Source of the DNA: Okeania sp. KiyG1
GTDB lineage: Bacteria; Cyanobacteriota; Cyanobacteriia; Cyanobacteriales; Microcoleaceae
Assembly: GCF_014132355.1 (NCBI RefSeq)
Contig: NZ_BLZO01000091.1
Coordinates: forward strand, 62,001-126,000
Length of the DNA: 64,000 nucleotides
Direction: 5' to 3'
Part shown: positions 1 through 64,000 of the stretch, one piece after another
How positions within the stretch are numbered: the first letter of the stretch is position 1
Layout: the number at the start of each line of letters is the position of its first letter
Made by a program: the position numbers and the translations under genes
Notes under the pieces: generated by a model
The model's input: only the letters and a program-made list of their open reading frames with translations
Told to the model about the DNA's origin: nothing
Database searches by the model: none

Positions 1-909
1 GAGTTTTTCTGGAATCAGAAAGCGATCGCTTATATCCTTACTTCCTAACTCAAAATACCCTATTTTTCCCTTAAACTGCCATTCGGTCCGACATTTTTCC
101 AAATCTGATTTTAAACCCAAAGCACTCTGATACCTATCTTCCGCATTTTTAGCCATCAACTTTAGGACAATATCTACCAGGACTCTCGGTAGTTGAGAGT
201 CTTGCGTCGGAGGAGTTTTTGTAATATGACAATGCACCAATTCCATGGGGTCAGTAGTTTCAAATGGTAATCTTCCATTTAACATTTCAAACAACGTTAC
301 TCCTAAGGAATAAAAGTCGCTGCGATAGTCTATTGCTCGGTTCATCCTTCCGGTTTGTTCCGGAGAAATATAGGCTAAAGTTCCTTCTAATACACTGTAG
401 TTTTGAATGGTTTGAGTTTCTCTTGGCAATAGGGTAGAAATACTAAAGTCAATGATTTTTACTTGTTTAGTTTGAGGATTAATTAGTATATTTGCTGGTT
501 TAATATCTTTATGAATAATTCGGTTTCGGTGTAATTGATAGACAATTTCCGCTATTTGAATGGCAATATCTAGAAATTGGGATATGTCTTTTGTACTAGG
601 AGAGGAACCTTGATAATATTCACCTAAAGAAATGCCACCAAAATCTGGCATAATTAAGGCATAGCCATTCTGATAATGTTGGAGAGCTAATGGTTTGACT
701 ATACCTTCAAGACACAAATTTCTAGCAACAGTGTATTGGTTGCGAAATTGAACTAATTCATGAAAGGAAGGAAATTGATTGCGCATCAGTTTAATCGCTA
801 CTGGTTGACCATCTACTTTAGACATTCCGCGATAAACAACAGTGCGATCGCTCTCATGTATTAAGTCGCCGATTTCGTAATCGGTTAAGGATGTTATAGT
901 TAAGTTCAT
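1..909 (-). CDS. Ser/Thr protein kinase, N-terminal part (runs off window)
   Basis: The first 303 codons of a minus-strand gene are visible, starting at an ATG at 909; the 3' end lies outside the window. The protein shows a Hanks-type kinase domain: VAIK lysine at about residue 40, catalytic loop HKDIKPAN with Asp135, and DFS (Asp154) in place of the usual DFG. The DFS variant and degenerate glycine loop are, in my recollection, typical of very large cyanobacterial kinases that continue into an AAA-type ATPase, GAF and histidine kinase domains, so the unseen part may be such a multidomain signalling protein. That extension is inference. The start codon lies next to an inverted-repeat element whose end is also found upstream of the kinase at 62699. 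Confidence 0.85.
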   Translation of the reverse strand, partial: MNLTITSLTDYEIGDLIHESDRTVVYRGMSKVDGQPVAIKLMRNQFPSFHELVQFRNQYTVARNLCLEGIVKPLALQHYQNGYALIMPDFGGISLGEYYQGSSPSTKDISQFLDIAIQIAEIVYQLHRNRIIHKDIKPANILINPQTKQVKIIDFSISTLLPRETQTIQNYSVLEGTLAYISPEQTGRMNRAIDYRSDFYSLGVTLFEMLNGRLPFETTDPMELVHCHITKTPPTQDSQLPRVLVDIVLKLMAKNAEDRYQSALGLKSDLEKCRTEWQFKGKIGYFELGSKDISDRFLIPEKL

Positions 910-916
910 GGCCAGT

Positions 917-1481
917 TATATTATGTCCGGTTGATTACTTATAAATAAAATGAGGGAGGAGTCAACCCACCCCTAACCCCTCCTAGGACCTATCCCTTAT
1001 AAGGAACTCCTGAAAACCTTGTGGGAGGGTGGGGAGAGGGGGAGAGAGGGAAGAGAGGGAAAAGGGAAGTAAGAATCTTGTCTGAATTTATTAAAAAATG
1101 TAGTTTTCAATACACTTTTCTCAGGAAAAAGCCTCTCAAATGCTTATCCATAACTTGTCTACGCATGTCAAATTTTATGTTAAGAAAGATGTTTATAAAG
1201 CATAGTCCTAGGAGGCAGGGCTAATTCATTGTCGTCGCCCGAATATTTACAACCCTATATTTTTTTGATATCCTGTGCTTCTCACACTTCCCACCCTCCC
1301 CACCCCCTCCTCCTTTTTTCTAGCCGTGACAATAAATAGACCCTGCTCCTAGGAGGGGAAGTCAGGAGGACCGAATCAGGAGAGAAGAAAGAAGCAAGAA
1401 ATAACAGAAGGAAAAGGAGGAAGTTTTTTTGGTCGCGTAAGTGGAACGGAGTTCTATCGCTAATTATCCGGACATGATATT
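917..1481. repeat. Inverted-repeat element (ATATCATGTCCGG family), long copy; chlH upstream region
   Basis: The stretch between the kinase and chlH has no credible gene. It is bounded by TATATTATGTCCGG at 917 and CCGGACATGATATTA ending near 1482, an inverted pair also found at 48262-48420 and 62512-62652. The interior is low-complexity, with G/A-rich and C/T-rich tracts and several CCTAGGAG-like motifs. The remaining bases up to 1742 form the chlH leader, AT-rich with no recognised promoter motif. Confidence 0.55.
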
Positions 1482-1742
1482 AATCCAAAGACTTTTTCAG
1501 AATTTTCTTTTATTCCCATTCTATCTAAAGGTACAAAAATTATGATGCATATTTATAGCAAAATGTCAAGTTATTTTTAACATAAAATAATATATACTCG
1601 CCATTTTGTCAAAAATTGTAACGAAAATTTCAAATTTCTTATCGAATTGTATCAAATCAAGACTTTACCCTACCTTTTATTAACGTTTTCTGGTAAATAT
1701 ACTCATTAAGTATCAGCAATTATCCTCAAGGAGCAATACTTA

Positions 1743-4700
1743 ATGTTCACATCTGTTAAACCCACCGTTCGCCACATTGTCCCAGAAGACCTCAAAGGGC
1801 GATCGCTCTTAAAAGTCGTATATATCGTTTTAGAAGCACAATATCAGAGTTCTCTCTCAACAGCGGTGCGTTCTATTAACGAAAAAAATCCTAATTTGGC
1901 CATAGAAATAAGTGGCTATTTAATAGAAGAATTACGAGACCCACAAAATTACGAGAACTTTAAAAAAGAAGTTTCTGAAGCTAACATCTTTATCGCTTCC
2001 CTAATTTTCATTGAAGACTTGGCCGAAAAAGTAGTGGAGGCTGTCACCCCCCACCGAGATAAGCTGGACGCTGCTGTTGTTTTCCCTTCCATGCCACAAG
2101 TAATGCGCCTGAATAAAATGGGCAGTTTCTCAATGGCACAACTAGGCCAGAGTAAAAGCGCGATCGCTCAGTTTATGCGGAAGCGGAAGGAAAAATCTGG
2201 TTCTTCTTTCCAAGACGGAATGTTGAAGTTGCTGCAAACTCTGCCGAAGGTGTTGAAATATATGCCTATTGATAAGGCGCAGGATGCTAGGAACTTTATG
2301 CTTAGTTTCCAATATTGGTTAGGGGGTTCGTCGGAAAATCTGGAAAATTTCCTGCTGATGTTGGCAGATAAATATGTTTTCAAAGATAAGAAAAACAGCT
2401 CTCTCCAATATGTCGATCCAGTTGTTTATCCAGACATGGGTATCTGGCATCCCCTCGCACCAAAAATGTTTGAGGATGTTAAAGAATATCTCACCTGGTA
2501 CAACAGTCGCAAAGATATTTCTGAAGATTTGAAAGACCCCCTCGCTCCCTGTGTTGGGTTGGTATTGCAGCGTACCCACTTAGTTACGGGAGACGATGCT
2601 CACTATGTTGCCATGTTGCAAGAATTGGAAGCAATGGGAGCTAGAGTTATTCCTGTATTTGCTGGAGGGTTAGATTTTTCCAAACCAGTCGATGCTTATT
2701 TCTGGGAAGTTGCAGCTAAAGGAGTTGAACCCACACCATTAGTAGATACGGTAATTTCTCTAACGGGTTTTGCACTGGTTGGTGGACCTGCTAGACAAGA
2801 CCATCCGAAAGCTATTGAATCGTTGAAACGGTTGAACAGACCATATATGGTAGCTTTGCCTCTGGTTTTCCAAACTACCGAAGAATGGGAAGAAAGCGAA
2901 CTTGGTCTGCATCCCATACAAGTAGCTTTGCAAATAGCTATTCCAGAATTGGATGGAGCGATCGAACCTATTATTATGTCTGGTCGTGATGGGGCAACCG
3001 GAAAAGCAATAGCTCTCCAAGACCGCATCGAAGCTGTTGCTCAACGCGCTATGAAATGGGCAAGTCTCAGACGTAAACCTAAACTCGACAAAAAAGTTGC
3101 TATTACCATTTTCAGTTTCCCACCAGATAAAGGAAATGTTGGTACTGCTGCATATTTAGATGTATTTGGTTCTATCTATGAAGTAGTAAAAGCACTCAAA
3201 GGTAACGGTTACGATATCCAAGACTTGCCAGACTCCGCAGAAGAATTGATGAAGCAAGTTATTCACGATGCTACTGCTCAATATCAAAGTCCGGAATTGA
3301 ATATTGCTCACCGGATGTCGGTCGAACAATACGAACGTTTGACTCCATACTCGGAAAGGTTGCATGAAAATTGGGGACCACCTCCAGGAAATTTGAATAG
3401 CGACGGCGAAAATTTATTAATCTACGGTAAAAGTTTCGGAAACCTTTTTATCGGAGTACAACCAACATTCGGTTATGAAGGGGACCCCATGCGGTTGTTG
3501 TTCTCCCGTTCCGCAAGTCCCCATCATGGTTTTGCTGCTTACTATACCTATTTAGAACAAATTTGGAAAGCTGATGCGGTGCTGCATTTCGGTACTCATG
3601 GTTCTCTAGAATTTATGCCTGGTAAACAAATTGGAATGTCTGGAGATTGTTATCCAGATAATCTCATTGGTAGTACTCCCAACATCTATTATTATGCAGC
3701 GAATAATCCTAGTGAGGCGACTATTGCTAAACGTCGGAGTTATGCTGAGACTATTTCTTACTTGACTCCCCCTGCGGAAAATGCTGGTTTATATAAAGGT
3801 TTGCAGGAATTGAACGAATTAATCGGTTCTTATCAAACTTTGAAGGATAGCGGACGGGGTATTCCTATTGTCAACACCATCATGGATAAGTGTCGGATGG
3901 TTAACTTAGACCAAGATATTATCCTGCCAGAAAAAGATGCTCAAGAGTTGACCGCTGAAGAACGAGATAACATTGTGGGTGATGTTTACCGCAGACTGAT
4001 GGAAATTGAGTCCCGGTTGTTGCCTTGTGGTTTACACATTATTGGTAAACCTCCTAGTTCTGAAGAGGCGATCGCTACTTTGGTAAATATTGCTAGTCTA
4101 GACAGAGAAGAGGAAGGGATAACTGGTTTACCTCGAATTATTGCTAATAGTCTCAACCGCGATATTGAGGAACTTTATCAAAATAATAATAAAGGTATTC
4201 TTGCCGATGTTGAGTTACTGCAAAAAATTGTTGAAGCGACTCGCAGTGCTGTAGCTGCATTAGTTCACCAACAAACTGACGCTGATGGTCGAGTTTCTAT
4301 GGTGAGCAAACTCAATTTCTTCAATATGAGGAAAAAAGCACCTTGGATAGAAGCTTTGGATGAAGCTGGTTTTCCTGATGTTGATACGGAAGTTATTAAA
4401 CCTCTGTTTGAATATTTGGAATTTTGCCTAGAACAGGTTTGTGCTGATAATGAATTAGGTTCTCTGTTACGAGCGTTGGAAGGGGAATATATTTTACCCG
4501 GACCTGGTGGCGACCCTATTCGGAACCCCGATGTTTTGCCTACTGGTAAAAATATGCACGCTCTAGACCCCCAGTCTATTCCTACTGCTGCTGCGGTGAA
4601 GTCGGCAAAAATTGTAGTTGACCGTTTATTGGCACGACAAATGCAGGAAAATGGTGGGCAATATCCAGAAACTATTGCTGTTGTGTTGTGGGGAACTGAC

Positions 4701-5732
4701 AATATCAAGACTTACGGTGAATCTCTCGCTCAAGTAATGTGGATGGTAGGTGTAAAACCTGTACCTGATGCTTTGGGTCGGGTGAATAAATTGGAATTAA
4801 TTCCATTGGAGGAATTAGGTCGTCCTCGTGTTGACGTAGTGATTAACTGTTCCGGTGTATTCCGAGATTTATTTATCAATCAAATGAATCTTTTGGATAA
4901 AGCTGTGAAAATGGCGGCAGAAGCGGACGAACCTACAGAAATGAATTTTGTTCGGAAGCACGCTCTCAAGCAAGCAGAAGAATTAGGGGTAAATTTACGT
5001 CAAGCTGCAACGCGGGTATTTTCTAATGCTTCCGGTTCTTATGCTGCGAATGTTAATTTGGCAGTGGAGAATAGTACCTGGGAAGATGAGTCGGAATTAC
5101 AGGAAATGTATTTGAAGCGTAAGTCGTTTGCTTTTAATTCTGATAACCCAGGAATGATGGAAGATAACCGGAAAGTATTTGAGTCAGCATTGAAAACTGC
5201 CGATGCTACATTCCAGAATTTAGATTCCTCGGAAATTAGTTTGACCGATGTGAGTCACTATTTTGATTCTGACCCGACAAAAATTGTAGCCACTCTCCGG
5301 GATGATGGTAAAAAACCATCTTCTTATATTGCGGATACAACAACTGCCAATGCTCAGGTGCGGTCTTTGTCTGAGACGGTACGTTTAGATGCTCGGACAA
5401 AAATGTTGAATCCAAAATGGTATGAGGGAATGTTGTCTCATGGTTATGAAGGGGTGCGGGAATTGTCAAAGCGTCTCGTGAATACTATGGGATGGAGTGC
5501 CACTGCTGGTGCCGTGGATAATTGGGTTTATGAGGATGTGAACGAGACCTTTATTAAAGATGAGCAGATGCAGCAGCGGTTGTTGAATTTGAATCCCCAT
5601 TCGTTCCGGAAGATGGTGACTACATTGTTAGAAGTGAACGGTCGCGGTTATTGGGAGACCAGTGAGAGTAATTTGGATAAGTTGAGAGAGTTGTATCAGC
5701 AAGTGGAGGATAGAATTGAGGGGATAGAGTAA
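1743..5732 (+). CDS. chlH: Magnesium chelatase subunit H
   Basis: ChlH is the large porphyrin-binding subunit of Mg-chelatase. With ChlI and ChlD it inserts Mg2+ into protoporphyrin IX, the first committed step of chlorophyll synthesis, and is the subunit stimulated by GUN4. At 1329 residues it has the full length of cyanobacterial ChlH. The N terminus ([20 protein letters not shown]) and the CobN/Mg-chelatase core (for example [19 protein letters not shown] near residues 618-636) match the family as I know it. The start is supported by CAAGGAG at 1727-1733, nine bases before the ATG. No chlI, chlD or gun4 gene is nearby; the gene is monocistronic and followed by a hairpin at 5812. No frame defect is seen. 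Confidence 0.97.
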
Positions 5733-5811
5733 TTAATGGATAATTGATAATGGATAATTGATAATGAAAGTTATCTCTAATTATTAATTATCTATTGGTA
5801 AGAGAGTTTTT

Positions 5812-5846
5812 AGGGTGGGTGAATATTTATTTGCCCGCCCTATTTT
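5812..5846. terminator. Probable bidirectional terminator between chlH and the DUF2442 gene
   Basis: AGGGTGGG at 5812-5819 pairs with CCCGCCCT at 5834-5841 (one G-T pair), with a 14-base AT-rich loop. T-rich tracts lie on both sides, so the hairpin could terminate chlH on plus and the convergent gene on minus. Confidence 0.6.
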
Positions 5847-6781
5847 AGATTATTAGTTTCAGTAGAAGTTTTTGCTAATGCTAACTTTTCTAAAAAATCT
5901 TCACCTAATTTAGTTAGTTCACAATATTTAGTCAAGTCAATATCATCTTGTCCATCTTTACTGTCTCTTTGTAAATCAGATACATACTTATATGGTCGCT
6001 TAATTTTGATTAATCCTGAATCTCTTAAACTTCTCAATTCTGATGCTACCTGCTTAGGAACTTTAAATTTAAAGTCAGTATTCTTTTCAGTATGTTCTTT
6101 AAGCTTCTGTAGTTTTTCTGTCATTTTTTCTTCAAGAAGTCGTGGGTACATAAACATAAAATTTTGCAGTTTTTTGATATCATCAATTTGCTTTTGTTGA
6201 AAATTGTCTATTTCTTCTTGGTTTTTATTCACTTTATTTTTTAGGTCTTTGAATTCTGCCTTAAATCCTTTAGGTGATAAGTCCAAAGTTTTAAATATTT
6301 TTGATGCTTCTGGTTGAAGCAATAAGATAATAATCAGTAAAATAAGATCAGGGAAATTAGTATCAGGAATTTTTATGATATTATCTGCAATTTTTTCTTG
6401 ATATTTCAAATCTGAAATAATATTTATTACTATTTGAATAACAGGAAAAATTATTAGCTTAAGAGATAAATAAATAAGTATAAATTTAGAGCTAATATCT
6501 AATTGTTTAAATTTTTTGTTTGTTGATTTTTGATGAGCAGGGCTAGCTTTTAATAATCCCTTAGTCCTAATATATACATATATTTCCTCCCAATAAATAC
6601 CATAACGATCACCAGATATTTTCCATGCTTGTCGTTGTTTTGAAGTTGCTTTTAATAGACGAGGATACCAAACTAAAGGAACAGTGATGGTACGTCCATT
6701 CATCAGTTCAACACTGAAAGTATCCTTTTGTATTTTTACATTTTTAACTCGCTCATCAGCTTGATGTGTTGAAATACTCAT
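5840..6781 (-). CDS. DUF2442-domain protein fused to membrane and coiled-coil segments
   Basis: Residues 1-75 from the start I prefer (MSISTHQ, ATG at 6781, preceded by GGAG) look like DUF2442: DERVKNVKI, NGRTITVPLVWYPRLL and WKISGDRYGIYWEEI. Stand-alone DUF2442 proteins are about 80-90 residues and are usually paired with DUF4160, a toxin-antitoxin-like arrangement. Here the domain continues for over 200 more residues: two hydrophobic segments (about residues 95-122 and 141-160), a Lys/Glu-rich coiled-coil, and a C-terminal stretch (VASELRSLRDSGLIKI) that reads like a winged helix. The upstream DUF4160 gene is broken, so this half survives alone. An alternative ATG 39 bases upstream is possible. 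The function of the fused part is unknown. Confidence 0.75.
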   Translation of the reverse strand: MSISTHQADERVKNVKIQKDTFSVELMNGRTITVPLVWYPRLLKATSKQRQAWKISGDRYGIYWEEIYVYIRTKGLLKASPAHQKSTNKKFKQLDISSKFILIYLSLKLIIFPVIQIVINIISDLKYQEKIADNIIKIPDTNFPDLILLIIILLLQPEASKIFKTLDLSPKGFKAEFKDLKNKVNKNQEEIDNFQQKQIDDIKKLQNFMFMYPRLLEEKMTEKLQKLKEHTEKNTDFKFKVPKQVASELRSLRDSGLIKIKRPYKYVSDLQRDSKDGQDDIDLTKYCELTKLGEDFLEKLALAKTSTETNNLK

Positions 6782-7000
6782 TCCATTTCTCCAAAAAATT
6801 TTGTTGATTAAATTCCACAATTGATTGAATTTTTCTTCACTCTCTCAGAACTAAACCCAATATTTGATCGCTAGAGATACAGAAGATAACCAAAATTTGG
6901 CAGAAAAATTATCTCTATCAACATGAATATGTGGTGATTCATTTGGTTCGTGACTATAGAAGTAAAAGCGATATGCTTCAAACCTGAGAACAGTTGGCAT
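6756..7000 (-). pseudogene. DUF4160 gene remnant (partner of DUF2442)
   Basis: From ATG at 7000 the minus strand reads MPTVLRFEAYRFYFYSHEPN, then ESPHIHVDRDNFSAKFW, which is DUF4160, before hitting stops near residue 48. Other frames then supply NIGFSS and finally FLEKWNEYF, ending at a TGA at 6756 that overlaps the DUF2442 start. The gene therefore seems to have suffered at least two frameshifts and a stop. DUF4160-DUF2442 is a common adjacent pair; this is the upstream member in the expected order and overlap. Confidence 0.7.
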
Positions 7001-7050
7001 TTTTACCACTAAAATTTACTTTATTAATAGCATATATTGTCAAGCTTGGC

Positions 7051-7145
7051 AAAATGTAGAAATAATTATGCAAGAATAGATAGAAACTGCTCAAAAATTA
7101 GGACGAGAAATTCCTACACCAAAAATACGGTCAATATTGACATAG
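7051..7145 (+). pseudogene. HicB-family fragment, copy A
   Basis: The bases match the 3' half of the intact hicB-like gene at 12501 (VEIIMQEW, IETAQ, IPTPK, SIL), but the codon for Trp of QEW is TAG. It is followed by the same HIP1-rich tail (acaggcgatcgcc) seen after the other decayed copies. Confidence 0.75.
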
Positions 7146-7197
7146 ATAAAACAGGCGATCGCCCTCCTAAGAAAAAGAGCGATCGCTAATCTACCAA

Positions 7198-7503
7198 TTA
7201 TCCATCAATATCCTGAGAGAAAATCATCTCCAAATCTCGATAACCGCTAATTACTCGCACTATTTGCACCCCATCATCCATTTGACGATAGAAGATGATG
7301 TAATTTTCTACTGGAAAACTTCTGAGACCGGGTTCTAACTCATCACATTTTTGCCCCATTTCGGGAAAATCAGCTAACAGTTTACACTGCTGTTTAATTC
7401 TATTAATAAGTCTCCTAGCAGCATTAGAATTAAACCTAGCAATATAGCGGTTAATTTCCTTTAATTCCTGTTTTGCCAGAGGAGAAATAATAAATCGACT
7501 CAT
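7198..7503 (-). CDS. ParE/RelE-superfamily toxin
   Basis: A 101-residue protein with the ParE-like pattern: an N-terminal strand (SRFIISPLAKQELKEI), paired helices ending LADFPEMGQKCDELEPGLRS, and C-terminal strands (YIIFYRQMDDGVQIVRVISG). ParE toxins of this family usually poison DNA gyrase; RelE relatives cleave mRNA on ribosomes, and sequence reading alone does not decide between them. The gene overlaps the end of the antitoxin gene by one base, the normal parDE order. No defect is visible. Confidence 0.85.
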   Translation of the reverse strand: MSRFIISPLAKQELKEINRYIARFNSNAARRLINRIKQQCKLLADFPEMGQKCDELEPGLRSFPVENYIIFYRQMDDGVQIVRVISGYRDLEMIFSQDIDG

Positions 7504-7784
7504 TACTTAATTATCCCTTGTTTCATTTCAGTTTCAATGCACTTAATATCTGCCTCCAACTCTGCAAATACCTCTTCTCCATCAATTCCTTCACCGCGAT
7601 CTAACTTTTCTATTCCCATTCTTATTTTTTCTTTCAACTCAACAAAATGTTTGGAGCGAATACTCTCTTTGTCCGATAAAAGTCGCAATGCTTCTCCCAC
7701 TACTTCTGTAGCGGAGGAATACCTACCACTATTAACTTGTTCCTCAATAAATTTTTGCGCTTCTAGACTTAAAGATATGTTCAT
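7503..7784 (-). CDS. ParD-like antitoxin
   Basis: A 93-residue protein beginning MNISLSLEAQKFIEEQVNSG and continuing RYSSATEVVGEALRLL, a ribbon-helix-helix DNA-binding domain of ParD/CopG type. The acidic C-terminal half (GEEVFAELEADIKCIETEM) is where the toxin-binding segment is expected. It is the first gene of a two-gene unit with the ParE toxin and probably represses its own promoter, as known for the family. Confidence 0.85.
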   Translation of the reverse strand: MNISLSLEAQKFIEEQVNSGRYSSATEVVGEALRLLSDKESIRSKHFVELKEKIRMGIEKLDRGEGIDGEEVFAELEADIKCIETEMKQGIIK

Positions 7785-7861
7785 AAAAACGACCTAAATA
7801 ATTGTCAAATTATTAAAATTATAACCCTAGTAGGAGAATATAGCAAGTTGCATAATTTACA

Positions 7862-8008
7862 GAATTACCAGCTTGTCTATCTGAGAGGTTTCTCTATCAG
7901 TCAGCACTGCAATTCAGGTAGAAATTAATTATGCAAGAATGGATAGAAACTGCTCAAGAATTAGGACGAGAAATTCCTACACCAAAAATTCGGTCAATAT
8001 TGTCATAG
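7862..8008 (+). pseudogene. HicB-family fragment, copy B
   Basis: In frame with the intact copy it reads ELPACLSER, YQSALQ, then a TAG, then MQEWIETAQELGREIPTPK to TAG at 8008. The N-terminal half is missing. It sits between parDE and the DUF7689 gene and has the same HIP1-rich tail as copy A. Confidence 0.75.
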
Positions 8009-8054
8009 ATCAAACAGGCGATCGCCTTCCTCATAACAAGAGCGATCGCTCCTC

Positions 8055-8498
8055 TCAATAATCAATAGCTCGTTTCAGAATTTGCCCTACAACTCCATAG
8101 CGATCGCCAGTCAAAGCATCAAGTTCATGTTCGATATCCTCCAACCATCCCAGTTTACTTACCCACTTCCCATTAGCTAACTGTCTGGCAGCATGAGTTG
8201 GTATATTTTCCGAATCAACATAAAGCGCAATTTTTTCAAACCCTGCTTCTAGCTCATCGCCATCGCAAACTTCGTATCCCAGAGTTTGATAAGCTTGAAT
8301 ATATGCTTCTAAAGTTTCCTCTTGAGGTACACCATCCGGCCAATAAAAACGATCGCCAGGCGTTGCTTGCCACCAGCGGTCTGTCTCTCCTGCTGCATAA
8401 GCAAAACAATTATACTCTTGAGATTTAGAGCTTGTCACCCTGTAGTCAGTACCAGACAAATTAGGCCACTTAAACTCTAGTTCTGGTCTTCTGTACAT
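8055..8498 (-). CDS. DUF7689-type protein, possible papain-like effector
   Basis: This 147-residue protein has the conserved features I associate with DUF7689: EYNCFAYAAGETDRWW (Cys31), YWPDGVP, GYEVCDGDELEAG, and THAARQLANGKWVSKLG (His102) followed by DIEHELDAL. A Cys in an N-C-F-A-Y helix start and a His opening a THAA strand recall NlpC/P60 or papain-like folds, so a peptidase or amidase activity is possible; this is inference. Its ATG directly follows the TAA of the TIR-TIR-GUN4 gene with no spacer, implying translational coupling and a shared task. No defect seen. Confidence 0.7.
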   Translation of the reverse strand: MYRRPELEFKWPNLSGTDYRVTSSKSQEYNCFAYAAGETDRWWQATPGDRFYWPDGVPQEETLEAYIQAYQTLGYEVCDGDELEAGFEKIALYVDSENIPTHAARQLANGKWVSKLGWLEDIEHELDALTGDRYGVVGQILKRAIDY

Positions 8499-10349
8499 TT
8501 AAACTGTGTAACCCCGCTCTTTTCCCCACTCTAACCAAGCTTCTGCCATCCGTTTAACTCGCCCTCGTTGTTCTGGTTTGATGGGATTTTCTCCTGTTAT
8601 GTCCTCTAATGCTGATAACCAGTATAGAGGATTTTGCTTCAATTCTTGAAGTAACAAAGGTACTATTTGAGTTCCCATCTGGATAATTTCTTGGTAGGCA
8701 GGATGTTGAGACATTCTTGCGGTAGATGACATTCCCTCTACTTCTTTTTCCCATTGTTCGGCAAGAGTAGAAAATTTGTTAGTAAGTTCAGGATTTACTT
8801 GTACGCTTAATGTACTTTCCTCTTCTTGACTAGCAACTCTTCTCATTAGACGAAGTGTTTCTTCATCAGCTAGTTTATTGGGGATAGGTCTCACTCTATT
8901 TTTTTCGCGACTTCTATAACTTATGTTGCATTTGAAAAGCTTCTGCATAAGATAATGATGATCTAAAGAAACACCACCAATAAATAATCTTCTACCACCT
9001 CCCAATAATCCTCCACTACCCTCCCCACCCCAACCAGGGAGATGTCCTTCATTAGCTGTTTCCAGATTAAACACAAGCTCAGAGTAAGATAACCATTTTT
9101 CTCCTTGACGCCAACCTACTTTGTCGCCAAACAATTTCCATATTTCTAAATCAATATTACTAGCTGCATTACCTGCACCGCCTAAACTATGATAAATTTC
9201 TTTCTGCACTGAAAAACCAAATTTATGACTGCTGTACTTCAGCCAAAGTTGGTCAATTTTGTAGAGTTCTTGACAAGGAAAATTGTTAATTGATTGTTCA
9301 TCTAACCAACCCTTCTCCTCTCGCTTTGTAATTGTCAACATACAACGGGCAGTTTCTTCATCTGCTTCTTTCCAGTTTCCTTGACTAAGTAATGTCTCTA
9401 ATTTCTTGTAATCATAACCAACTTCAGATTGTGGGTTTGGTTGAACTGGAGATGTTTGAATAGCTTGTGTTGATTTGCTCTGCGCTCTAATCTCTAGACA
9501 TATCTGTAATAATCTGCTCATTTCCCTATCATCATCCAAACTATCAAGAGATATAGAATGAAGCCTTTTTAGATAATTTAACTCACTAGGAAGATTATCT
9601 ATACTACTTCCGGGTAAAGGTATCGGAACAATTTTAGGGTTTTTTCTACCGCTAGATACATAACGATTATATAAATAGTCTACTTCTTCGTATTGCCATT
9701 TCCCTATGCCATTTTTTCCAATAAAAAAGAAAGCCAGATTAGTTTCATCCAGAGTTTTGTAGAGTTTTGCTTGCCATTCATCTCCTCCCACAAACTGACT
9801 TTCATCAAGCCATGTTACGATACCCTCTTTTTTAAGTTTGTTAGCAATAATTCTCACACTATCTTTATCACGACTATTATGACTCAGGAAAACATCAAAT
9901 TCTTCTGGTTCTGAGTCTTCAAGGGTTAATTGAAGTGGCCTTCTTCCTTTAATTCCCCAAATTAGCATCTCCAGAGGATTAGATTGAGAATCTCGAAAAT
10001 CTACCCAGATATTCTCTTCTAAAAACAATGGTAATTTAGGTTTTTCAGGAGCATTAGCTAACAAAACTGGAATTACAGGACACCCTCGCTTTACAAACCG
10101 CCGTAAAAAAGGTTGAATTTCATTGTTATCCCAAGGTCCTAAAGGATTATTTCCAATAAAAACAGCCACTGCCTTAATATTTTCAATTTGTCCCTCAAGT
10201 TCTTGTTGCCAAAGTGAACCAGGCGGGACTTCCGATTTATCCCAAGAATTAATTCCTCTGGTTTTAAGTTGTTTAGCAATCTTTTCTACTTCACGCCTAT
10301 CATTACTGTTGTAACAAAGAAAAACATCAAATTCTTTGATTTTAACCAT
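8499..10349 (-). CDS. TIR-TIR-GUN4 multidomain protein
   Basis: The 616 residues contain two TIR domains: about 7-133 (FDVFLCYNSND, GNNPLGPWDNNEI) and 151-290 (FDVFLSHNSRD, GKNGIGKWQYEEV). A GUN4-like domain follows at about 313-440 (YKKLETLLSQGNWKEADEET, EEKGWLD, IDQLWLKYS, FGDKVGW). The last 100 residues (ELTNKFSTLAEQW, HPAYQEIIQMG, LYWLSALEDITGENP) form a separate helical domain seen in small cyanobacterial proteins of unknown function. Known TIR domains either scaffold signalling or cleave NAD; by eye the position of the catalytic Glu reads Gln in both copies, so activity is uncertain. GUN4 domains bind tetrapyrroles in the stand-alone protein. An AGGAG precedes the ATG; the gene lies 10 bases after the partner gene and abuts the DUF7689 gene. 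Confidence 0.85.
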   Translation of the reverse strand: MVKIKEFDVFLCYNSNDRREVEKIAKQLKTRGINSWDKSEVPPGSLWQQELEGQIENIKAVAVFIGNNPLGPWDNNEIQPFLRRFVKRGCPVIPVLLANAPEKPKLPLFLEENIWVDFRDSQSNPLEMLIWGIKGRRPLQLTLEDSEPEEFDVFLSHNSRDKDSVRIIANKLKKEGIVTWLDESQFVGGDEWQAKLYKTLDETNLAFFFIGKNGIGKWQYEEVDYLYNRYVSSGRKNPKIVPIPLPGSSIDNLPSELNYLKRLHSISLDSLDDDREMSRLLQICLEIRAQSKSTQAIQTSPVQPNPQSEVGYDYKKLETLLSQGNWKEADEETARCMLTITKREEKGWLDEQSINNFPCQELYKIDQLWLKYSSHKFGFSVQKEIYHSLGGAGNAASNIDLEIWKLFGDKVGWRQGEKWLSYSELVFNLETANEGHLPGWGGEGSGGLLGGGRRLFIGGVSLDHHYLMQKLFKCNISYRSREKNRVRPIPNKLADEETLRLMRRVASQEEESTLSVQVNPELTNKFSTLAEQWEKEVEGMSSTARMSQHPAYQEIIQMGTQIVPLLLQELKQNPLYWLSALEDITGENPIKPEQRGRVKRMAEAWLEWGKERGYTV

Positions 10350-10359
10350 TTACAAACTC

Positions 10360-10816
10360 CTATTTTGAATATTCAACACCAGCAATTTCAGCTAAAGCTT
10401 GAGCATATTGATTTAACTCCCCTCGCAAAATCTCCAATTCCTTTCGCGCTTCAGGTTCGTCTATCCACCGCACCTCATATTCTTTAGGACTAACATCGTC
10501 AGGTTTCTGAGCTTCCCAAACCTGTAAATTAGAATGCCACTTTGTGATAAAAGGTCTCAAACCAAGGTTTGAGAACAGCAATAGCAATGCCACCAACCGA
10601 ATTATGAGATGCACCCACATCAGGACCAGCTTCTTTAAGAATTTCACGAGTAGTTTCAAACAAGCTATACAGAGAATTTAAAGTCTCTCTTAGAATACCT
10701 CGATCTTCTTCCAAAGGTTGTACCGAAATGCGCGTCACTAATTCAACATAGAGCGACCAAGCAGCATGACGCTCTGTTAGATCGGCCTCCCATTCTGCCG
10801 AACCTAGACCAAAGGG
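10360..10816 (-). pseudogene. Helical partner gene of the TIR-GUN4 unit, 3' part, interrupted and frameshifted
   Basis: Joined across frames the minus strand reads GLGSAEWEADLTERHAAW, SLYVELVTRISVQPLEEDRG, GPDVGASHNSVGGIAIAVLN, LRPFITKWHSNLQVWE, ending EIAGVEYSK. One extra A near 10572 (CTCAAACC for CTCAACC) shifts the frame after AIAVL. The 5' end is cut at about 10816 by a tnpB element; the missing start codons lie beyond it at 12164-12211. The family is, as I recall, a conserved all-helical cyanobacterial protein found beside TIR or CHAT genes; its function is not known to me. Being first in the unit, its loss may also affect transcription of the two genes after it. Confidence 0.7.
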
Positions 10817-10872
10817 TTTTTAACAGCTTGACATAATCTATGATTATCTACTATTATCTAGTATAATCTATA

Positions 10873-12117
10873 TTGAATTTTATGCTACTAGGATTCAAAA
10901 CCGAGTTATACCCAAATAATAAACAAAAAACCTTGCTGGCTAAACACGCTGGTGTAGCTCGTCATGCTTACAATTGGGGACTATGGTTAACTAAGAACAT
11001 CCTTAATCACAATTTCAATAATCCTTCAGGTAAACTTAAATTTCCTACTGCAATTGACCTGCATAAACTTTTAGTAGCAATGGTTAAACCTAACAACTAT
11101 TGGTATTATGAAGTATCGATCGGGTGCGCCTCAATATGCTTTGAGGTATTTATCAGATGGTTGGAAGCGTTGCTTTAGCAAAGTCTCAGGACAACCTCAA
11201 TTTAAGAAAAAAGGTAGAGATGATAGTTTTCCTGCGGAATGCTACGCAAACACTTTGGATGGTTCCATATCGGTAGGTTTTAATCGTATAAAGTTACCTC
11301 GAATTGGTTGGGTAAAAACCTTTGAAATATTGCCAGACAATGTTAGTCCAAAGTCTGTAACTATTACCAAAAAGGCAGGTAGATGGTTTATTAGTTTCAA
11401 GATAGAAACAGCTTCCATAAATACTGAGAAATCAGTAGATGTAGTTGGTGTAGATTTAGGTATAAAATCTCTAGCTACTTTATCTACTGGTGAAGTATTT
11501 GAAGGGGCTAAGTCTTATAGAAAGTTAGAATCTAAATTATCACGACTGCAATATCTCAACAGACATAAAACTAAATTCTCTAAGAACTGGAAAAAATCTC
11601 AACTTAAGATAGCTCAGTTACACAACACGATAGCCAACATCAGAAAAGATACATTGCATAAACTGACTACCTATCTAGCTAAAAACCACAGCCAGATAGT
11701 AATAGAAGACTTAAATGTATTAGGTATGATGGCGAACCATAAACTAGCTAAGGCTGCCCTAGTCTATGGGTTTTTATGAGTTCAGAAGACAGTTAGAGTA
11801 CAAGTGTGAGTTATATAGTTCTGAGCTAACTGTTGTTGATAGATGGTTTCCTAGCTCTAAGACTTGCAGTAGGTGTGGAACTGTTAAAGAGTCTTTATCT
11901 TTATCTGAGAGAGTGTTTAAGTGCGAACACTGCAATTTTAGTTGTGATTGCTCCGCAACGCTAGCGCGAACGAGACTTGAATGCAGCGTTAAATTTAGCT
12001 ATGGCGGTCAGTTTGCTCCGCAACGCTAGCGCGTTTCGCGTCAGCGTTGCGAAGCAAACGACCGTGACAGCCTGTGGACTGGATAACGCCGACGTTGCCA
12101 GAATGAAGCAGGAATAG
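10873..12117 (+). pseudogene. tnpB: TnpB (RNA-guided nuclease family), frameshifted and hairpin-invaded
   Basis: The gene begins MNFMLLGFKTELYPNNKQ and runs through three frames. RuvC motifs are present: VVGVDLGIKSLA (Asp) and IVIEDLNVLGM (Glu). The zinc finger has TCSRCG and CEHCNF, and the expected end TVTACGLDNADVARMKQE reaches TAG at 12115. Frame changes occur near 11120 and 11765. A 22-base insertion at 11949-11970 breaks the RuvC-III region (CD to DLNAALNLAMAV), and a 48-base hairpin insertion at 12013-12060 keeps frame. TnpB proteins are guide-RNA nucleases that act in transposon maintenance; this copy is surely inactive as one protein. Confidence 0.85.
12013..12060. repeat. Palindromic hairpin insertion in tnpB
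   Basis: TTGCTCCGCAACGCT at the start pairs with AGCGTTGCGAAGCAA at the end, with GCGCG/CGCGT continuing the stem around TTT. The flanking codons GTCAGT and ACCGTG rejoin as the conserved AVSTV of TnpB, so the 48 bases are an insertion. A half-length relative (TGCTCCGCAACGCTAGCGCG) sits at 11949-11970 in the same gene. Confidence 0.75.
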
Positions 12118-12163
12118 AACAGATAATCATAGATTTCTATAGATTATCGTAGGTTTCTAAGAA

Positions 12164-12211
12164 CGGAAGACTAACTGATACTTTTTTTAAAACTGCCGGG
12201 TCTCGTGTCAT
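12164..12211 (-). pseudogene. 5' end of the interrupted helical partner gene
   Basis: From ATG at 12211 the minus strand encodes MTRDPAVLKKVSVSLP and then enters the insertion element. It fits as the missing N terminus of the gene that resumes at 10816. The 289 bases from here to the hicB-like gene at 12501 are AT-rich, contain one HIP1 octamer, and would hold the promoter of the TIR-GUN4 unit; I recognise no motif. Confidence 0.65.
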
Positions 12212-12500
12212 AGAATTTTCCTCATTTTAGAGATGGCTAGGCTTAAATAAAAAAAATTAATAGTTTCTAATAATGTAGCACAAGCATATTCTCAACTAAT
12301 AAGGAATTTCCAGAAAAACTTATAAAATCAAAGAGCGATCGCTCTTTAAAGAAGCTATACTTTAGTCCAAAACCTTAACTCTAAATTGGCCACCTAGCCT
12401 AAAATTCTAAATATTCTAGCCAAAAGCCCATAAGCAAAAGCTCATCAAGTCAAACAAATTCGTGCAGTTATTATCAAATATCATCTAGAAAATTAAGCCA

Positions 12501-12710
12501 ATGCTACACTACGAAATAATCCTCTACTGGAGTCAAGAAGACCAAGCATTTATAGCAGAAGTTCCAGAATTACCTGGTTGTATAGCTGATGGACAAACCT
12601 ATCAGTCAGCACTACAAAATGTAGAAATAATTATGCAAGAATGGATAGAAACTGCTCAAGAATTAGGACGAGAAATTCCGACACCAAAAACACGCTCAAT
12701 ATTGGCATAA
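12501..12710 (+). CDS. HicB-family antitoxin-like protein, solitary
   Basis: The 69-residue protein has the HicB partial RNase H-like fold signature: YEIILYWSQEDQAFIAEVPE, then LPGCIADGQTYQSALQNVEI and MQEWIETAQELGREIPTPK. It lacks the extra C-terminal DNA-binding helix found in some HicB proteins. No hicA gene (a small dsRBD-like mRNA interferase) is adjacent, so it may be an orphan antitoxin or belong to the solitary HicB-like families common in cyanobacteria. Three decayed copies of the same gene lie within 7 kb. Confidence 0.8.
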   Translation: MLHYEIILYWSQEDQAFIAEVPELPGCIADGQTYQSALQNVEIIMQEWIETAQELGREIPTPKTRSILA

Positions 12711-12900
12711 TTTATGAATAATTTTTGAGCGTTTGCCGAACATAACCTAAGAATCACCAAGCATCCTCTAAAAATCGCCTCATCCAAAAAACAATCAAAT
12801 TACAAAATTGAACGATGAGCAAATGCAGCAACGCCTTTTGAATTCAATATTACTTTTTGCGGTAGATTAGAAACGTTTCACCTATTAATATCAATTAATC

Positions 12901-13401
12901 TCAGACATATTTATAAGCTCGCCTCGCGGTCACTGGGTTAAACTGAGTATCCACAAATTGAACCGGATCGTAAGTCTCAATCCACAAATGAGCGCCACAA
13001 TCTAAAGGTTGATAGGGCTTATAAACTATACGACACCGACCTTCAAGAACTATTTGATAACCTAAGTCATTACGATTTCTCTGCTTAACAGATACTACTG
13101 GCTTCAATTGATCGGGAGTCATTAGAGGATCGTGCTTAATTCTCTTGCCATTTTTTTTAATTTTCTGTTGATTGACATGAATTATCGTCGGTTTCTTTCG
13201 TTCCTGATGACACCAAATACCTTTCGGACCTCTTGTACCTGGTACGACGACAGGCATTTTCCGCTCACCATAAACAGGAATTTTCCAAAATCCTTTATGC
13301 TTATAAGCACCTCTAATTCTACCTTGAGAAAGTAGAACTCTTACTCGTTGACAACAAATACCTAATAAAAAAGCAGCTTCTCTAGTTGTAATAGTAGTCA
13401 T
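12901..13401 (-). CDS. Helix-turn-helix (excisionase/MerR-like) protein
   Basis: The N-terminal 45 residues (TTREAAFLLGICCQRVRVLL, SQGRIRGAYKHKGFWKIP) fit the winged-helix fold of excisionase-like HTH_17 domains, which read short DNA sites. The remaining 120 residues are basic, then end in a domain (YQIVLEGRCRIVYKPYQPLD, HLWIETYDP) that I do not recognise. It may be a regulator from a mobile element or a genome-defence island. It has no obvious operon partner. Confidence 0.6.
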   Translation of the reverse strand: MTTITTREAAFLLGICCQRVRVLLSQGRIRGAYKHKGFWKIPVYGERKMPVVVPGTRGPKGIWCHQERKKPTIIHVNQQKIKKNGKRIKHDPLMTPDQLKPVVSVKQRNRNDLGYQIVLEGRCRIVYKPYQPLDCGAHLWIETYDPVQFVDTQFNPVTARRAYKYV

Positions 13402-13524
13402 TTGTACTATAGCACTATAGTTTTTATATAATACTAATTATAATTTTATACTTCTCAAGTATAGTCATCCAATGAAGAAAATGTGTAACGAATCTAACAG
13501 ATTTTTTGATTACGATCAGATAAA

Positions 13525-13650
13525 GCTGATGGTAAAACCTATCAGGAAGCACTGCAAAATGTAGAAATAATTATGCAAGAATAGATTGAAACTGCTCAAG
13601 AATTAAGACGAGAAATTCCGACACCAAAAATTCGGTCAATATTGCCATAG
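13525..13650 (+). pseudogene. HicB-family fragment, copy C
   Basis: Reads ADGKTYQEALQNVEIIMQE, then TAG where the intact copy has Trp, then IETAQELRREIPTPK to TAG at 13650. The same Trp-to-TAG change is in copy A. Its HIP1 tail is interrupted by a short AGAACTCCGTTCCGC insertion. Confidence 0.75.
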
Positions 13651-13751
13651 ACAAAACAGGCGATAGAACTCCGTTCCGCTTTCGCGATCGCTATGAATCT
13701 TAAATAAATGGTATTATGCTAAAATTATGCTAAATCAAAAAAGTTAAAAAA

Positions 13752-14075
13752 ATGCCTATACAATCAGTAATTACAGAATATATTGACATCACCCCTGGTG
13801 TTTTAGGTGGCAAACCACGCATTGCTGGTCATCGCATTTCAGTTGCTCATGTAGCTGAAATGTATCTGAAAATGGGAATATCTATAGAAGAAATTGCAGG
13901 TAAATACAATCTACCTTTAGCCGCAGTTCATGCAGCAATGGCATATTATTACGATCGCCGAGAAGAAATAGACAGACATACTGCTGAAAGTCGAGCTAAG
14001 GTAGAAGAATTAAAACGAAATAGTCCTCCATCTCCACTACAAGCAAAATTAAAAGCAATTAGAGATGAGCAATAA
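13752..14075 (+). CDS. DUF433 antitoxin
   Basis: 107 residues with the DUF433 pattern: ITEYIDITPGVLGGKPRIAG, HRISVAHVAEMYL and IEEIAGKYNLPLAAVHAAMAYYYDRREEID. DUF433 proteins carry a helix-turn-helix and act as antitoxins or repressors for PIN-like toxins. The stop overlaps the start of the DUF5615 gene by 11 bases, the standard arrangement of the pair. An ATG at 13752 follows an A-rich leader without a clear ribosome site. Confidence 0.85.
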   Translation: MPIQSVITEYIDITPGVLGGKPRIAGHRISVAHVAEMYLKMGISIEEIAGKYNLPLAAVHAAMAYYYDRREEIDRHTAESRAKVEELKRNSPPSPLQAKLKAIRDEQ

Positions 14076-14400
14076 AATTAAATTTCATTTAGACGAACAC
14101 ATCGACAATAGCATTGCAAATGGGTTACGTCGTTACGGTATAGATGTAACAACTACTGTAGAGACTGGGTTAAGAACTCAAAGTTATGAGTCGCACTTAG
14201 AATTTATCCGCAGTGAAAAACGAGTGATGGTGACTCACGATGAGGACTTTCTGATTATAGCTAGTCAAACAAACGAACACCCTGGAATTGCTTATTGTTC
14301 ACCTAACTCTCGTTCCATTGGTGAAATTATCAGATGTCTGATTTTGATTTATGAGGTTTATAATCGAGAGGAAATGATAGGTAGAGTAGAATATATTTGA
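14065..14400 (+). CDS. DUF5615 PIN-like toxin
   Basis: 111 residues with the DUF5615 PIN-like core: KIKFHLDEHIDNSIANGLRR (Asp and Glu near the N terminus), a TTTVETGLRTQSYESHLEFI segment, and VMVTHDEDFLII (Asp pair). These acidic positions match the metal site expected for a PIN-type ribonuclease. It is translationally coupled to DUF433 and the pair is presumed to be a type II toxin-antitoxin module. Frame is intact. Confidence 0.85.
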   Translation: MSNKIKFHLDEHIDNSIANGLRRYGIDVTTTVETGLRTQSYESHLEFIRSEKRVMVTHDEDFLIIASQTNEHPGIAYCSPNSRSIGEIIRCLILIYEVYNREEMIGRVEYI

Positions 14401-14425
14401 AATAGGGATATAACTAGGAGGAAAA

Positions 14426-14701
14426 ATGGTCTCATCAAAATTAATACAACTCGAAAATTCAATCCAAAATTTATCTTTAGAAGAGAAATTATGGTTATTA
14501 GAAAAAATTGTGCAACAAGTACAAGAAGTTACTCAATATACTAATCTCCAACAGGAACAAAAATTAGTAGATATTGAATACGAGAACCAGGCAAAACCAA
14601 TATGGGAAATAACTGTAGAAATAGGAAAAAAATCCCCGATAAAGAATGGGAAAAAGTACCAACAGACCTCTAAAAAAACTTTGATTTTTATCAAGGTTTA
14701 G
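14426..14701 (+). pseudogene. Antitoxin-like gene with decayed 3' end
   Basis: The N-terminal half (SSKLIQLENSIQNLSLEEKL, WLLEKIVQQVQEV) and KPIWEITVEIGKK are typical of cyanobacterial small antitoxins that precede PIN toxins. After IGKK the frame is lost: a neighbouring frame gives IPDKEWEKVPTDL, a TAG-like stop codon (TAA), then KNFDFYQG, the family's usual ending. So there is a one-base shift plus a stop. An AGGAGG lies 6 bases before the ATG. The ORF may still be made as a 91-residue truncated form. Confidence 0.65.
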
Positions 14702-14728
14702 GTGGGGAAAAAAGAAACGAGTTAACGA

Positions 14729-14860
14729 GTTTTTGCCAATACTGGGTATTGGGTAGCCTTACTTAATCCACGAGACCAACTACATCAAAAAGCACAATAG
14801 TTATCAAAAAAAATCGACTCCCTTTATATTTTTACCAGTGAATATGAGTTCAGAGAGTAA
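14729..14860 (+). pseudogene. PIN-domain toxin remnant
   Basis: In one frame the bases read VFANTGYWVALLNPRDQLHQ, then KAQ, a TAG, LSKKIDSLYIFTSEYEF and TAA. TGYWVALLNPRDQLHQKA is a typical opening of a small PIN ribonuclease, with the first Asp (of DTGYW) changed to Asn. The rest of the gene is gone. It follows the broken antitoxin-like gene, as toxin follows antitoxin. Confidence 0.65.
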
Positions 14861-14867
14861 TCTAAAA

Positions 14868-16319
14868 TTATTTCCCCCTATTTCCTATTCCCTTATCTAT
14901 TATTCTTCCTACTACAATTATTAATCCACAAACTAATACTATTGGCACCACGGGTAAAAATCCTAAAGTAAAACTTTGAGGAATCAAACCTATCTGAAAA
15001 CCAATAACTGCTATTTCCCCAAAAATAATCGAAACTATACAGCTAATAGGTGAAATATTTTTTCCATATAAAGCAGCAATAACTGTGGGAAATAATACTG
15101 CTAAACCTGTAAAAGATTGAGTGGCGATCGCTGCAATTGTAGCTGGGGGGTTTGCTGCAAGAGTTAAACCTATTATTGCTAAAATAACAATTAATATTTT
15201 ACCGACAAAAGTTTGTTCTGGAAGAGTAGCTTGGGGACGAATATAAACAATATAAATATCTCTTGTAATCATGGAGCTTAATGCTAAAAGTTGTGAATCA
15301 AGGGTTGACATAAATGCTGCTAAAGCACCTACCATTACTAATGAAGCAATGCCAGTAGATGTATATTCTCCTAACATCATGGGAAAAATTCGATCTGCTT
15401 CTTTTCCTACTAGGTCGGGAAAGTTAATATGACCCCACATTCCGATTAAAACAGGGCAAATAAATATTAAGGCGGTAATTAAAGGATATAAACTAGCAGA
15501 AATTTTTAGAGAATTAGCAGTTTTAGGAGTATAAAATCGCATAAACATTTGCGGAAACATCGGCACACTTAAACCCCAAAGCAACATATAACTAAACCAT
15601 TTATGGGGAGTGAAAAAATTATTCATTCCAGAGCGAGAAAAAATTTCTGGTTTTAGTTGATAGACAGTGCGGTTAGCTTCAGAAAAACCTCCTAGACTTT
15701 GAGCGATCGCTACTACTGCAACTATCATCAAAACTAACATTAAAATCCCTTGTAAAACATCGGTTAAAGCTACGCTTCTCATCCCTCCTAAAAATACATA
15801 TAGTACAATAATAAAGGTTAAAAAAGTTGCTCCCCAAAAATAAGGAATTTGTCCGTTAGTTAAATTTTCAATAATATAACCTCCACCGATTGGTTGTAGG
15901 GTTAAGTAAGGTATGGTAAAAATTATCATTACGGCTAAAAATAATAATTTTAGTGGTTGGCTAGGGAGGCGATTTTCAATTAATTCTGACGGGGTGATGA
16001 AGCCTTTTTCTTTTCCTAAAAGCCAAACTTTATAACCGATAAAATAAAATGTTATTCCTACGAGGGCTGTACCAAATCCCATCATCGGATAATAGCTCAT
16101 ACCAATGCGATAACCAGCACCAGAAAATCCTAAGAAGGTAAAAGCACTAAAATTTGTGGCAATGAGAGTAAAAAATAGAACTATGGAGTTAATTTTTCTA
16201 TCTGCGAGAAAGTAATCTTCTGGGGTATTTTCTTGGCTGCGATAACTGATTATTCCAATGGCGAGAGTTGAGAGTAAATAGATACTAATGATTAAGTAGG
16301 GAATTAGGTTTTCTATCAA
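14868..16319 (-). CDS. Sodium:solute symporter family protein
   Basis: A 483-residue inner-membrane protein with about 13 hydrophobic segments and the sodium:solute symporter (SSF) pattern: YRSQENTPEDYFLADRKI, LIATNFSAFTFLGFSGAGYR, and LVMVGALAAFMSTLDSQLLALSSM near residue 320-345. Substrate cannot be read from the sequence; organic acids, amino acids or urea-type solutes are all used in the family. It overlaps the upstream small membrane gene by 4 bases, so both are one transcription unit. No defects. Confidence 0.85.
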   Translation of the reverse strand: MIENLIPYLIISIYLLSTLAIGIISYRSQENTPEDYFLADRKINSIVLFFTLIATNFSAFTFLGFSGAGYRIGMSYYPMMGFGTALVGITFYFIGYKVWLLGKEKGFITPSELIENRLPSQPLKLLFLAVMIIFTIPYLTLQPIGGGYIIENLTNGQIPYFWGATFLTFIIVLYVFLGGMRSVALTDVLQGILMLVLMIVAVVAIAQSLGGFSEANRTVYQLKPEIFSRSGMNNFFTPHKWFSYMLLWGLSVPMFPQMFMRFYTPKTANSLKISASLYPLITALIFICPVLIGMWGHINFPDLVGKEADRIFPMMLGEYTSTGIASLVMVGALAAFMSTLDSQLLALSSMITRDIYIVYIRPQATLPEQTFVGKILIVILAIIGLTLAANPPATIAAIATQSFTGLAVLFPTVIAALYGKNISPISCIVSIIFGEIAVIGFQIGLIPQSFTLGFLPVVPIVLVCGLIIVVGRIIDKGIGNRGK

Positions 16320-16549
16320 GATTTATTCTCCTTTTTAGACTCAGTTTTCCAGAATGTTTGAGAGAAAACAAAAATAGCACAAGCGAGAATAATTTGTAAA
16401 GCAATAAAATAGAAAACCCAAGTTGGTAGATGGAGAATTGAAAAGGAAATTGTTTGTTTCCATGACCAAAAATCTAGGGATAGAAGAAAAATTACAGTAA
16501 AGCAGAAATACCAGAAATAGGCAGAATTGAAAATGTTTAAATTTTTCAT
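16316..16549 (-). CDS. Small membrane partner of the symporter
   Basis: 77 residues with two hydrophobic helices (FWYFCFTVIFLLSLDFW and WVFYFIALQIILACAIFVFS) and a charged tail KTESKKENKS. Small two-helix proteins (DUF3311/YhdT/DUF485 type) often sit just before sodium:solute symporters and may stabilise them. The stop overlaps the symporter start, supporting co-expression. Confidence 0.65.
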   Translation of the reverse strand: MKNLNIFNSAYFWYFCFTVIFLLSLDFWSWKQTISFSILHLPTWVFYFIALQIILACAIFVFSQTFWKTESKKENKS

Positions 16550-16650
16550 ATAGTAATCTTAATTTGAGTTGTGAGATTTTAGTGATAGTTAGGAGTCAGG
16601 AGTCAGAATTTACTTATGTTTTCAGTTGAAATTAGCTACTATAAAAATTG

Positions 16651-16696
16651 TCACAACCTATTTAGAACCAATATAGTAATCTTAAATAGGTTGTGA
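16651..16696. repeat. Perfect 14-bp inverted repeat
   Basis: TCACAACCTATTTA at 16651-16664 and TAAATAGGTTGTGA at 16683-16696 are exact complements with an 18-base spacer. No U-tract follows, so it is more likely a small repeat element than a terminator. Confidence 0.6.
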
Positions 16697-16706
16697 TATT
16701 ATTTAG

Positions 16707-17083
16707 ACAGTGCAAAGTTCTAGGAATAACTATTGCTAGCTAAGGCTTTCAGCTATCTAAAGGTTAGAAACTTTCTATTCAGACTTGTAGGTGCTGTAAG
16801 CCTTTTCCAGTAATACTTTTAGTCTTGAAAGCTAATCATTCTTTAGAAGAACTTTGTACTCTCCAGATATTATATCAAATCCGTTTAATTGGACATAAAA
16901 AAATTCTCCAATCGCCATAACTACGCTCATCTTGCCTTATCTTTCTTCTCCTGACTCCTGACTCCTGACTTCCCCTCCCCTCCACGGTCGGGGTTAGGGG
17001 TGGGTTGGGAGGGGAGGGGCGAGGGGTGGGTTGACTCCTAAACAGTTAACCTATCTATAACTGTTTAAGCGGATTTAATATTA
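16707..17083. repeat. Two adjacent inverted-repeat elements in an 870-bp gene-free stretch
   Basis: AGTGCAAAGTTCT near 16707 and AGAACTTTGTACT near 16860 bound the first. ATATCAAATCCGTTTAA near 16869 and TTAAGCGGATTTAATAT near 17080 bound the second; its interior holds the G/C-rich block (cggggttaggggtgggttg) also seen near 43480. The rest of 16550-17420 has no gene, only short repeats such as GCATCTTGCCCGCTA twice and a TTAATTATTAA tract at the end. Confidence 0.5.
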
Positions 17084-17420
17084 CAGCAGATTTTAGGTAA
17101 ATCAGGTAAACATAAGAATGGTAAAGTATTTCCAATGCGAGCATCTTGCCCGCTATAGCATCTTGCCCGCTACTGGTGTACCTTACTAATATGAAATAAA
17201 CTGTATATCAGGAGTCAGGATATTAAGTTAGAGAATAGGGGAAAAAGTATAGAAAAATGGGTAGTCCTGCTTGCGTAATGGTATACAAGAACAAGAAATA
17301 CTTGGCACGGGAGCAAGATGCTCCCACTATTCTCGAAACAAAAGTAAAGAAAAATTTTCATGATTAGTCAATCCTCTCCTTGAAAAGAAGAGGTAATTAT
17401 TAATTATTAATTATTAATTA

Positions 17421-18776
17421 TTAATTGTTGAACAACTGCTTGACTTCTCCAGTCAAACTAAAAGGACGTACTTCAGTAATTTTCACCTTGACTAACTTAC
17501 CCTTCAACTCATTAATATCCCCCTCAAAAAATGTCAGACGGTTGCCACGGGTACGACCCATAACTTGAGCAGCATTTTTGTGGTTAGTATCTTCAACCAA
17601 AATTTCTTCAGTACGACCCATATAACGAAGCGATCGCTCTGCAGCTTTCACACCCACTAAATGATTCAACCGTTGCAGTCTATCCGCTTTCACCTCCTCA
17701 CTCACTTGATTTTCCCATAAAGCTGCTGGAGTTCCCGGTCTGGGAGAATAAGCAGCAGTATTCAACTGGTCGAACCCAATATCCTCCACCAATTTTAGAG
17801 TATTCTCAAATTGTGCCTCAGTTTCTCCGGGAAAACCTACTATTGCGTCAGCACTAATAGAAGCATCTGGCATTAGTTCTCGAATTTTATCAATAATTCG
17901 GCGATATTTCTCATGGGTATAACCTCTTGCCATTGCCTTCAATAATTGATTATCCCCAGACTGAAAGGGAATGTGGAAATGTTCGCAAACCTTGGGCAAC
18001 TCTGCACAGGCTCTAATTAAACGTTCTGTGAAATAGCGGGGGTGACTTGTGGCAAAGCGAATACGTTCAACACCTGGTACATCATGCACATAGTAAAGTA
18101 AATCTGTGAATGTGTGTTTATTGCGTCCTTCTGCTGTTACTCCCGGTAAGTCCCGTCCATAAGCATCAATATTTTGCCCTAACAATGTTATTTCTGGATA
18201 ACCTTGTCGCCCCAACTCTTCCATTTCAGCACGAATAGCTTCAGGATAGCGAGACTGTTCTCTACCTCTGACACCAGGAACAACACAATAGGTGCAATGT
18301 TCGTTGCAACCATAAATTATATTTACCCAAGCAGTGACTTTGCTATCCCGTCTGGGTTTGGTGATATCTTCGACAATATGAATGGGTTCAGTAGCGACTA
18401 CTTGGTTGCCATTGAATACTTGTTCTAATAAATCTTGGAGACGGTTAGCGTGTTGAGGTCCCATAACTAAGTCTAGTTCGGGTACTCGTCGCAGGAGTGC
18501 TTCTCCTTCCTGTTGAGCAACACATCCAGCAACAATGAGGGTGAGGTCTGGTTGTTGGTGTTTGCGTTTTGCTTGTCTACCGAGATAAGAGTAGACTTTT
18601 TGTTCCGCATTATCGCGAATGGTGCAGGTGTTGTATAGAATGATGTTGGCATCGTTGGGGTCATCTGAGGATATGAGGCCCATATTATCTAGGATACCTG
18701 CCATGCGTTCGGAGTCAGCTTTGTTCATTTGACAGCCGAAAGTGGTAATGTGATAGCGACGGGGAGTTGTGGTCAT
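17421..18776 (-). CDS. miaB: tRNA-2-methylthio-N6-dimethylallyladenosine synthase
   Basis: MiaB adds a methylthio group to i6A37 of tRNAs reading UNN codons, using two 4Fe-4S clusters and S-adenosylmethionine. The 451 residues have the MTTase N domain with Cys15, Cys51 and Cys85 (TFGCQMN, NTCTIRD, VAGCVAQ), the radical SAM motif CNEHCTYC (157, 161, 164), the [18 protein letters not shown] segment, and a C-terminal TRAM domain from about residue 375. Length is normal. It stands alone between repeat-rich spacers; the ATG at 18776 gives the expected N terminus. Confidence 0.95.
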
Positions 18777-19102
18777 AGTAAGCTATAGTAATAGTTATAG
18801 AATAATTTAATATTGTATCATAAGTTGTTGCTTTTTGTGTTTTTGCGATCGCTTTTCTCTTTTTCTTTTCCTATCGCATTTAGCAAAGTTACTGTTTTTA
18901 CTACATCTGTTTTTCGATCGCTCTCATTCCACTTACCGAACAAAACTCCAACGTTATAGTTTTGAGATTTTAGATACAGTTCTAGGAAGGCGATCGCCAC
19001 GATTAATTTTTCAGAATAACTATAACGTTACACCTTCTTGAAAACTAGACAAAGCTAGACATTTGCCATCGGTGAGTGCAAATGATTCATTACTCACCCG
19101 TT
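18777..19102. other. Gene-free spacer
   Basis: 326 bases between miaB and the TnpB-like gene. It has three HIP1-like sites and T-rich sequence. A 60-codon minus-strand reading frame (18818-19000) with no recognisable protein is the only ORF; I do not call it. Confidence 0.5.
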
Positions 19103-20781
19103 TCAATGTGTACTTGCTGTGAAAGTTGATGTTCCGCCCTGAACGAAGTCAGAAGTCCCCAAGTCAGAAGTCAGAAGTTGTTTTTGCCACGGGTTTTTGA
19201 GCAAGCCTACAAAAACCTGATCGGCATTTCCCGGTGGGGTAGCGCGACCCTTAACAAAGTCAGAAGTCAGAAGTTGTTGAGGATACCTTAAGCGGGCTTT
19301 CCGACCTTGAAAAAGTTGAGTCCTCCGGATACGATGTAGTTTAATAAAACTAGCAACTCGCCTCCAATGACTCCAATCATGTTTGTTGACATCCTCCGGT
19401 CTCAACAAACACTGTGGTATTTTTTCTGATAATTTTAACGCTCTACGGCCAATTACTAAAGCAGCAGCAGTACCACTATTAAGGCCATATTTAGCCATAT
19501 AATTAATCATTCCTATCACGCTTGTAAAAGCCGGATTAACTTTAATTAATTCAACTCCAAATCTTCTACAACGCGACTCTAAAGTTTCTCTAAATATTCC
19601 TGTAGCCAATAAGACAAGCATTTCATTGTAAACTTTACTTTCCTCACTCATCTTGGACTTTTTCTTACTAAAGTTTAGAGATTCAATGGCAATAGCACAT
19701 TCAAAAAATTCTGCTAAGAAAACAATTTGAGAAACAATATTTCTCATGGATGCAAGCCGTTGTCCTGTAGTTTGATTTTTCCATTTATACGGAATTTCTT
19801 CTAAATCTTCAATATTTCCATCCCACTTCACATAAGTAACTGAAATTAATTCCGCATTAAAATCAATACCTATACAGCCATTTTTTCTTGTATGAACTAC
19901 TGGTATTTCTGGTACATAAGTTGAAAGATGTATATACCAATTATCCTGTTTATGTTCTCTACGAAAAATAGAAATTGTAATTGGTTTTAAACTATTTATG
20001 GCATAATCTAAATCTGTTGCTCTATATCTGCCATTCCTATCTGAAACACTAAATTCTAACAGTATTTTCTGACCATATTTATCCTGTAATGGTCTAGGTA
20101 GTTGAATTTGTAGTTGATATTTACCATCCTCTTGTAATGGGAAAACTTTGAGCATAGTTCCACCCCCTGGCTGAGATTTTCCTATACATAAAAACCTGCC
20201 TGACCGTTTTTTTCTCCAATCAACACTCCATTCCTGTCTGGTTTTATATCCATTTTCGGCTAAATTATGTTGAGCATTAAATAATTTACTGGAACCAAAA
20301 CAAATGTGTAAACGTTCTGTATTTTTTAATTGCTTTAATTTTTGTTTCAGACTAGCTATTTTCTGAACTTTACTCTTTAAACCTAGCAATTGATGACAAA
20401 ATTTATTTCGAGCTTGTATATGTGGAAAACCTTTTTTGTTGCTAATTTTAAAGTTTTTTCTAGTTTAGTGATGATTTTTTTTGTAGCAGTGATTTTGGCG
20501 CTTAATTGTAACTCTAATTGAGTGATATAGTTATTTTTAGCTGTTTTTAATTGGTTCAAACATTGAGCTGCTTCAGTGGCAATTGAATCAGCATAAGCCC
20601 ACTGAATGTTAAACTTTTTCATCAGACGCTTTTCTACTGAGGACTCTGATAATTTCTCAGTTTGCATCCAGTTAACAGCAGAGCGTTTCCAGGATTCATA
20701 CAATGCTCCTAGTTCCTCAAATGCAGGATGATATTCAATTTTGGCTTCTATCCCTGTTAAGGAACCGTGAGATTTGACCAT
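19103..20781 (-). pseudogene. TnpB-related RuvC protein, frameshifted, C terminus overwritten by repeats
   Basis: The start (MVKSHGSLTGIEAKIEYHPA) at 20781 runs 120 codons, then one base is lost or gained in the A-run near 20430; the other frame continues KKGFPHIQARNKFCHQLLGL. The second part has RuvC-like motifs GCIGIDFNAEL (Asp) and CAIAIESLNFSKKKS (Glu), and GLNSGTAAALVIGRRAL. This resembles the large TnpB-related proteins of cyanobacteria that lack a zinc finger. The last 70 residues are low-complexity and encoded by GAAGTCAGAAGTCAGAAGTT repeats, so the natural end is probably lost. No mobile partner gene is adjacent. An inverted-repeat element sits just upstream of the start. Confidence 0.7.
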
Positions 20782-20794
20782 TACTTACATTGAT

Positions 20795-20883
20795 AGGACT
20801 TACGCAGATACGCTATATATAGCGCTCAAAACTATTGTCCAACAGTTACTTTAATCTATAAATAGTGCCTTTGCGTAAGTCCT
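20795..20883. repeat. Inverted-repeat element, AGGACTTACGCA family
   Basis: AGGACTTACGCA at 20795-20806 and TGCGTAAGTCCT at 20872-20883 are perfect complements. The 89-base unit has no ORF and an inner palindrome CGCTATATATAGCG. It is related to the copies at 55793 and 51117, and half copies near 27512 and 61566. The bases from 20884 to 21242 hold no gene; only a GTTGCCTGTTGCCT tandem near 21121 is notable. Confidence 0.75.
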
Positions 20884-21242
20884 GATTGAATTACTTTACT
20901 CAAGGTTAGCAGAGCAAGTCTTTAGGGTGTCAATAATATTTGCTATAGCTTTGACATGAACTCAAGTTTCGTGTTTGGTTCCTAATTTTTCTACCTATTT
21001 GCCATTAGACATCTCCAGAAAATAAATCTTTTAATTAGAGCAGGCTAAGGATACGAAAAATTCACCCTAAAAAATCTTTTTTTGTGCCTTTGCGCGTAAA
21101 AATATCTTCCCAGATGAGCTGTTGCCTGTTGCCTGTTGCCTACTCCTGCAAAAAACCTATATCTTTTTCACCAGATGTCTATTGTGTCATATCCAGCGAT
21201 ATTTTGTAGATATAAGTCTTGAATAGTCTATATTTTTTGGTG

Positions 21243-24200
21243 TTAGCAAGCAACAGTAAAAGCAGCCCAGTAACGAGGATGAGAGAAAGGATGTTCATTT
21301 TTGATACCGACTATTTCGCTATAGATTAAAGTATACCGATAATACTCGCGATCCCATTCCTGATACTTCGGTGAATCTTCTTGATATTGCTTTCGCTTAA
21401 CCTTAGCTTGCTCTCGTTTTTCTTTAACTTCCTGTTTTGTCATTTCCCGTAACTTCATCTGCGCTTCCCATAAAGCTTGAGGGCGACTTTTACCAAGTTT
21501 CCGTTCCTCATAATAAAATATTGAAACCAACGCCGTCGCCAAGTCATCCACAGACCACAAAGTATTAATTACACTCCTCGCACCCGCACATAAAAACCCA
21601 GTTGCCAAGGTGAGAATATCATCTGTTATTTGTGGAGTACCTAAACCAGTCTCGCAGCAAGAAAGAAAAACATCAGACAAATTTGGCAAACGCCACCCCG
21701 GACTCATCAACTGCCCCAAAGTAATATTCCCGTCGCTCAACTTTAATACTGACTCCAGAGGGTTATCTAGACGAGATTCCGCATGATGACAGGAATGGAG
21801 AAGTTGAACTGTACTTGCTAACTGCTGGTAATTGGAGCGAGTTGCTTGAGTTTTGCCTCGGAGGCGGTTAGTTTCGGGGATATTAAAAAGTTGGGAAATT
21901 TGCTCTCCCTCAAAACCTGCAAAGGGGAGATTATCTTCTGCATTTTCAACGGTGCCATATTGCCATGTTGCGGTTTCCACTTCTCCTCGTTGATGACAAA
22001 ATTCTAGAATTTGGCAACTGGGGGCGTAGCGAATGAGAAATTTATCTCCCAGTAGAGACGTTCCATCCAGGGTTTGTGGGGATGTGCCATCCATGTACAT
22101 GGTTTGTAGGGACGTTGCATGCAACGTCCGTGCGGAAATGGGAATAGCTGCAAAGGGAATTAGATGTAGAAATAGATGGGGAATGAGAATTAGTTCTTGG
22201 ATACCGTTGAGATGTTGGGTAATGAGGCGATCGAGTTGGAGTCTTTCCCCCAGTTCTGCCAATATAGAATTCATCTGTTCATACCATTTCGACTCTCTTT
22301 CTTCTTTTTGTTGTTTAGTTTCATTCTCGCCGGGTAGGTAAGGCAATAACCAACTTTCATAAATCCAACGTTGCAATATTTCCATACCTTGTTGGGGACA
22401 GGTATGAATAGAAATTTGGTTTTGGCGCAAGACAAATATATAGGTATTATCGGCAGTGTTGTAAAAACTGAGAATGGCAGTAGTAGGTTGGTCGATAAGT
22501 TTCTGCATGGCGGTTATATCTGGAGCGCTCACCTGAATTTCTCCTGCTAAAACTGGGTCTAGGTCGGGTCGTCTGAGTTTTTCCCAGACTTCTTGTTTTT
22601 TAAATTCTAGGTAAGCAACTTTTTCGTTGTAGGCGTTGAGAGATGCTCTTTGATTACTTCTACTTCTCACTTCTGTTATGGTTCGGTGATTATCAGAACT
22701 CTTTTGATGGTATTCTTGGTCGATTTGTTGTTGCAAGTCGTTATACTGCTGTAGTAACTCCTGAACTTCTGGAGAAATTTCGCCACCTTGACTGAGGTCG
22801 TTACTTGCCATCAAGTCTACCAGACGTTTTGACTTAGAACGTTCAGCATATTCGAGGGCTTTTTCTAAGTTGCCTGTGTTAATGCAAGCTTGCACCATCT
22901 GAAAATAAACATCAATGACGTTTTCCATTATTTTTTGGCGACGAAATTCGGAAACTGTCCAACTACGACCAATTTCTACTGCTTCAATGGCAACCTCATA
23001 AGCTTTCATTGCCTCTTCCCACCGCATCCTGTGAAATTCTAAATCTCCTAAATTACCCCCAGAGTAGAAGCAATCTTCTGGAAAGGCGTTAGGTGTAAAA
23101 ATTTCCAGTGACAAATTAAAACAGTTAACTGCTTCTGTCATAGCTCCCAATCTAATATAGGCAAGACCGAGATTGTATTGGGTCTTTGCCCAATCTTGGG
23201 GAAATGTCTCGCGAGTCCAGACTTCTAGGGATAGTTGCAAGTGTCGAATTTCTGCTTCAGTTTCCCATAGTTTGGCGTAGCAAAGACCGATGTTATTTTG
23301 CAAACTTGCCCACTGTTGAGGATATGCTCTGGGAGTATAAACTTGTAAGGCAGTTTCATAGTGGTTGATTTCGTTTTTGATGTTAGATATTTCGTCTCCT
23401 TGACGGCGATCGCTAAAAACTACACCTAAATTAAGATGAAGCATGGCCCATTCCATAGGCATTTCTTCTATAGTAGCTACTTCTAGTGCAGTTTGATGAC
23501 ATTGAATAGCTAGCTCTATACTTTCTGGAGAATTGATAGTTTTGTAGACGATGCCAAGGTGGGATAAAGTTCTCGCCCACTCTTTGGGAAAGTCTTCCCT
23601 GGTGTGAACTTTTAGTGCAGCTTGGCAATATTTCATTGCTTGTTTGAGGTTATCTAAATTATCTCCTTTAATCCTATTGTGGTAAGCTATGGCTAAATTT
23701 TCTTGAATATCACCCCAATCTGTGGGAAATTCCTCAAAAGTTAAGACTTGAGCTGCTTGTTTATAGTAAGAAATAGCTTTCTCTATGTTCTCGATTGGAT
23801 TTCCGCTAACTTTTTCTCGATAAATTACACCTAGATTTCTCATTGCATTCCCCCACTGTTGGGGAAATCTGTCGCGGGAACATACTTTTAATACTTCTTG
23901 GCAATAACTAATGGCTTTTTCTTGGTTTTCGGAGCGATCGCCTTTGATCCGGTCGGAGTAGTAAGTCGCTAGATTGGTTTGCACTAATCCCCAACCTTTG
24001 AGGTCTGATTCTGGGGTCAGGATTTGTAAGGCATTTTGACAATAGGCAATGGCTTTTTCTAAGTTATATTCGCGATCGCCACGAAATCTATTGTTGTATG
24101 CAATACTTAGGTCTCCTTGAAATACTGCCCAATGCAGGGAAGATACTTCGCGGGTAAAGATATTTTCCAATGCCTCATAACCAACAATAGCAATCTCAAT

Positions 24201-26165
24201 GTTTGTACTTCTGTTACCCTTGGTAAACTCCAAAATCAGTAGACTAAAAATCTGCAAACCCAGCAATATCCTTATTGAGGAATCCATTAATAATTTTTGC
24301 TCTGTTTCTAGTAAAGATTCCGGTGTCTTCAAACAGTTGCGCTCTCCTAGCTCCCGCAAAACTCTCCCAAAATTAGATAGTTGAGCAACTTGCTCTGGTT
24401 TGATTTGAGATTTAATACGCTTTCCTAGCTCTGACAAAACCATCGCAAATTTATCATCAAGTTTGTCTAAGTTTGCTTCTAGGAAAGGATACAATACTTC
24501 ATCGCCTTCACAACTTGTTGTTAATGCCTGAATACAAAAATCTACAGTCTCTATATCCAACTCTAAATCTTGGTCATTCTTGGCAAATTTATTAACCAGG
24601 CGAACCGAACCCGAACGAGCTGCATATTCCTTTGCCAAATCTAGCTCACCATTTTTAACACAAGCAGTTACTAACTTTTCATATACATCAATAGCTTCTG
24701 CTTGAATCTCCTGACGGCGAGCTTCTGACTCTGCCCAATCAAGAGTTTGTTCGATCGCTTCAACAGCAGCAACAAATCCTTCTATTGCCTCTGGCCATAA
24801 TTCAGCAACAAAGGCCGCGTAACCCATATTGCAGCCATTTCTAAAACAGTCTTGGGGAAAATTAGTAGGGGTAAATATTTCAAATGCTGCTCGATAACAA
24901 GCAAAAGCTTCATTTATTTTGCTTTCTCTATAAGCATTACCCAAATTCATTTTTGCCATTGCCCACTTCTCGGGAAATCTATTTTTAGTAATGACTTGCA
25001 AAGCATTTTTATAGGAGGCAATAGCTAAGTTTAAATTCTCTGATTTGTCACCTACAATTCGGTGAAGGTAAACATTACCTAAATTGAGATGAACTTCACC
25101 CCAGTTAACAGCAAATTTTTGAGGATTATATATCTGTAAAGCTGCTTGATTTGCTGTTATTGCTAGTTCTAAATTTTCTGCTTTATTGCCCTTTATACGG
25201 TGGCGATAAGCAACTGCTAAATTGACTTGAGTCTGTGCCCATTCTTTAGGTTCTTCGTCACGAGTGCGAACTTGTAAAGCATTTTTATAATAGGCTATTG
25301 CTAACTCTAAATTTTCTGTTTTATCTCCCCAAATTCTATCTGTGTAGGCAATACCTAAACTGTTGTGAATTTGCCCCCAAAGTTCGGCTTCAGTTTCACG
25401 AGTAATTAACTGCAATGCTTCTTCAAATTTACCTATTGCTAACTCTATATTTTCAGCTTCATCTCCTCTAATTCTCTCACAGTAAGCAATGGCTAATAAA
25501 TGTAATGTTGTAGGTTTTAATCCTCCTGTGAAGTCAGCCGATTCATATTCTTCTGCAATTGACAAAGCCACCTCAAAACAAGCGATCGCTGTTTCTAAAT
25601 TATCGGCAATATTACCCAAAGGAAATCCAGAGATTCCATTTCCCAAAAAAGTAAAAACACTAGCATAACCTATAGCTTCTTCCGGAGTTGCCTCTGACAT
25701 TTTTTCCATTATCCAACGGCAAAACTTGGGAATAAAATCCTGGTCTTGCTCTAGATAAGTTTGTAAAATTGGGTGTGTAGCTTTGGGGTCAGCATTGCTT
25801 GCTACAGTCATTGACAACATCTGAACTAAAAACTTCTTAAAATACTCTTTTTCTGCCATACCAGAGATATTTTTTGTAGCGCTACTGGAATTGAAAAAAT
25901 CCTTTGATAATTCTAATTCTTCATATAAATACTTAGCAATACCCATTAAAAAATTGGCAGATTTTATCTCTCCTTCTTCAGCAAATTTCATAGCTATTAT
26001 TGTCATTGTCTTAACTAAACCAGCATCTATTAAATGTTGATTATCCATTAAAACTTTTTGCTCTTTACCGCTCGGACAACTAAGCAATTCTCCAATCAAC
26101 TTTAAATAAGCTTTTTGCCGTTTAGATACCTTTTTACCCTTTGGCACCCCAAACCCTTTTGCCAT
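21243..26165 (-). CDS. Giant TPR-CHAT protein (caspase-like protease)
   Basis: 1640 residues. From about 150 to 1130 it is a chain of some twenty TPR-type helical repeats in two blocks, recognisable by lines such as NLELAIAYYKNALQVRTRDE, WAQTQVNLAVAYRHR. The C terminus is a CHAT domain: LLHSCHHAE carries the likely catalytic His (about 1460) and VFLSCCETGLG the Cys (about 1503), followed by ARSVINTLWSVDDLAT. CHAT proteases are caspase relatives used with TPR partners in bacterial signalling and in type III-E CRISPR effectors; here both are one chain. Substrate is unknown. A palindromic repeat is inserted in frame at 22110-22129. The first 100 residues contain a basic N terminus and are not recognised. 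Confidence 0.9.
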   Translation of the reverse strand: MAKGFGVPKGKKVSKRQKAYLKLIGELLSCPSGKEQKVLMDNQHLIDAGLVKTMTIIAMKFAEEGEIKSANFLMGIAKYLYEELELSKDFFNSSSATKNISGMAEKEYFKKFLVQMLSMTVASNADPKATHPILQTYLEQDQDFIPKFCRWIMEKMSEATPEEAIGYASVFTFLGNGISGFPLGNIADNLETAIACFEVALSIAEEYESADFTGGLKPTTLHLLAIAYCERIRGDEAENIELAIGKFEEALQLITRETEAELWGQIHNSLGIAYTDRIWGDKTENLELAIAYYKNALQVRTRDEEPKEWAQTQVNLAVAYRHRIKGNKAENLELAITANQAALQIYNPQKFAVNWGEVHLNLGNVYLHRIVGDKSENLNLAIASYKNALQVITKNRFPEKWAMAKMNLGNAYRESKINEAFACYRAAFEIFTPTNFPQDCFRNGCNMGYAAFVAELWPEAIEGFVAAVEAIEQTLDWAESEARRQEIQAEAIDVYEKLVTACVKNGELDLAKEYAARSGSVRLVNKFAKNDQDLELDIETVDFCIQALTTSCEGDEVLYPFLEANLDKLDDKFAMVLSELGKRIKSQIKPEQVAQLSNFGRVLRELGERNCLKTPESLLETEQKLLMDSSIRILLGLQIFSLLILEFTKGNRSTNIEIAIVGYEALENIFTREVSSLHWAVFQGDLSIAYNNRFRGDREYNLEKAIAYCQNALQILTPESDLKGWGLVQTNLATYYSDRIKGDRSENQEKAISYCQEVLKVCSRDRFPQQWGNAMRNLGVIYREKVSGNPIENIEKAISYYKQAAQVLTFEEFPTDWGDIQENLAIAYHNRIKGDNLDNLKQAMKYCQAALKVHTREDFPKEWARTLSHLGIVYKTINSPESIELAIQCHQTALEVATIEEMPMEWAMLHLNLGVVFSDRRQGDEISNIKNEINHYETALQVYTPRAYPQQWASLQNNIGLCYAKLWETEAEIRHLQLSLEVWTRETFPQDWAKTQYNLGLAYIRLGAMTEAVNCFNLSLEIFTPNAFPEDCFYSGGNLGDLEFHRMRWEEAMKAYEVAIEAVEIGRSWTVSEFRRQKIMENVIDVYFQMVQACINTGNLEKALEYAERSKSKRLVDLMASNDLSQGGEISPEVQELLQQYNDLQQQIDQEYHQKSSDNHRTITEVRSRSNQRASLNAYNEKVAYLEFKKQEVWEKLRRPDLDPVLAGEIQVSAPDITAMQKLIDQPTTAILSFYNTADNTYIFVLRQNQISIHTCPQQGMEILQRWIYESWLLPYLPGENETKQQKEERESKWYEQMNSILAELGERLQLDRLITQHLNGIQELILIPHLFLHLIPFAAIPISARTLHATSLQTMYMDGTSPQTLDGTSLLGDKFLIRYAPSCQILEFCHQRGEVETATWQYGTVENAEDNLPFAGFEGEQISQLFNIPETNRLRGKTQATRSNYQQLASTVQLLHSCHHAESRLDNPLESVLKLSDGNITLGQLMSPGWRLPNLSDVFLSCCETGLGTPQITDDILTLATGFLCAGARSVINTLWSVDDLATALVSIFYYEERKLGKSRPQALWEAQMKLREMTKQEVKEKREQAKVKRKQYQEDSPKYQEWDREYYRYTLIYSEIVGIKNEHPFSHPRYWAAFTVAC
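22110..22129. repeat. 20-bp perfect palindrome inside the CHAT gene
   Basis: GGACGTTGCATGCAACGTCC. Identical copies lie in spacers at 34942-34961 and 52747-52766, and a variant GGACCTTGCATGCAAGGTCC at 40923-40942. In the CHAT gene it encodes part of a non-conserved loop (ARTLHATSLQT) between two otherwise CHAT-like segments. Confidence 0.85.
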
Positions 26166-26322
26166 AATTTTTGATAAACTTATAGTTGAATAAAATAGTA
26201 AATTTTTAGCATTTTAACACAGAAATTGATATTAACAGTGCTTTTCAGAGCGATCGTCTCACGTCCTAACCAAAACCCTATAGAGGGCGAATAGCCATTC
26301 GCCCCTACATAAGGACTTAATA

Positions 26323-27087
26323 TTACTCGTCGGGGTTAATACCCAGTTCTCGCAAACGTTGAGCCAAGCGTTCCGCTCGTTCTCGTTCTTGTTGCACTTG
26401 TGATTGAGCCTCTTGGGCTTGAGATTGAGCCTCTTGGACTTGCGATTGAGCTTCTTGGACTTGTGATTGAGCCTCTTGAACTAGCAATTGTTCTTCTATC
26501 GCTGCTTCCTGGGGAGTTGGCACTCGTTGGCCGTTAGCAGTGAAGTAACGCAATTGACCTCCATCTACTCCTAAGTATAATTCTAATTCTTCACTCCAAC
26601 GCCAACCTTGGTTATTCGGTTGAATTTCTTGATAGCGATTTTTGTCTAAACGAAATCCCATAAATTCCATGGTTTCGGGGTCGAACCAAAAATATTCTGG
26701 GGTGCGGAAGTTATCTTGATATAAATTTTTTTTAAAGTTGCGATCGACTCTAGCAGTAGAATCAGATAATAACTCGATAATTAAGTTGGGATATTTACCG
26801 TTTTCTTCCCAAACTACCCAGGACTTCCGAGGTCGCTTTTCAGTTTGTTTAACCAAGAAAAAGTCAGGACCACGAAAATCCTTAGTTTTTAGGTACTGGC
26901 GACTATAAAAAATAGTCAAATTAGCACCAATAAAATAATCATCTTGATCGCGCCACAACCATTCCAGACAAGAAACTAGCAACATCAGTTGCATATAATG
27001 TTGAGAACTTTCCATTTCGGGTTCGTCGCTTTCTAATTGAGTGGCATCAGGCATTATTGCCTCTAATTGTTGGGCAGTTAAAACCAT
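26323..27087 (-). CDS. Uma2-family (DUF820) putative endonuclease with heptad tail
   Basis: 254 residues. The core has the PD-(D/E)XK-like positions expected in Uma2: an Asp in FRGPDFFLV and a Glu in PNLIIELLSDST, followed by ARVDRNFKKNLY and PEYFWFDPET. Uma2 genes are very numerous in cyanobacteria; their role is unclear. Residues 205-235 are four copies of the heptad VQEAQSQ followed by RERAERLAQRLRELG, a coiled coil that many family members carry. The ATG at 27087 is well placed. No operon partner. Confidence 0.85.
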   Translation of the reverse strand: MVLTAQQLEAIMPDATQLESDEPEMESSQHYMQLMLLVSCLEWLWRDQDDYFIGANLTIFYSRQYLKTKDFRGPDFFLVKQTEKRPRKSWVVWEENGKYPNLIIELLSDSTARVDRNFKKNLYQDNFRTPEYFWFDPETMEFMGFRLDKNRYQEIQPNNQGWRWSEELELYLGVDGGQLRYFTANGQRVPTPQEAAIEEQLLVQEAQSQVQEAQSQVQEAQSQAQEAQSQVQQERERAERLAQRLRELGINPDE

Positions 27088-27191
27088 TGTGCTTTACCTT
27101 ATAACTAATAAGTATGATTAGAATTATAGCACGATATTATTGTTAGTTTATAGCACAAAAATCGCTCGTTGTTGACTATAGAAAACTAGGT

Positions 27192-27482
27192 TTAACTGCT
27201 GTATTTTGGATTCCTTAGTTTAGAGAGTTTTTTAGCAAGCTGTTCTCCAAAATGAGTTTTCTGAGACTGATAACGAGGTTCCGCTTGACTATCAATAGCA
27301 CCAATTAAATCTGCTGTTAGCTCCGACAAAAGTGTTTCTGCTGTTGGCGTAGCATTCGGCTGAACTCGCTGTTTAGATAATTGGGCAGCAATCCAATTTT
27401 CAGGAGTTAAACCTTGTTCTCTAGCAACCTCCAAGAGAACTTTGTAAGTTTCTTCGGGCAGAATCATAGTATGGTTGGCCAT
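27192..27482 (-). CDS. Small protein, possible ribbon-helix-helix antitoxin
   Basis: 96 residues. The N terminus MANHTMILPEETYKVLLEVA, REQGLTPENWIAAQL reads as a short strand plus two helices, like CopG-type antitoxins. The second half is polar and not recognised. No toxin gene is adjacent; a half copy of the AGGACTTACGCA element lies just upstream. Function is not established. Confidence 0.5.
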   Translation of the reverse strand: MANHTMILPEETYKVLLEVAREQGLTPENWIAAQLSKQRVQPNATPTAETLLSELTADLIGAIDSQAEPRYQSQKTHFGEQLAKKLSKLRNPKYSS

Positions 27483-27598
27483 AAGTTTACAAGTAATTTT
27501 TTAGTATCAGGACTTACGCAAATTGACCTTTGAAGCACCATCTGTAGGGGCGTTTGCGGAGCATGACCTTAGGAAATGGCATTCGCCCTTTTTTTATC

Positions 27599-27961
27599 CT
27601 ATTCTAAAGTAAGAATACCAGCCTTTTTATCTACTACTAACCGTCTATCTTCCAGCCAAGACAAACCAATTAAAATCTCTGGTATTCCATCACCAACAAC
27701 AACAGGAATATTCATTTCTTGACCGTCAAAAATTACGTTTCCCTCATAAACATCGAACTGAAATTCACCTCTAGCTGTTTTCATTTCTCATTTTTTGATA
27801 TACCGCTATCCCAAACTTTCTACATCTTGAATATCTATTGCTAACCAGTCAGTAAAGCCAGTATCTAACAACACATCAACTGTTATTATTGAACCATCAG
27901 CAGTAATTAGCTCTATTTCAAAAAACAGTTCTCCCTTGCTACCAAAAAATCCTTGAGTCAT
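27599..27961 (-). pseudogene. Retropepsin-like aspartyl protease gene with two stop codons
   Basis: In one continuous frame from ATG at 27961: MTQGFFGSKGELFFEIELIT, VDVLLDTGFTDWLAIDIQDV, then TAG, RYIKK, TGA, EMKTARGEFQFDV, IPVVVGDGIPEILIGLSWLE and DKKAGILTLE. LLDTGFTDWLAI is the D-T-G active-site motif of clan AA retropepsins and ILIGLSWLE is the usual second-half motif. Both stops lie in the flap region and are the only damage, so this is a recent pseudogene. A 61-residue internal ORF remains but lacks the active site. Confidence 0.75.
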
Positions 27962-28278
27962 ATCCTACCGCAAGTTCCCGTTTCATTCAAACGCATTGCC
28001 ATAATATCTGAGGTGGGATGTTGTTGACGAGCCTTTTGAAAACTGACATTTTCATCGACATCAATAAAATAATCTCTACTATCAGGTTCGATATGAATAA
28101 ATCAGTCGTAATGTTCTTTCACCAAGTCTGGATAAACTTGCCAAAAAATCTCCCGACACCGACTGGCAAAGGCTTCCTGTTCTGCTTTCCGTCTGGCTCT
28201 TTCTTCTGGGGAAAGAAGGGGGCGATCGCTGAATAATGGTGTACCTCTAGGTACTTTTCTGGGTTTTGTTTGGGTCAT
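27958..28278 (-). pseudogene. Small gene upstream of the retropepsin, one internal TGA
   Basis: In frame from ATG at 28278: MTQTKPRKVPRGTPLFSDRP, LSPEERARRKAEQEAFASRC, REIFWQVYPDLVKEHYD, then TGA, FIHIEPDSRDYFIDVDENVS, and end overlapping the retropepsin ATG (ATGA). Homologs that I recall have Trp where TGA stands, so TGG to TGA is likely. Small proteins of this kind precede retropepsins in many cyanobacteria; function is unknown. The ATGA overlap shows a former two-gene operon. Confidence 0.6.
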
Positions 28279-28418
28279 ATTGAATACTCCTTATATTCAT
28301 CAGATGTATTATATCTAGTATAGGCAAAATATTTTTGGAGCTTTGCTCAAATCCCCTAGTTCCCCTCCTTGGAGGGGTTAGGGGTGGGTTAACTTCTGAC
28401 TTCTGACTTCTGACTTCG

Positions 28419-29132
28419 TTATTCCTGTTCCTCAAAAATCTTATCTAATTTCTCTAGCAATTCTTCAGCTAATTCCAAAAGTTCAATTCCATCATCTTTA
28501 TTCTTATTACTTATATCTCGGTTACTACTAGCCACACTAACACCACCAGCTAATAAATTTTTTACAGCAAAACGACGGTCATCCTCGTCAGAAATTTGCC
28601 ACATTTTTTCTAACTCTGAAGCAATTTCAGATAAAGATTTATTGGCTAATTTAATTCTGACTTTTACTGCTACTTCATCATCACTTTCAATAAATTCTCT
28701 AACGGAAACTTTCTTTTGTGAAAAATTCTGAATAGCTGCCAAGATATACTCACGCAAACTCATTTTTTCCACTTCTGCTAAATCTTCTATTTCCTCTGGC
28801 AAATCTATTAATATCATTCCATCATTATCGCTCACCTGAATTAGTTCATCCTCCTGTTTAACTGCTACTAATAAATCAGCATTTAGTTTATGCAAATAAT
28901 CTAGCACTGATTCTAGTTTATGGTCTTTTAATGATGACTCTAGTTTAGAAACTGCAGCTTGTTGTACTCCTAGTTTTTCTGCTAGTTGGTCTTGAGTTAA
29001 TCCTGCTTTTTCTCGTAGCGATCGCATGGCATCAGTTAAATATAGTCGTAGGTATTCTAACTTACCTGCTAATATTACTTCTGGCTCATCGCTTATGTCT
29101 GTTTTTAACCATTCTTGAAAGTTATATTTCAT
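28419..29132 (-). CDS. XRE-family antitoxin with extra C-terminal domain
   Basis: 237 residues. Residues 30-95 form an XRE helix-turn-helix (MRSLREKAGLTQDQLAEKLG, VQQAAVSKLESSLKDHKLES) as in HigA antitoxins. The gene follows the toxin gene by 5 bases, toxin first, as in higBA. Residues 155-237 are an added domain (SLSEIASELEKMWQISDEDD, RRFAVKNLLAGGVSVASSNR, DDGIELLELAEELLEKL) that recurs almost identically in the gene at 30238. Probable role: repress the operon and neutralise the toxin; the extra domain is unexplained. Confidence 0.75.
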   Translation of the reverse strand: MKYNFQEWLKTDISDEPEVILAGKLEYLRLYLTDAMRSLREKAGLTQDQLAEKLGVQQAAVSKLESSLKDHKLESVLDYLHKLNADLLVAVKQEDELIQVSDNDGMILIDLPEEIEDLAEVEKMSLREYILAAIQNFSQKKVSVREFIESDDEVAVKVRIKLANKSLSEIASELEKMWQISDEDDRRFAVKNLLAGGVSVASSNRDISNKNKDDGIELLELAEELLEKLDKIFEEQE

Positions 29133-29137
29133 TGTTT

Positions 29138-29536
29138 TTACCTATTTCTTAAATTCTCTAATCTTTGTCTGGCAATTAGTTTATCTTTTTCTTTAATTGC
29201 ACCATTATTTTTATTTTTAAAAGCGTGTAAAATCACAAATCTTTGAGGAGTTAACGTTGTGAGTATAAATCTAGGATTATGTTTACTTTTGGTGAGCTTA
29301 AATTCATACAAATCATCCTCCAGTTTATCAAAATTATCCCTGCTCAAAGATGCTAGACCTTTATCGCAGAGATATTTAAGATTAACCTGAAGTCGCTTAG
29401 TTTCTGCTTCTGTTAGCTTTGGTTTTGGTAAATCTGGAGATTTCTCTTCCTCTGGTATCAGTCTCACAAAAAAAGCTAATAAATCTTTTGGTATTTTTTC
29501 TGTTTCATCTAGATACAATTCCCAATTCCACGTCAT
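29138..29536 (-). CDS. HigB/RelE-type (Gp49-like) toxin
   Basis: 132 residues. The C-terminal half has the Gp49-like RelE pattern: LEDDLYEFKLTKSKHNPRFI, LTPQRFVILHAFKNK and KEKDKLIARQRLENLRNR. Such toxins are ribosome-dependent mRNA interferases. The N-terminal 60 residues are an additional acidic segment. It is transcribed just before the XRE antitoxin. No defects. Confidence 0.75.
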   Translation of the reverse strand: MTWNWELYLDETEKIPKDLLAFFVRLIPEEEKSPDLPKPKLTEAETKRLQVNLKYLCDKGLASLSRDNFDKLEDDLYEFKLTKSKHNPRFILTTLTPQRFVILHAFKNKNNGAIKEKDKLIARQRLENLRNR

Positions 29537-29654
29537 TTAGCTACTTAATTACAAACATATATCTATCCTAATATTCCTTTAACGGAATGTCAAGCTTAAT
29601 ATTCCTTGAGAAGAATATTGTTTGACTATCGTTATTAATGGTGCATGATGAAAC

Positions 29655-29995
29655 AATCCACTACTGGACTGACACACCTTAAATGGTGCATTAGGGAGTA
29701 GGGGAGTGGGGGAGTAGGGAGTGGAGAAGTGGGGAGTGGAGAAGTGGGGGAGTAGGGAAGTGTGGGAGTAGGGGAGTAGGGAAGTGTGGGAGATCAAGAC
29801 ACCTAGTGGACTGACACACCTTAAATGGTGCATTAGGGAGTAGGGAGTAGGGGAGTGGGGGAGTGGGGGAGTAGGGGAGATCAAGACACCTAGAAATAAA
29901 AATAAGAGTGCACAGTTTTAGCTATGTCAGTCTACTAGAAATAAAAATAAGAGTGCGCAGTTTTAGCTGTGTCAGTCTACTACTGGACTGATTAA
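29655..29995. repeat. TACTGGACTGACACA inverted-repeat element with tandem G-rich interior
   Basis: CTGGACTGACACACC at 29662 and a second copy at 29808 (TAGTGGACTGACACACC) face TTTTAGCTGTGTCAGTCTAC near 29960-29980, giving terminal inverted repeats. The interior is a G-rich minisatellite of GGGAGTAGGGGAGTGG units, then a 50-base unit (aaataaaaataagagtgc) duplicated in tandem. The remaining spacer to 30237 has a GTTGCCTGTTGCCT tandem and no gene. Confidence 0.6.
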
Positions 29996-30237
29996 TAAGT
30001 ATAATTGCGATTATAGCAGGAGTAGCAGGAACCAATAGGTGCATCTCATATTTATTTGCAAAAATACTTTTTTCCTATATATTCTCTGTTGCCTGTTGCC
30101 TGTTGCCTAAAAGTGATAAATTTTTGGCTTTATTCACGCATTGAGATGCACCCGAACCAATAAAAGATGTGGTCAAGTTTCCAATGGATAATTGATAGTT
30201 AGAGATAGTTTTTATTATTCATTATCAATTATTCCTG

Positions 30238-30696
30238 TTATTCAAAAATATTATCTAATTTCTCTAGCAATTCTTCAGCTAACTCCAAAAGTTCAATTCC
30301 ATCATCTTCATTTTTATCGCTTATATCTCGGTTATTACTACCCACACTAAAACCACCAGCTAATAAATTTTTTACAGCAAAGATACGTTCATGCTCATCA
30401 GAAATTTGCCACATTTTTTCTAATTCTGAAGCTATTTCTGATGTTGATTTTTCTCTTAATCTTTCCCTCACTCTTACTGATACTAAATCATCACTTTCGA
30501 GAAGAATAATTATAGAGTCAACATAAGTATTATCATCCCAATTTTCTAACCAATCTCCATCAATATCTTCCACATAAAAGTCTGCTGCATCTAAGCCATA
30601 ATTTAAAATATCAGCTTGTAATTTTCGAGATGATTCTAATAGATTAGTCAACTCTGCTAATTTTTCTTCGGGAGAATTTTTTTGGTTTGTCGTCAT
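30238..30696 (-). CDS. Uncharacterised protein sharing a domain with the XRE antitoxin
   Basis: 152 residues. The first 65 are not recognised (KLAELTNLLESSRKLQADIL). The last 80 (RLREKSTSEIASELEKMWQI, IFAVKNLLAGGFSVGSNNRD, GIELLELAEELLEKLDNIFE) match the C terminus of the protein at 28419 almost residue for residue, including the same acidic Asn/Asp-rich linker. This suggests a portable regulatory or interaction domain, spread by local duplication. It lies 36 bases after the gene at 30733 on the same strand. Confidence 0.65.
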   Translation of the reverse strand: MTTNQKNSPEEKLAELTNLLESSRKLQADILNYGLDAADFYVEDIDGDWLENWDDNTYVDSIIILLESDDLVSVRVRERLREKSTSEIASELEKMWQISDEHERIFAVKNLLAGGFSVGSNNRDISDKNEDDGIELLELAEELLEKLDNIFE

Positions 30697-30732
30697 ATTA
30701 TTAATATTTTTCCTCAGTCGATCTACATTCAG

Positions 30733-31446
30733 TTACAAATTACACTTTAAATAATTACCTTTCTGGAGATTGTCGCTGTTATCTAATATGGTTTTGACCA
30801 ATTCATTTTGAAAATATTTTCTACCTGGATTATAGCTTAAAAAAAGTCCTCTGTCAATTTCCCAAAATACTAGAGTATCTTGCCACTCTTCTGCTTTATC
30901 TTTAGCAAATTTTTTAGATAAACTTGTAAGTTGAATACATAAGGGTTTCTCTTGACTACCACTAACAATAATATCTGTTGCCATTGACAAATCAACAATA
31001 TAGCGTTGTAAAGCTGTGCCTTGATTAAGTTCAATTTGATTAGCGATCGCCTGAATTATTTCCCTATCTTCCTGAGTAAACTTTCCTGACATTAGTTTTT
31101 GTTTCCAAATATAAAATTTAGGGTCTTTTTCTTGTAGCCATTTTGGGAATAATTCTTTATGCCAATATTGTTCTGTCGGGGTCATTTTCTGATAGTAAAA
31201 TTCTCGCTCAATTTCCTTTGGGATAGATTTAAGAATTAGGAAAATTTTAGAATCTTGAATAAGCTGTTTCAAAAAAAGCATCACAAACTTTTTAGCTGTC
31301 AAAGTACCAGGTTTTAAATGTTTAATCCATTGATTTACTTCATTTAATCTTTTTGCAAAATCTGAATCTACTGAAGATGCTTCCTGAATCAAAGATTTTA
31401 ATTGTGCCTTTATCTCCTTAGCTTGCAAAATAGAGATTCCCTCCAT
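30733..31446 (-). CDS. Uncharacterised protein
   Basis: 237 residues, soluble, mainly helical, with a central WLQEKDPKFYIWKQKLMSGK segment and a C-terminal part (LQRYIVDLSMATDIIVSGSQ, LCIQLTSLSKKFAKDKAEEW, VFWEIDRGLFLSYNPGRKYF) that reads like a restriction-endonuclease-like core (hydrophobic strands around C-I-Q-L-T). That resemblance is weak. It heads a possible two-gene unit with the protein at 30238. The ATG at 31446 is the only good start. Confidence 0.55.
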   Translation of the reverse strand: MEGISILQAKEIKAQLKSLIQEASSVDSDFAKRLNEVNQWIKHLKPGTLTAKKFVMLFLKQLIQDSKIFLILKSIPKEIEREFYYQKMTPTEQYWHKELFPKWLQEKDPKFYIWKQKLMSGKFTQEDREIIQAIANQIELNQGTALQRYIVDLSMATDIIVSGSQEKPLCIQLTSLSKKFAKDKAEEWQDTLVFWEIDRGLFLSYNPGRKYFQNELVKTILDNSDNLQKGNYLKCNL

Positions 31447-31479
31447 AGATTATTATTGATTAACTGTTAAGGTATAATT

Positions 31480-31692
31480 CAACAATTAATAATTAATAAT
31501 TAATAATTAATAATTACCTCTCCTTGAAAAAAAGAGGATTGACTCAAAGGAAAAAATTTTTTTTCTCTTGGTCGATTGGATATAGCGACGAAACTTCGCC
31601 ATCCCACCCTTCGGGAAGCTGCGCTAACGACCGCTTTATCCCCTTGAAAGGGGAGGCTTTATACCACAATTTTTCGGTAATAGTAGGAAACT
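31480..31692 (+). repeat. Dispersed 200-bp repeat (LGGT family), copy 1
   Basis: The unit has TTAATAATTAATAATTA tract, CCTCTCCTTGAAAAAAAGAGG, TCTCTTGGTCGATTGGATAT, CCATCCCACCCTTCGGGAAG, CGCTAACGACCGCTTTATCC, CCTTGAAAGGGGAGGCTTTA and ATTTTTCGGTAA. Other copies are at 47223, 49520, 52385, 61355 and 62150 (minus). The remaining bases to 32033 hold no gene, only TAGGTCATGCTGCGTAAACAG-type short palindromic repeats. Confidence 0.75.
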
Positions 31693-32033
31693 TACCCACT
31701 AAGTACCTAAATTTTAATAATAGGTAGTATAAATGTAAGCATTTCCTAGGTCATGCTGCGTAAACAGCCGTCAGTTATCAGTCAGCCTCCTACGGAGGAA
31801 CTGCGTTAACAGCTATTACTTCTTTTTAGTTCTAGATAAAAGCTTTACTAATTGAGTGAGAATTAAATTTTACTATAAAAGCTGACTGAAACAGTCTATA
31901 TATTAAAATCCTCTCATAAGAGCTGAGATCTGACAGCTAATAGCTGTTTGCTTAGGTATAAATTAAGTAATAAATTATCATACTATCATATAATTTTAAA
32001 TAATTACAGCACTTGGAATCAGAAGAAACCATT

Positions 32034-33530
32034 ATGAATTTTTTTGACAAACTGCTAAATAGTATAGAACGTAATCAAAGTTTACTTTATCTAGAATTAG
32101 ACCCAGACCCAGAAAGTTTACCTAAAGAAGCTGCCCAGCACAATATTCCAGTAAAATCTTTATTTGCTAACCCTCCAGAAAAAGATAATCAAGAATTAAT
32201 TCAATATTGGCGGGAATGGCTCTATTTTTTAATAACTCAAACAGAAAAATATGTATGTGCTTATAAACTTTCTCTAGGCTATTATCAATCTTTAGGGATA
32301 CCAGGTTTAGAACTACTTCAGCAAACCATAAAAACTATTCCTTCTGAAATTCCAATTATTTTAGATGCGAAACACGGCGACCTCAATACAAGTACGGTAT
32401 TTGCGAGGACTATTTTTCAAGATTTACAAGTAGATGCTTGTACAATTTCACCTTACACTGGTCTCGATTTAGTTACACCTTTTTTACTTTATCCAGGCAA
32501 AACAGTTTTCCTACTTTGTGCTACAGCAAATTCTTCAGCAGCAGTATTACAAGAATACCCAAATCAAGAGGAACCTCTTTATTTCAAATTAGTAGAAGAA
32601 GCTCAAAGTTGGGGAACTATTGAACAGCTAGGTTTAGAAGTAGGAGTAATGCCGGATATTCTCGCTATAATCAGAAAAATTGCTCCAGAAAGACTAATAC
32701 TAATTCAGGGAGATATAGCGGAAGAAAATGATATTGCTAACCCTGAAGAATTAGCTCAACTTTTAGCTGCTGGTTTGAATATTAATGGTGAAGGATTATT
32801 ATTACCAATCCCACCAAAATTATTTGGCGCAGTACATCCTAATCAAGAAATTGAATCCTTAAGAGATAGGATTAATGAACAACGTCTACAGGTAGTTGAA
32901 GGTAGTCCGACCTGTGAATTGTGGTTGCCAGATGTTTGTTTTTTAAAGCATGAACCACACCGGGATTTAATCTTACAACTTTACGATATTGGCTGTATTA
33001 TTTTTGGCGACCATGTACAAGCATCGGGGGCGACTTTTCCTTATTATATAGACTTACGAAAAATCATTTCTATTCCTCAAATATTCCATAAAATTGTCAC
33101 TGCTTATGCAGAGATTCTCAAAGAGTTAGAATTTGATAGAATTGCAGGTATTCCTTATGGTTCATTACCTACTGCAACAGGTTTAGCTTTACGTCTAGAA
33201 CGTCCGATGATATTTCCTCGGAAAGAGGTGAAAGCTCATGGCACTGGTCGATTAATTGAGGGACATTTTCAGCCAGGGGAAAAAATTGTTGTTGTGGATG
33301 ATATTATGATTAGCGGTAATAGTGTAATGAAGGGAGCAGATAAACTTAAATCAGTGGGATTAAATGTAGAAGATATTGTTGTTTTTATTGACCATGAACG
33401 GGGTGTGAAAGATAAGTTACAAGCAAATGGATATAAGAGTTATTCAGTATTGACTTTGACAGAAATTGCTCAAACTTTATATGAGTCTAACAAGATTAAT
33501 TCCGAACAATTTGATATTCTGAAAAAGTAA
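32034..33530 (+). CDS. pyrFE: Bifunctional orotidine 5'-phosphate decarboxylase / orotate phosphoribosyltransferase
   Basis: This 498-residue fusion carries out the last two steps of UMP synthesis. Residues about 1-265 are the decarboxylase, with ILDAKHGD (Asp111, Lys113, Asp116) as the catalytic triad region. Residues about 305-498 are the phosphoribosyltransferase, with the PRPP-binding motif KIVVVDDIMISGNS (about 418-431). The order decarboxylase-transferase is reversed relative to the animal UMP synthase but is known in cyanobacteria. I chose the ATG at 32034 (MNFFDKLLNS) over a TTG 21 bases upstream. Monocistronic; no defects. Confidence 0.93.
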   Translation: MNFFDKLLNSIERNQSLLYLELDPDPESLPKEAAQHNIPVKSLFANPPEKDNQELIQYWREWLYFLITQTEKYVCAYKLSLGYYQSLGIPGLELLQQTIKTIPSEIPIILDAKHGDLNTSTVFARTIFQDLQVDACTISPYTGLDLVTPFLLYPGKTVFLLCATANSSAAVLQEYPNQEEPLYFKLVEEAQSWGTIEQLGLEVGVMPDILAIIRKIAPERLILIQGDIAEENDIANPEELAQLLAAGLNINGEGLLLPIPPKLFGAVHPNQEIESLRDRINEQRLQVVEGSPTCELWLPDVCFLKHEPHRDLILQLYDIGCIIFGDHVQASGATFPYYIDLRKIISIPQIFHKIVTAYAEILKELEFDRIAGIPYGSLPTATGLALRLERPMIFPRKEVKAHGTGRLIEGHFQPGEKIVVVDDIMISGNSVMKGADKLKSVGLNVEDIVVFIDHERGVKDKLQANGYKSYSVLTLTEIAQTLYESNKINSEQFDILKK

Positions 33531-33980
33531 GCATTTAGCTATTAGCATTTCCTAGGTCATGCTCCGCAAACAGCTATTCCTAGGTCATGCTGCGCAAACA
33601 GCTTTTTAATGAATGAAGCAAGCATTTGCTTAACTTATACTACATTTTTAAACAAAGAATTGAAGCACAAAAACAACGAGCTAAAATTGTTCACTAATAC
33701 CAGTTTTATATGAGGTTGCATAGAATTATGAAATTCATTAAATTGATCTATCTCTATCTACTCCTTTCTGCGGTCAATTATGCTTTAAATATTATTCTAT
33801 GCAGCGTCATTTCAATTTTTTATAAAGATAATAAAGCTGATAGCTGTTAACGTTTGCGTAGCATGACCTAGGAAAGTTCCGACCATAGGAGGCTAGCTGA
33901 CTGCTGTTTGCGCAGCATTCCGCAGGAAATGCTTACCTGAAAAATAATCATTAATATAGCCAATATTTTAGATCATCACT
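33531..33980. other. Gene-free spacer with short palindromic repeats
   Basis: 450 bases without a gene. Short repeats of the type TTCCTAGGTCATGCTCCGCA and its complement GTTTGCGTAGCATGACCTAG occur at least four times, some as halves of imperfect hairpins. The same family fills 34917-35469. Confidence 0.6.
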
Positions 33981-34916
33981 ATGAAAAACTTTGTTTTAGC
34001 AGTATTTATTAGTAGTTTTGTCTCTGTCTTTCATATACAATTCCAGCCTGCTCTAGCTAATCGAATTACCAGAGCTGATTATAACAATTTAAAAATTGGT
34101 ATGACCTATCAAGAAGTTAAGCAAATATTGGGAAGAGGAGGTGAAGTTTATACAGAATATAATAGTCCGACAATTGAAGAATTTGGTGTAGCATATCGCT
34201 GGCTAAATAATGATAATACAGGTATAGTTGCCATATTTAATTCAGAGAATAAACTGATTAAACTATCTGCTCAAAATTTGAACGCGACTAACTTCGGAGT
34301 TAATCGAAAACCTCCTGTAGTTACCAGTACAGATTTTGAAAATATTAAAGTTGGGATGACTTACGATGAAGTGAGAGAAATTATTGGTAATGAAGGAATA
34401 AAACAACCAACAAGAGATAATCCTTTAACTAATGCTAATACTGTTACATATAATTGGGTTAATCCAGATGGTACAAGCATGAATATAATTTTTGATTCTA
34501 ATCAGAAAGTGGTTACTATTCGGACTAAAAATATGAATACTTATAATTTTGGTAATCCTTTCTGGAATCAACCTAAACCAGTTTATTCAATTACCCGACA
34601 AAAATATGAAAGATTGCAGTTAGGGATGACATACCGAGAAATAAGAAATATTCTTGGAGCAGAGGGAGAAATAGACCCCGAATTTGACTCAGAAGCTTTT
34701 GTACAATCAAGAGAAGCAAGGGAAATGCAAATTAATAATACTCTTGGTAGAGAACAAGAAGTTACATCAGATGAGACACAAGCAGAAAATCAAATTAAGG
34801 GTGCTTATGAATGGAAAAATCCTGATGATACAGGTATAAAAGTAGTCTTTAATATGCAAGACCGAGCAGTTGCCATATATACTTCTGGTTTAGATGTAGG
34901 ACTTCCTTACAAATAG
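33981..34916 (+). CDS. Secreted protein with three BamE/SmpA-like repeats
   Basis: 311 residues. A signal peptide is likely, cleaved after PALA (residue 26). Three repeats of about 90 residues follow, each opening with an I-T-R-x-D-Y/F-x-x-L/I-x-x-G-M-T-Y-x-E-V/I pattern: RADYNNLKIGMTYQEVKQIL, STDFENIKVGMTYDEVREII and RQKYERLQLGMTYREIRNIL. Each continues with an aromatic strand such as YRWLNNDNTGIVAIFNSENK. This is the fold of the SmpA/OmlA/BLIP group, usually involved in binding at the cell envelope. Partner unknown. Repeat 3 has an acidic insertion of about 40 residues. Confidence 0.7.
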   Translation: MKNFVLAVFISSFVSVFHIQFQPALANRITRADYNNLKIGMTYQEVKQILGRGGEVYTEYNSPTIEEFGVAYRWLNNDNTGIVAIFNSENKLIKLSAQNLNATNFGVNRKPPVVTSTDFENIKVGMTYDEVREIIGNEGIKQPTRDNPLTNANTVTYNWVNPDGTSMNIIFDSNQKVVTIRTKNMNTYNFGNPFWNQPKPVYSITRQKYERLQLGMTYREIRNILGAEGEIDPEFDSEAFVQSREAREMQINNTLGREQEVTSDETQAENQIKGAYEWKNPDDTGIKVVFNMQDRAVAIYTSGLDVGLPYK

Positions 34917-35469
34917 ACATCTCCAGCAAAAGAGGGAGTAGGGACGTTGCATGCAACGTCCGTACAGGGAAATAATTGATAATTTGTTTGGGATAATTGA
35001 TTTTATTCTTTATTAATTAGAGATGTCTAATACTGAAAAATTAACCGAAAAATTGTGGTTTAAAGCCTCCCCCTTTTAAGGAGATAATAAAGAAAAATTT
35101 TCATGATTAGTCAATCCTCTTCTTTTAAAGGATAGGTAATTGTTAATTATTAATTATTAATTATTAATTCTGTAAGCATTCAGCTATTAGCATTTCCTAA
35201 GTCATGCTCCGCAAACAGCTTTTCCTGCGGAATGCTACGCAAACAGATTTTGAACCTAATAACTTACTAAAGTTAGCTAATGACCTTTTTATTTCCTGCG
35301 GAATGCTACGCAAACATAAGTTTTAATTCTCTTTGGAGACTAATTTATCCTTCGGTGTAATAGTAAGTTCATAACTCATAGCTGTTAACGAAGTTCCGAC
35401 CATAGGAGGCTAGCTGATAGCTGATGGCTGAATGCTTACTTAATTATTAATTGTTGAATAGATTTCTAT
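34917..35469. other. Gene-free spacer with several repeat families
   Basis: 553 bases without a gene. It contains the GGACGTTGCATGCAACGTCC palindrome (34942-34961), a partial copy of the 200-bp dispersed repeat (35050-35165, TTAAAGCCTCCCCCTTTTAA and GATTAGTCAATCCTC), a TTAATTATTAA tract, and several TTTCCTGCGGAATGCTACGC repeats. Confidence 0.65.
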
Positions 35470-36273
35470 ATGTCTGAAAATCAAGAATGGCTCGGTTTAA
35501 TGATTGGAAATACCCGGTTACACTGGGGATATTTTGTAGGTGCAATACTTCAGAAAACCTGGGATATAGACCGTATTCAAGAATTGGAAAATCAGGGAAA
35601 TATTAATGAAGAAACAGAAGTAATAAAACTACTCAAAAGTACATTAGAAACTCAGAATATAAAATTAAATCATCAGATGCCTTTATTAATAGCATCAGTA
35701 GTTCCTCAACAAACAACACTTTGGCAAACTTATCCTTGGTCTGATATGATTACTTTAGAAAAACTGCCACTGCAAGGACTTTATCCTACCTTGGGAATAG
35801 ATAGAGCTTTAGCAGTTTTAGGTGCAGGCACAAAGTTTGGTTGGCCTGTGCTAGTAATAGATGTTGGTACAGCAATTACTTTTACTGGTGCTGATGTCCA
35901 AAAAAAAATAGTGGGAGGGTCTATTTTACCAGGGTTAAGGTTGCAATTATCATCTTTGATAACAGGAACAGCTATGTTACCTTTGGTTGAGATACCAGTA
36001 GAGTTACCTCCACGGTGGGCAACAGAAACAACAACAGCCATTCAAAGTGGGGTAATATATACAGTATTGGCAGGAATGCAAAATTATATTGTCGCCTGGC
36101 AAGAAGAATTTCCTGAAGGAAAAATAGCGTTGACAGGAGGCGATCGCACCTTATTATTAACTCATTTCACAAAACTTTTTCCTGAGTTAGGTGCAACTAT
36201 CATTGATGCACCGGAAGTAATTTTTTGGGGTATGGCAAAAATTTGGCATCAAATATCTCAAGTCAAAATATAA
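35470..36273 (+). CDS. coaX: Type III pantothenate kinase
   Basis: CoaX phosphorylates pantothenate, the first step of coenzyme A synthesis. The 267 residues have the family's blocks: LMIGNTRLHWGYF (phosphate loop), YPTLGIDRALAVLGAG, VLVIDVGTAITFTGAD and GGSILPGLRLQLSSL. The first block has Met where most CoaX proteins have the Asp of DIGNT; I recall the same change in other cyanobacterial versions, so it is a clade feature and not damage. The ATG at 35470 has no strong ribosome site. Single gene; followed by a hairpin CCCCGGAC-TCAA-GTCACGGGG at 36292-36313. Confidence 0.88.
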   Translation: MSENQEWLGLMIGNTRLHWGYFVGAILQKTWDIDRIQELENQGNINEETEVIKLLKSTLETQNIKLNHQMPLLIASVVPQQTTLWQTYPWSDMITLEKLPLQGLYPTLGIDRALAVLGAGTKFGWPVLVIDVGTAITFTGADVQKKIVGGSILPGLRLQLSSLITGTAMLPLVEIPVELPPRWATETTTAIQSGVIYTVLAGMQNYIVAWQEEFPEGKIALTGGDRTLLLTHFTKLFPELGATIIDAPEVIFWGMAKIWHQISQVKI

Positions 36274-36318
36274 AAATAAATATAATTAATTGCCCCCGGA
36301 CTCAAGTCACGGGGATTA

Positions 36319-36460
36319 TAAGTAGATACTACGCAACAGGATAAATCCGTGTTGCTTCGTTTATTCGAGCGCTGACCAAAGATATATTCTTCGGGGACAA
36401 TTTCCGCGGTGCCCCTACACAGTCGGCTAAGGCCAATACCTAGGGTTCTGCTTACTTTTT
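36319..36460 (+). ncRNA. Structured RNA candidate, possibly 6S RNA
   Basis: A 142-base block in a 412-base gene-free stretch folds well by eye. The ends TAAGTAGA (36319-36326) and TCTGCTTA (36447-36454) pair. Inside are the hairpin GCAACAGGAT-AA-ATCCGTGTTGC, an arm GCTGAC/GTCGGC, and an apical GGGGACA/TGCCCC hairpin. The loop carries TTCCGCGGTGCC; a CUCCGCGGU string is conserved in bacterial 6S RNA, which regulates RNA polymerase. TTTTT follows the 3' stem. The unit is shorter than the roughly 185 bases I expect for cyanobacterial 6S, so the identity is tentative. A second perfect hairpin, GACAACT-AA-AGTTGTC, lies at 36481-36496. Confidence 0.45.
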
Positions 36461-36685
36461 ATTGATAAAAATAGCACAGGACAACTAAAGTTGTCTAGTT
36501 TAAACGACTCCCTTGTTTTCATCCCCCGGTTAAAACACCTATGCTTTCAACGTCGCTTTTCGGTAATTTGCTTGGTAAAGTAATATATTAAGAATAGATT
36601 AAGGTAATTCTGTCCTTACTTTCTCATTAGCCAGAGAATATTTTAGTCCACTTATCAAATCACAAATCAAAGGAATAAACAGAAT

Positions 36686-37554
36686 ATGACAAGTTCGGAA
36701 ACCCTAGATTCTCAGTTAAACATCAAGGCCGATAATTATAAATCTCCACCATCCAGTCCTGGCATCTTATCATTTTTGAGAATACTTGAATATCTATCTT
36801 TTGCCACGGCTATTGGCTCAGGAATTGGTATTTTTTTATTTTCAGATCAGATAAAATTGCCGATAGTTTTAGTAGTTTCTATTGCTCTGTTTATTTTTTT
36901 GTATCTCCTAAATCAGCAATTACAAATCAACTACACTAAAAAATAAAGGATTCTAATCTACTTAAAAAAGCAACCTTATACGGTAATGTTTTACAACTAG
37001 AAAATTCTCCAGAAAATATTCAGATAACTCAAGAAGTAGAAAAAGCTTTACGTTATACTCAAGAGTTAATAGACGATTACAAAAAGACCAGACAAAAAGC
37101 TAGAAATATCTACTATATTTTGCAGTTAGGCACAATAATTTTTTCGGGAGTTACCCCAATTTTAGTCCTTGTTGATAAATTAGAAACTGGTCAGGCTTGG
37201 TTAAAATGGTTACCTGTAATTTGTCCAGCGATCGCTTCTATAGTTGCTAGTGTTGTAACTTCATTTCCTTTCCAAGAAAATTGGATTTCTGCTAATCGAG
37301 TTGTGGAACTCCTAGAAGCAGAACAGGAGAAATTTATCTTAGGGGCAAATGTATCTTATAGAATTTATGATGTAGAAGATACAACTGAACGTGGCAAAAA
37401 AGCTAGAAATTCTATAGCTAATTTTATTACCAAGGTAAATACTATTCATCTCAAACAAGTAGAAGGACAGGAATCATCACAACAAGAAGAGAAAAAGGAA
37501 GAAAAAAACAACTTATCTGCTGAACAGGCAAAATCCTTGTTAAAGAATACCTGA
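36686..37554 (+). pseudogene. DUF4231-type membrane protein gene with a one-base A-run deletion
   Basis: Two frames join if one A is added to the A6 run at 36938-36943: the first ends INYTKK, the second continues KDSNLLKKATLYGNVLQLEN. The 289-residue product would have a membrane hairpin near residues 37-75 and another (YYILQLGTIIFSGVTPILVL, WLPVICPAIASIVASVVTSF) followed by a DUF4231-like helical tail. Such two-helix-pair proteins occur with conflict or cyclic-nucleotide-signalling genes; the role here is unknown. The frame could be restored by slippage on the A-run or the base could be a sequencing error. Confidence 0.65.
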
Positions 37555-37625
37555 AAAATATAGTTTTGAGAAATCTTGGGAGGAAACAAAAACCTCCCTG
37601 AAAAATAGCAACTAAATTTATATTA

Positions 37626-39053
37626 ATGAATATGTTATTAAATAGACCTTCTATATTTACCAGCTTAACTATTTGTTTATTAATGTCAGTCAGTGCTTGT
37701 GCAAATAATCCCGCAAGTAAAGAGCTAGAAAAAGTTTTTGCAGCAGACCCCCAGTTAAAAAATAACCCTCCTTTTAACCAATTAATTCAAACCCCCACTC
37801 AAAACAACCAACAACCCCAACAACCAACACAAATTCCGGCTAATTTTCCCTCAGAAATATCTCCATATCCCAACTCCCAATTAATTGAAAAATCCGAACA
37901 AGAGCAAAAAACAGTTTGGAGTAGCTCAGACCCTACTAACGTAGTCCAAAACTTTTATCAAAAAGAATTTCGAGACAAGAATTGGGAAATTATTAGCAAA
38001 CCTACCGAAGAGGGTAGTGGATCTCTGGTAGCAGAAAAAAATGATTTGCAAGTAGAGATATCCCTTAAACCAAGCCAAGCACCAGGAATAGCAACAGAAT
38101 ATGAGATAGACTATCAACCCAAGAATGAAGAAACGACTAATGTCCCCTCGCCCCCTGTTATCCCAGTCGATCCATCAACTACCCAGCTAGAAACTCAGCC
38201 ATCTCCCAATTTCCCAACATCACCCCAAGCATTACCTATTTCTGAGCCATCTCCAACTGCATCATTACCGACACCTTTGCCCACTCCCGGAGTAGCCGCA
38301 TTACCGACTCCCACACAATTCCCCCCCGGTGGCATACCCCCAGTGCCCACCCCAACTTATCCAGAGTCCCCTGTCTTGAAAAAAGCTCTCAGAGATGTGC
38401 CTTCAGGATTACGCAAATACATAGCAGATTTGTCCAAACTGGGAGTATTTCAGCAGCCACAGCCCCAAAATCAAGATAATCCAGATGCTACTACTCTTTT
38501 AGTCGATCCTCAGAATATTGTCACTAGGCGGGAATATGTTCGGTGGTTGGTGAATACTAATAATAAGATTTTTACTAATAATTCTGCCAAACAAATTCGA
38601 TTAGCAGGGGTCAATGAAGTGCCAATTTTTGAAGATGTCCCGAAAACTGACCCAGACTTTGCGATAATTCAAGGTTTGGCAGAAGCTGGTTTAATTCCTA
38701 GTCCTTTGTCTGGAGATATTAATGTAGTTAAATTTCGTCCAAATGATTTTTTAACCCGTGAGGATTTGATTCTTTGGAAAGTACCTCTAGATTTTCGCAA
38801 GTCATTGCCAGAGGCTACAGTAGAGAAAGTTAAAGAAGCTTGGGATTTTCAAGATGCTTCTAGGATTGATCCTGCTGCTTTGAGAGCTATATTGGCAGAT
38901 GCTGAGAATGATTTTTCTAATATTAGGCGGGTTTTTGGTTATACTAGGTTATTTAGGCCAGATAAAACAGTGAGTCGGGCTGAGGCTGCTGCTGTTTTAT
39001 GGTATTTTGGAGATGCCAAAGAAGGGATATCGGCCCAGATGGCTTTACCTTAA
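37626..39053 (+). CDS. SLH-domain lipoprotein
   Basis: 475 residues. The N terminus has a lipobox (LMSVSAC, Cys25), so the mature protein is lipid-anchored. Residues 40-160 hold a small domain with FPSEISPYPNSQLIEKSEQE and WSSSDPTNVVQNFYQKEF. A Pro/Thr/Ser-rich linker follows (about 165-250). The rest is an S-layer homology region (IVTRREYVRWLVNTNNKIF, FRPNDFLTREDLILWKVPL, PDKTVSRAEAAAVLWYFGD), which binds peptidoglycan or its secondary polymers. It probably ties the outer membrane to the wall, as cyanobacterial SLH proteins do. No partner gene. Confidence 0.85.
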   Translation: MNMLLNRPSIFTSLTICLLMSVSACANNPASKELEKVFAADPQLKNNPPFNQLIQTPTQNNQQPQQPTQIPANFPSEISPYPNSQLIEKSEQEQKTVWSSSDPTNVVQNFYQKEFRDKNWEIISKPTEEGSGSLVAEKNDLQVEISLKPSQAPGIATEYEIDYQPKNEETTNVPSPPVIPVDPSTTQLETQPSPNFPTSPQALPISEPSPTASLPTPLPTPGVAALPTPTQFPPGGIPPVPTPTYPESPVLKKALRDVPSGLRKYIADLSKLGVFQQPQPQNQDNPDATTLLVDPQNIVTRREYVRWLVNTNNKIFTNNSAKQIRLAGVNEVPIFEDVPKTDPDFAIIQGLAEAGLIPSPLSGDINVVKFRPNDFLTREDLILWKVPLDFRKSLPEATVEKVKEAWDFQDASRIDPAALRAILADAENDFSNIRRVFGYTRLFRPDKTVSRAEAAAVLWYFGDAKEGISAQMALP

Positions 39054-39062
39054 ATTTGGTAA

Positions 39063-39200
39063 GTTGCACAGTGGCGAATGATTTGAGATTTTTGATGAAC
39101 AGGATTTTGGATTTGAGAATTGCTAGAATGATTAATATTAGGTTTTTTTTTAGTCAAAATCTAAACCAATTTTTTGCAGTATCATTCGATAATGTGCAAC
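39063..39200. repeat. Inverted-repeat element upstream of tRNA-Glu
   Basis: GTTGCACAGTGGCGAATGAT at 39063 and ATCATTCGATAATGTGCAAC at 39181-39200 are inverted with three mismatches. The 138-base unit has no ORF and lies between the SLH gene and tRNA-Glu. Confidence 0.65.
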
Positions 39201-39278
39201 CCCGAAAATTTTTTTTCATACCCCTTGACATTTATTGAGGAATTCGCTAAGTTAGTAAGAGTGAAAAGAGACAAGCAA

Positions 39279-39351
39279 GCCCCCATCGTCTAGAGGCCTA
39301 GGACACCTCCCTTTCACGGAGGCGACAGGGATTCGAATTCCCTTGGGGGTA
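39279..39351 (+). tRNA. trnE: tRNA-Glu (anticodon TTC)
   Basis: A 73-base cloverleaf. The acceptor stem is GCCCCCA / TGGGGGT with one G-U pair. The anticodon arm is CCTCC-CTTTCAC-GGAGG, giving TTC, and the T arm is CAGGG-ATTCGAA-TTCCCTT-like. CCA is not encoded. In cyanobacteria this tRNA also supplies glutamate for tetrapyrrole synthesis, the pathway of the chlH gene in this window. Confidence 0.95.
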
Positions 39352-39387
39352 TTTTCAATAATTAATAACTAATAATTAATAATTAAT

Positions 39388-39884
39388 AATTAGGGCTTGG
39401 TGATTAAATCTGAAAGTATTGACTGATAAAAGGTCAAGCCATTGTATGTGTTCTAACAGTGCCAGTTTTTTACCCTCAATAGCTCATGCATGTCAGGATT
39501 TTGGCAGACAACAGCGGAACAATTGGGGGACAATTGTTCCAACTACATCTTCTGTAATCCACCATTTCTCCTGACTACTGACTACTACGAAGAGCAAAAA
39601 GACTTTTGAGCGCAAACCCTAATTAGGGCTTGGTGATTAAATCTAAAAGTATTGGCAGATAAAGGTTGAGCGCATTTTTTGGTCTAAAAAAGTGCCAGCT
39701 TTTCAGCTCAAAAAGCTCATGCATGCTAGTATTTTGGGACAATTATGGCAGAAAAATCATTCTTACAATTCTTACTCCTACCTCTTCGCTCATTCCCATT
39801 TCTTCCCCTCCTGGGAGGAGGGGCGAGGGGTGGGTTGTCTCCTACCCTCACCCATAAGACTTTTTGCTGCAAACCCTAATTATT
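39388..39884. repeat. Two tandem copies of an AATTAGGG inverted-repeat element
   Basis: Each copy opens AATTAGGGCTTGGTGATTAA and closes CGCAAACCCTAATT or TGCAAACCCTAATT; the closing bases of the first are shared with the opening of the second near 39621. Within them CTCATGCATG and TATTTTGG are conserved, while the right halves differ (a TGACTACTGACTACTACG string in one, a GGGAGGAGGGGCGAGGGGTG block in the other). No gene in 39352-39933. Confidence 0.65.
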
Positions 39885-39933
39885 AATTATTAATTGTTGA
39901 AAGCTCCCTATTCCCGATTTAAGTAGCGCTATA

Positions 39934-40402
39934 TTAATGATTAGATGGTCTATTTTTTTGCGATCGAATAATCCAGAAACTAATGGATAGAGAAATAATA
40001 GCAAATCCTAATCCGATTAAATCTTCTCCTGTTTTTATCAATATCAAAAATAATAATTTTCCTAGCTACAGCAATTAAAGAAGTAGCAATTACTAACTCT
40101 ACTTGAAAGGTATGCTTGCGGAGATAAGCAGTAACATTTTCTAAAATTTCTAGGGCAATTAAAATATTTAAAAATAGTCCAAATATTTCAAATAATGTAT
40201 CTTTAAATAAAGGATTAGATGTAAAAACAAGTCGTTGATAGATAAAAACTACTACGTCAAAGACAGCAAAAAGAATTACACCTATCAATGCTAAAGATAA
40301 AATTTTAGATACTATGACTTCTATACTTTCAATTAATGTCAAAAAAATCTCTTCTTTTTCAGGAAGAAAAATATTCTTGAGAGTTTTCAGTAAATTCTTC
40401 AT
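39934..40402 (-). pseudogene. PsiE-like membrane protein gene, frameshifted near its end
   Basis: The intact part has four membrane helices and the PsiE-like block LNILIALEILENVTAYLRKH, VELVIATSLIAVARKIIIFD. An extra A near 40041 (GATAAAAACAGG for GATAAAACAGG) changes the frame. The lost ending is readable in the other frame: DKTGEDLIGLGFAII, SLSISFWIIRSQKNRPSNH, stop at 39934. The frameshifted product is 140 residues and lacks the last helix. PsiE-domain proteins are phosphate-starvation-inducible in E. coli; the role in cyanobacteria is unknown. Confidence 0.75.
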
Positions 40403-40560
40403 TTTTATATTTAATTATACTATTGAAATCAATTTTGGCTAAAAATTAGTATTCTTTATTCCCAATTTCCGACCGTTACAGTTTGGCAAGATTATTCGAT
40501 AAATGGGTCTGAGGAGCTTGAGTTCGGATTTGAAAACTGAGAGAATGTTATTTTTTGTTT

Positions 40561-40776
40561 TTAACTTTTTGAGTATGGAACATTCTCTTTTCCTTCTGTT
40601 GTTTGAATATCATTAACATTGTTTTGACTAGCAGCAATAATCAAAGAACTTACTCCAACAAAAACTATTATTCCTACCAAGGCAGCGATTGATAATTTTT
40701 TGATTAAAGGAGGTAATTCGGAGGTATTAGGTACTCCTGAATCTTGTTCTGGTAAATTATCAGAATTAAATGGCAT
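40561..40776 (-). CDS. Small single-helix membrane protein
   Basis: 71 residues. A polar N terminus (MPFNSDNLPEQDSGVPNTSE) precedes one hydrophobic helix (LSIAALVGIIVFVGVSSLII) and a polar tail. This N-in layout is common in small cyanobacterial envelope proteins. I do not recognise a family. Only the helix and the plausible AT-rich leader support it. Confidence 0.45.
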   Translation of the reverse strand: MPFNSDNLPEQDSGVPNTSELPPLIKKLSIAALVGIIVFVGVSSLIIAASQNNVNDIQTTEGKENVPYSKS

Positions 40777-40989
40777 ATTTTCACTCTAGATTTTAGTTTT
40801 GCCTAATTAGAATAAGATTATATCAAGTTGGTAATTAGTTATATAGCAGTGGAAGAAAAGAGTACGGACATATCAACAACTTGCAGAGTATTCGGTGGTT
40901 TATGAAGTACGGTAGGAAGCAGGGACCTTGCATGCAAGGTCCCTACAGAGTAGGGATTAGGAAAGAATATAGTTTTTCCAAAAAAAAAC

Positions 40990-41125
40990 CATATCTACTC
41001 CCCTACTCCCCTACTCCCTACTCCCCTACTCCCCTACTCCCCTACTCCCTACTCCCCTACTCCCCTACTCCCTACTCCCCTACTCCCCTACTCCCCTACT
41101 CCCCAGCTCCCCTACTCCCCAGCTC
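40990..41125. repeat. CTACTCCC minisatellite
   Basis: About 15 units of CTACTCCC or CTACTCCCC in tandem. The complementary strand is GGGGAGTAGGGGAGTAGGG, with four or more G-runs, so it could form G-quadruplexes. A related interior is in the element at 29655. Confidence 0.85.
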
Positions 41126-41188
41126 AAGATAGGGGTTGAAAAGTTTTTGATAAATGGTATTAGCTACGATCGCCACTTTCGGTATCCC

Positions 41189-43252
41189 CTATTCCGTAGT
41201 TTTGAGAGTCATGGGTACAGAGATAGAAACTTTAGTACCTTGATTTTTTCCAGCACTTTCTAAAGTAATATTACCTCCCATCAATTCCATCAAACTACGA
41301 GAAATTGATAACCCCAAACCACAACCATTATAGGAACGAGTAGTCGAACCATCTACCATTACAAAAGATTGAAATAGTTTATACTGTTCGCTTGGTTCTA
41401 CCCCAATTCCTGTATCTTTAATAGTTACTACTACAATGGGTACTTGGTCTATATCATAAGTATTAAGACTTGGTTTAATCTTAGCGTCAATAGTAATACT
41501 ACCAGTTTCTGTAAATTTAATTGCATTATCAAGAATATTTAAGAATACTTGCTTCAGCTTATTGGGGTCAGCTTCTACAGATATGGATTTAGAGATATTG
41601 GATGTATATAGTTGCAGATTTTTTTGTTGAATTATAGATTGCTGAGAATCAATGATTTCATTTAAACAATCAGACAAATTTACTGACTTTTTGTTGACCG
41701 GAAATTTGCCTTGTTTAATTTGCACCAAATCTAAAAGTTCATTAATTAGATTTAGTAAATGAATAGCAGATTTATCTGCTTGATTTAATAATTCTATTTC
41801 TTCTTCTTGACTATCACAAAAGCCATCAAGAATTAATTTTATAGAACAAATGATACTATTGAGTGGAGTCCTCAGTTCATGGGAAATATTTTTCATAAAT
41901 TCATCCTTAAACCGATCTGCCTGTTGTAAAGCAGAATTTTTGTTCTCCAATTCAACAAATGATTTTTGTAATTGTTCGGTCATTTGATTAAATGCCTGAG
42001 CTAATATTGCTAGTTCTTCAATAGGAACTTCTTTGACTCTTTGTTCCCATTTTCCAATAGAGACAGAAGTTGCTGCTTGCTTTAATTTTTTTACTGGTTT
42101 AATAATCAGTTCACAACTGAATAAACCAAAAATAATTGCTATTATTAATGCGATCGAACATAGAGCAATAGTAATTCGAGTATTTGCATGAATACGTTCT
42201 GTAAAATCTGCTTCGGGAATTACTACCAAAATCAACCAATCTAAGCCATATTTATCGCTAAAAGGTACAACTTGTAAAAATTGTTGTTGACCATTAATAT
42301 CAAAGTTCAGTAATAAATTGCTTTAGATTTGATTGAGGTCCTCAAACCTGTCTTTCAGATGTTGGCTGGCGGAATTAACTAAAGGATCGTTACTGTTGAA
42401 AGCGTCAATTAATTCTAGATTCCCATTGTTTTTAATAAAAGATTCAGAAGTGGCGGAACTAGCTATTAATTGTCCATAACGATTTAAAATGAAAGCTTCC
42501 CCAGATTTACTAATTTTCAGCTGTTTGAGAAAGTCATGAAGTTGAGAAAGAGTGAGAGTAGCAGAGACTAAGGCGATCGCATTATTATCATTATTAACGA
42601 CAGGTTGAGTTGCCATAATTTCTACTCTTTCATCAATGAGGGATTTAAACATCTCACCCCAACCTGCTTTACCTGTAGCTATGCCATCTTGATACCATGG
42701 TCGCAGACGAAAGTCGTATTCTGGAACTACTTTTGTAAGATTAGTCCGCACCCCTTGAGCGTTGGTAGCATATTCCTGTAGTTCTCCTTCTGTAGATTCG
42801 TCTGTAATGATGATATTAAATTTATTATTATCTTGGCGACTGACTGCGATCATAGATCCTGATGTAGATGTAATACCAATGACACCAATGGAATCAAAAG
42901 ATTGAATTTGTTGCCATAAATGACGCTCTACATCATTAATTTCTTGAAGATTAAGTTGATTAAGACGAATAGCATTTACATTCAGTTGATTAACCAAGTG
43001 AGGAGTATCTAGAAAAATATTCAGTTTCTGCTGAATACGAGCTGTAATTTCGTCTTGTAACTGATTAGCTAGGTCCTTGATAGCGCGCTTACCATTTGTA
43101 AATGAAAGATATCCCACTAATCCTACTGTTGCTATGATTTGCAGCACAAATGGGACAATTACTATGAATCGTAAGGGGAGTTTTGGTGAGGGTTGGCAAA
43201 ATAAAGGGTTTAGTGGTAACTTTGGCATGATAGCGATCGCTAATTTCTTCAA
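41189..43252 (-). pseudogene. dCache sensor histidine kinase interrupted by one stop codon
   Basis: In a single frame of 688 codons, broken only by TAA at 42323-42325 (LNQI, stop, SNLLLNFDINGQQQFL). Before it are a membrane helix (IVIVPFVLQIIATVGLVGYL) and an extracellular dCache sensor (YDFRLRPWYQDGIATGKAGW). After it are the second helix (ITIALCSIALIIAIIFGLF), HAMP, HisKA with NISHELRTPLNSI, and an ATPase domain (NILDNAIKFTETG, DTGIGVEPSE, GCGLGLSISRSL). No output domain follows. CAA to TAA is a likely cause. The downstream half might still be made as a constitutive kinase from an internal start. It is a paralog of the adjacent gene at 43594. Confidence 0.8.
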
Positions 43253-43593
43253 TTATACAGATACAATTTGCTCAAGTTTTTGATTATTGGGCGTTGGTGA
43301 TTTGAGGTATGATATCATGTCTGGATTAGAGAGAGATAGAACTCCGTTCCGCTTACAGGTTTTAGGTGCGGAATGCTGCGCTTGACCTGTGGCGCAGCGT
43401 TAACGTGCGTTGTGCGCCAGTTAAACAAAAAATTTATCCTGACTATTCCTCTTTTTTCTTCTTTCTTCCCTCCAGGGAGAGGTTAGGGGTGGGTTGACTT
43501 CCCTTCCCCTCCACGGTCGGGGGAGGGGCGAGGGGTGGGTTGACTGCTAAGTAATGCGCGATTAATATCATACACGCTATTGAGCAACGCCGA
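43253..43593. other. Gene-free spacer
   Basis: 341 bases between the two kinases. It has a partial ATATCATGTC end near 43313, the short AGAACTCCGTTCCGC string at 43336, a GCGCAGCGTTAACGTGCG block, and the G/C-rich CGGGGGAGGGGCGAGGGGTG block also found near 16990. No gene. Confidence 0.6.
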
Positions 43594-46500
43594 TTATTTT
43601 TGATTCCAGATTGTAACTCCTTGCCAGTTTGTAGGTATACCCTCTGATAAAAAATTATTAACTCGTTCTAAATAAATTTCCGCCACTTTATCATTTGGAT
43701 TTACTGTTAATACTTTCTGGAAATATTCCTTTGCCATGGTAAATTCTTGTTGTTGATAATGTAAAACTCCTTGGGAAAAATTGAGTTGAACTTTTCTTTT
43801 CAAGTTTAGCAAATATTCGGTTTCTCCATCCATAACTTCATAAATTTTAATGGGATGATTCCGCCCTTTTACCTGGACTAGATCTAAAAATCTAATTTGA
43901 TATTGATTTGCATCTACTAAATTATCAAATACTGCTTCACTAATAATGATAGAAACGCCATAAATTTTTGTTAATCCTTCTAAACGAGAAGCTAAGTTTA
44001 CACTATCTGAAAAAGCATCACCTTGCATTCTTGCTTCTTCTCCTACTATACCTACCATCATTTGTCCAAAGTGAATACCGATGCCAATGGAAATGGGTTT
44101 ATAACCTTGATTTTTCCTAATAATATTGTATTCTGCAACTTCTTTGATTTTAGCAATACCTGCCTTGACACCATCATCTGCTCCATTGGGAAATACAGCC
44201 ATCATTCCATCTCCTAAATATTTAACTATAAATCCAGAATTATCTCTAATTTTTGGACTGACACGCCCTAAATATGAATTAACAAAGTTAAAGTTTTCTT
44301 GGGGTGTCATTGTTTCTGAAAGAGCGGTAAAGGAGCGAATATCAGAAAACATTACTGCCATTTTTTTACTGACATGATTACCTAATTCCACGTCAATTAT
44401 AGAGTCTTTTTTGAGGAACTTGAGAAATTCGTAAGGCACAAATCTACTATAAGAACTGTTGATTTGAGATAGTCTCAAATGAGTTTTTAGTCTAGCATTT
44501 AGTTCATTTTTAGAAATTGGTTTAGTCAGATAATCATTAGCACCAACATTTAATCCTTCTACTAAATCGTAAACTTGATTTTTAGCAGTTAACATTAGAA
44601 TTGGTAGCTCACTAGGCAAGAAATTTTGTCGTAATTTTTGTGTAACTTCATAACCAGTCATTTTTGGCATCATTACGTCTAATAAAACTAGATCGGGCTG
44701 AAAACCTTGTTCAATTATTTTCAAAGCCTCTATACCATTTATTGCTTGAACTATGGAATAATTTTCGAGGGATAAAATATTGACGAGTACCTGTAAATTT
44801 ACTGGTTCATCATCGACAATCATAATTTTAAACTTTTTGTCGGTTTCTAGTGATTTGATAGCATCATCTTTTGACTCTTCTTGAATCACAATTTCTTCTT
44901 CTGTTTCTTCAGTTATAGCTAGATTATTAGCATCTGTAAATTTTGATATATAGGAATTATTACTAATAGCAATTTCTGTAGATATTGGCAGAGTAAAAGT
45001 AAATTGAGAACCTATGTCAATTTGAGATTTAACCCAAATATTTCCTCCGTGTAATTCCACCAGTTTTTTAGTAACTGCTAAACCTAAACCAGTACCTCCA
45101 TATTCACGAGCTGTAGAACCATCAGCTTGTTCAAATGATTCAAATATTCTGTCTAGTTTATCTTCTGCAATACCAATACCAGTATCAGAAATAGTAATTG
45201 CTAATTGTTGGTTTTGGAGGATTGGATGCTGACTATTGAACTGCGAATTTTGTTGTCGGTCGATAATCTCTACCGATATCTCTACTTTTCCAGTATCTGT
45301 AAATTTAATCCCATTACCAATCAGGTTATATAAAATTTGATGCAGGCGATTTTCATCAGCATAAACCGCAGGTAAATCAACAGGAATAGAATTAATTAAC
45401 TCTAAATTTTTAGAACCTATTAAAGATTGACAAAGAGTGACAACTACTTCTGTTATTTCTCTGATGCCTACAGGTTTTAACTGCAACTCCAGATTTTGAT
45501 GTTTTAATTTAGAAAAATCAAGAATATCATTGACCAAATCTGTAAGTCTATGACCACTTTGAGCAATCATTAATAAGTTTTTTTGCTGTGTTTTTGATAA
45601 TTTTCCTGTTGCTCCATCTAACATTGATTCAGCAATTCCAATCATTCCATTCAGAGGAGTACGAAGTTCGTGAGATGTATTTGCCAAAAATTCATCTTTA
45701 AGTTTATCTAATCTTTGTAAATCAGAATTTTTAGCTTCTAAGGTACTAAATGATTCTTGTAATTGCACAGCCATTGTATTAAATGAATTGGCTAATTCTC
45801 CTAGTTCGTCAGAGTGTTTAATATCTACTTTTTGTTGCCAATTTCCTTCAGCAAAATTCTTAGCTGCTTTGTTTAAACTAATAATTGGTATAATTACCCA
45901 TCTAGAGGTTAAAATTCCACCAAGTATTGCTAATCCTAAAGCTACTAACCATAATAAAATTGTATTGCGTCTTTGAATATTAATTTCCTCCATAAAATCT
46001 GCTTCTGGAACTACTACTACAATAATCCAGTCAATACCTAAACCGTATGTTACAGGTTTGATTTCTAGGAAGTGACGTTGATTATTAAATTCAAAACTTA
46101 GCTGTTGACTTTGATTTATTTTAGTCAGGCCAAAGAAGGTTTTTTGTAAGTATTGAGCTGAAGCTTGAATTATAGGTACACTACTTTCTAATGCTGGCAG
46201 TCGTTGTAAATTTTGTTCATTATCTGTAGTCATAAATAGCTCTTCTGAAGTGGATGTGGCTACTATTAATCCAGAGCGTTCGACAATAAATACTTTTCCT
46301 GATTTACCTATTTTTAGCTTGCTTAAAAATTGACTGATTTTATCAAGAGTTAAATGTACATTAAGTATACCTTGACGAATACCTTTTTCATCATAATAAG
46401 GTAACCCATTAGAAATACCAAAATTTACAGTGGAACCATTTCCATCTATCCAAGGATAAATTTTACTCCAGGTAGGATTTCCTGCTTCAATAACAGCTTG

Positions 46501-47037
46501 ATACCAAGGTCTATTTCTGGGGTCGTATGGAAAACTTTTAATTGGTGGTTGGATAATATTTCCCTGTTGATTGATAGTATATTGTTCTATATTTCCTGCT
46601 GTTAAATAATCGCTAATTCCTAATTGTAAGCTTCGATCTTCTAATCTAAATAACCATACTGTTTCTCCTTTTGTAGAGCCAAAACTAATACTACTAATAT
46701 TTGGAAATAGTTGCATTTGTTTGACTAAATATGGTTGCCAATCCCAGAGATTTTCTACATCTAAATTCTTGAGACGAATAGCATCTCTATTAACTTGATT
46801 AATCAAAGGAGAAATTGCTAGGTAGTTTTCTAAATGTTCATCAACACGAGTTGTCACTCCATTTAGTAATTGACTAGCAACATTATTGACTGCTTTTTGT
46901 CCGTTGCGTAATGAAAGCCATCCGGTCAAACCTACAGCAAACATTATTTGCAGCACAATAGGTAATACAAAAACTTTGCGTAGGGAAGCTTTTCGATATT
47001 TATTTTTATTTGAATTATCTAAATATTGAGTAGACAT
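43594..47037 (-). CDS. Hybrid sensor kinase with receiver and class III nucleotide cyclase
   Basis: 1147 residues from ATG at 47037 (MSTQYLDNSNKNKYRK); a TTG 48 bases upstream is less likely. Order: membrane helix, extracellular dCache sensor (PYDPRNRPWYQAVIEAGNPT), second helix, HAMP, HisKA (LANTSHELRTPLNGM, about 455), ATPase domain (NLIGNGIKFTDTG, GGTGLGLAVTKKL), receiver (Asp in LVLLDVMMPKMTGYE, about 782), class III cyclase (MAVMFSDIRSFTALSETM, FIVKYLGDGMMAVF, DSVNLASRLEGLTKIYG, about 890-1060) and a short TPR tail. The metal Asp residues and the Lys of VKYLGD favour an adenylate cyclase making cAMP. This is the CyaC-like arrangement known in cyanobacteria. Frame intact, unlike its neighbour. 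Confidence 0.9.
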   Translation of the reverse strand: MSTQYLDNSNKNKYRKASLRKVFVLPIVLQIMFAVGLTGWLSLRNGQKAVNNVASQLLNGVTTRVDEHLENYLAISPLINQVNRDAIRLKNLDVENLWDWQPYLVKQMQLFPNISSISFGSTKGETVWLFRLEDRSLQLGISDYLTAGNIEQYTINQQGNIIQPPIKSFPYDPRNRPWYQAVIEAGNPTWSKIYPWIDGNGSTVNFGISNGLPYYDEKGIRQGILNVHLTLDKISQFLSKLKIGKSGKVFIVERSGLIVATSTSEELFMTTDNEQNLQRLPALESSVPIIQASAQYLQKTFFGLTKINQSQQLSFEFNNQRHFLEIKPVTYGLGIDWIIVVVVPEADFMEEINIQRRNTILLWLVALGLAILGGILTSRWVIIPIISLNKAAKNFAEGNWQQKVDIKHSDELGELANSFNTMAVQLQESFSTLEAKNSDLQRLDKLKDEFLANTSHELRTPLNGMIGIAESMLDGATGKLSKTQQKNLLMIAQSGHRLTDLVNDILDFSKLKHQNLELQLKPVGIREITEVVVTLCQSLIGSKNLELINSIPVDLPAVYADENRLHQILYNLIGNGIKFTDTGKVEISVEIIDRQQNSQFNSQHPILQNQQLAITISDTGIGIAEDKLDRIFESFEQADGSTAREYGGTGLGLAVTKKLVELHGGNIWVKSQIDIGSQFTFTLPISTEIAISNNSYISKFTDANNLAITEETEEEIVIQEESKDDAIKSLETDKKFKIMIVDDEPVNLQVLVNILSLENYSIVQAINGIEALKIIEQGFQPDLVLLDVMMPKMTGYEVTQKLRQNFLPSELPILMLTAKNQVYDLVEGLNVGANDYLTKPISKNELNARLKTHLRLSQINSSYSRFVPYEFLKFLKKDSIIDVELGNHVSKKMAVMFSDIRSFTALSETMTPQENFNFVNSYLGRVSPKIRDNSGFIVKYLGDGMMAVFPNGADDGVKAGIAKIKEVAEYNIIRKNQGYKPISIGIGIHFGQMMVGIVGEEARMQGDAFSDSVNLASRLEGLTKIYGVSIIISEAVFDNLVDANQYQIRFLDLVQVKGRNHPIKIYEVMDGETEYLLNLKRKVQLNFSQGVLHYQQQEFTMAKEYFQKVLTVNPNDKVAEIYLERVNNFLSEGIPTNWQGVTIWNQK

Positions 47038-47222
47038 AAGTAAATTAACCCTGAGATTGCTATGACTTTTAAATTGTCGAAACAAAAATTAAAATGCTAT
47101 ACTTAGAATAGCAATTTTTAAATTAATTTGATACGTTTATAGATAATTTCATTGAATTGCCTTTAATCATTTTGAAGAAGGAAGAATTCAAGAATTAAGA
47201 ATTTAAAGTTAAGAATTTAGAA

Positions 47223-47462
47223 TTACCTCTTCTTATAAACTTAAGAGGATTGGATAAAAGGATTTTTTCTTCTCTTGGTCGATTGGATATGGCGAGGAAA
47301 CCCGCTCTTATCAGAGCCGCTCCGCTGTTAGCGTTTGCGGTAGCATTCCGGAACGGAAAGCTTTGCGGTAGCAAACGCCATCCCACCCTACGGGAAGCTC
47401 CGCTAACGACCGCTTTTTCTCCATGAATGGAGAGGCTTTATACCTGAATTTTTCGGTAACAA
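47223..47462 (+). repeat. Dispersed 200-bp repeat, copy 2, itself carrying an insertion
   Basis: Matches the copy at 31480 (TCTCTTGGTCGATTGGATAT, CCATCCCACCCTACGGGAAG, CTTTATACCTGAATTTTTCGG) but has extra bases between GGCGAGGAAACC and GCCATCCCA, including GTTAGCGTTTGCGGTAGCAT and TTGCGGTAGCAAACGCC, an inverted pair. The surrounding stretch 47086-48541 has no credible gene. Confidence 0.7.
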
Positions 47463-48261
47463 GTAAGAAGGAAGAATAAAAAAGTGGATGGGGTGGGTTT
47501 GTAGACAGGAAGTGCCTGGTCGTTGACTATCCCCAACCAATTGTAGGCACCGCAAGTGACGGTGGGGTATTAAACCCATAAAGAAAAAGATAAATATGAA
47601 TTTATAACTCTAGTTATAGGTTCTTCCATTTTCCATCCTCCCTATTCCTTAAAATTTAATATAGCAATATGATTTTAGTTGTGAGATATTGGATACTGTT
47701 GTTTTAGGTATGGAGGGAATAGGGAATAGAGAACAGGGAAGAAACGAATACATAAGAATTAAGATAACTGCTATATTCTATGCTTGAAAGTAATACCTCA
47801 ATTCTCATATCTGATTCCTGATTGCTATATTTATCTGGAATTTCAGTATTATTAGACATCTCCTCCAAAACAGAGAGTAGGGACCCACCCTCGCCCCTCC
47901 CCTCCCAGGAGACAGGACTGTTTCAAAGTATTGTAGATTAAGGATGAGCGGGAGAATGGGAGTAATGGAGATAGTGGAACAGTGAAATTTGCCAAAATTT
48001 GCCGATTTTGAGCGCCAATAAGCGTCTTTAAGCTCTAAGAGAATATTTGGTTCAACGCCGCTTAAAAGCCTTCATCCCCGTGTCTGGTGTGTCTGGTGTG
48101 TCCCCGTGTCTATCAAGAATGAAACAGCCCTACTCCCAGGAGGGGAAAAGGGGGTAGGGGGTAAGGGGAAATAATTGATAATTTATGTGGGATAATTGAT
48201 TTGATTTTTTATTATTGGAGATGTCTCTTGGCTTAAACGTTTTGAGGGATTTAATCAAGTT

Positions 48262-48420
48262 ATATCATGTCCGGTAGCATCGGTATTGTATAGTGAAGCA
48301 AGGAAGAAAGAAGAAAGAAGAGGGAAGAGGGAAGAAGGCTTAAAAGTGTGAAAAAACGTAAATTTCCTGTAGATATTCACCCTTGATTTTACACAAACGC
48401 GCCCCAGCGGACATGATATT
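48262..48420. repeat. ATATCATGTCCGG element, 160-bp copy
   Basis: ATATCATGTCCGG at 48262 and CGGACATGATATT ending at 48420 are inverted. The interior is a GGAAGAAAGAAGAAAGAAG tract and no gene. Upstream, 47463-48261 holds G/C-rich short repeats and a TCTGGTGTGTCTGGTGTGTC tandem, but no gene. Confidence 0.6.
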
Positions 48421-48541
48421 AAAACATCAAAAATCAAGGTTGTTTATGTCCCTAAAACTAATCATGGAATTTAATTTTTGACTTTTGGTTTAGTAAATGG
48501 GTATGATGAAATAATTTAGTTGTTGGCGAACAAGAGGAAAA

Positions 48542-49468
48542 ATGCGAATACTGATTATGGGTGGGACTCGATTTATTGGAGTCTATTTAACTAAAATTCT
48601 AGTAGAACAAGGACATGAAGTGGTACTATTTAACCGTGGTAATAAACCAAGTCCAGTGCCAGAAGTTAAAGAAATTCATGGCGATCGCACGGATGCTACT
48701 CAACTTAAAGAAAAATTAGCATCGGAAAAATTTGATGCTATTTTTGATAATAACGGACGAAAATTAACTGATACAAAACCTTTAGCTGAAATCTTCAAAG
48801 ACCAGGTACAACATTTCATTTATATGAGTTCTGCGGGGGTTTATTTAAAGTCTGACCAAATGCCTCATATTGAAGGAGATGCTATAGACCCAAAAAGTCG
48901 TCATTTAGGTAAATATGAAACAGAAACAGAATTAACAAATCAAGGTTTACCCTGGACTTCAATTCGCCCTACTTATATTTATGGACCACAAAACTATAAC
49001 GATCTAGAAGCATGGTTTTTTGACAGAATTGTACGCGATCGCCCGATTCCTATTCCGGGAAATGGACTTCATATTACTCAATTAGGTCATGTCAAAGATT
49101 TAGCAATGGCAATGGCAAATGTATTAGGAAATGACAAAGCAATTGGACAAATTTATAATGTTTCTGGAGAGCGTTATGTCACTTTTGATGGTTTAGCTCG
49201 TGCTTGTGCTGAAGCTGCGGGAAAATCTCCTGATTCTATTAAGTTAGTACATTACGACCCGAAACAATTTGACTTTGGAAAAAAGAAAGCCTTTCCATTA
49301 CGAACTCAACATTTCTTTGCCAGTATAAATAAGGCAATGACAGAATTAAATTGGCAGCCAAAATTTGATTTAGTTTCTGGGTTAAAAGATTCATTTGAAA
49401 ATGATTTTATCGCCTCTGGTCGTGACAAAAAAGAAGTAGATTTTTCAATTGATGATGAAATTTTATAG
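48542..49468 (+). CDS. NAD-dependent epimerase/dehydratase, CSP41-like
   Basis: 308 residues of the extended short-chain dehydrogenase fold. The nucleotide loop is MGGTRFIG (residues 6-13). Instead of YxxxK the sequence has HLGKYETETELTNQGLPWTS, as in plant CSP41, and ends with YVTFDGLARACAEAAGK and FDLVSGLKDSFENDF. CSP41 proteins bind and cleave RNA and associate with chloroplast ribosomes; cyanobacterial homologs are present in most genomes and are assumed to act on RNA. Substrate not determinable. ATG with AGAGGAAAA upstream. Single gene, intact. Confidence 0.88.
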   Translation: MRILIMGGTRFIGVYLTKILVEQGHEVVLFNRGNKPSPVPEVKEIHGDRTDATQLKEKLASEKFDAIFDNNGRKLTDTKPLAEIFKDQVQHFIYMSSAGVYLKSDQMPHIEGDAIDPKSRHLGKYETETELTNQGLPWTSIRPTYIYGPQNYNDLEAWFFDRIVRDRPIPIPGNGLHITQLGHVKDLAMAMANVLGNDKAIGQIYNVSGERYVTFDGLARACAEAAGKSPDSIKLVHYDPKQFDFGKKKAFPLRTQHFFASINKAMTELNWQPKFDLVSGLKDSFENDFIASGRDKKEVDFSIDDEIL

Positions 49469-49519
49469 TGTGTAGCGCTAGGGAATAGGGAACAGTTTTC
49501 ATTAATGGATAATGGATAA

Positions 49520-49645
49520 TTACCTCTGCTTAAAACCGTTACGGAATTGAATATAAGGAAGTATTATTTCTTCTCTTGGTCGATTGGTTGATTGGATATG
49601 GCGAGGTCTTCTTGCCATCCCTCGACCGCTTTTTTCCCCTTGAAA
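49520..49645 (+). repeat. Dispersed 200-bp repeat, copy 3
   Basis: Has TTACCTCTGCTTAAAACCGT, TTGAATATAAGGAAGTATTA, TCTCTTGGTCGATTGG, GGCGAGG and CCTTGAAAGGGGAGGCT. Its GGAAGTATTATTT string is the uninterrupted version of the site hit by the small element at 52431. A GAAGTCAGAAGTTAGAAGTC tandem follows; no gene in 49469-49933. Confidence 0.7.
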
Positions 49646-49933
49646 GGGGAGGCTATTAACGAAGTCAGAAGTTAGAAGTCAGAAGTCAGAAGTTATTTTT
49701 GTAACGGGGATTTAAGCCCCGCTCCAAAAATATTACACCTTAAAAGGCGGGGTTTTAGACCCATGTTATTTTGATAAAGCTGAATTATTTAATTAATAAT
49801 TATTAATTATTCGGTAAAAACATTTCCGGATTTGGTGAATCAACATAAGAATTAAGATACAGCACATTCCATTTTTAGGTAACCCATCGCGGACAAGATG
49901 CCCGCACTACATACATTACAGAGGATAAATTCA

Positions 49934-50838
49934 ATGAACTTTGATATTTTTGAGGAGGAATATTATCTACAACAATATCCAGGTATTAATGCAGCAATTA
50001 CTCAAGGTTTAGTAACATCAGGATTAGATCATTTTCAACGTTATGGTTTAACAGAAGGACGCACAAAAGTTTCCCATTACTATGACGAAACAACCTACTT
50101 AGAAAATAATCCTGATGTAGCCAATATTCTACAAACAAACATATTCGCGTCAGGACTAGAACATTTCATTAATTATGGTTATGAAGAGGGACGCAACAAT
50201 ACAAGTCCTGACTATGATGAAACTTTTTACCTACAAAAATATAATGATGTAGCATCACAGATATAAACAGGTACTTATGTAAGTGGATTTTCTCATTTTA
50301 TCCAAGTTGGTAGTATAGAAAATTTGCAGACTACCAGTTTTGTAGATTCATTCTATTTGGGACAAAATTCTGGTGTAGCTGAGGCAGTTAATAACGGTGT
50401 TTTTCCCACAGGTCAAGCTCACTATAGAGAATATGGGCAATTTGAACAACGCTCTGCACGTTTTACTGGTACTCCCGGTAGCGATGTAATTTTGGGATAT
50501 GGGGAAGGAGAGAAAGACATTTATGGCGTTGGTGTAACTCCCAGACCCAGTTTTTTAAGTTTGCCAGGTCCTGACTTCAATAATGACGACGTTAATGGTA
50601 GTATATGCGATAATTAGAAAGAAATTCCCAGAGGCATTTACTGCCGAGGGAATAGTGAGCTGCGCCGAGAGCGCCAGTATTGGTTAATCCAATATCAAGA
50701 TATTAAGCTCAGATCGATTTTCTACAGTTTAGTTCGTACGGTGAAGGATTTGCGTTAATTCAAAATTTCGATCCATCTGATGGAGATACAATAAAACTTA
50801 TCATAGGTAGTTCTGATTTTGATTTGGTAGTGGACTGA
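49934..50838 (+). pseudogene. Secreted repeat / RTX-like protein gene, decayed
   Basis: From ATG at 49934 (MNFDIFEEEYYLQQYPG, with GAGGATAA upstream) the frame has four repeats of about 47 residues with YYLQQYPGINAAITQGLVTS, GLDHFQRYGLTEGR as the first. The repeats are broken by TAA at 50264-50266, and the frame stays open after it (TGTYVSGFSHFIQVGSIE). A start of an RTX-like beta-roll follows (GTPGSDVILGYGEGEKDIYG), then a shift and a final piece SYGEGFALIQNFDPSDGDTI ending at 50838 in an inserted element. Such proteins are secreted, often through type I systems, and their role is unclear. Confidence 0.7.
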
Positions 50839-51050
50839 CACAGCTAAAACTATGCATTAGATTATTGGTGCGGGGGCGGGTTTACCAGGTCCTGGGTAAA
50901 ACCATTAACTTAACGCGGAACCCGCCCCTACTACTGTACATTAGATTATTGATGCGGGGGCGGGTTTACCAGGTCCTGGGTAAAACCATTAACTTAACGC
51001 GGAACCCGCCCCTACTATTGCACCATTTTAGGCGTGTCACGCCAGTAGGG
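50827..51050. repeat. TAGTGGACTGACACA element with a tandem 78-bp interior
   Basis: TAGTGGACTGACACAGCTAA at 50828 and the complement of TACTGGCGTGACACGCCTAA at the other end are inverted. The interior has two nearly identical 78-base units (GCGGGGGCGGGTTTACCAGG, CCATTAACTTAACGCGGAAC). It interrupts the end of the RTX-like gene. The same ends bound the element at 29655. Confidence 0.7.
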
Positions 51051-51116
51051 TGTGTTAGCGGCAGCGTAACTGAGTAAGTTATGATAATATCTGTTGAGAA
51101 TTTTTAAAATTACTTC

Positions 51117-51204
51117 AACAGGACTTACACAGAACTAGCATATCTAGTAGGGGGAAATGGCATTTGCCCTCTACAGATTATCCGGACATAATATAAGTCC
51201 TGTA
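51117..51204. repeat. AGGACTTA element, partial
   Basis: CAACAGGACTTACACAG and ATAAGTCCTG bound a short unit with GGGGGAAATGGCATTTGCCC inside. It contains a stray CCGGACATAATATAA end of another family, so it is composite. Confidence 0.55.
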
Positions 51205-51222
51205 TTTATCAATCTCCATTCC

Positions 51223-52251
51223 CTAAACCACCGCAGTTTCTAACATTTTAATCGTACCGCGATCGCTATCTATCTCCACTTCTACTCCCAATGGTACTGT
51301 AAATTTATCCCGAATATGACCGATCGCCGTACCATACCAAGCAGGAATACCTAGAGGTCGAATACGGTCTACCAAAACTTGCCATAAAGTTAACGTGGGA
51401 AAATTATCCTCCTCATCCAGACATCTAGTACATTGCGCAAATACAAAACCCTCCAACTGCTGCAAAATGCCAGCTAAACTCAAATGAGTCAACATCCGGT
51501 CTACCCGATAAATATCTTCTCTTATTTCCTCCACAAACAAAATTTTCCCTCGCCAGTCTGGCAAAAAATTAGACCCCACCATCGCTGTTAATACAGACAA
51601 GTTTCCCCCCACAAGTTGCCCCTGTGCTTTTCCACTCGTAATAGTTTCCACAATATTCGTGGGAGGTTGCAAGGTCATCGCCTTTCCTTCAAACAGTATA
51701 CTTTTGAGATAACCCACAGAAAATTTATTCCAGTAAGATGTACCAAAGGGACCGTGAAATGTCACCAGACCACTGCGTGCGTATATTGCCAATAACAGAG
51801 CAGTAATATCACTGTAACCAATGATAATTTTGGGATTTTTCCGAATTAAGTCATAGTCTAATAATGGCAAGATGCGACTACTACCCCAACCACCTGTAGT
51901 TGTTACTAATGCTTTTACTTCGTCATCCGCAAACATAGCATTAATATCTGCTGCGCGGTCTATATCTTTACCTGCTAAATATCCATAGCGATCGAGAACG
52001 TGGGTGCCAACTTTTACTTTTAATTTTTGTTGCCCTAAAACCAAATTGACGTATTTGAGTTGATTTTTATAAATCATAGTGGCAGGACTAACTACTGCTA
52101 CGGTATCGCCTACTTTGAGACGGGGTGGTTTGAGGATAGGTTGGGGGGATACTGCTGAAGCAACCCGGAGCGATCGCTTATTTATCGCAGCGAGTTGAGT
52201 TGTCAATAAACTTAGACCTAGAAATTTTAAAAAGTAACGGCGATCGCTCAT
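51223..52251 (-). CDS. LD-carboxypeptidase (peptidase S66 family)
   Basis: 342 residues from the start I chose (MSDRRYFLKFLGLSLL), which gives a twin-arginine-like export signal; a longer reading frame starts 27 bases upstream. The S66 catalytic features are present: Ser in IIGYSDITALLLA, Glu in FVEEIREDIYR and His in TAIGHIRDKFT. The enzyme removes the terminal D-Ala from muropeptide tetrapeptides during peptidoglycan recycling; with an export signal it may act in the periplasm. Single gene, intact. Confidence 0.85.
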   Translation of the reverse strand: MSDRRYFLKFLGLSLLTTQLAAINKRSLRVASAVSPQPILKPPRLKVGDTVAVVSPATMIYKNQLKYVNLVLGQQKLKVKVGTHVLDRYGYLAGKDIDRAADINAMFADDEVKALVTTTGGWGSSRILPLLDYDLIRKNPKIIIGYSDITALLLAIYARSGLVTFHGPFGTSYWNKFSVGYLKSILFEGKAMTLQPPTNIVETITSGKAQGQLVGGNLSVLTAMVGSNFLPDWRGKILFVEEIREDIYRVDRMLTHLSLAGILQQLEGFVFAQCTRCLDEEDNFPTLTLWQVLVDRIRPLGIPAWYGTAIGHIRDKFTVPLGVEVEIDSDRGTIKMLETAVV

Positions 52252-52384
52252 AAATATTGCAGCAGGAATAAAAAACATAATTTTCTTGATGATATTCTAT
52301 AGTAATATCCTGTTTGCTTAATTAGCGAAGTAGATGGTAGGTTTCATTAATGGATAATGGATCATGGATAATGGATAATGGATA

Positions 52385-52640
52385 ATTACTTCTGGTTAAA
52401 ACCGTTACGGAATTGAATATAAGGAAATATGGCGTTGCTGAAATGTAATGGTAAGTAGCTGAAGGTAAAATTGAAAAACTTATGTTTTGCGTTGATACTT
52501 AATCTAAAAATCATTACCATTCAGCAACGCCGGAAATATTATTTCTTTTTTTTCCCTTGTAGAGCGACAGCTCGCGGCGCAGCCAAGGGTCAGCAGAGTA
52601 AGCTGAATTATTTAATTAATAATTATTAATTATTAATTAT
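52385..52640 (+). repeat. Dispersed 200-bp repeat, copy 4, split by a 101-bp element
   Basis: Left part ACTTCTGGTTAAAACCGTTA, TTGAATATAAGGAAATAT; right part continues after 52539 with TATTTCTTTTTTTTCCC. The bases 52279-52846 hold no gene. The copy ends in TTAATTATTAATTATTAATT and is followed by the GGACGTTGCATGCAACGTCC palindrome at 52747. Confidence 0.65.
52431..52531. mobile_element. 101-bp MITE-like element with 8-bp target duplication
   Basis: Terminal inverted repeats: GGCGTTGCTGAAATGTAATGG at the left (52431) and CATTACCATTCAGCAACGCC at the right (ending 52531). It is flanked by GGAAATAT at 52423-52430 and 52532-52539. The uninterrupted target is seen in copy 3 (GGAAGTATTATTT). Confidence 0.85.
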
Positions 52641-52846
52641 TCGGTAAATTGAAGAGGGAACACTGGAAACTGAACAGAAATTTGGGATATTTCTTCAACA
52701 TTGAGAGGAGAACATTCCCACTCCCCCACTCCCCCACTCCCTGTACGGACGTTGCATGCAACGTCCCTACTGACCTATCCGTGTATCCGTGCCATAATCC
52801 GTGTGAGCCACTCCCCCACTCCCCCAATCCCTTGTCACCCAGTGAA

Positions 52847-55738
52847 CTACCCAGGTTTAAACCACTCATAACAAATTAACTGAATATCTTCTGCTTTTAT
52901 CATTTCCAGAGGATTTGATTTTTCTTCTTCTTCAAGTTGATAATAAAGGTCTGAATCAACAAAAAGTTCATCTAAGTCAGAGACTAACCTATTTAAGTCA
53001 TAACTATCAACATATTTCTGCCAAATAGGCTTAATCTCTCGTTCAATATTGCGCAGGTTTTCTGTGGTAATTACTTGCAAAATCCGCTTTTTAACTGTTT
53101 GAGATTCTAAGTCTAATACATCAGTATTTTGTTGTGTCAAAACATAGTGAATTTTCTTCAATAATGTACTTAATTTAGGCTTCAACTTACTGTTAGTTTG
53201 CTGCCGTTTAAAATCTTTAAGTAAATTATCCACTGCCTTTTCCAAAACTTCAAAAATAGCATCATCAAATGGTACTGGTTTCATTTGGTCTGGGTGGGGA
53301 AAATCTTCAGCTTTACATTTGAGCAAATTAAAGATTTTTCGCTTCTCACTAATCCGATGTTCCAATTTAGTAGAAATAGTTCCATTTATCCTCGGATAAA
53401 AATGCCAAAAATGTTGTTCTACAGTACGAAAAGCTAGAAATATTCCATCTAATTCTTGAGGAATATCCGTGCGAGTGCTGTGAATACCCAAAGGAATTTC
53501 TTCCACAGCTTCTGCCCCTACTTGTTGCAAAAACTCCACCAAAGGAAATCTCATTTCGTCTAGAGAAATCAAATCTGCTGCTAACTCTAATTCTTCTAAA
53601 ATAGCAGCTTTTTCTGCCTCTGTTTCTGCTTGCTTAAGTCGTCGCAATTCCTCTAAAGATTTATCAGAAATAACTTCTCCTAAAACACTACCGTCTAACC
53701 CCACCGTTTCATCAATATCTGCAATTCGTTTCTGTAATCTTTCAACTAATCCTAATAAATCTTCTAAACCTTCTTCTGGGAAACAATTATAAATAAATAA
53801 TTCTTGATAATTAGTACCTAAACGGTCAATCCTTCCGGCTCTTTGAATCATCCGCACTGGGTTCCAATGCAGGTCGTAATTAATTAAAACTCCAGCATCC
53901 TGTAAATTTTGTCCTTCTGATAAGACATCGGTACAAATAAGAATGTCAATTTCTTGTTTTTTAAATTCTGCTATTTCCTCCTCATTTTCACAATTAGATA
54001 GAGGTGCAAATTTCTTGACTTTTTCTTGTCGCTGTTGACTTTTTGTATCCCCTGTCAATAAATCAATATTTATAGTTCGATTTACCTGCATTGAATTTAA
54101 CCATTGCTCATCTTTTAATAATTCAGCGTATAAATATTTCGCCGTATCTTTAAAATAGCTAAAAACTAGAAATTTTTGTCCTACTAACTGAGTTTGAAGC
54201 AGTTCCTTGAATGCTTGTAACTTGCGGTCATAATCTCTAGCGCTCTCAACTACTTTTTTAATCTGTTGGAGGATATTTTTGAGAGTTTTTAAGTCTGAAT
54301 TAATGTCAGTTTTTAACTCATCAATACGATATTGTTTGGGGTCAACTTCGTTTAAAGATGAAATAATTTCATCAACTGTGATATTTTCCGTTTCATCTGT
54401 TTCTACTGTCAAGATTTTGCGGAATTTTTTGCTTTCTAACAATTTACCTTTTTCCAGATATTCAGAAAATCTCTGTTGAAATTTACTTTGGTAATTGAGA
54501 CTATTTTCAAAAGCAATTAATGAACTTTCCAATCTTTTTAAATATAGGGTTTTCATCAGAGCAACTAAGGCTTGATTCCGCTTGACTCTAGCTTGGTCTT
54601 GTTGGTCTTTCCTTTTCTTAAATGCCCGGATATTATAAGGTGCTAAATGTAGTTGGTCAATTTGATTAGCAATACCTGCATAAAGTCCTTTAAAACTGTC
54701 TTCAAAGTTATAAGTGAAATTTTCTAACTGGCGTTTGGGAAAATTAATTTCTTTTCCTCCTATTTCAATTTTTTCTCCAGCTTCCTGACGCTTAATTACA
54801 TCTCGACGACTCCGACGTACCATTGTTTCTAACAACAATTCAGTAATATCTAAACGACCTTTATCTACAAGTTGAAAATAACTTTTCAGGTTAGGAATGC
54901 CCCAATCACGATAATAATTTTCACTGTTGCGGGTTAATAATAGCATCTGATGATAGAGGTCATAAATACTATTATTGATAGGAGTTGCTGTTAATAATAC
55001 TACTCGTTTATTCCGCTTACCACTGCCGATTAATTTTTGGAGAGTGCCATAGCGATTTGTATTAGAATTGTGGAAATTATGAGATTCATCTACTACTATA
55101 ATGTCGTGTTTTGTGTAGCGACGAACATTAAAATCTTGGCGACTAATTTCTTCTTGAGAAACAACATCCGCTTTAATCCCAAATTCATCTAATTTCTTAC
55201 GCCATACTAAATCTCGTAGTTGAGCAGGACAAATAACTATGGCGCGGGGAACATAACCAAGACGTTTATCTTTGGCCAGATAATGTTCCAGCAGTCGCAA
55301 AGCGATGTAAGTTTTGCCCAGACCTACAGAGTCTGCCACCATTACTGCTTGATGACGTTCTAATAATTTGACCGCTCGTTCATATCCTTCCTGTTGGAAA
55401 CTTGCTAAGTCCAGAGCTGTGCGATCGCCTCCTTCTCCAATAGTATCTTCTTTAAAGAATTCATACAAAGTCTTGACAAATATCTGATAAGGTGTATATG
55501 GTTTGCTACCAAATTTTGACCGTTCTAGGGTGTCGATAAGTTTGGCTTTGTAGTCTCGGTCAACACTGGGATGATTCCAAAATGTATCGAACCAGTTTTG
55601 GCGGAGGTCGCGAGCGATCGCCTGTTGTTTATTCAAAACATTTAGCTCTGTATTACCGCCTAAACCGGATTTTGATTTATCTATTGGACAATAGTTACAG
55701 CAGTTTCCGCGCGTTATTGTTGTACATATGCGGAACAA
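52847..55738 (-). CDS. SNF2-type DNA helicase/translocase, N terminus probably truncated
   Basis: 963 residues. SNF2 motifs are clear: VADSVGLGKTY (Lys142), ICPAQLRDLVW, VVDESHNFH (217-220), LLTATPINN, ICTDVLSEGQNLQDAG and MIQRAGRIDRLG. A long coiled-coil region lies between the two RecA lobes (about 340-540). The preceding block (KAKLIDTLERSKFGSKPYTP) is known in bacterial helicases that begin with a phospholipase D-like nuclease domain; here about 33 odd residues (MFRICTTITRGNCCNYCP) replace it, so the N-terminal domain seems lost. It follows the AAA ATPase gene after an AGGACTTACGCA element. Both may act on DNA together. Confidence 0.85.
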   Translation of the reverse strand: MFRICTTITRGNCCNYCPIDKSKSGLGGNTELNVLNKQQAIARDLRQNWFDTFWNHPSVDRDYKAKLIDTLERSKFGSKPYTPYQIFVKTLYEFFKEDTIGEGGDRTALDLASFQQEGYERAVKLLERHQAVMVADSVGLGKTYIALRLLEHYLAKDKRLGYVPRAIVICPAQLRDLVWRKKLDEFGIKADVVSQEEISRQDFNVRRYTKHDIIVVDESHNFHNSNTNRYGTLQKLIGSGKRNKRVVLLTATPINNSIYDLYHQMLLLTRNSENYYRDWGIPNLKSYFQLVDKGRLDITELLLETMVRRSRRDVIKRQEAGEKIEIGGKEINFPKRQLENFTYNFEDSFKGLYAGIANQIDQLHLAPYNIRAFKKRKDQQDQARVKRNQALVALMKTLYLKRLESSLIAFENSLNYQSKFQQRFSEYLEKGKLLESKKFRKILTVETDETENITVDEIISSLNEVDPKQYRIDELKTDINSDLKTLKNILQQIKKVVESARDYDRKLQAFKELLQTQLVGQKFLVFSYFKDTAKYLYAELLKDEQWLNSMQVNRTINIDLLTGDTKSQQRQEKVKKFAPLSNCENEEEIAEFKKQEIDILICTDVLSEGQNLQDAGVLINYDLHWNPVRMIQRAGRIDRLGTNYQELFIYNCFPEEGLEDLLGLVERLQKRIADIDETVGLDGSVLGEVISDKSLEELRRLKQAETEAEKAAILEELELAADLISLDEMRFPLVEFLQQVGAEAVEEIPLGIHSTRTDIPQELDGIFLAFRTVEQHFWHFYPRINGTISTKLEHRISEKRKIFNLLKCKAEDFPHPDQMKPVPFDDAIFEVLEKAVDNLLKDFKRQQTNSKLKPKLSTLLKKIHYVLTQQNTDVLDLESQTVKKRILQVITTENLRNIEREIKPIWQKYVDSYDLNRLVSDLDELFVDSDLYYQLEEEEKSNPLEMIKAEDIQLICYEWFKPG

Positions 55739-55792
55739 GTGCGGCAGCTATATCGCTACCTTCATGCAACAAAGCCATCTATAAATATCAAT

Positions 55793-55892
55793 CAGGACTT
55801 ACGCAATTTCTTAAACAACACGCTATTCTTAGGGGGCGAATGCCATTCGCCCCTACAGATGGTGTATATTTTCTTATGTTGCGTAAGTCCTG
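55793..55892. repeat. AGGACTTACGCA element between ATPase and helicase genes
   Basis: CAGGACTTACGCAA at 55793 and TTGCGTAAGTCCTG at 55892 are perfect inverted repeats. GGGGGCGAATGCCATTCGCC lies inside. The element begins directly at the stop codon of the ATPase gene. Same family as 20795. Confidence 0.8.
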
Positions 55893-58800
55893 TTAATTTT
55901 CTATTGCCTGCAAGATACGTCCCACCACGGGGTCAACTCGCCAGTAGTTTTTACAATCATTTTTACTACCGACTGGGGTAGCAAGACTGAGTAAATCTGC
56001 CCACTGGAGAGTTTGATTAACAATTTCAGGGGAAATGTCCTCAACAAGAACAATTAAATCCTCAACCGATGCTTCATTTTCCCAATTAGCTAAAGCTTTT
56101 AATACCTGTTGTCGTTGAGGTTGGGAATCATCAAATCCCATTAATAGATATACTTCCCTGACAAATTCAGGAGTTTGTAACTGCTGTTCCAAATTATTTA
56201 AAGCCTCTTCCCATTGACTAGGTTCAGAATTAGTTAGTTGATAGAATTGTTGCAGCAGAAATGACCAATTTCCGGTGACATTAGTAATCTTTTCCCTGAT
56301 TGTAGGTTCGCTGTCAAAGTGACAATCATCTAACCAATGTCGCAATGCTGCATCGCTCCAAGGTTTAAGAGTAAAAGTTGTAAGTTCTCTTTCTTTCAAG
56401 TTATAGCTAATCGACTGCCATGCTTGTACAAAATTGCCCATAAAAACAATCTTGGCAAATGAAGTCTTGGCTTTCAATCTCTTAACTTTCTCCCTAGCTT
56501 CATCAATCCATTTTTCATCCCAAGGACAAGTCGGTGAGACAACAAACAATGATGTGCCATTTTTTTCTCGTTGCTTAAGGTCATGCAAGCGGACGCTAAA
56601 CTCATCAAAAGAGGAAAGACTATCTAGACAAATTAAGAATTTATCACCAACTGCCGCCTTAAGAAATTCTGACAAATCCTCTAGTCCCGCAGCAGAGCAA
56701 CCAAAGACAAGGGCAACATCATTTGTTTGACTCTCAAGAGTGGATTTCTGTTGATCTGTTAGTGGACTGCGCCGGAAATCATCTTCGTTCAGAGCAGATC
56801 GAAAAGTAGCAGGTTCATATTCAAGGGGAATCTCGCGGTCTTCTCTGAGGAGTTCTGCCTCAATCTCTTGTTGGCTTCCCATCAGTAAAGTTACATTAGG
56901 ACTTCTCAAAGTGAAATAGCCTTCACTAACAACTCGCAAAACTCCCAGTCCAACCATTTCTTCTAATAAAGCACGAATATCATCTAAAGATGAGCTTCTT
57001 TGGAACCCTTTTGGCCACCAATCCAGTGCTTGTTCCTGAATCCAAGATACTCCGAAGCCATCCGTAATACCTCTTTTTGACTCCAAAGCTCCATAAGCAA
57101 TAGCGTAGGCAATAACCTCATACCGTCTATCCAGCCTTAGTGTCAACTTAAAGCGATCGCGAATTGCTTGTCGCAGTTTTTGATTTTCATAAGCTTCTTT
57201 AACACGCTCGGAAGCAATTGCATAGGGAGGGCTAGTTTTGGGATCGAAACTTTTAAAATCAGGGTTATTAATATGTTCGAGCAACTGTTTACAGTAGAGT
57301 TGAATCAAACTGGGATAATAATTAGTCTGGGAGAGAATGCGAAAAATCAAATCTGGGGACTCAAAGCGATAGCCAAGATTTGCTAACGGACGCTCAATTA
57401 AAGCCGTTGCTGCCCGCATTTCACCATTATTCAATAATGGACCGATACAAATAGGCTGTCCAAAGTGAGCTAATGGATGATTAGATTGTCTAGTCGTGCG
57501 CTGGACGTTATGCAGTCCTGCAAATACAACTTTAAAACGTCTTTCTGTCTCCAGCATTAACTTCCTCAACCGATCACAACGTGGAAAATCTTCTTTGGCA
57601 TCTCCTTCCAGGAAATTATCTGCTTCATCTAACAGCAGTAAGATTCGCCGTTGGTTATTCTTATTTAACCAGCTTTTAACTAAGTTTCTGAAATCCTCTT
57701 CAGATTTAGCATCTTGAGAATTTGTAACCTTTAGCTTCTCCAGTTCTACTCCCATAATGTCCCAAATATCATCCAGAGGTTGCTTGCGACCGACTTCTTT
57801 AATATCTATAAACTGGGCTTTCCAGTCGCGATTCTTATCATTAAAGTCACGCTCAACGTAGCGCAGCAGAACAGTTTTGCCTAACTGGCGACCGCCATAA
57901 ATCAAACAAGACCCCATTTTGTCCTGAATAGATTCTCGTTCTCGCTCGCGTCCATAAAACATCTCAGGTGGAACTAACCCTGCTTCTGTGCTATAGGGTT
58001 CTATGAAAGTAAATGGTAAGGTACATTCAAACAATATTGGTAGGCGATCGCCTAGTATCGTACACAGATATAGCATTAATATATCATCAATGACTATAAA
58101 TTGACGATATCGCTCCCGACATAAATCTGCTAACTTCCGTCGTGCTTGTTTTGAACCGATTCTGCCAAAGTAAAATACCAGGACTGGGTTGGTTTGAGAG
58201 TTTGACTCAACAGCATTGAGTAAGTTTTCCAAATTAGGTCTATCCCACACACAGAAAATATGGTATTTCCCTTTAGTTTGTGAGCCATAGACTGGAACAG
58301 GACAGCGATTTTTATCTTGCAGTAGTTCAGTTGTGACATCAAACGAAATATATTCTTCTCTTTCTCCAGCATTTCTCATCTGAGCTATTACAGAGTGAAA
58401 ACCGAGAAATATCAAAATTTGACTGACATCTGTTGCTGTGAGTCTTCGCTTTTTCCCTCCTACCGAAAACCACATTTCAAGTATTTCGCCTGCTCCTTTA
58501 GCGTTCTTTCCCTGTAGCATTCTCATAGACTTAATAATAGTTTTACCTTTTCTAATGTCCTCAATCAGTTGATCCTTTTTATTTTTAGAAGCATAAGTGG
58601 GGACTAAGATATCTTCAATGTCAGTATATTTTTGGTCAAAAAAATCAAGGAAATAATCTCTTTTGTTTTCAGGAACGAGAATTGGTCGTCCCTGTTTCAC
58701 CATGTCTATATACTCATTAGCAGTTAAGATATCTCCCTTCTCCAAGACAGTGTTAATTCTGTCAAAATCAGGATGATTACTTTCTATTCCTTGTTCTTTT

Positions 58801-60953
58801 AGTTCATTGCGCATTCGATCGACTTCTTCATATTGTTTATTACTAATTGCCTGCTCTATACTATGAAGTTGCTGAATTTTTGCAGAAAAACGCAGAACTG
58901 TTTCTATCTCATTTGCGACCGCTTCAATTTGACTTGCATAATCAAGTCGCTCTGTTTCTCTGAGTAAACCAAAAGCTACTGCTTCTTCAACTGTATTGCT
59001 CGTTTTTTTGATTTTATCTAGCAAGTAGGTGCAACAGTCATTGATGGCATGATTTCGCTTCAGTTCTAGTTGCTCAATATTAATTGATTCCGAACTGCGT
59101 TCCCGAAGATACTCAATAATTCTTTTTGTCGCTTCGTGGTCTCGTTGCTGGCAACGCTCTTCAAATGCTTGTGACCAAGTTTTATCCCCATTAGCAACCG
59201 TTTGGATAATGCCATTGATTATTTCTTCTTGGTTAGAAACATCTGGTTCCCACTGTTCGTTCATTGGTAGAGATGAAATTTTTAACAGTGGAGCGTGGAT
59301 GATATGTTCTGGGTTCCCCTTGACTCTGGGTAAGGGTTCGTCTGGGTCGAATAAAGCACGGATATCTTCGATCGCTTTTCGGCAGCAAGAGATACCAGCT
59401 AAAACAAATAATGGAGGCTTTTCCTTTTCGTAGTCGTTAAGTTCGGCGATCGCCTTATCCTGAACGCCAGAAATTTTTTGTCCTAACTGCTCTGCTTGCT
59501 GCTGAATATTGTAGTTCTTTTCGTTAGCTTCTAGTTCTTCTTGTTGTAATTCGACCCACTCTTTTGCTAAATCTAAGGCTTCATCAGTGAACTTGCAAAG
59601 GCGATCGATCATCTTTTCTGGAATAGGTTTGCCTCGTCGTGCAGTACGAACTTGACTTTCTGTACGTCGTGCTTCTTCTTTGATTTTTGATTTATCTAAA
59701 AGCTTGTTAACTTGCCTTTCTACAGTTGCCGATGCACTGCTATCCTTAGTTCTAATTGGATTTAGCAAACAATAGACTAACCCATCAGTTTTTAGCCAAT
59801 GTTCCCAAACTATTCTCGCCACTCCATGCTTCATATCATAAGTTGTTTGTGCTAGAGACCACCAATGCTCAACCTTTTGATATAACTGCTCTAAAGATTT
59901 TTGTCGTTCTGCTGGAGATGTGGCTTTTTTCAGCATTTTCGGTGCTAATGGTAAATGTTGTTTTCCATATTCAGAAATGACTTGGCAATATTTGTAAAGT
60001 TGATTGAGTTGAGCAACACCAAAAGGCAGTCGCTGAAGAATATTATAAGCACCTGTATCGGGTGCTAGTAATGCAGGAGGTAGTGATGCCGCAGCTAATA
60101 TCAACATAACTGCATAGTTGTTTTCATTTTTTCCAGAGATTTCGGTCTCGGTATAGTTAGCTAAATCATCTTTAAGACGATAGGCAATTTTACTATCACT
60201 TGATTGCAAGTGCTGACTTAAGGCTAATGCTCGAATTAACCAGGATGGCAGATTTTCTTCTAGATTAGGATATTGCTGCTCCACAGCATAAACCAAATTA
60301 TAAGCAAAGCTGAGTTGCTGTTCGCGGATTAATTGCCAAATTAAATCCTGCAAAGCTATAGGGTATTCTTTCTTGATATCATTTTTGATGAATTTAGCGA
60401 TCGCTTGTGCAGTATTTTCTGACGAGTAGTTGTAAATAGCTGGTTCGGCTTCTTTTTCCTCTACTATTTCTGGGCTTGGTAATGGTGTTATTATCTCTAC
60501 TAGAGTTTCCTCTTCTCTTGATGGTACTGCTTCTTGAGGAGAATTTATATTGACAAAATTCTCATTTTCTGATAGATATTCAACATTTTGTTTTTGCTGT
60601 TCTTTGGAATCTTCTATTGGAGTTGGAGCGATCGCCTCTTTTGTTAATTCTGTAAGTTTTCCTGTAAATGCGGCTGTAGCCAAGTCTTCACCAAACCACT
60701 TGGCCACAGCAAACAATCGATTCATATGCTCCGGTTCGTCTGTACCTGAAATTAGCTTCAACAGTTCCGAAAAAGGATGTATTTTATCAGTCAAAGTTTG
60801 AGTTTCTATATCTACTTCACCTTCCAAAACTTGTTGTTTAAGTTCTTGGGCTTTTTTCTGACACTCTAGTAAAGGCTGAAAATTATTATTATCTTGATGA
60901 GACAGTCTTAAAACATCTTCCAAAACTGTTAATGCTTTCTGTCTAATTTCCAT
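55893..60953 (-). CDS. Large AAA ATPase of a helicase-associated system
   Basis: 1686 residues from this start. Residues 1-130 and 180-990 are helical regions that I do not recognise; about 840-960 holds FDVTTELLQDKNRCPVPVYG and LVFYFGRIGSKQARRKL. An AAA domain follows: Walker A IYGGRQLGKTVLLRYV (about 1018-1033), Walker B RRILLLLDEADNFL (about 1100), then winged-helix-like regions (ALDWWPKGFQRSSSLDDIRA). The protein may be an ORC/STAND-type sensor or loader for the helicase beside it. Sixty-eight upstream codons look coding but are broken (see 60954-61156), so the natural start is lost or moved. Confidence 0.7.
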   Translation of the reverse strand: MEIRQKALTVLEDVLRLSHQDNNNFQPLLECQKKAQELKQQVLEGEVDIETQTLTDKIHPFSELLKLISGTDEPEHMNRLFAVAKWFGEDLATAAFTGKLTELTKEAIAPTPIEDSKEQQKQNVEYLSENENFVNINSPQEAVPSREEETLVEIITPLPSPEIVEEKEAEPAIYNYSSENTAQAIAKFIKNDIKKEYPIALQDLIWQLIREQQLSFAYNLVYAVEQQYPNLEENLPSWLIRALALSQHLQSSDSKIAYRLKDDLANYTETEISGKNENNYAVMLILAAASLPPALLAPDTGAYNILQRLPFGVAQLNQLYKYCQVISEYGKQHLPLAPKMLKKATSPAERQKSLEQLYQKVEHWWSLAQTTYDMKHGVARIVWEHWLKTDGLVYCLLNPIRTKDSSASATVERQVNKLLDKSKIKEEARRTESQVRTARRGKPIPEKMIDRLCKFTDEALDLAKEWVELQQEELEANEKNYNIQQQAEQLGQKISGVQDKAIAELNDYEKEKPPLFVLAGISCCRKAIEDIRALFDPDEPLPRVKGNPEHIIHAPLLKISSLPMNEQWEPDVSNQEEIINGIIQTVANGDKTWSQAFEERCQQRDHEATKRIIEYLRERSSESINIEQLELKRNHAINDCCTYLLDKIKKTSNTVEEAVAFGLLRETERLDYASQIEAVANEIETVLRFSAKIQQLHSIEQAISNKQYEEVDRMRNELKEQGIESNHPDFDRINTVLEKGDILTANEYIDMVKQGRPILVPENKRDYFLDFFDQKYTDIEDILVPTYASKNKKDQLIEDIRKGKTIIKSMRMLQGKNAKGAGEILEMWFSVGGKKRRLTATDVSQILIFLGFHSVIAQMRNAGEREEYISFDVTTELLQDKNRCPVPVYGSQTKGKYHIFCVWDRPNLENLLNAVESNSQTNPVLVFYFGRIGSKQARRKLADLCRERYRQFIVIDDILMLYLCTILGDRLPILFECTLPFTFIEPYSTEAGLVPPEMFYGRERERESIQDKMGSCLIYGGRQLGKTVLLRYVERDFNDKNRDWKAQFIDIKEVGRKQPLDDIWDIMGVELEKLKVTNSQDAKSEEDFRNLVKSWLNKNNQRRILLLLDEADNFLEGDAKEDFPRCDRLRKLMLETERRFKVVFAGLHNVQRTTRQSNHPLAHFGQPICIGPLLNNGEMRAATALIERPLANLGYRFESPDLIFRILSQTNYYPSLIQLYCKQLLEHINNPDFKSFDPKTSPPYAIASERVKEAYENQKLRQAIRDRFKLTLRLDRRYEVIAYAIAYGALESKRGITDGFGVSWIQEQALDWWPKGFQRSSSLDDIRALLEEMVGLGVLRVVSEGYFTLRSPNVTLLMGSQQEIEAELLREDREIPLEYEPATFRSALNEDDFRRSPLTDQQKSTLESQTNDVALVFGCSAAGLEDLSEFLKAAVGDKFLICLDSLSSFDEFSVRLHDLKQREKNGTSLFVVSPTCPWDEKWIDEAREKVKRLKAKTSFAKIVFMGNFVQAWQSISYNLKERELTTFTLKPWSDAALRHWLDDCHFDSEPTIREKITNVTGNWSFLLQQFYQLTNSEPSQWEEALNNLEQQLQTPEFVREVYLLMGFDDSQPQRQQVLKALANWENEASVEDLIVLVEDISPEIVNQTLQWADLLSLATPVGSKNDCKNYWRVDPVVGRILQAIEN

Positions 60954-61156
60954 TCTGAGCTTCTGTTTTTCTTTTGCTTTCTCAACAGTTTCCAGTAAAG
61001 ATTTAAGTTGAGAAATAGAGACAATCTCATCCGGTGGTTGTTGAGGCGGTACGCTGAAAGATTCAGCTACTTTAAGCAGTTTATTTCGGAACTCAAAAAA
61101 GCTCTTTGTAAAGATTCAAATTATTTTTGTAAATCAGTTAAATTATTATTTGACAT
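60954..61156 (-). pseudogene. Decayed 5' end of the AAA ATPase gene
   Basis: The minus strand from ATG at 61156 reads MSNNNLTDLQK, TAA, FESLQRAF, then a shift in the T-run near 61101, then EFRNKLLKVAESFSVPPQQP, DEIVSISQLKSLLETVEKA and KEKQKLR straight into the ORF at 60953. So the gene probably started at 61156 and has lost its start region through a stop and a one-base indel. Confidence 0.65.
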
Positions 61157-61354
61157 AGTTTGATTATTTCCTAGAAAATTACTTTTTTCTTGTTCATTAT
61201 ATATCTGGTTTATTTTTCCAGCATTGAATAGATTTTCATTGTTGTTAACTCGAACATTAATTGATGAAGTGAGGCAGTCTTGATTTTTATTCAAAGGTTT
61301 TTATTGTGAAATATCTCTGTTCATCAATTGATAATGGATAATGAATAATGGATA

Positions 61355-61490
61355 ATTACCTCTGGTTAAAACCGCTCTTGATTGAATATAAGGAAATCAG
61401 ATTTCTTCTCTTGGTCGATTAGATATGGCGAGGAGACCTCGCCATCTCTCGACCGCTTTTTTCTCCTTAAAAGGAGAGGCTTTAAACCGA
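61355..61490 (+). repeat. Dispersed 200-bp repeat, copy 5
   Basis: TTACCTCTGGTTAAAACCGC, TTGAATATAAGGAAATC, TTCTCTTGGTCGATTAGATA, GGCGAGGAGACC, CTCGACCGCTTTTTTCTCC and AGGAGAGGCTTTAAACCGAA. Flanked by TGGATAATTGATAA-like tracts. The whole stretch 61157-62698 has only repeats and the HTH fragment at 61618. Confidence 0.7.
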
Positions 61491-61617
61491 ATTGATTAAT
61501 TATCAATTATCAATTGTCAATTATCCATTGTAATTAAATCTCCTTTTGAGTTGATTTTTTCAATGCGTAAGTCCTAAATTGAAAATTAACCTAATAAGGA
61601 AGAAGTCTAAAACTTCC

Positions 61618-61740
61618 TTATATATTGACAATTTGGAATGCCATGCCTAAGTATTTGGCAAACTGAAAATTAGATAGTCCTAAATGTTGTCTGAGAGTTG
61701 TGATGAGAAATGGAATATCTACTGAAGTAGTTAGAATCAT
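61618..61740 (-). pseudogene. Fragment of an XRE helix-turn-helix gene
   Basis: 40 codons: MILTTSVDIPFLITTLRQHL, GLSNFQFAKYLGMAFQIVN, stop. This is the beginning of a typical cyanobacterial XRE regulator (normally continued by WERG or NRWE); here the gene ends after the recognition helix. Too short to act alone. Confidence 0.55.
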
Positions 61741-62149
61741 GGGAGTTATTACAAAAGTCTAGTATAATCCTAGCCGATCTAACTTTTGATAGACAATAGT
61801 AATATTACGGTTGTTAATTATTTTAAAATATTTTTGTCATCAATTAAACTTCAAGGACTACTTGAAATTTGGATTAATTGAGTAACATTATTTTTGTTCA
61901 TATTCCCATCAATTTATACCGCAATAATATGCGATAAATTAACACTTATTTTTTATATATACATAATATAATTTTACATACAATATTTCAGTATCATGAA
62001 GCAATTACAAGTAAACTATATTTCATAAGATACCTTTGGCAAAACTGAATGTTCAATAAATTACTATCCAAAAATAATCAATTTATCTGACTTTTAATTT
62101 TTTACTGAATAATTAATAATTCAATAATTCAATAATTCAATAATTCAGG

Positions 62150-62345
62150 TTTAAAGCCTCCCCTTTCAAGGGGAAAAAAGCGGTCGTAGCGCAGCTTCCC
62201 GTAGGGTGGGATGGCGTTTTGCTCCCCAACATATAAAGCGGAGCGGCTCTGATAAGAGCGGGTTTCCTCGCCATATCCAATAGACCAAGAGAATAAATTT
62301 TTTCCTTTTATTCAATCCTATCCGTTTTAGGGAGAGGTAATTATC
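62150..62345 (-). repeat. Dispersed 200-bp repeat, copy 6 (reverse)
   Basis: The reverse complement of copy 1: AAAGCCTCCCCTTTCAAGGG, GCGGTCGTAGCGCAGCTTCC, GTAGGGTGGGATGGCG, CCATATCCAATAGACCAAGA. An extra segment GGAGCGGCTCTGATAAGAGC inside matches one in copy 2. Flanked by AATTATCAATTATC tracts. Confidence 0.7.
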
Positions 62346-62511
62346 AATTATCCATTATCAATTATCAATTATTGAATATCTTGCCTAATATTTCTTGCAC
62401 CTTGTCTATATTAGGGGAGCTTAGTTTAACAACCTAGTGTGTTAACAATTTTAATTTTTGACTTACTCCTACAAAAAATCTAATCTCTCTTTGAGCTGGT
62501 GATAAGATAGT

Positions 62512-62652
62512 AATATCATGTCCGTTTTATAGTGTGATAAAAAACTTTCTTCTTCTCTTCCTTCTTTTTTTCTCCTGTACGTCGCCCTAATGACGGCTCC
62601 CCTACCTTACTCCTCCGTCGTTATTTATAAGTATTCAACCGGACATGATATA
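62512..62652. repeat. ATATCATGTCCGG element upstream of the second kinase
   Basis: AATATCATGTCCG at 62512 and CCGGACATGATATA ending at 62652 are inverted. About 40 bases at its right end (TTATTTATAAGT, TTCAACCGGACAT, GATATAACTGGC) are the reverse complement of 911-950, next to the start of the kinase at 909. Confidence 0.65.
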
Positions 62653-62698
62653 ACTGGCTAAGTCATTTAATAAATTCAACTCAAAATCACAAATAAAA

Positions 62699-64000
62699 AT
62701 GTCTGAAAATAATTCTTTAATTGGTCAAACTCTCAGACAACATTACAAAATTGTAGAACAATTAGGTTGTGGAGGCGGGTTTGGAGAAACTTATATTGCT
62801 GAAGATATAGATATACCAGAAAATCCTAAACCTCAGCGTGTTGTTAAACGACTAAAACCGACTATTAAGTATCAACAAGTCCAAAGATTATTCGAGCAAG
62901 AAGGTCAAATTCTCAACCGACTTAGTAGATACGATAAAATTCCTACTTTGTATGCTTATTTTGAGCATAATCAAGAATTTTATCTAGTTCAAGAACTAAT
63001 AATAGGTCATGATTTAACCACAGAAATGAGTCAGCCTTGGAGTGAAGCTAAGGTGCTAAATTTTTTGTCAGAAATTTTAGAAGTTTTAGCTTTTGTACAT
63101 CAAAATGGGGTAATTCATCGAGATATTAAACCAGGGAATATTATGCGACGAGACCGCGACCAAAAATTAATGTTAATTGACTTTGGTGCGGTTAAAGAAG
63201 TAAGTAATATTGTAGTTAATTCTCAGGGAAAATCTAGTAGTACAATTGCAGTAGGTACTCCTGGTTATATGCCTGTGGAACAAGCACAAGGAAGACCACA
63301 ATTTGCTAGTGATATTTATGCTGTTGGTATTACTGCAATTCAAGCTTTGACAGGAGTTACACCCAGGAATTTTATCCAAGATGAATTAGGTGAAATAGAC
63401 TTGCAAAAATTAGCTCCTAATATTAGTGAAAAGCTGGCTAATTTTTTAACAAAAATGGTTATGGTTAATTGGAGACAGCGTTACTCGGATGCTGCTGTTG
63501 CTTTACGAGGATTACAGGGTAATATTGAACCGATTTCTGGAATATTAAATTGGATTTTATTAAAGATAACTATTGGTTTGATTTGTCAGTATAAAAATTG
63601 CGATTTTAGTATTTTTCAAAACTGTCTACAATTATTTGTAGACCGCCTTCAGCAAAATAGCAATTCTGTGAATTATGAGTTTTACAAAACTGTCAGTATG
63701 TCGCTATTAAAGGCACAGGAAAAAATTGCTATTGAATATAGAAATCAGATTGGTGGTTCTTTTCCGACAATAGTTCAATATTCACCATTTCATTCTGAGC
63801 AAAAACGAGAAAATTTGGGTTGGGTGAATCGTAAAATATCTCAGTTGAGAAGTGAATTAAAAAAATCAATCAAACAGAATATATTAGAAGTTTTCCAGAA
63901 GATATTAGTTGTTTGTTAATTCCTTTGCCTCCTGTAGATGAAATTAAGAATTTATGCCAAAGTTTTATTCGGGTTTTACTCCAGGGAGATGAACCAGATG
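62699..64000 (+). CDS. Ser/Thr protein kinase, 3' frameshift, runs off window
   Basis: The kinase domain (residues 17-275) is complete: glycine loop LGCGGGFGETY (one extra Gly), Lys50, HRDIKPGN (Asp142), DFG (161-163), and TPGYMPVEQAQGRPQFASDI. The C-terminal part is an unrecognised domain (YKNCDFSIFQNCLQLFVDRL, FYKTVSMSLLKAQEKIAIEY). The ORF ends at 63919, but one frame over it continues SFPEDISCLLIPLPPVDEIK, NLCQSFIRVLLQGDEPD to the end of the window, so one base was lost or gained near 63890. The same inverted-repeat end lies upstream of this kinase and the one at 909. Whether the gene is functional is open. Confidence 0.8.

Follow-up and report, generated by a model that had tools for sequence, protein, structure and literature searches.

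The region at 8055-12211 of the window (the whole stretch of DNA analysed here, 64,000 nucleotides from Okeania sp. KiyG1) raises the question of whether three closely spaced minus-strand genes, for a helical protein (HEL), a TIR-TIR-GUN4 protein, and a DUF7689 protein, make up one conflict system, as the first-pass annotation proposed. The features concerned and their neighbours are as follows.

1743..5732, plus strand: CobN/Mg-chelatase family gene (CobN-Mg_chel in Pfam); marker of the shared Okeania locus, outside the system
7198-7784: ParD/ParE genes
8055..8498, minus strand: DUF7689 protein, 147 aa (PF24738), with conserved Cys31/His102; toxin candidate
8499..10349, minus strand: TIR-TIR-GUN4-CTD protein, 616 aa; Pfam TIR_2 in two stretches, GUN4 at residues 308-439
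8502..8804, minus strand: part of the preceding gene coding for its C-terminal domain (CTD), about residues 515-616
10360..10819 (10529-10819 plus 10360-about 10551), minus strand: HEL body, a pseudogene in two frames
10817..12160 (limits approximate), plus strand: insertion inside HEL with fragmented TnpB (OrfB_IS605) frames
12161..12211, minus strand: 5′ end of HEL, the first 17 codons
12501-12710: HicB-like gene
13752-14400: DUF433 and DUF5615 genes

Gene content and decay of the Okeania copy

Part of the proposed layout is borne out. The DUF7689 gene is at 8055-8498 on the minus strand (PF24738, E 6e-43), and the middle gene does join two TIR domains (TIR_2, two stretches, E 3e-41) to GUN4 (PF05419, E 2e-41) and a C-terminal domain, with 0 bases to the DUF7689 gene and 10 bases from the HEL remnant upstream. 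The setting is, as described, rich in toxin-antitoxin genes, with ParD/ParE, HicB-like, DUF433, and DUF5615 genes nearby.

The helical protein, however, is not the single minus-strand gene at 10360-12211 that had been supposed; an insertion bearing TnpB interrupts it and its frame has shifted, so that it is now a pseudogene. An undamaged orthologue of 166 aa is present in Okeania sp. SIO1I7 (L093:9253-9753). The 17 residues at the 5′ end are all identical to this intact HEL and to that of locus L095, and the DNA match to L093 reaches window position 12162 there. In L093 the insertion flanks, 12162 and 10816, are contiguous. Within the insertion, OrfB_IS605 is recognised at 11108-11779 (Pfam, E 1.8e-26), its TnpB frames being broken into fragments over 10873-12029. 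Past the insertion the HEL reading resumes near 10816 and shifts frame near 10550, the two pieces having 89 % and 71 % identity to the L093 protein. The copy in the window is probably not functional as an operon.

This damage, together with the TnpB fragments, the truncation of DUF7689 in a sister species, and dispersed repeat copies, would fit a site at which mobile and toxin-antitoxin genes accumulate and decay, with an accidental gene order and no products made. Such an explanation is rather doubtful, however, as the TIR-TIR-GUN4-CTD and DUF7689 frames are open over their whole length in the window and the linkage of HEL to TIR is kept across many genera.

Linkage of HEL to TIR genes

This linkage was assessed in 42 HEL loci, from which four without a listed HEL frame were dropped; the 38 counted include five loci with short HEL fragments (46-139 aa) and near-duplicate loci, and L137 was retained among the HEL loci though its HEL sits in a 301-aa frame. 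In 31 of the 38 loci HEL has a TIR gene no more than 1.5 kb away, and in 18 this gene codes for a TIR-GUN4 protein; in the window the HEL remnant is directly upstream of the TIR-TIR-GUN4 gene. A same-strand TIR gene within 200 bp accompanies 25 out of 37 HEL frames, compared with 17 out of 399 other frames of the same loci. HEL relatives also occur near TIR genes on plasmids of Streptomyces, Photobacterium, Vibrio, Sinorhizobium, and Aureispira (six of the seven regions examined, out of 11 plasmid records with HEL, have a TIR-annotated gene) and on the one viral contig concerned; the phage collection gave no match to HEL. Both window TIR domains, and 47 of the 54 in the loci compared, contain W-x(1-4)-E, in line with the TIR NADase motif, a glutamate after a conserved Trp.

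On this evidence of linkage, HEL + TIR is a real two-gene module. The proposal of a conflict unit stands in part: a unit of conflict type based on TIR domains is supported, and the HEL and TIR-GUN4 pair is conserved beyond this genome, but the membership of DUF7689 is not supported. The module is widespread and apparently unnamed, and HEL has no name under which literature could be searched. For Okeania HEL no family match was found in Pfam, NCBIfam, PHROGs, or PADLOC; one other HEL gave a Pfam match at chance level (E 0.39), and five distant HEL proteins and a HEL-phospholipase-like protein had no match in PADLOC. Likewise, HEL matched no PDB sequence profile, and its predicted structure (pLDDT 77) had no Foldseek match under E 0.26. 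The pairing with HEL makes TIR immune-type genes traceable by sequence, in organisms from cyanobacteria to Streptomyces and Vibrionaceae.

Sensor exchange and the GUN4 domain

The sensor part of the TIR protein has been swapped repeatedly, being GUN4, TPR, FGE-sulfatase, methyltransferase, HD-CE, WD40, or NLR; GUN4 is the sensor in about half of the cyanobacterial HEL loci. In two Microcystis loci HEL and TIR are near-identical, with GUN4 as the sensor in one and TPR in the other, and such natural swaps at one locus allow a direct test of the cue of each sensor. On a HEL tree of 42 rows (built from frames of 140-195 aa, with some of the identical frames entered a single time), GUN4 changes nine times, at least five of these forced by well-supported branches, with a bootstrap that had not settled.

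The view that GUN4-TIR is undescribed is not supported. TIR is named among the partners of GUN4 in effector fusions of cyanobacterial conflict systems, with caspase, trypsin, and kinase, by Kaur et al. (2020; PMC7159879), who predict that GUN4 is a tetrapyrrole sensor in these fusions. This was the single paper found for GUN4 domain, TIR, and cyanobacteria together; for GUN4 combined with anti-phage, the literature search returned none.

That published prediction favours a switch responding to photosynthetic status, in which GUN4 would bind a tetrapyrrole and activate the TIR enzyme upon a disturbance of chlorophyll or bilin metabolism, with the adjacent Mg-chelatase-type gene functionally linked. 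The Okeania hirsuta HEL protein (L095/L160) bears an extra GUN4, and the CobN/Mg-chelatase gene is near the system in three Okeania genomes, that of the window, L093, and L095/L160; its product at 1743..5732 is presumably a Mg-chelatase H subunit. The GUN4 domain of the window protein matches solved Gun4 chains, but lacks the LxNxLR motif, Phe196, and, less surely, Arg214 of the ligand pocket. LxNxLR is found in none of the 23 HEL-locus GUN4 domains, so tetrapyrrole sensing by them is doubtful. The Arg214 column has R in three of the 23, although the alignment is loose after GHLP and this column is less sure than the motif, and the Phe196 column has F in three. Elsewhere in this genome, LxNxLR is missing from all 24 remaining GUN4 domains and present in the canonical Gun4. 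Substitution of the motif Asn in Chlamydomonas GUN4 did not eliminate porphyrin binding, according to section 7 of PMC10156173. In tblastn against the loci, the chelatase matched Okeania loci and, outside that genus, only L094, which has a CTD but no HEL; none of the HEL loci outside Okeania was matched; a functional chelatase-GUN4 link was rejected, and the occurrence at L094 suggests a shared site for insertions. A tetrapyrrole switch is therefore unlikely, and these results put in question tetrapyrrole sensing by the many GUN4 fusions of filamentous cyanobacteria.

The CTD-DUF7689 pair

The CTD (about residues 515-616) resembles stand-alone proteins encoded upstream of DUF7689 genes, and has 62-85 % identity to CTD stretches in other genomes among the matches listed. 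It is directly upstream of DUF7689 in 29 out of 29, 18 out of 21, and 6 out of 6 loci of three locus sets; in the window the same adjacency is seen, with the CTD fused to TIR-TIR-GUN4. The N-termini of CTD proteins vary, and include Panacea (E 1.8e-23), AbrB-like (E 1.5e-32), and DUF433 (E 5e-22) domains. In the sister Okeania, window positions 8220-8923, which hold the CTD and the DUF7689 N-terminus, are missing as one clean gap. CTD-DUF7689 looks like a toxin-antitoxin pair whose putative antitoxin domain was joined, in Okeania, to the TIR-TIR-GUN4 protein, and is a separate toxin-antitoxin candidate in its own right.

The suggestion of a Cys/His hydrolase for DUF7689 may fit a papain-like or NlpC-P60 fold, in which a Cys and a His are catalytic, though the fold matches of the predicted model are weak (no Foldseek match under E 0.09), and PDB sequence profiles gave only E 0.08 or weaker. 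DUF7689 had no match in the phage collection or plasmids, and no paper on it was found in the literature search; the CTD-DUF7689 pair is also on viral-collection contigs.

It is very improbable that the three genes are a single system, with the helical protein, a TIR-TIR-GUN4 sensor, and a DUF7689 hydrolase that the TIR-GUN4 protein would release as an extra effector. The order and spacing of the three genes agree with it, as does the DUF7689 remnant at the same place in the sister Okeania, which makes the arrangement probably older than the split of the two. HEL and DUF7689 also share 10 of 386 genomes, where about 1.4 would be expected, an excess that a preference of both families for large genomes may inflate; in the nine others of these, however, they are on different contigs or more than 0.4 Mb apart. 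Scanned with CTD and DUF7689 models built from the window's sequence alone, the other HEL loci contain neither, the remnant in the Okeania orthologue excepted, and in almost every locus seen DUF7689 is paired with a CTD of its own. DUF7689 as the effector of the TIR module was rejected on this linkage.

Proposed explanation

It is reasonably likely that what stands in the window is an Okeania copy, now decayed, of a HEL + TIR-sensor module, its TIR protein fused to the CTD of the separate CTD-DUF7689 pair. The architectures, adjacency, sensor exchange, HEL decay, and joint gap in the sister species are directly observed, whereas all biochemical steps are inferred. The sensor part would detect a cue linked to infection or stress, upon which the TIR domains would assemble and cleave NAD+, leading to dormancy or death or to a nucleotide signal, with HEL holding or licensing the TIR protein. 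The CTD would neutralise a papain-like DUF7689 enzyme, differing N-termini, some of antitoxin type, having been swapped onto it; in the window the TIR-TIR-GUN4 protein supplies this CTD.

An improbable extension is that, in many bacterial phyla, TIR immune receptors have in HEL a general partner, so far without a name, and that Okeania TIR-TIR-GUN4, through its captured CTD, is the antitoxin of a papain-like toxin, so that a phage inactivating or degrading the receptor would free DUF7689, making the receptor self-guarding.

Comparison with known systems

The window protein joins GUN4 to TIR, as do the fusions of PMC7159879; in contrast, no HEL pairing is described in the available part of that source, and the GUN4 domains of HEL loci are without the pocket motif. 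The window TIR domains match Thoeris ThsB models, over TIR only, and an NCBIfam retron-TIR model below its cut-off, again restricted to the TIR part; a scan of the nine proteins encoded at 5840-13401 recognised neither ThsA nor a retron gene.

Protection of E. coli against phages by a TIR-NLR system has been reported (PMC9122126). The Photobacterium HEL partner matches the PADLOC TIR-NLR model (PDLC03015) almost over its full length (E 9e-277, residues 1-812), the Microcoleus partner matches it partially (E 3e-33), and locus L223 has an NLR/STAND part joined to TIR. The window protein, in contrast, has GUN4 and the CTD where the NLR/STAND part would be, and no listed match to the model; no HEL is annotated beside the related E. 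coli gene in two regions.

Finally, the hyperpromiscuous Panacea-type toxin-antitoxins, listed under PMC8832971, show similar domain shuffling on the antitoxin side, and one CTD protein has a Panacea domain. Here, however, the CTD stays constant and is paired with DUF7689 as the one family of candidate toxins, while it is the N-terminus that varies.

Association of HEL with TIR genes

A scan of genome contigs identified 42 loci of HEL, the small helical protein, all except two in cyanobacterial records; the others are in one Omnitrophota MAG and one Phycisphaerales MAG. HEL is carried by 23 of 386 sampled genomes of the phylum. A TIR gene is present within 1.5 kb in 31 of the 38 loci with a HEL frame, and a TIR-GUN4 protein in 18, counts that include near-duplicate loci such as L153/L154. 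Beyond these counts, Pfam recognises a TIR at the Phycisphaerales locus. This supports the HEL and TIR part of the conserved neighbourhood proposed in the first-pass annotation. A TIR on the same strand within 200 bases accompanies 25 of 37 HEL frames and, among the 399 other frames, 17 (Fisher p 9e-21; the near-duplicates make the rows non-independent). On plasmids, HEL was found in 11 records; six of the seven regions examined have an annotated TIR gene, and the Ruegeria region has none. In the databases searched, HEL matched no known family, no defence model and no structure; it has no name by which to search the literature, and may be described elsewhere.

A larger HEL locus is seen in Okeania and Trichodesmium (L126:1023-7806, L122, and L124), in the order HEL, TIR-coiled-coil, a ~740-aa protein, a ~830-aa protein, and a ubiquitin-like protein; for the final three proteins of L126, Pfam gives no hit that passes the cut-off. 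A Sinorhizobium plasmid protein (L226:5902-8526), amid several TIR genes, resembles HEL at its N-terminus and weakly matches patatin-like phospholipase.

The sensor part of HEL-associated TIR proteins is exchanged between loci. Two Microcystis loci (L152 and L158) have near-identical HEL and TIR, yet one has GUN4 and the other TPR. Elsewhere, the HEL partner carries FGE-sulfatase (L146), histidine-specific methyltransferase (L143), HD-CE with HSP90-type ATPase (L150), WD40 (Streptomyces), or a TIR-NLR-like region (L125). On a HEL tree of 42 rows, for which the bootstrap had not settled, the GUN4 label needs nine changes, compared with a mean of 14.2 after shuffling, and at least five of the nine are required by branches with good support. 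In Okeania hirsuta (L095/L160), GUN4 is fused to HEL (L095:5691-6512) beside a TIR-GUN4 gene, and is present on both proteins.

The window locus

The window is a portion of contig C91 in an 11-Mb genome. Two other genomes of the genus, those of L093 and of Okeania hirsuta, have this locus as well. Two of the three genes first proposed are each supported by Pfam:

8055-8498, minus strand, DUF7689
8499-10349, minus strand, TIR-TIR-GUN4 protein, 616 residues

The third, read as a single helical gene, is a pseudogene. Its first ~17 codons, counted from 12211, are cut off by an insertion that carries TnpB, beyond which the remainder lies as two pieces that differ in frame. In the sister Okeania (L093), the order is intact HEL (166 aa), TIR-TIR-GUN4 (476 aa), a DUF7689 remnant, and a further TIR protein. 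The window copy of the HEL-TIR operon has decayed, with HEL lost, and is probably non-working as an operon.

A ~170-base stretch (7850-8025) resembles, by eye, a HicB-like gene remnant; there are several copies in L093 and in L094, a locus of a related genus, and one in L095.

By blastn, L093 is collinear with the window down to 8924 and resumes directly at 8219. The 704 missing bases include the C-terminal domain (CTD) of the TIR-TIR-GUN4 protein together with codons 1-93 of DUF7689, therefore the fused CTD arrangement probably predates the split of the two Okeania species. This joint loss is as expected if DUF7689 were harmful without the CTD. L094 has an unfused CTD, accompanied by a remnant of DUF7689, close to a Mg-chelatase-type gene that belongs to the family of the one in the window. 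The TIR-TIR-GUN4-CTD and DUF7689 frames are still open in the window, and may persist as a pair because the CTD would restrain DUF7689. No paper naming DUF7689 was found in the literature search.

Four DUF7689 loci of one genus (L208-L211; Microcystis, by its HEL copies) have a ~130-aa GUN4 frame ~1 kb away.

GUN4 and tetrapyrrole binding

TIR-GUN4 fusions and a predicted role for them in tetrapyrrole sensing are already published (PMC7159879), and GUN4 is listed among the domains of such systems (PMC8195603). In canonical Gun4, Phe196 and Arg214 (PMC8967248) and the LxNxLR motif (PMC10156173) matter for binding. The canonical Gun4 of the window's genome keeps all three. Among 23 GUN4 domains from HEL loci (21 within TIR proteins), LxNxLR is present in none, which goes against a kept ligand pocket, and Arg214 and Phe196 columns have R and F in three each; none of 24 other GUN4 domains of the window's genome has the motif. 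No member of a cyanobacterial paralogue clade keeps the motif Asn (PMC10156173). Since changing this Asn in Chlamydomonas removed bilin binding and spared porphyrin binding (PMC10156173), the HEL-locus domains may still bind some tetrapyrrole.

In the 8499-10349 protein, the GUN4 domain is hit by PADLOC's PD-T4-6 model (E 1e-39), therefore this model may mark any GUN4 protein as that defence system. A 786-aa protein of the same genome (L032:4946-7306) combines Macro, SLOG-type, GUN4, pentapeptide repeats, and a receiver domain.

Proposed working and comparison with TIR-NLR systems

In the likeliest scheme, HEL would be the partner of a TIR enzyme, in which the sensor region would detect a cue and the TIR would cleave NAD+. 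Both window TIRs keep a Trp-x-Glu motif, a mark of TIR NADases. The HEL model has a beta-hairpin and four helices (pLDDT 77), with no convincing match in a PDB search; as a guess, HEL might be a regulator or scaffold.

In Photobacterium, the TIR protein 13 bases from HEL matches the PADLOC TIR-NLR model (residues 1-812, E 9e-277). Its gene retrieves E. coli genes annotated as TIR proteins (68.5 % identity over 16 %), beside which no HEL gene is annotated in two regions examined. In a published test, a TIR-NLR system protected E. coli (PMC9122126).
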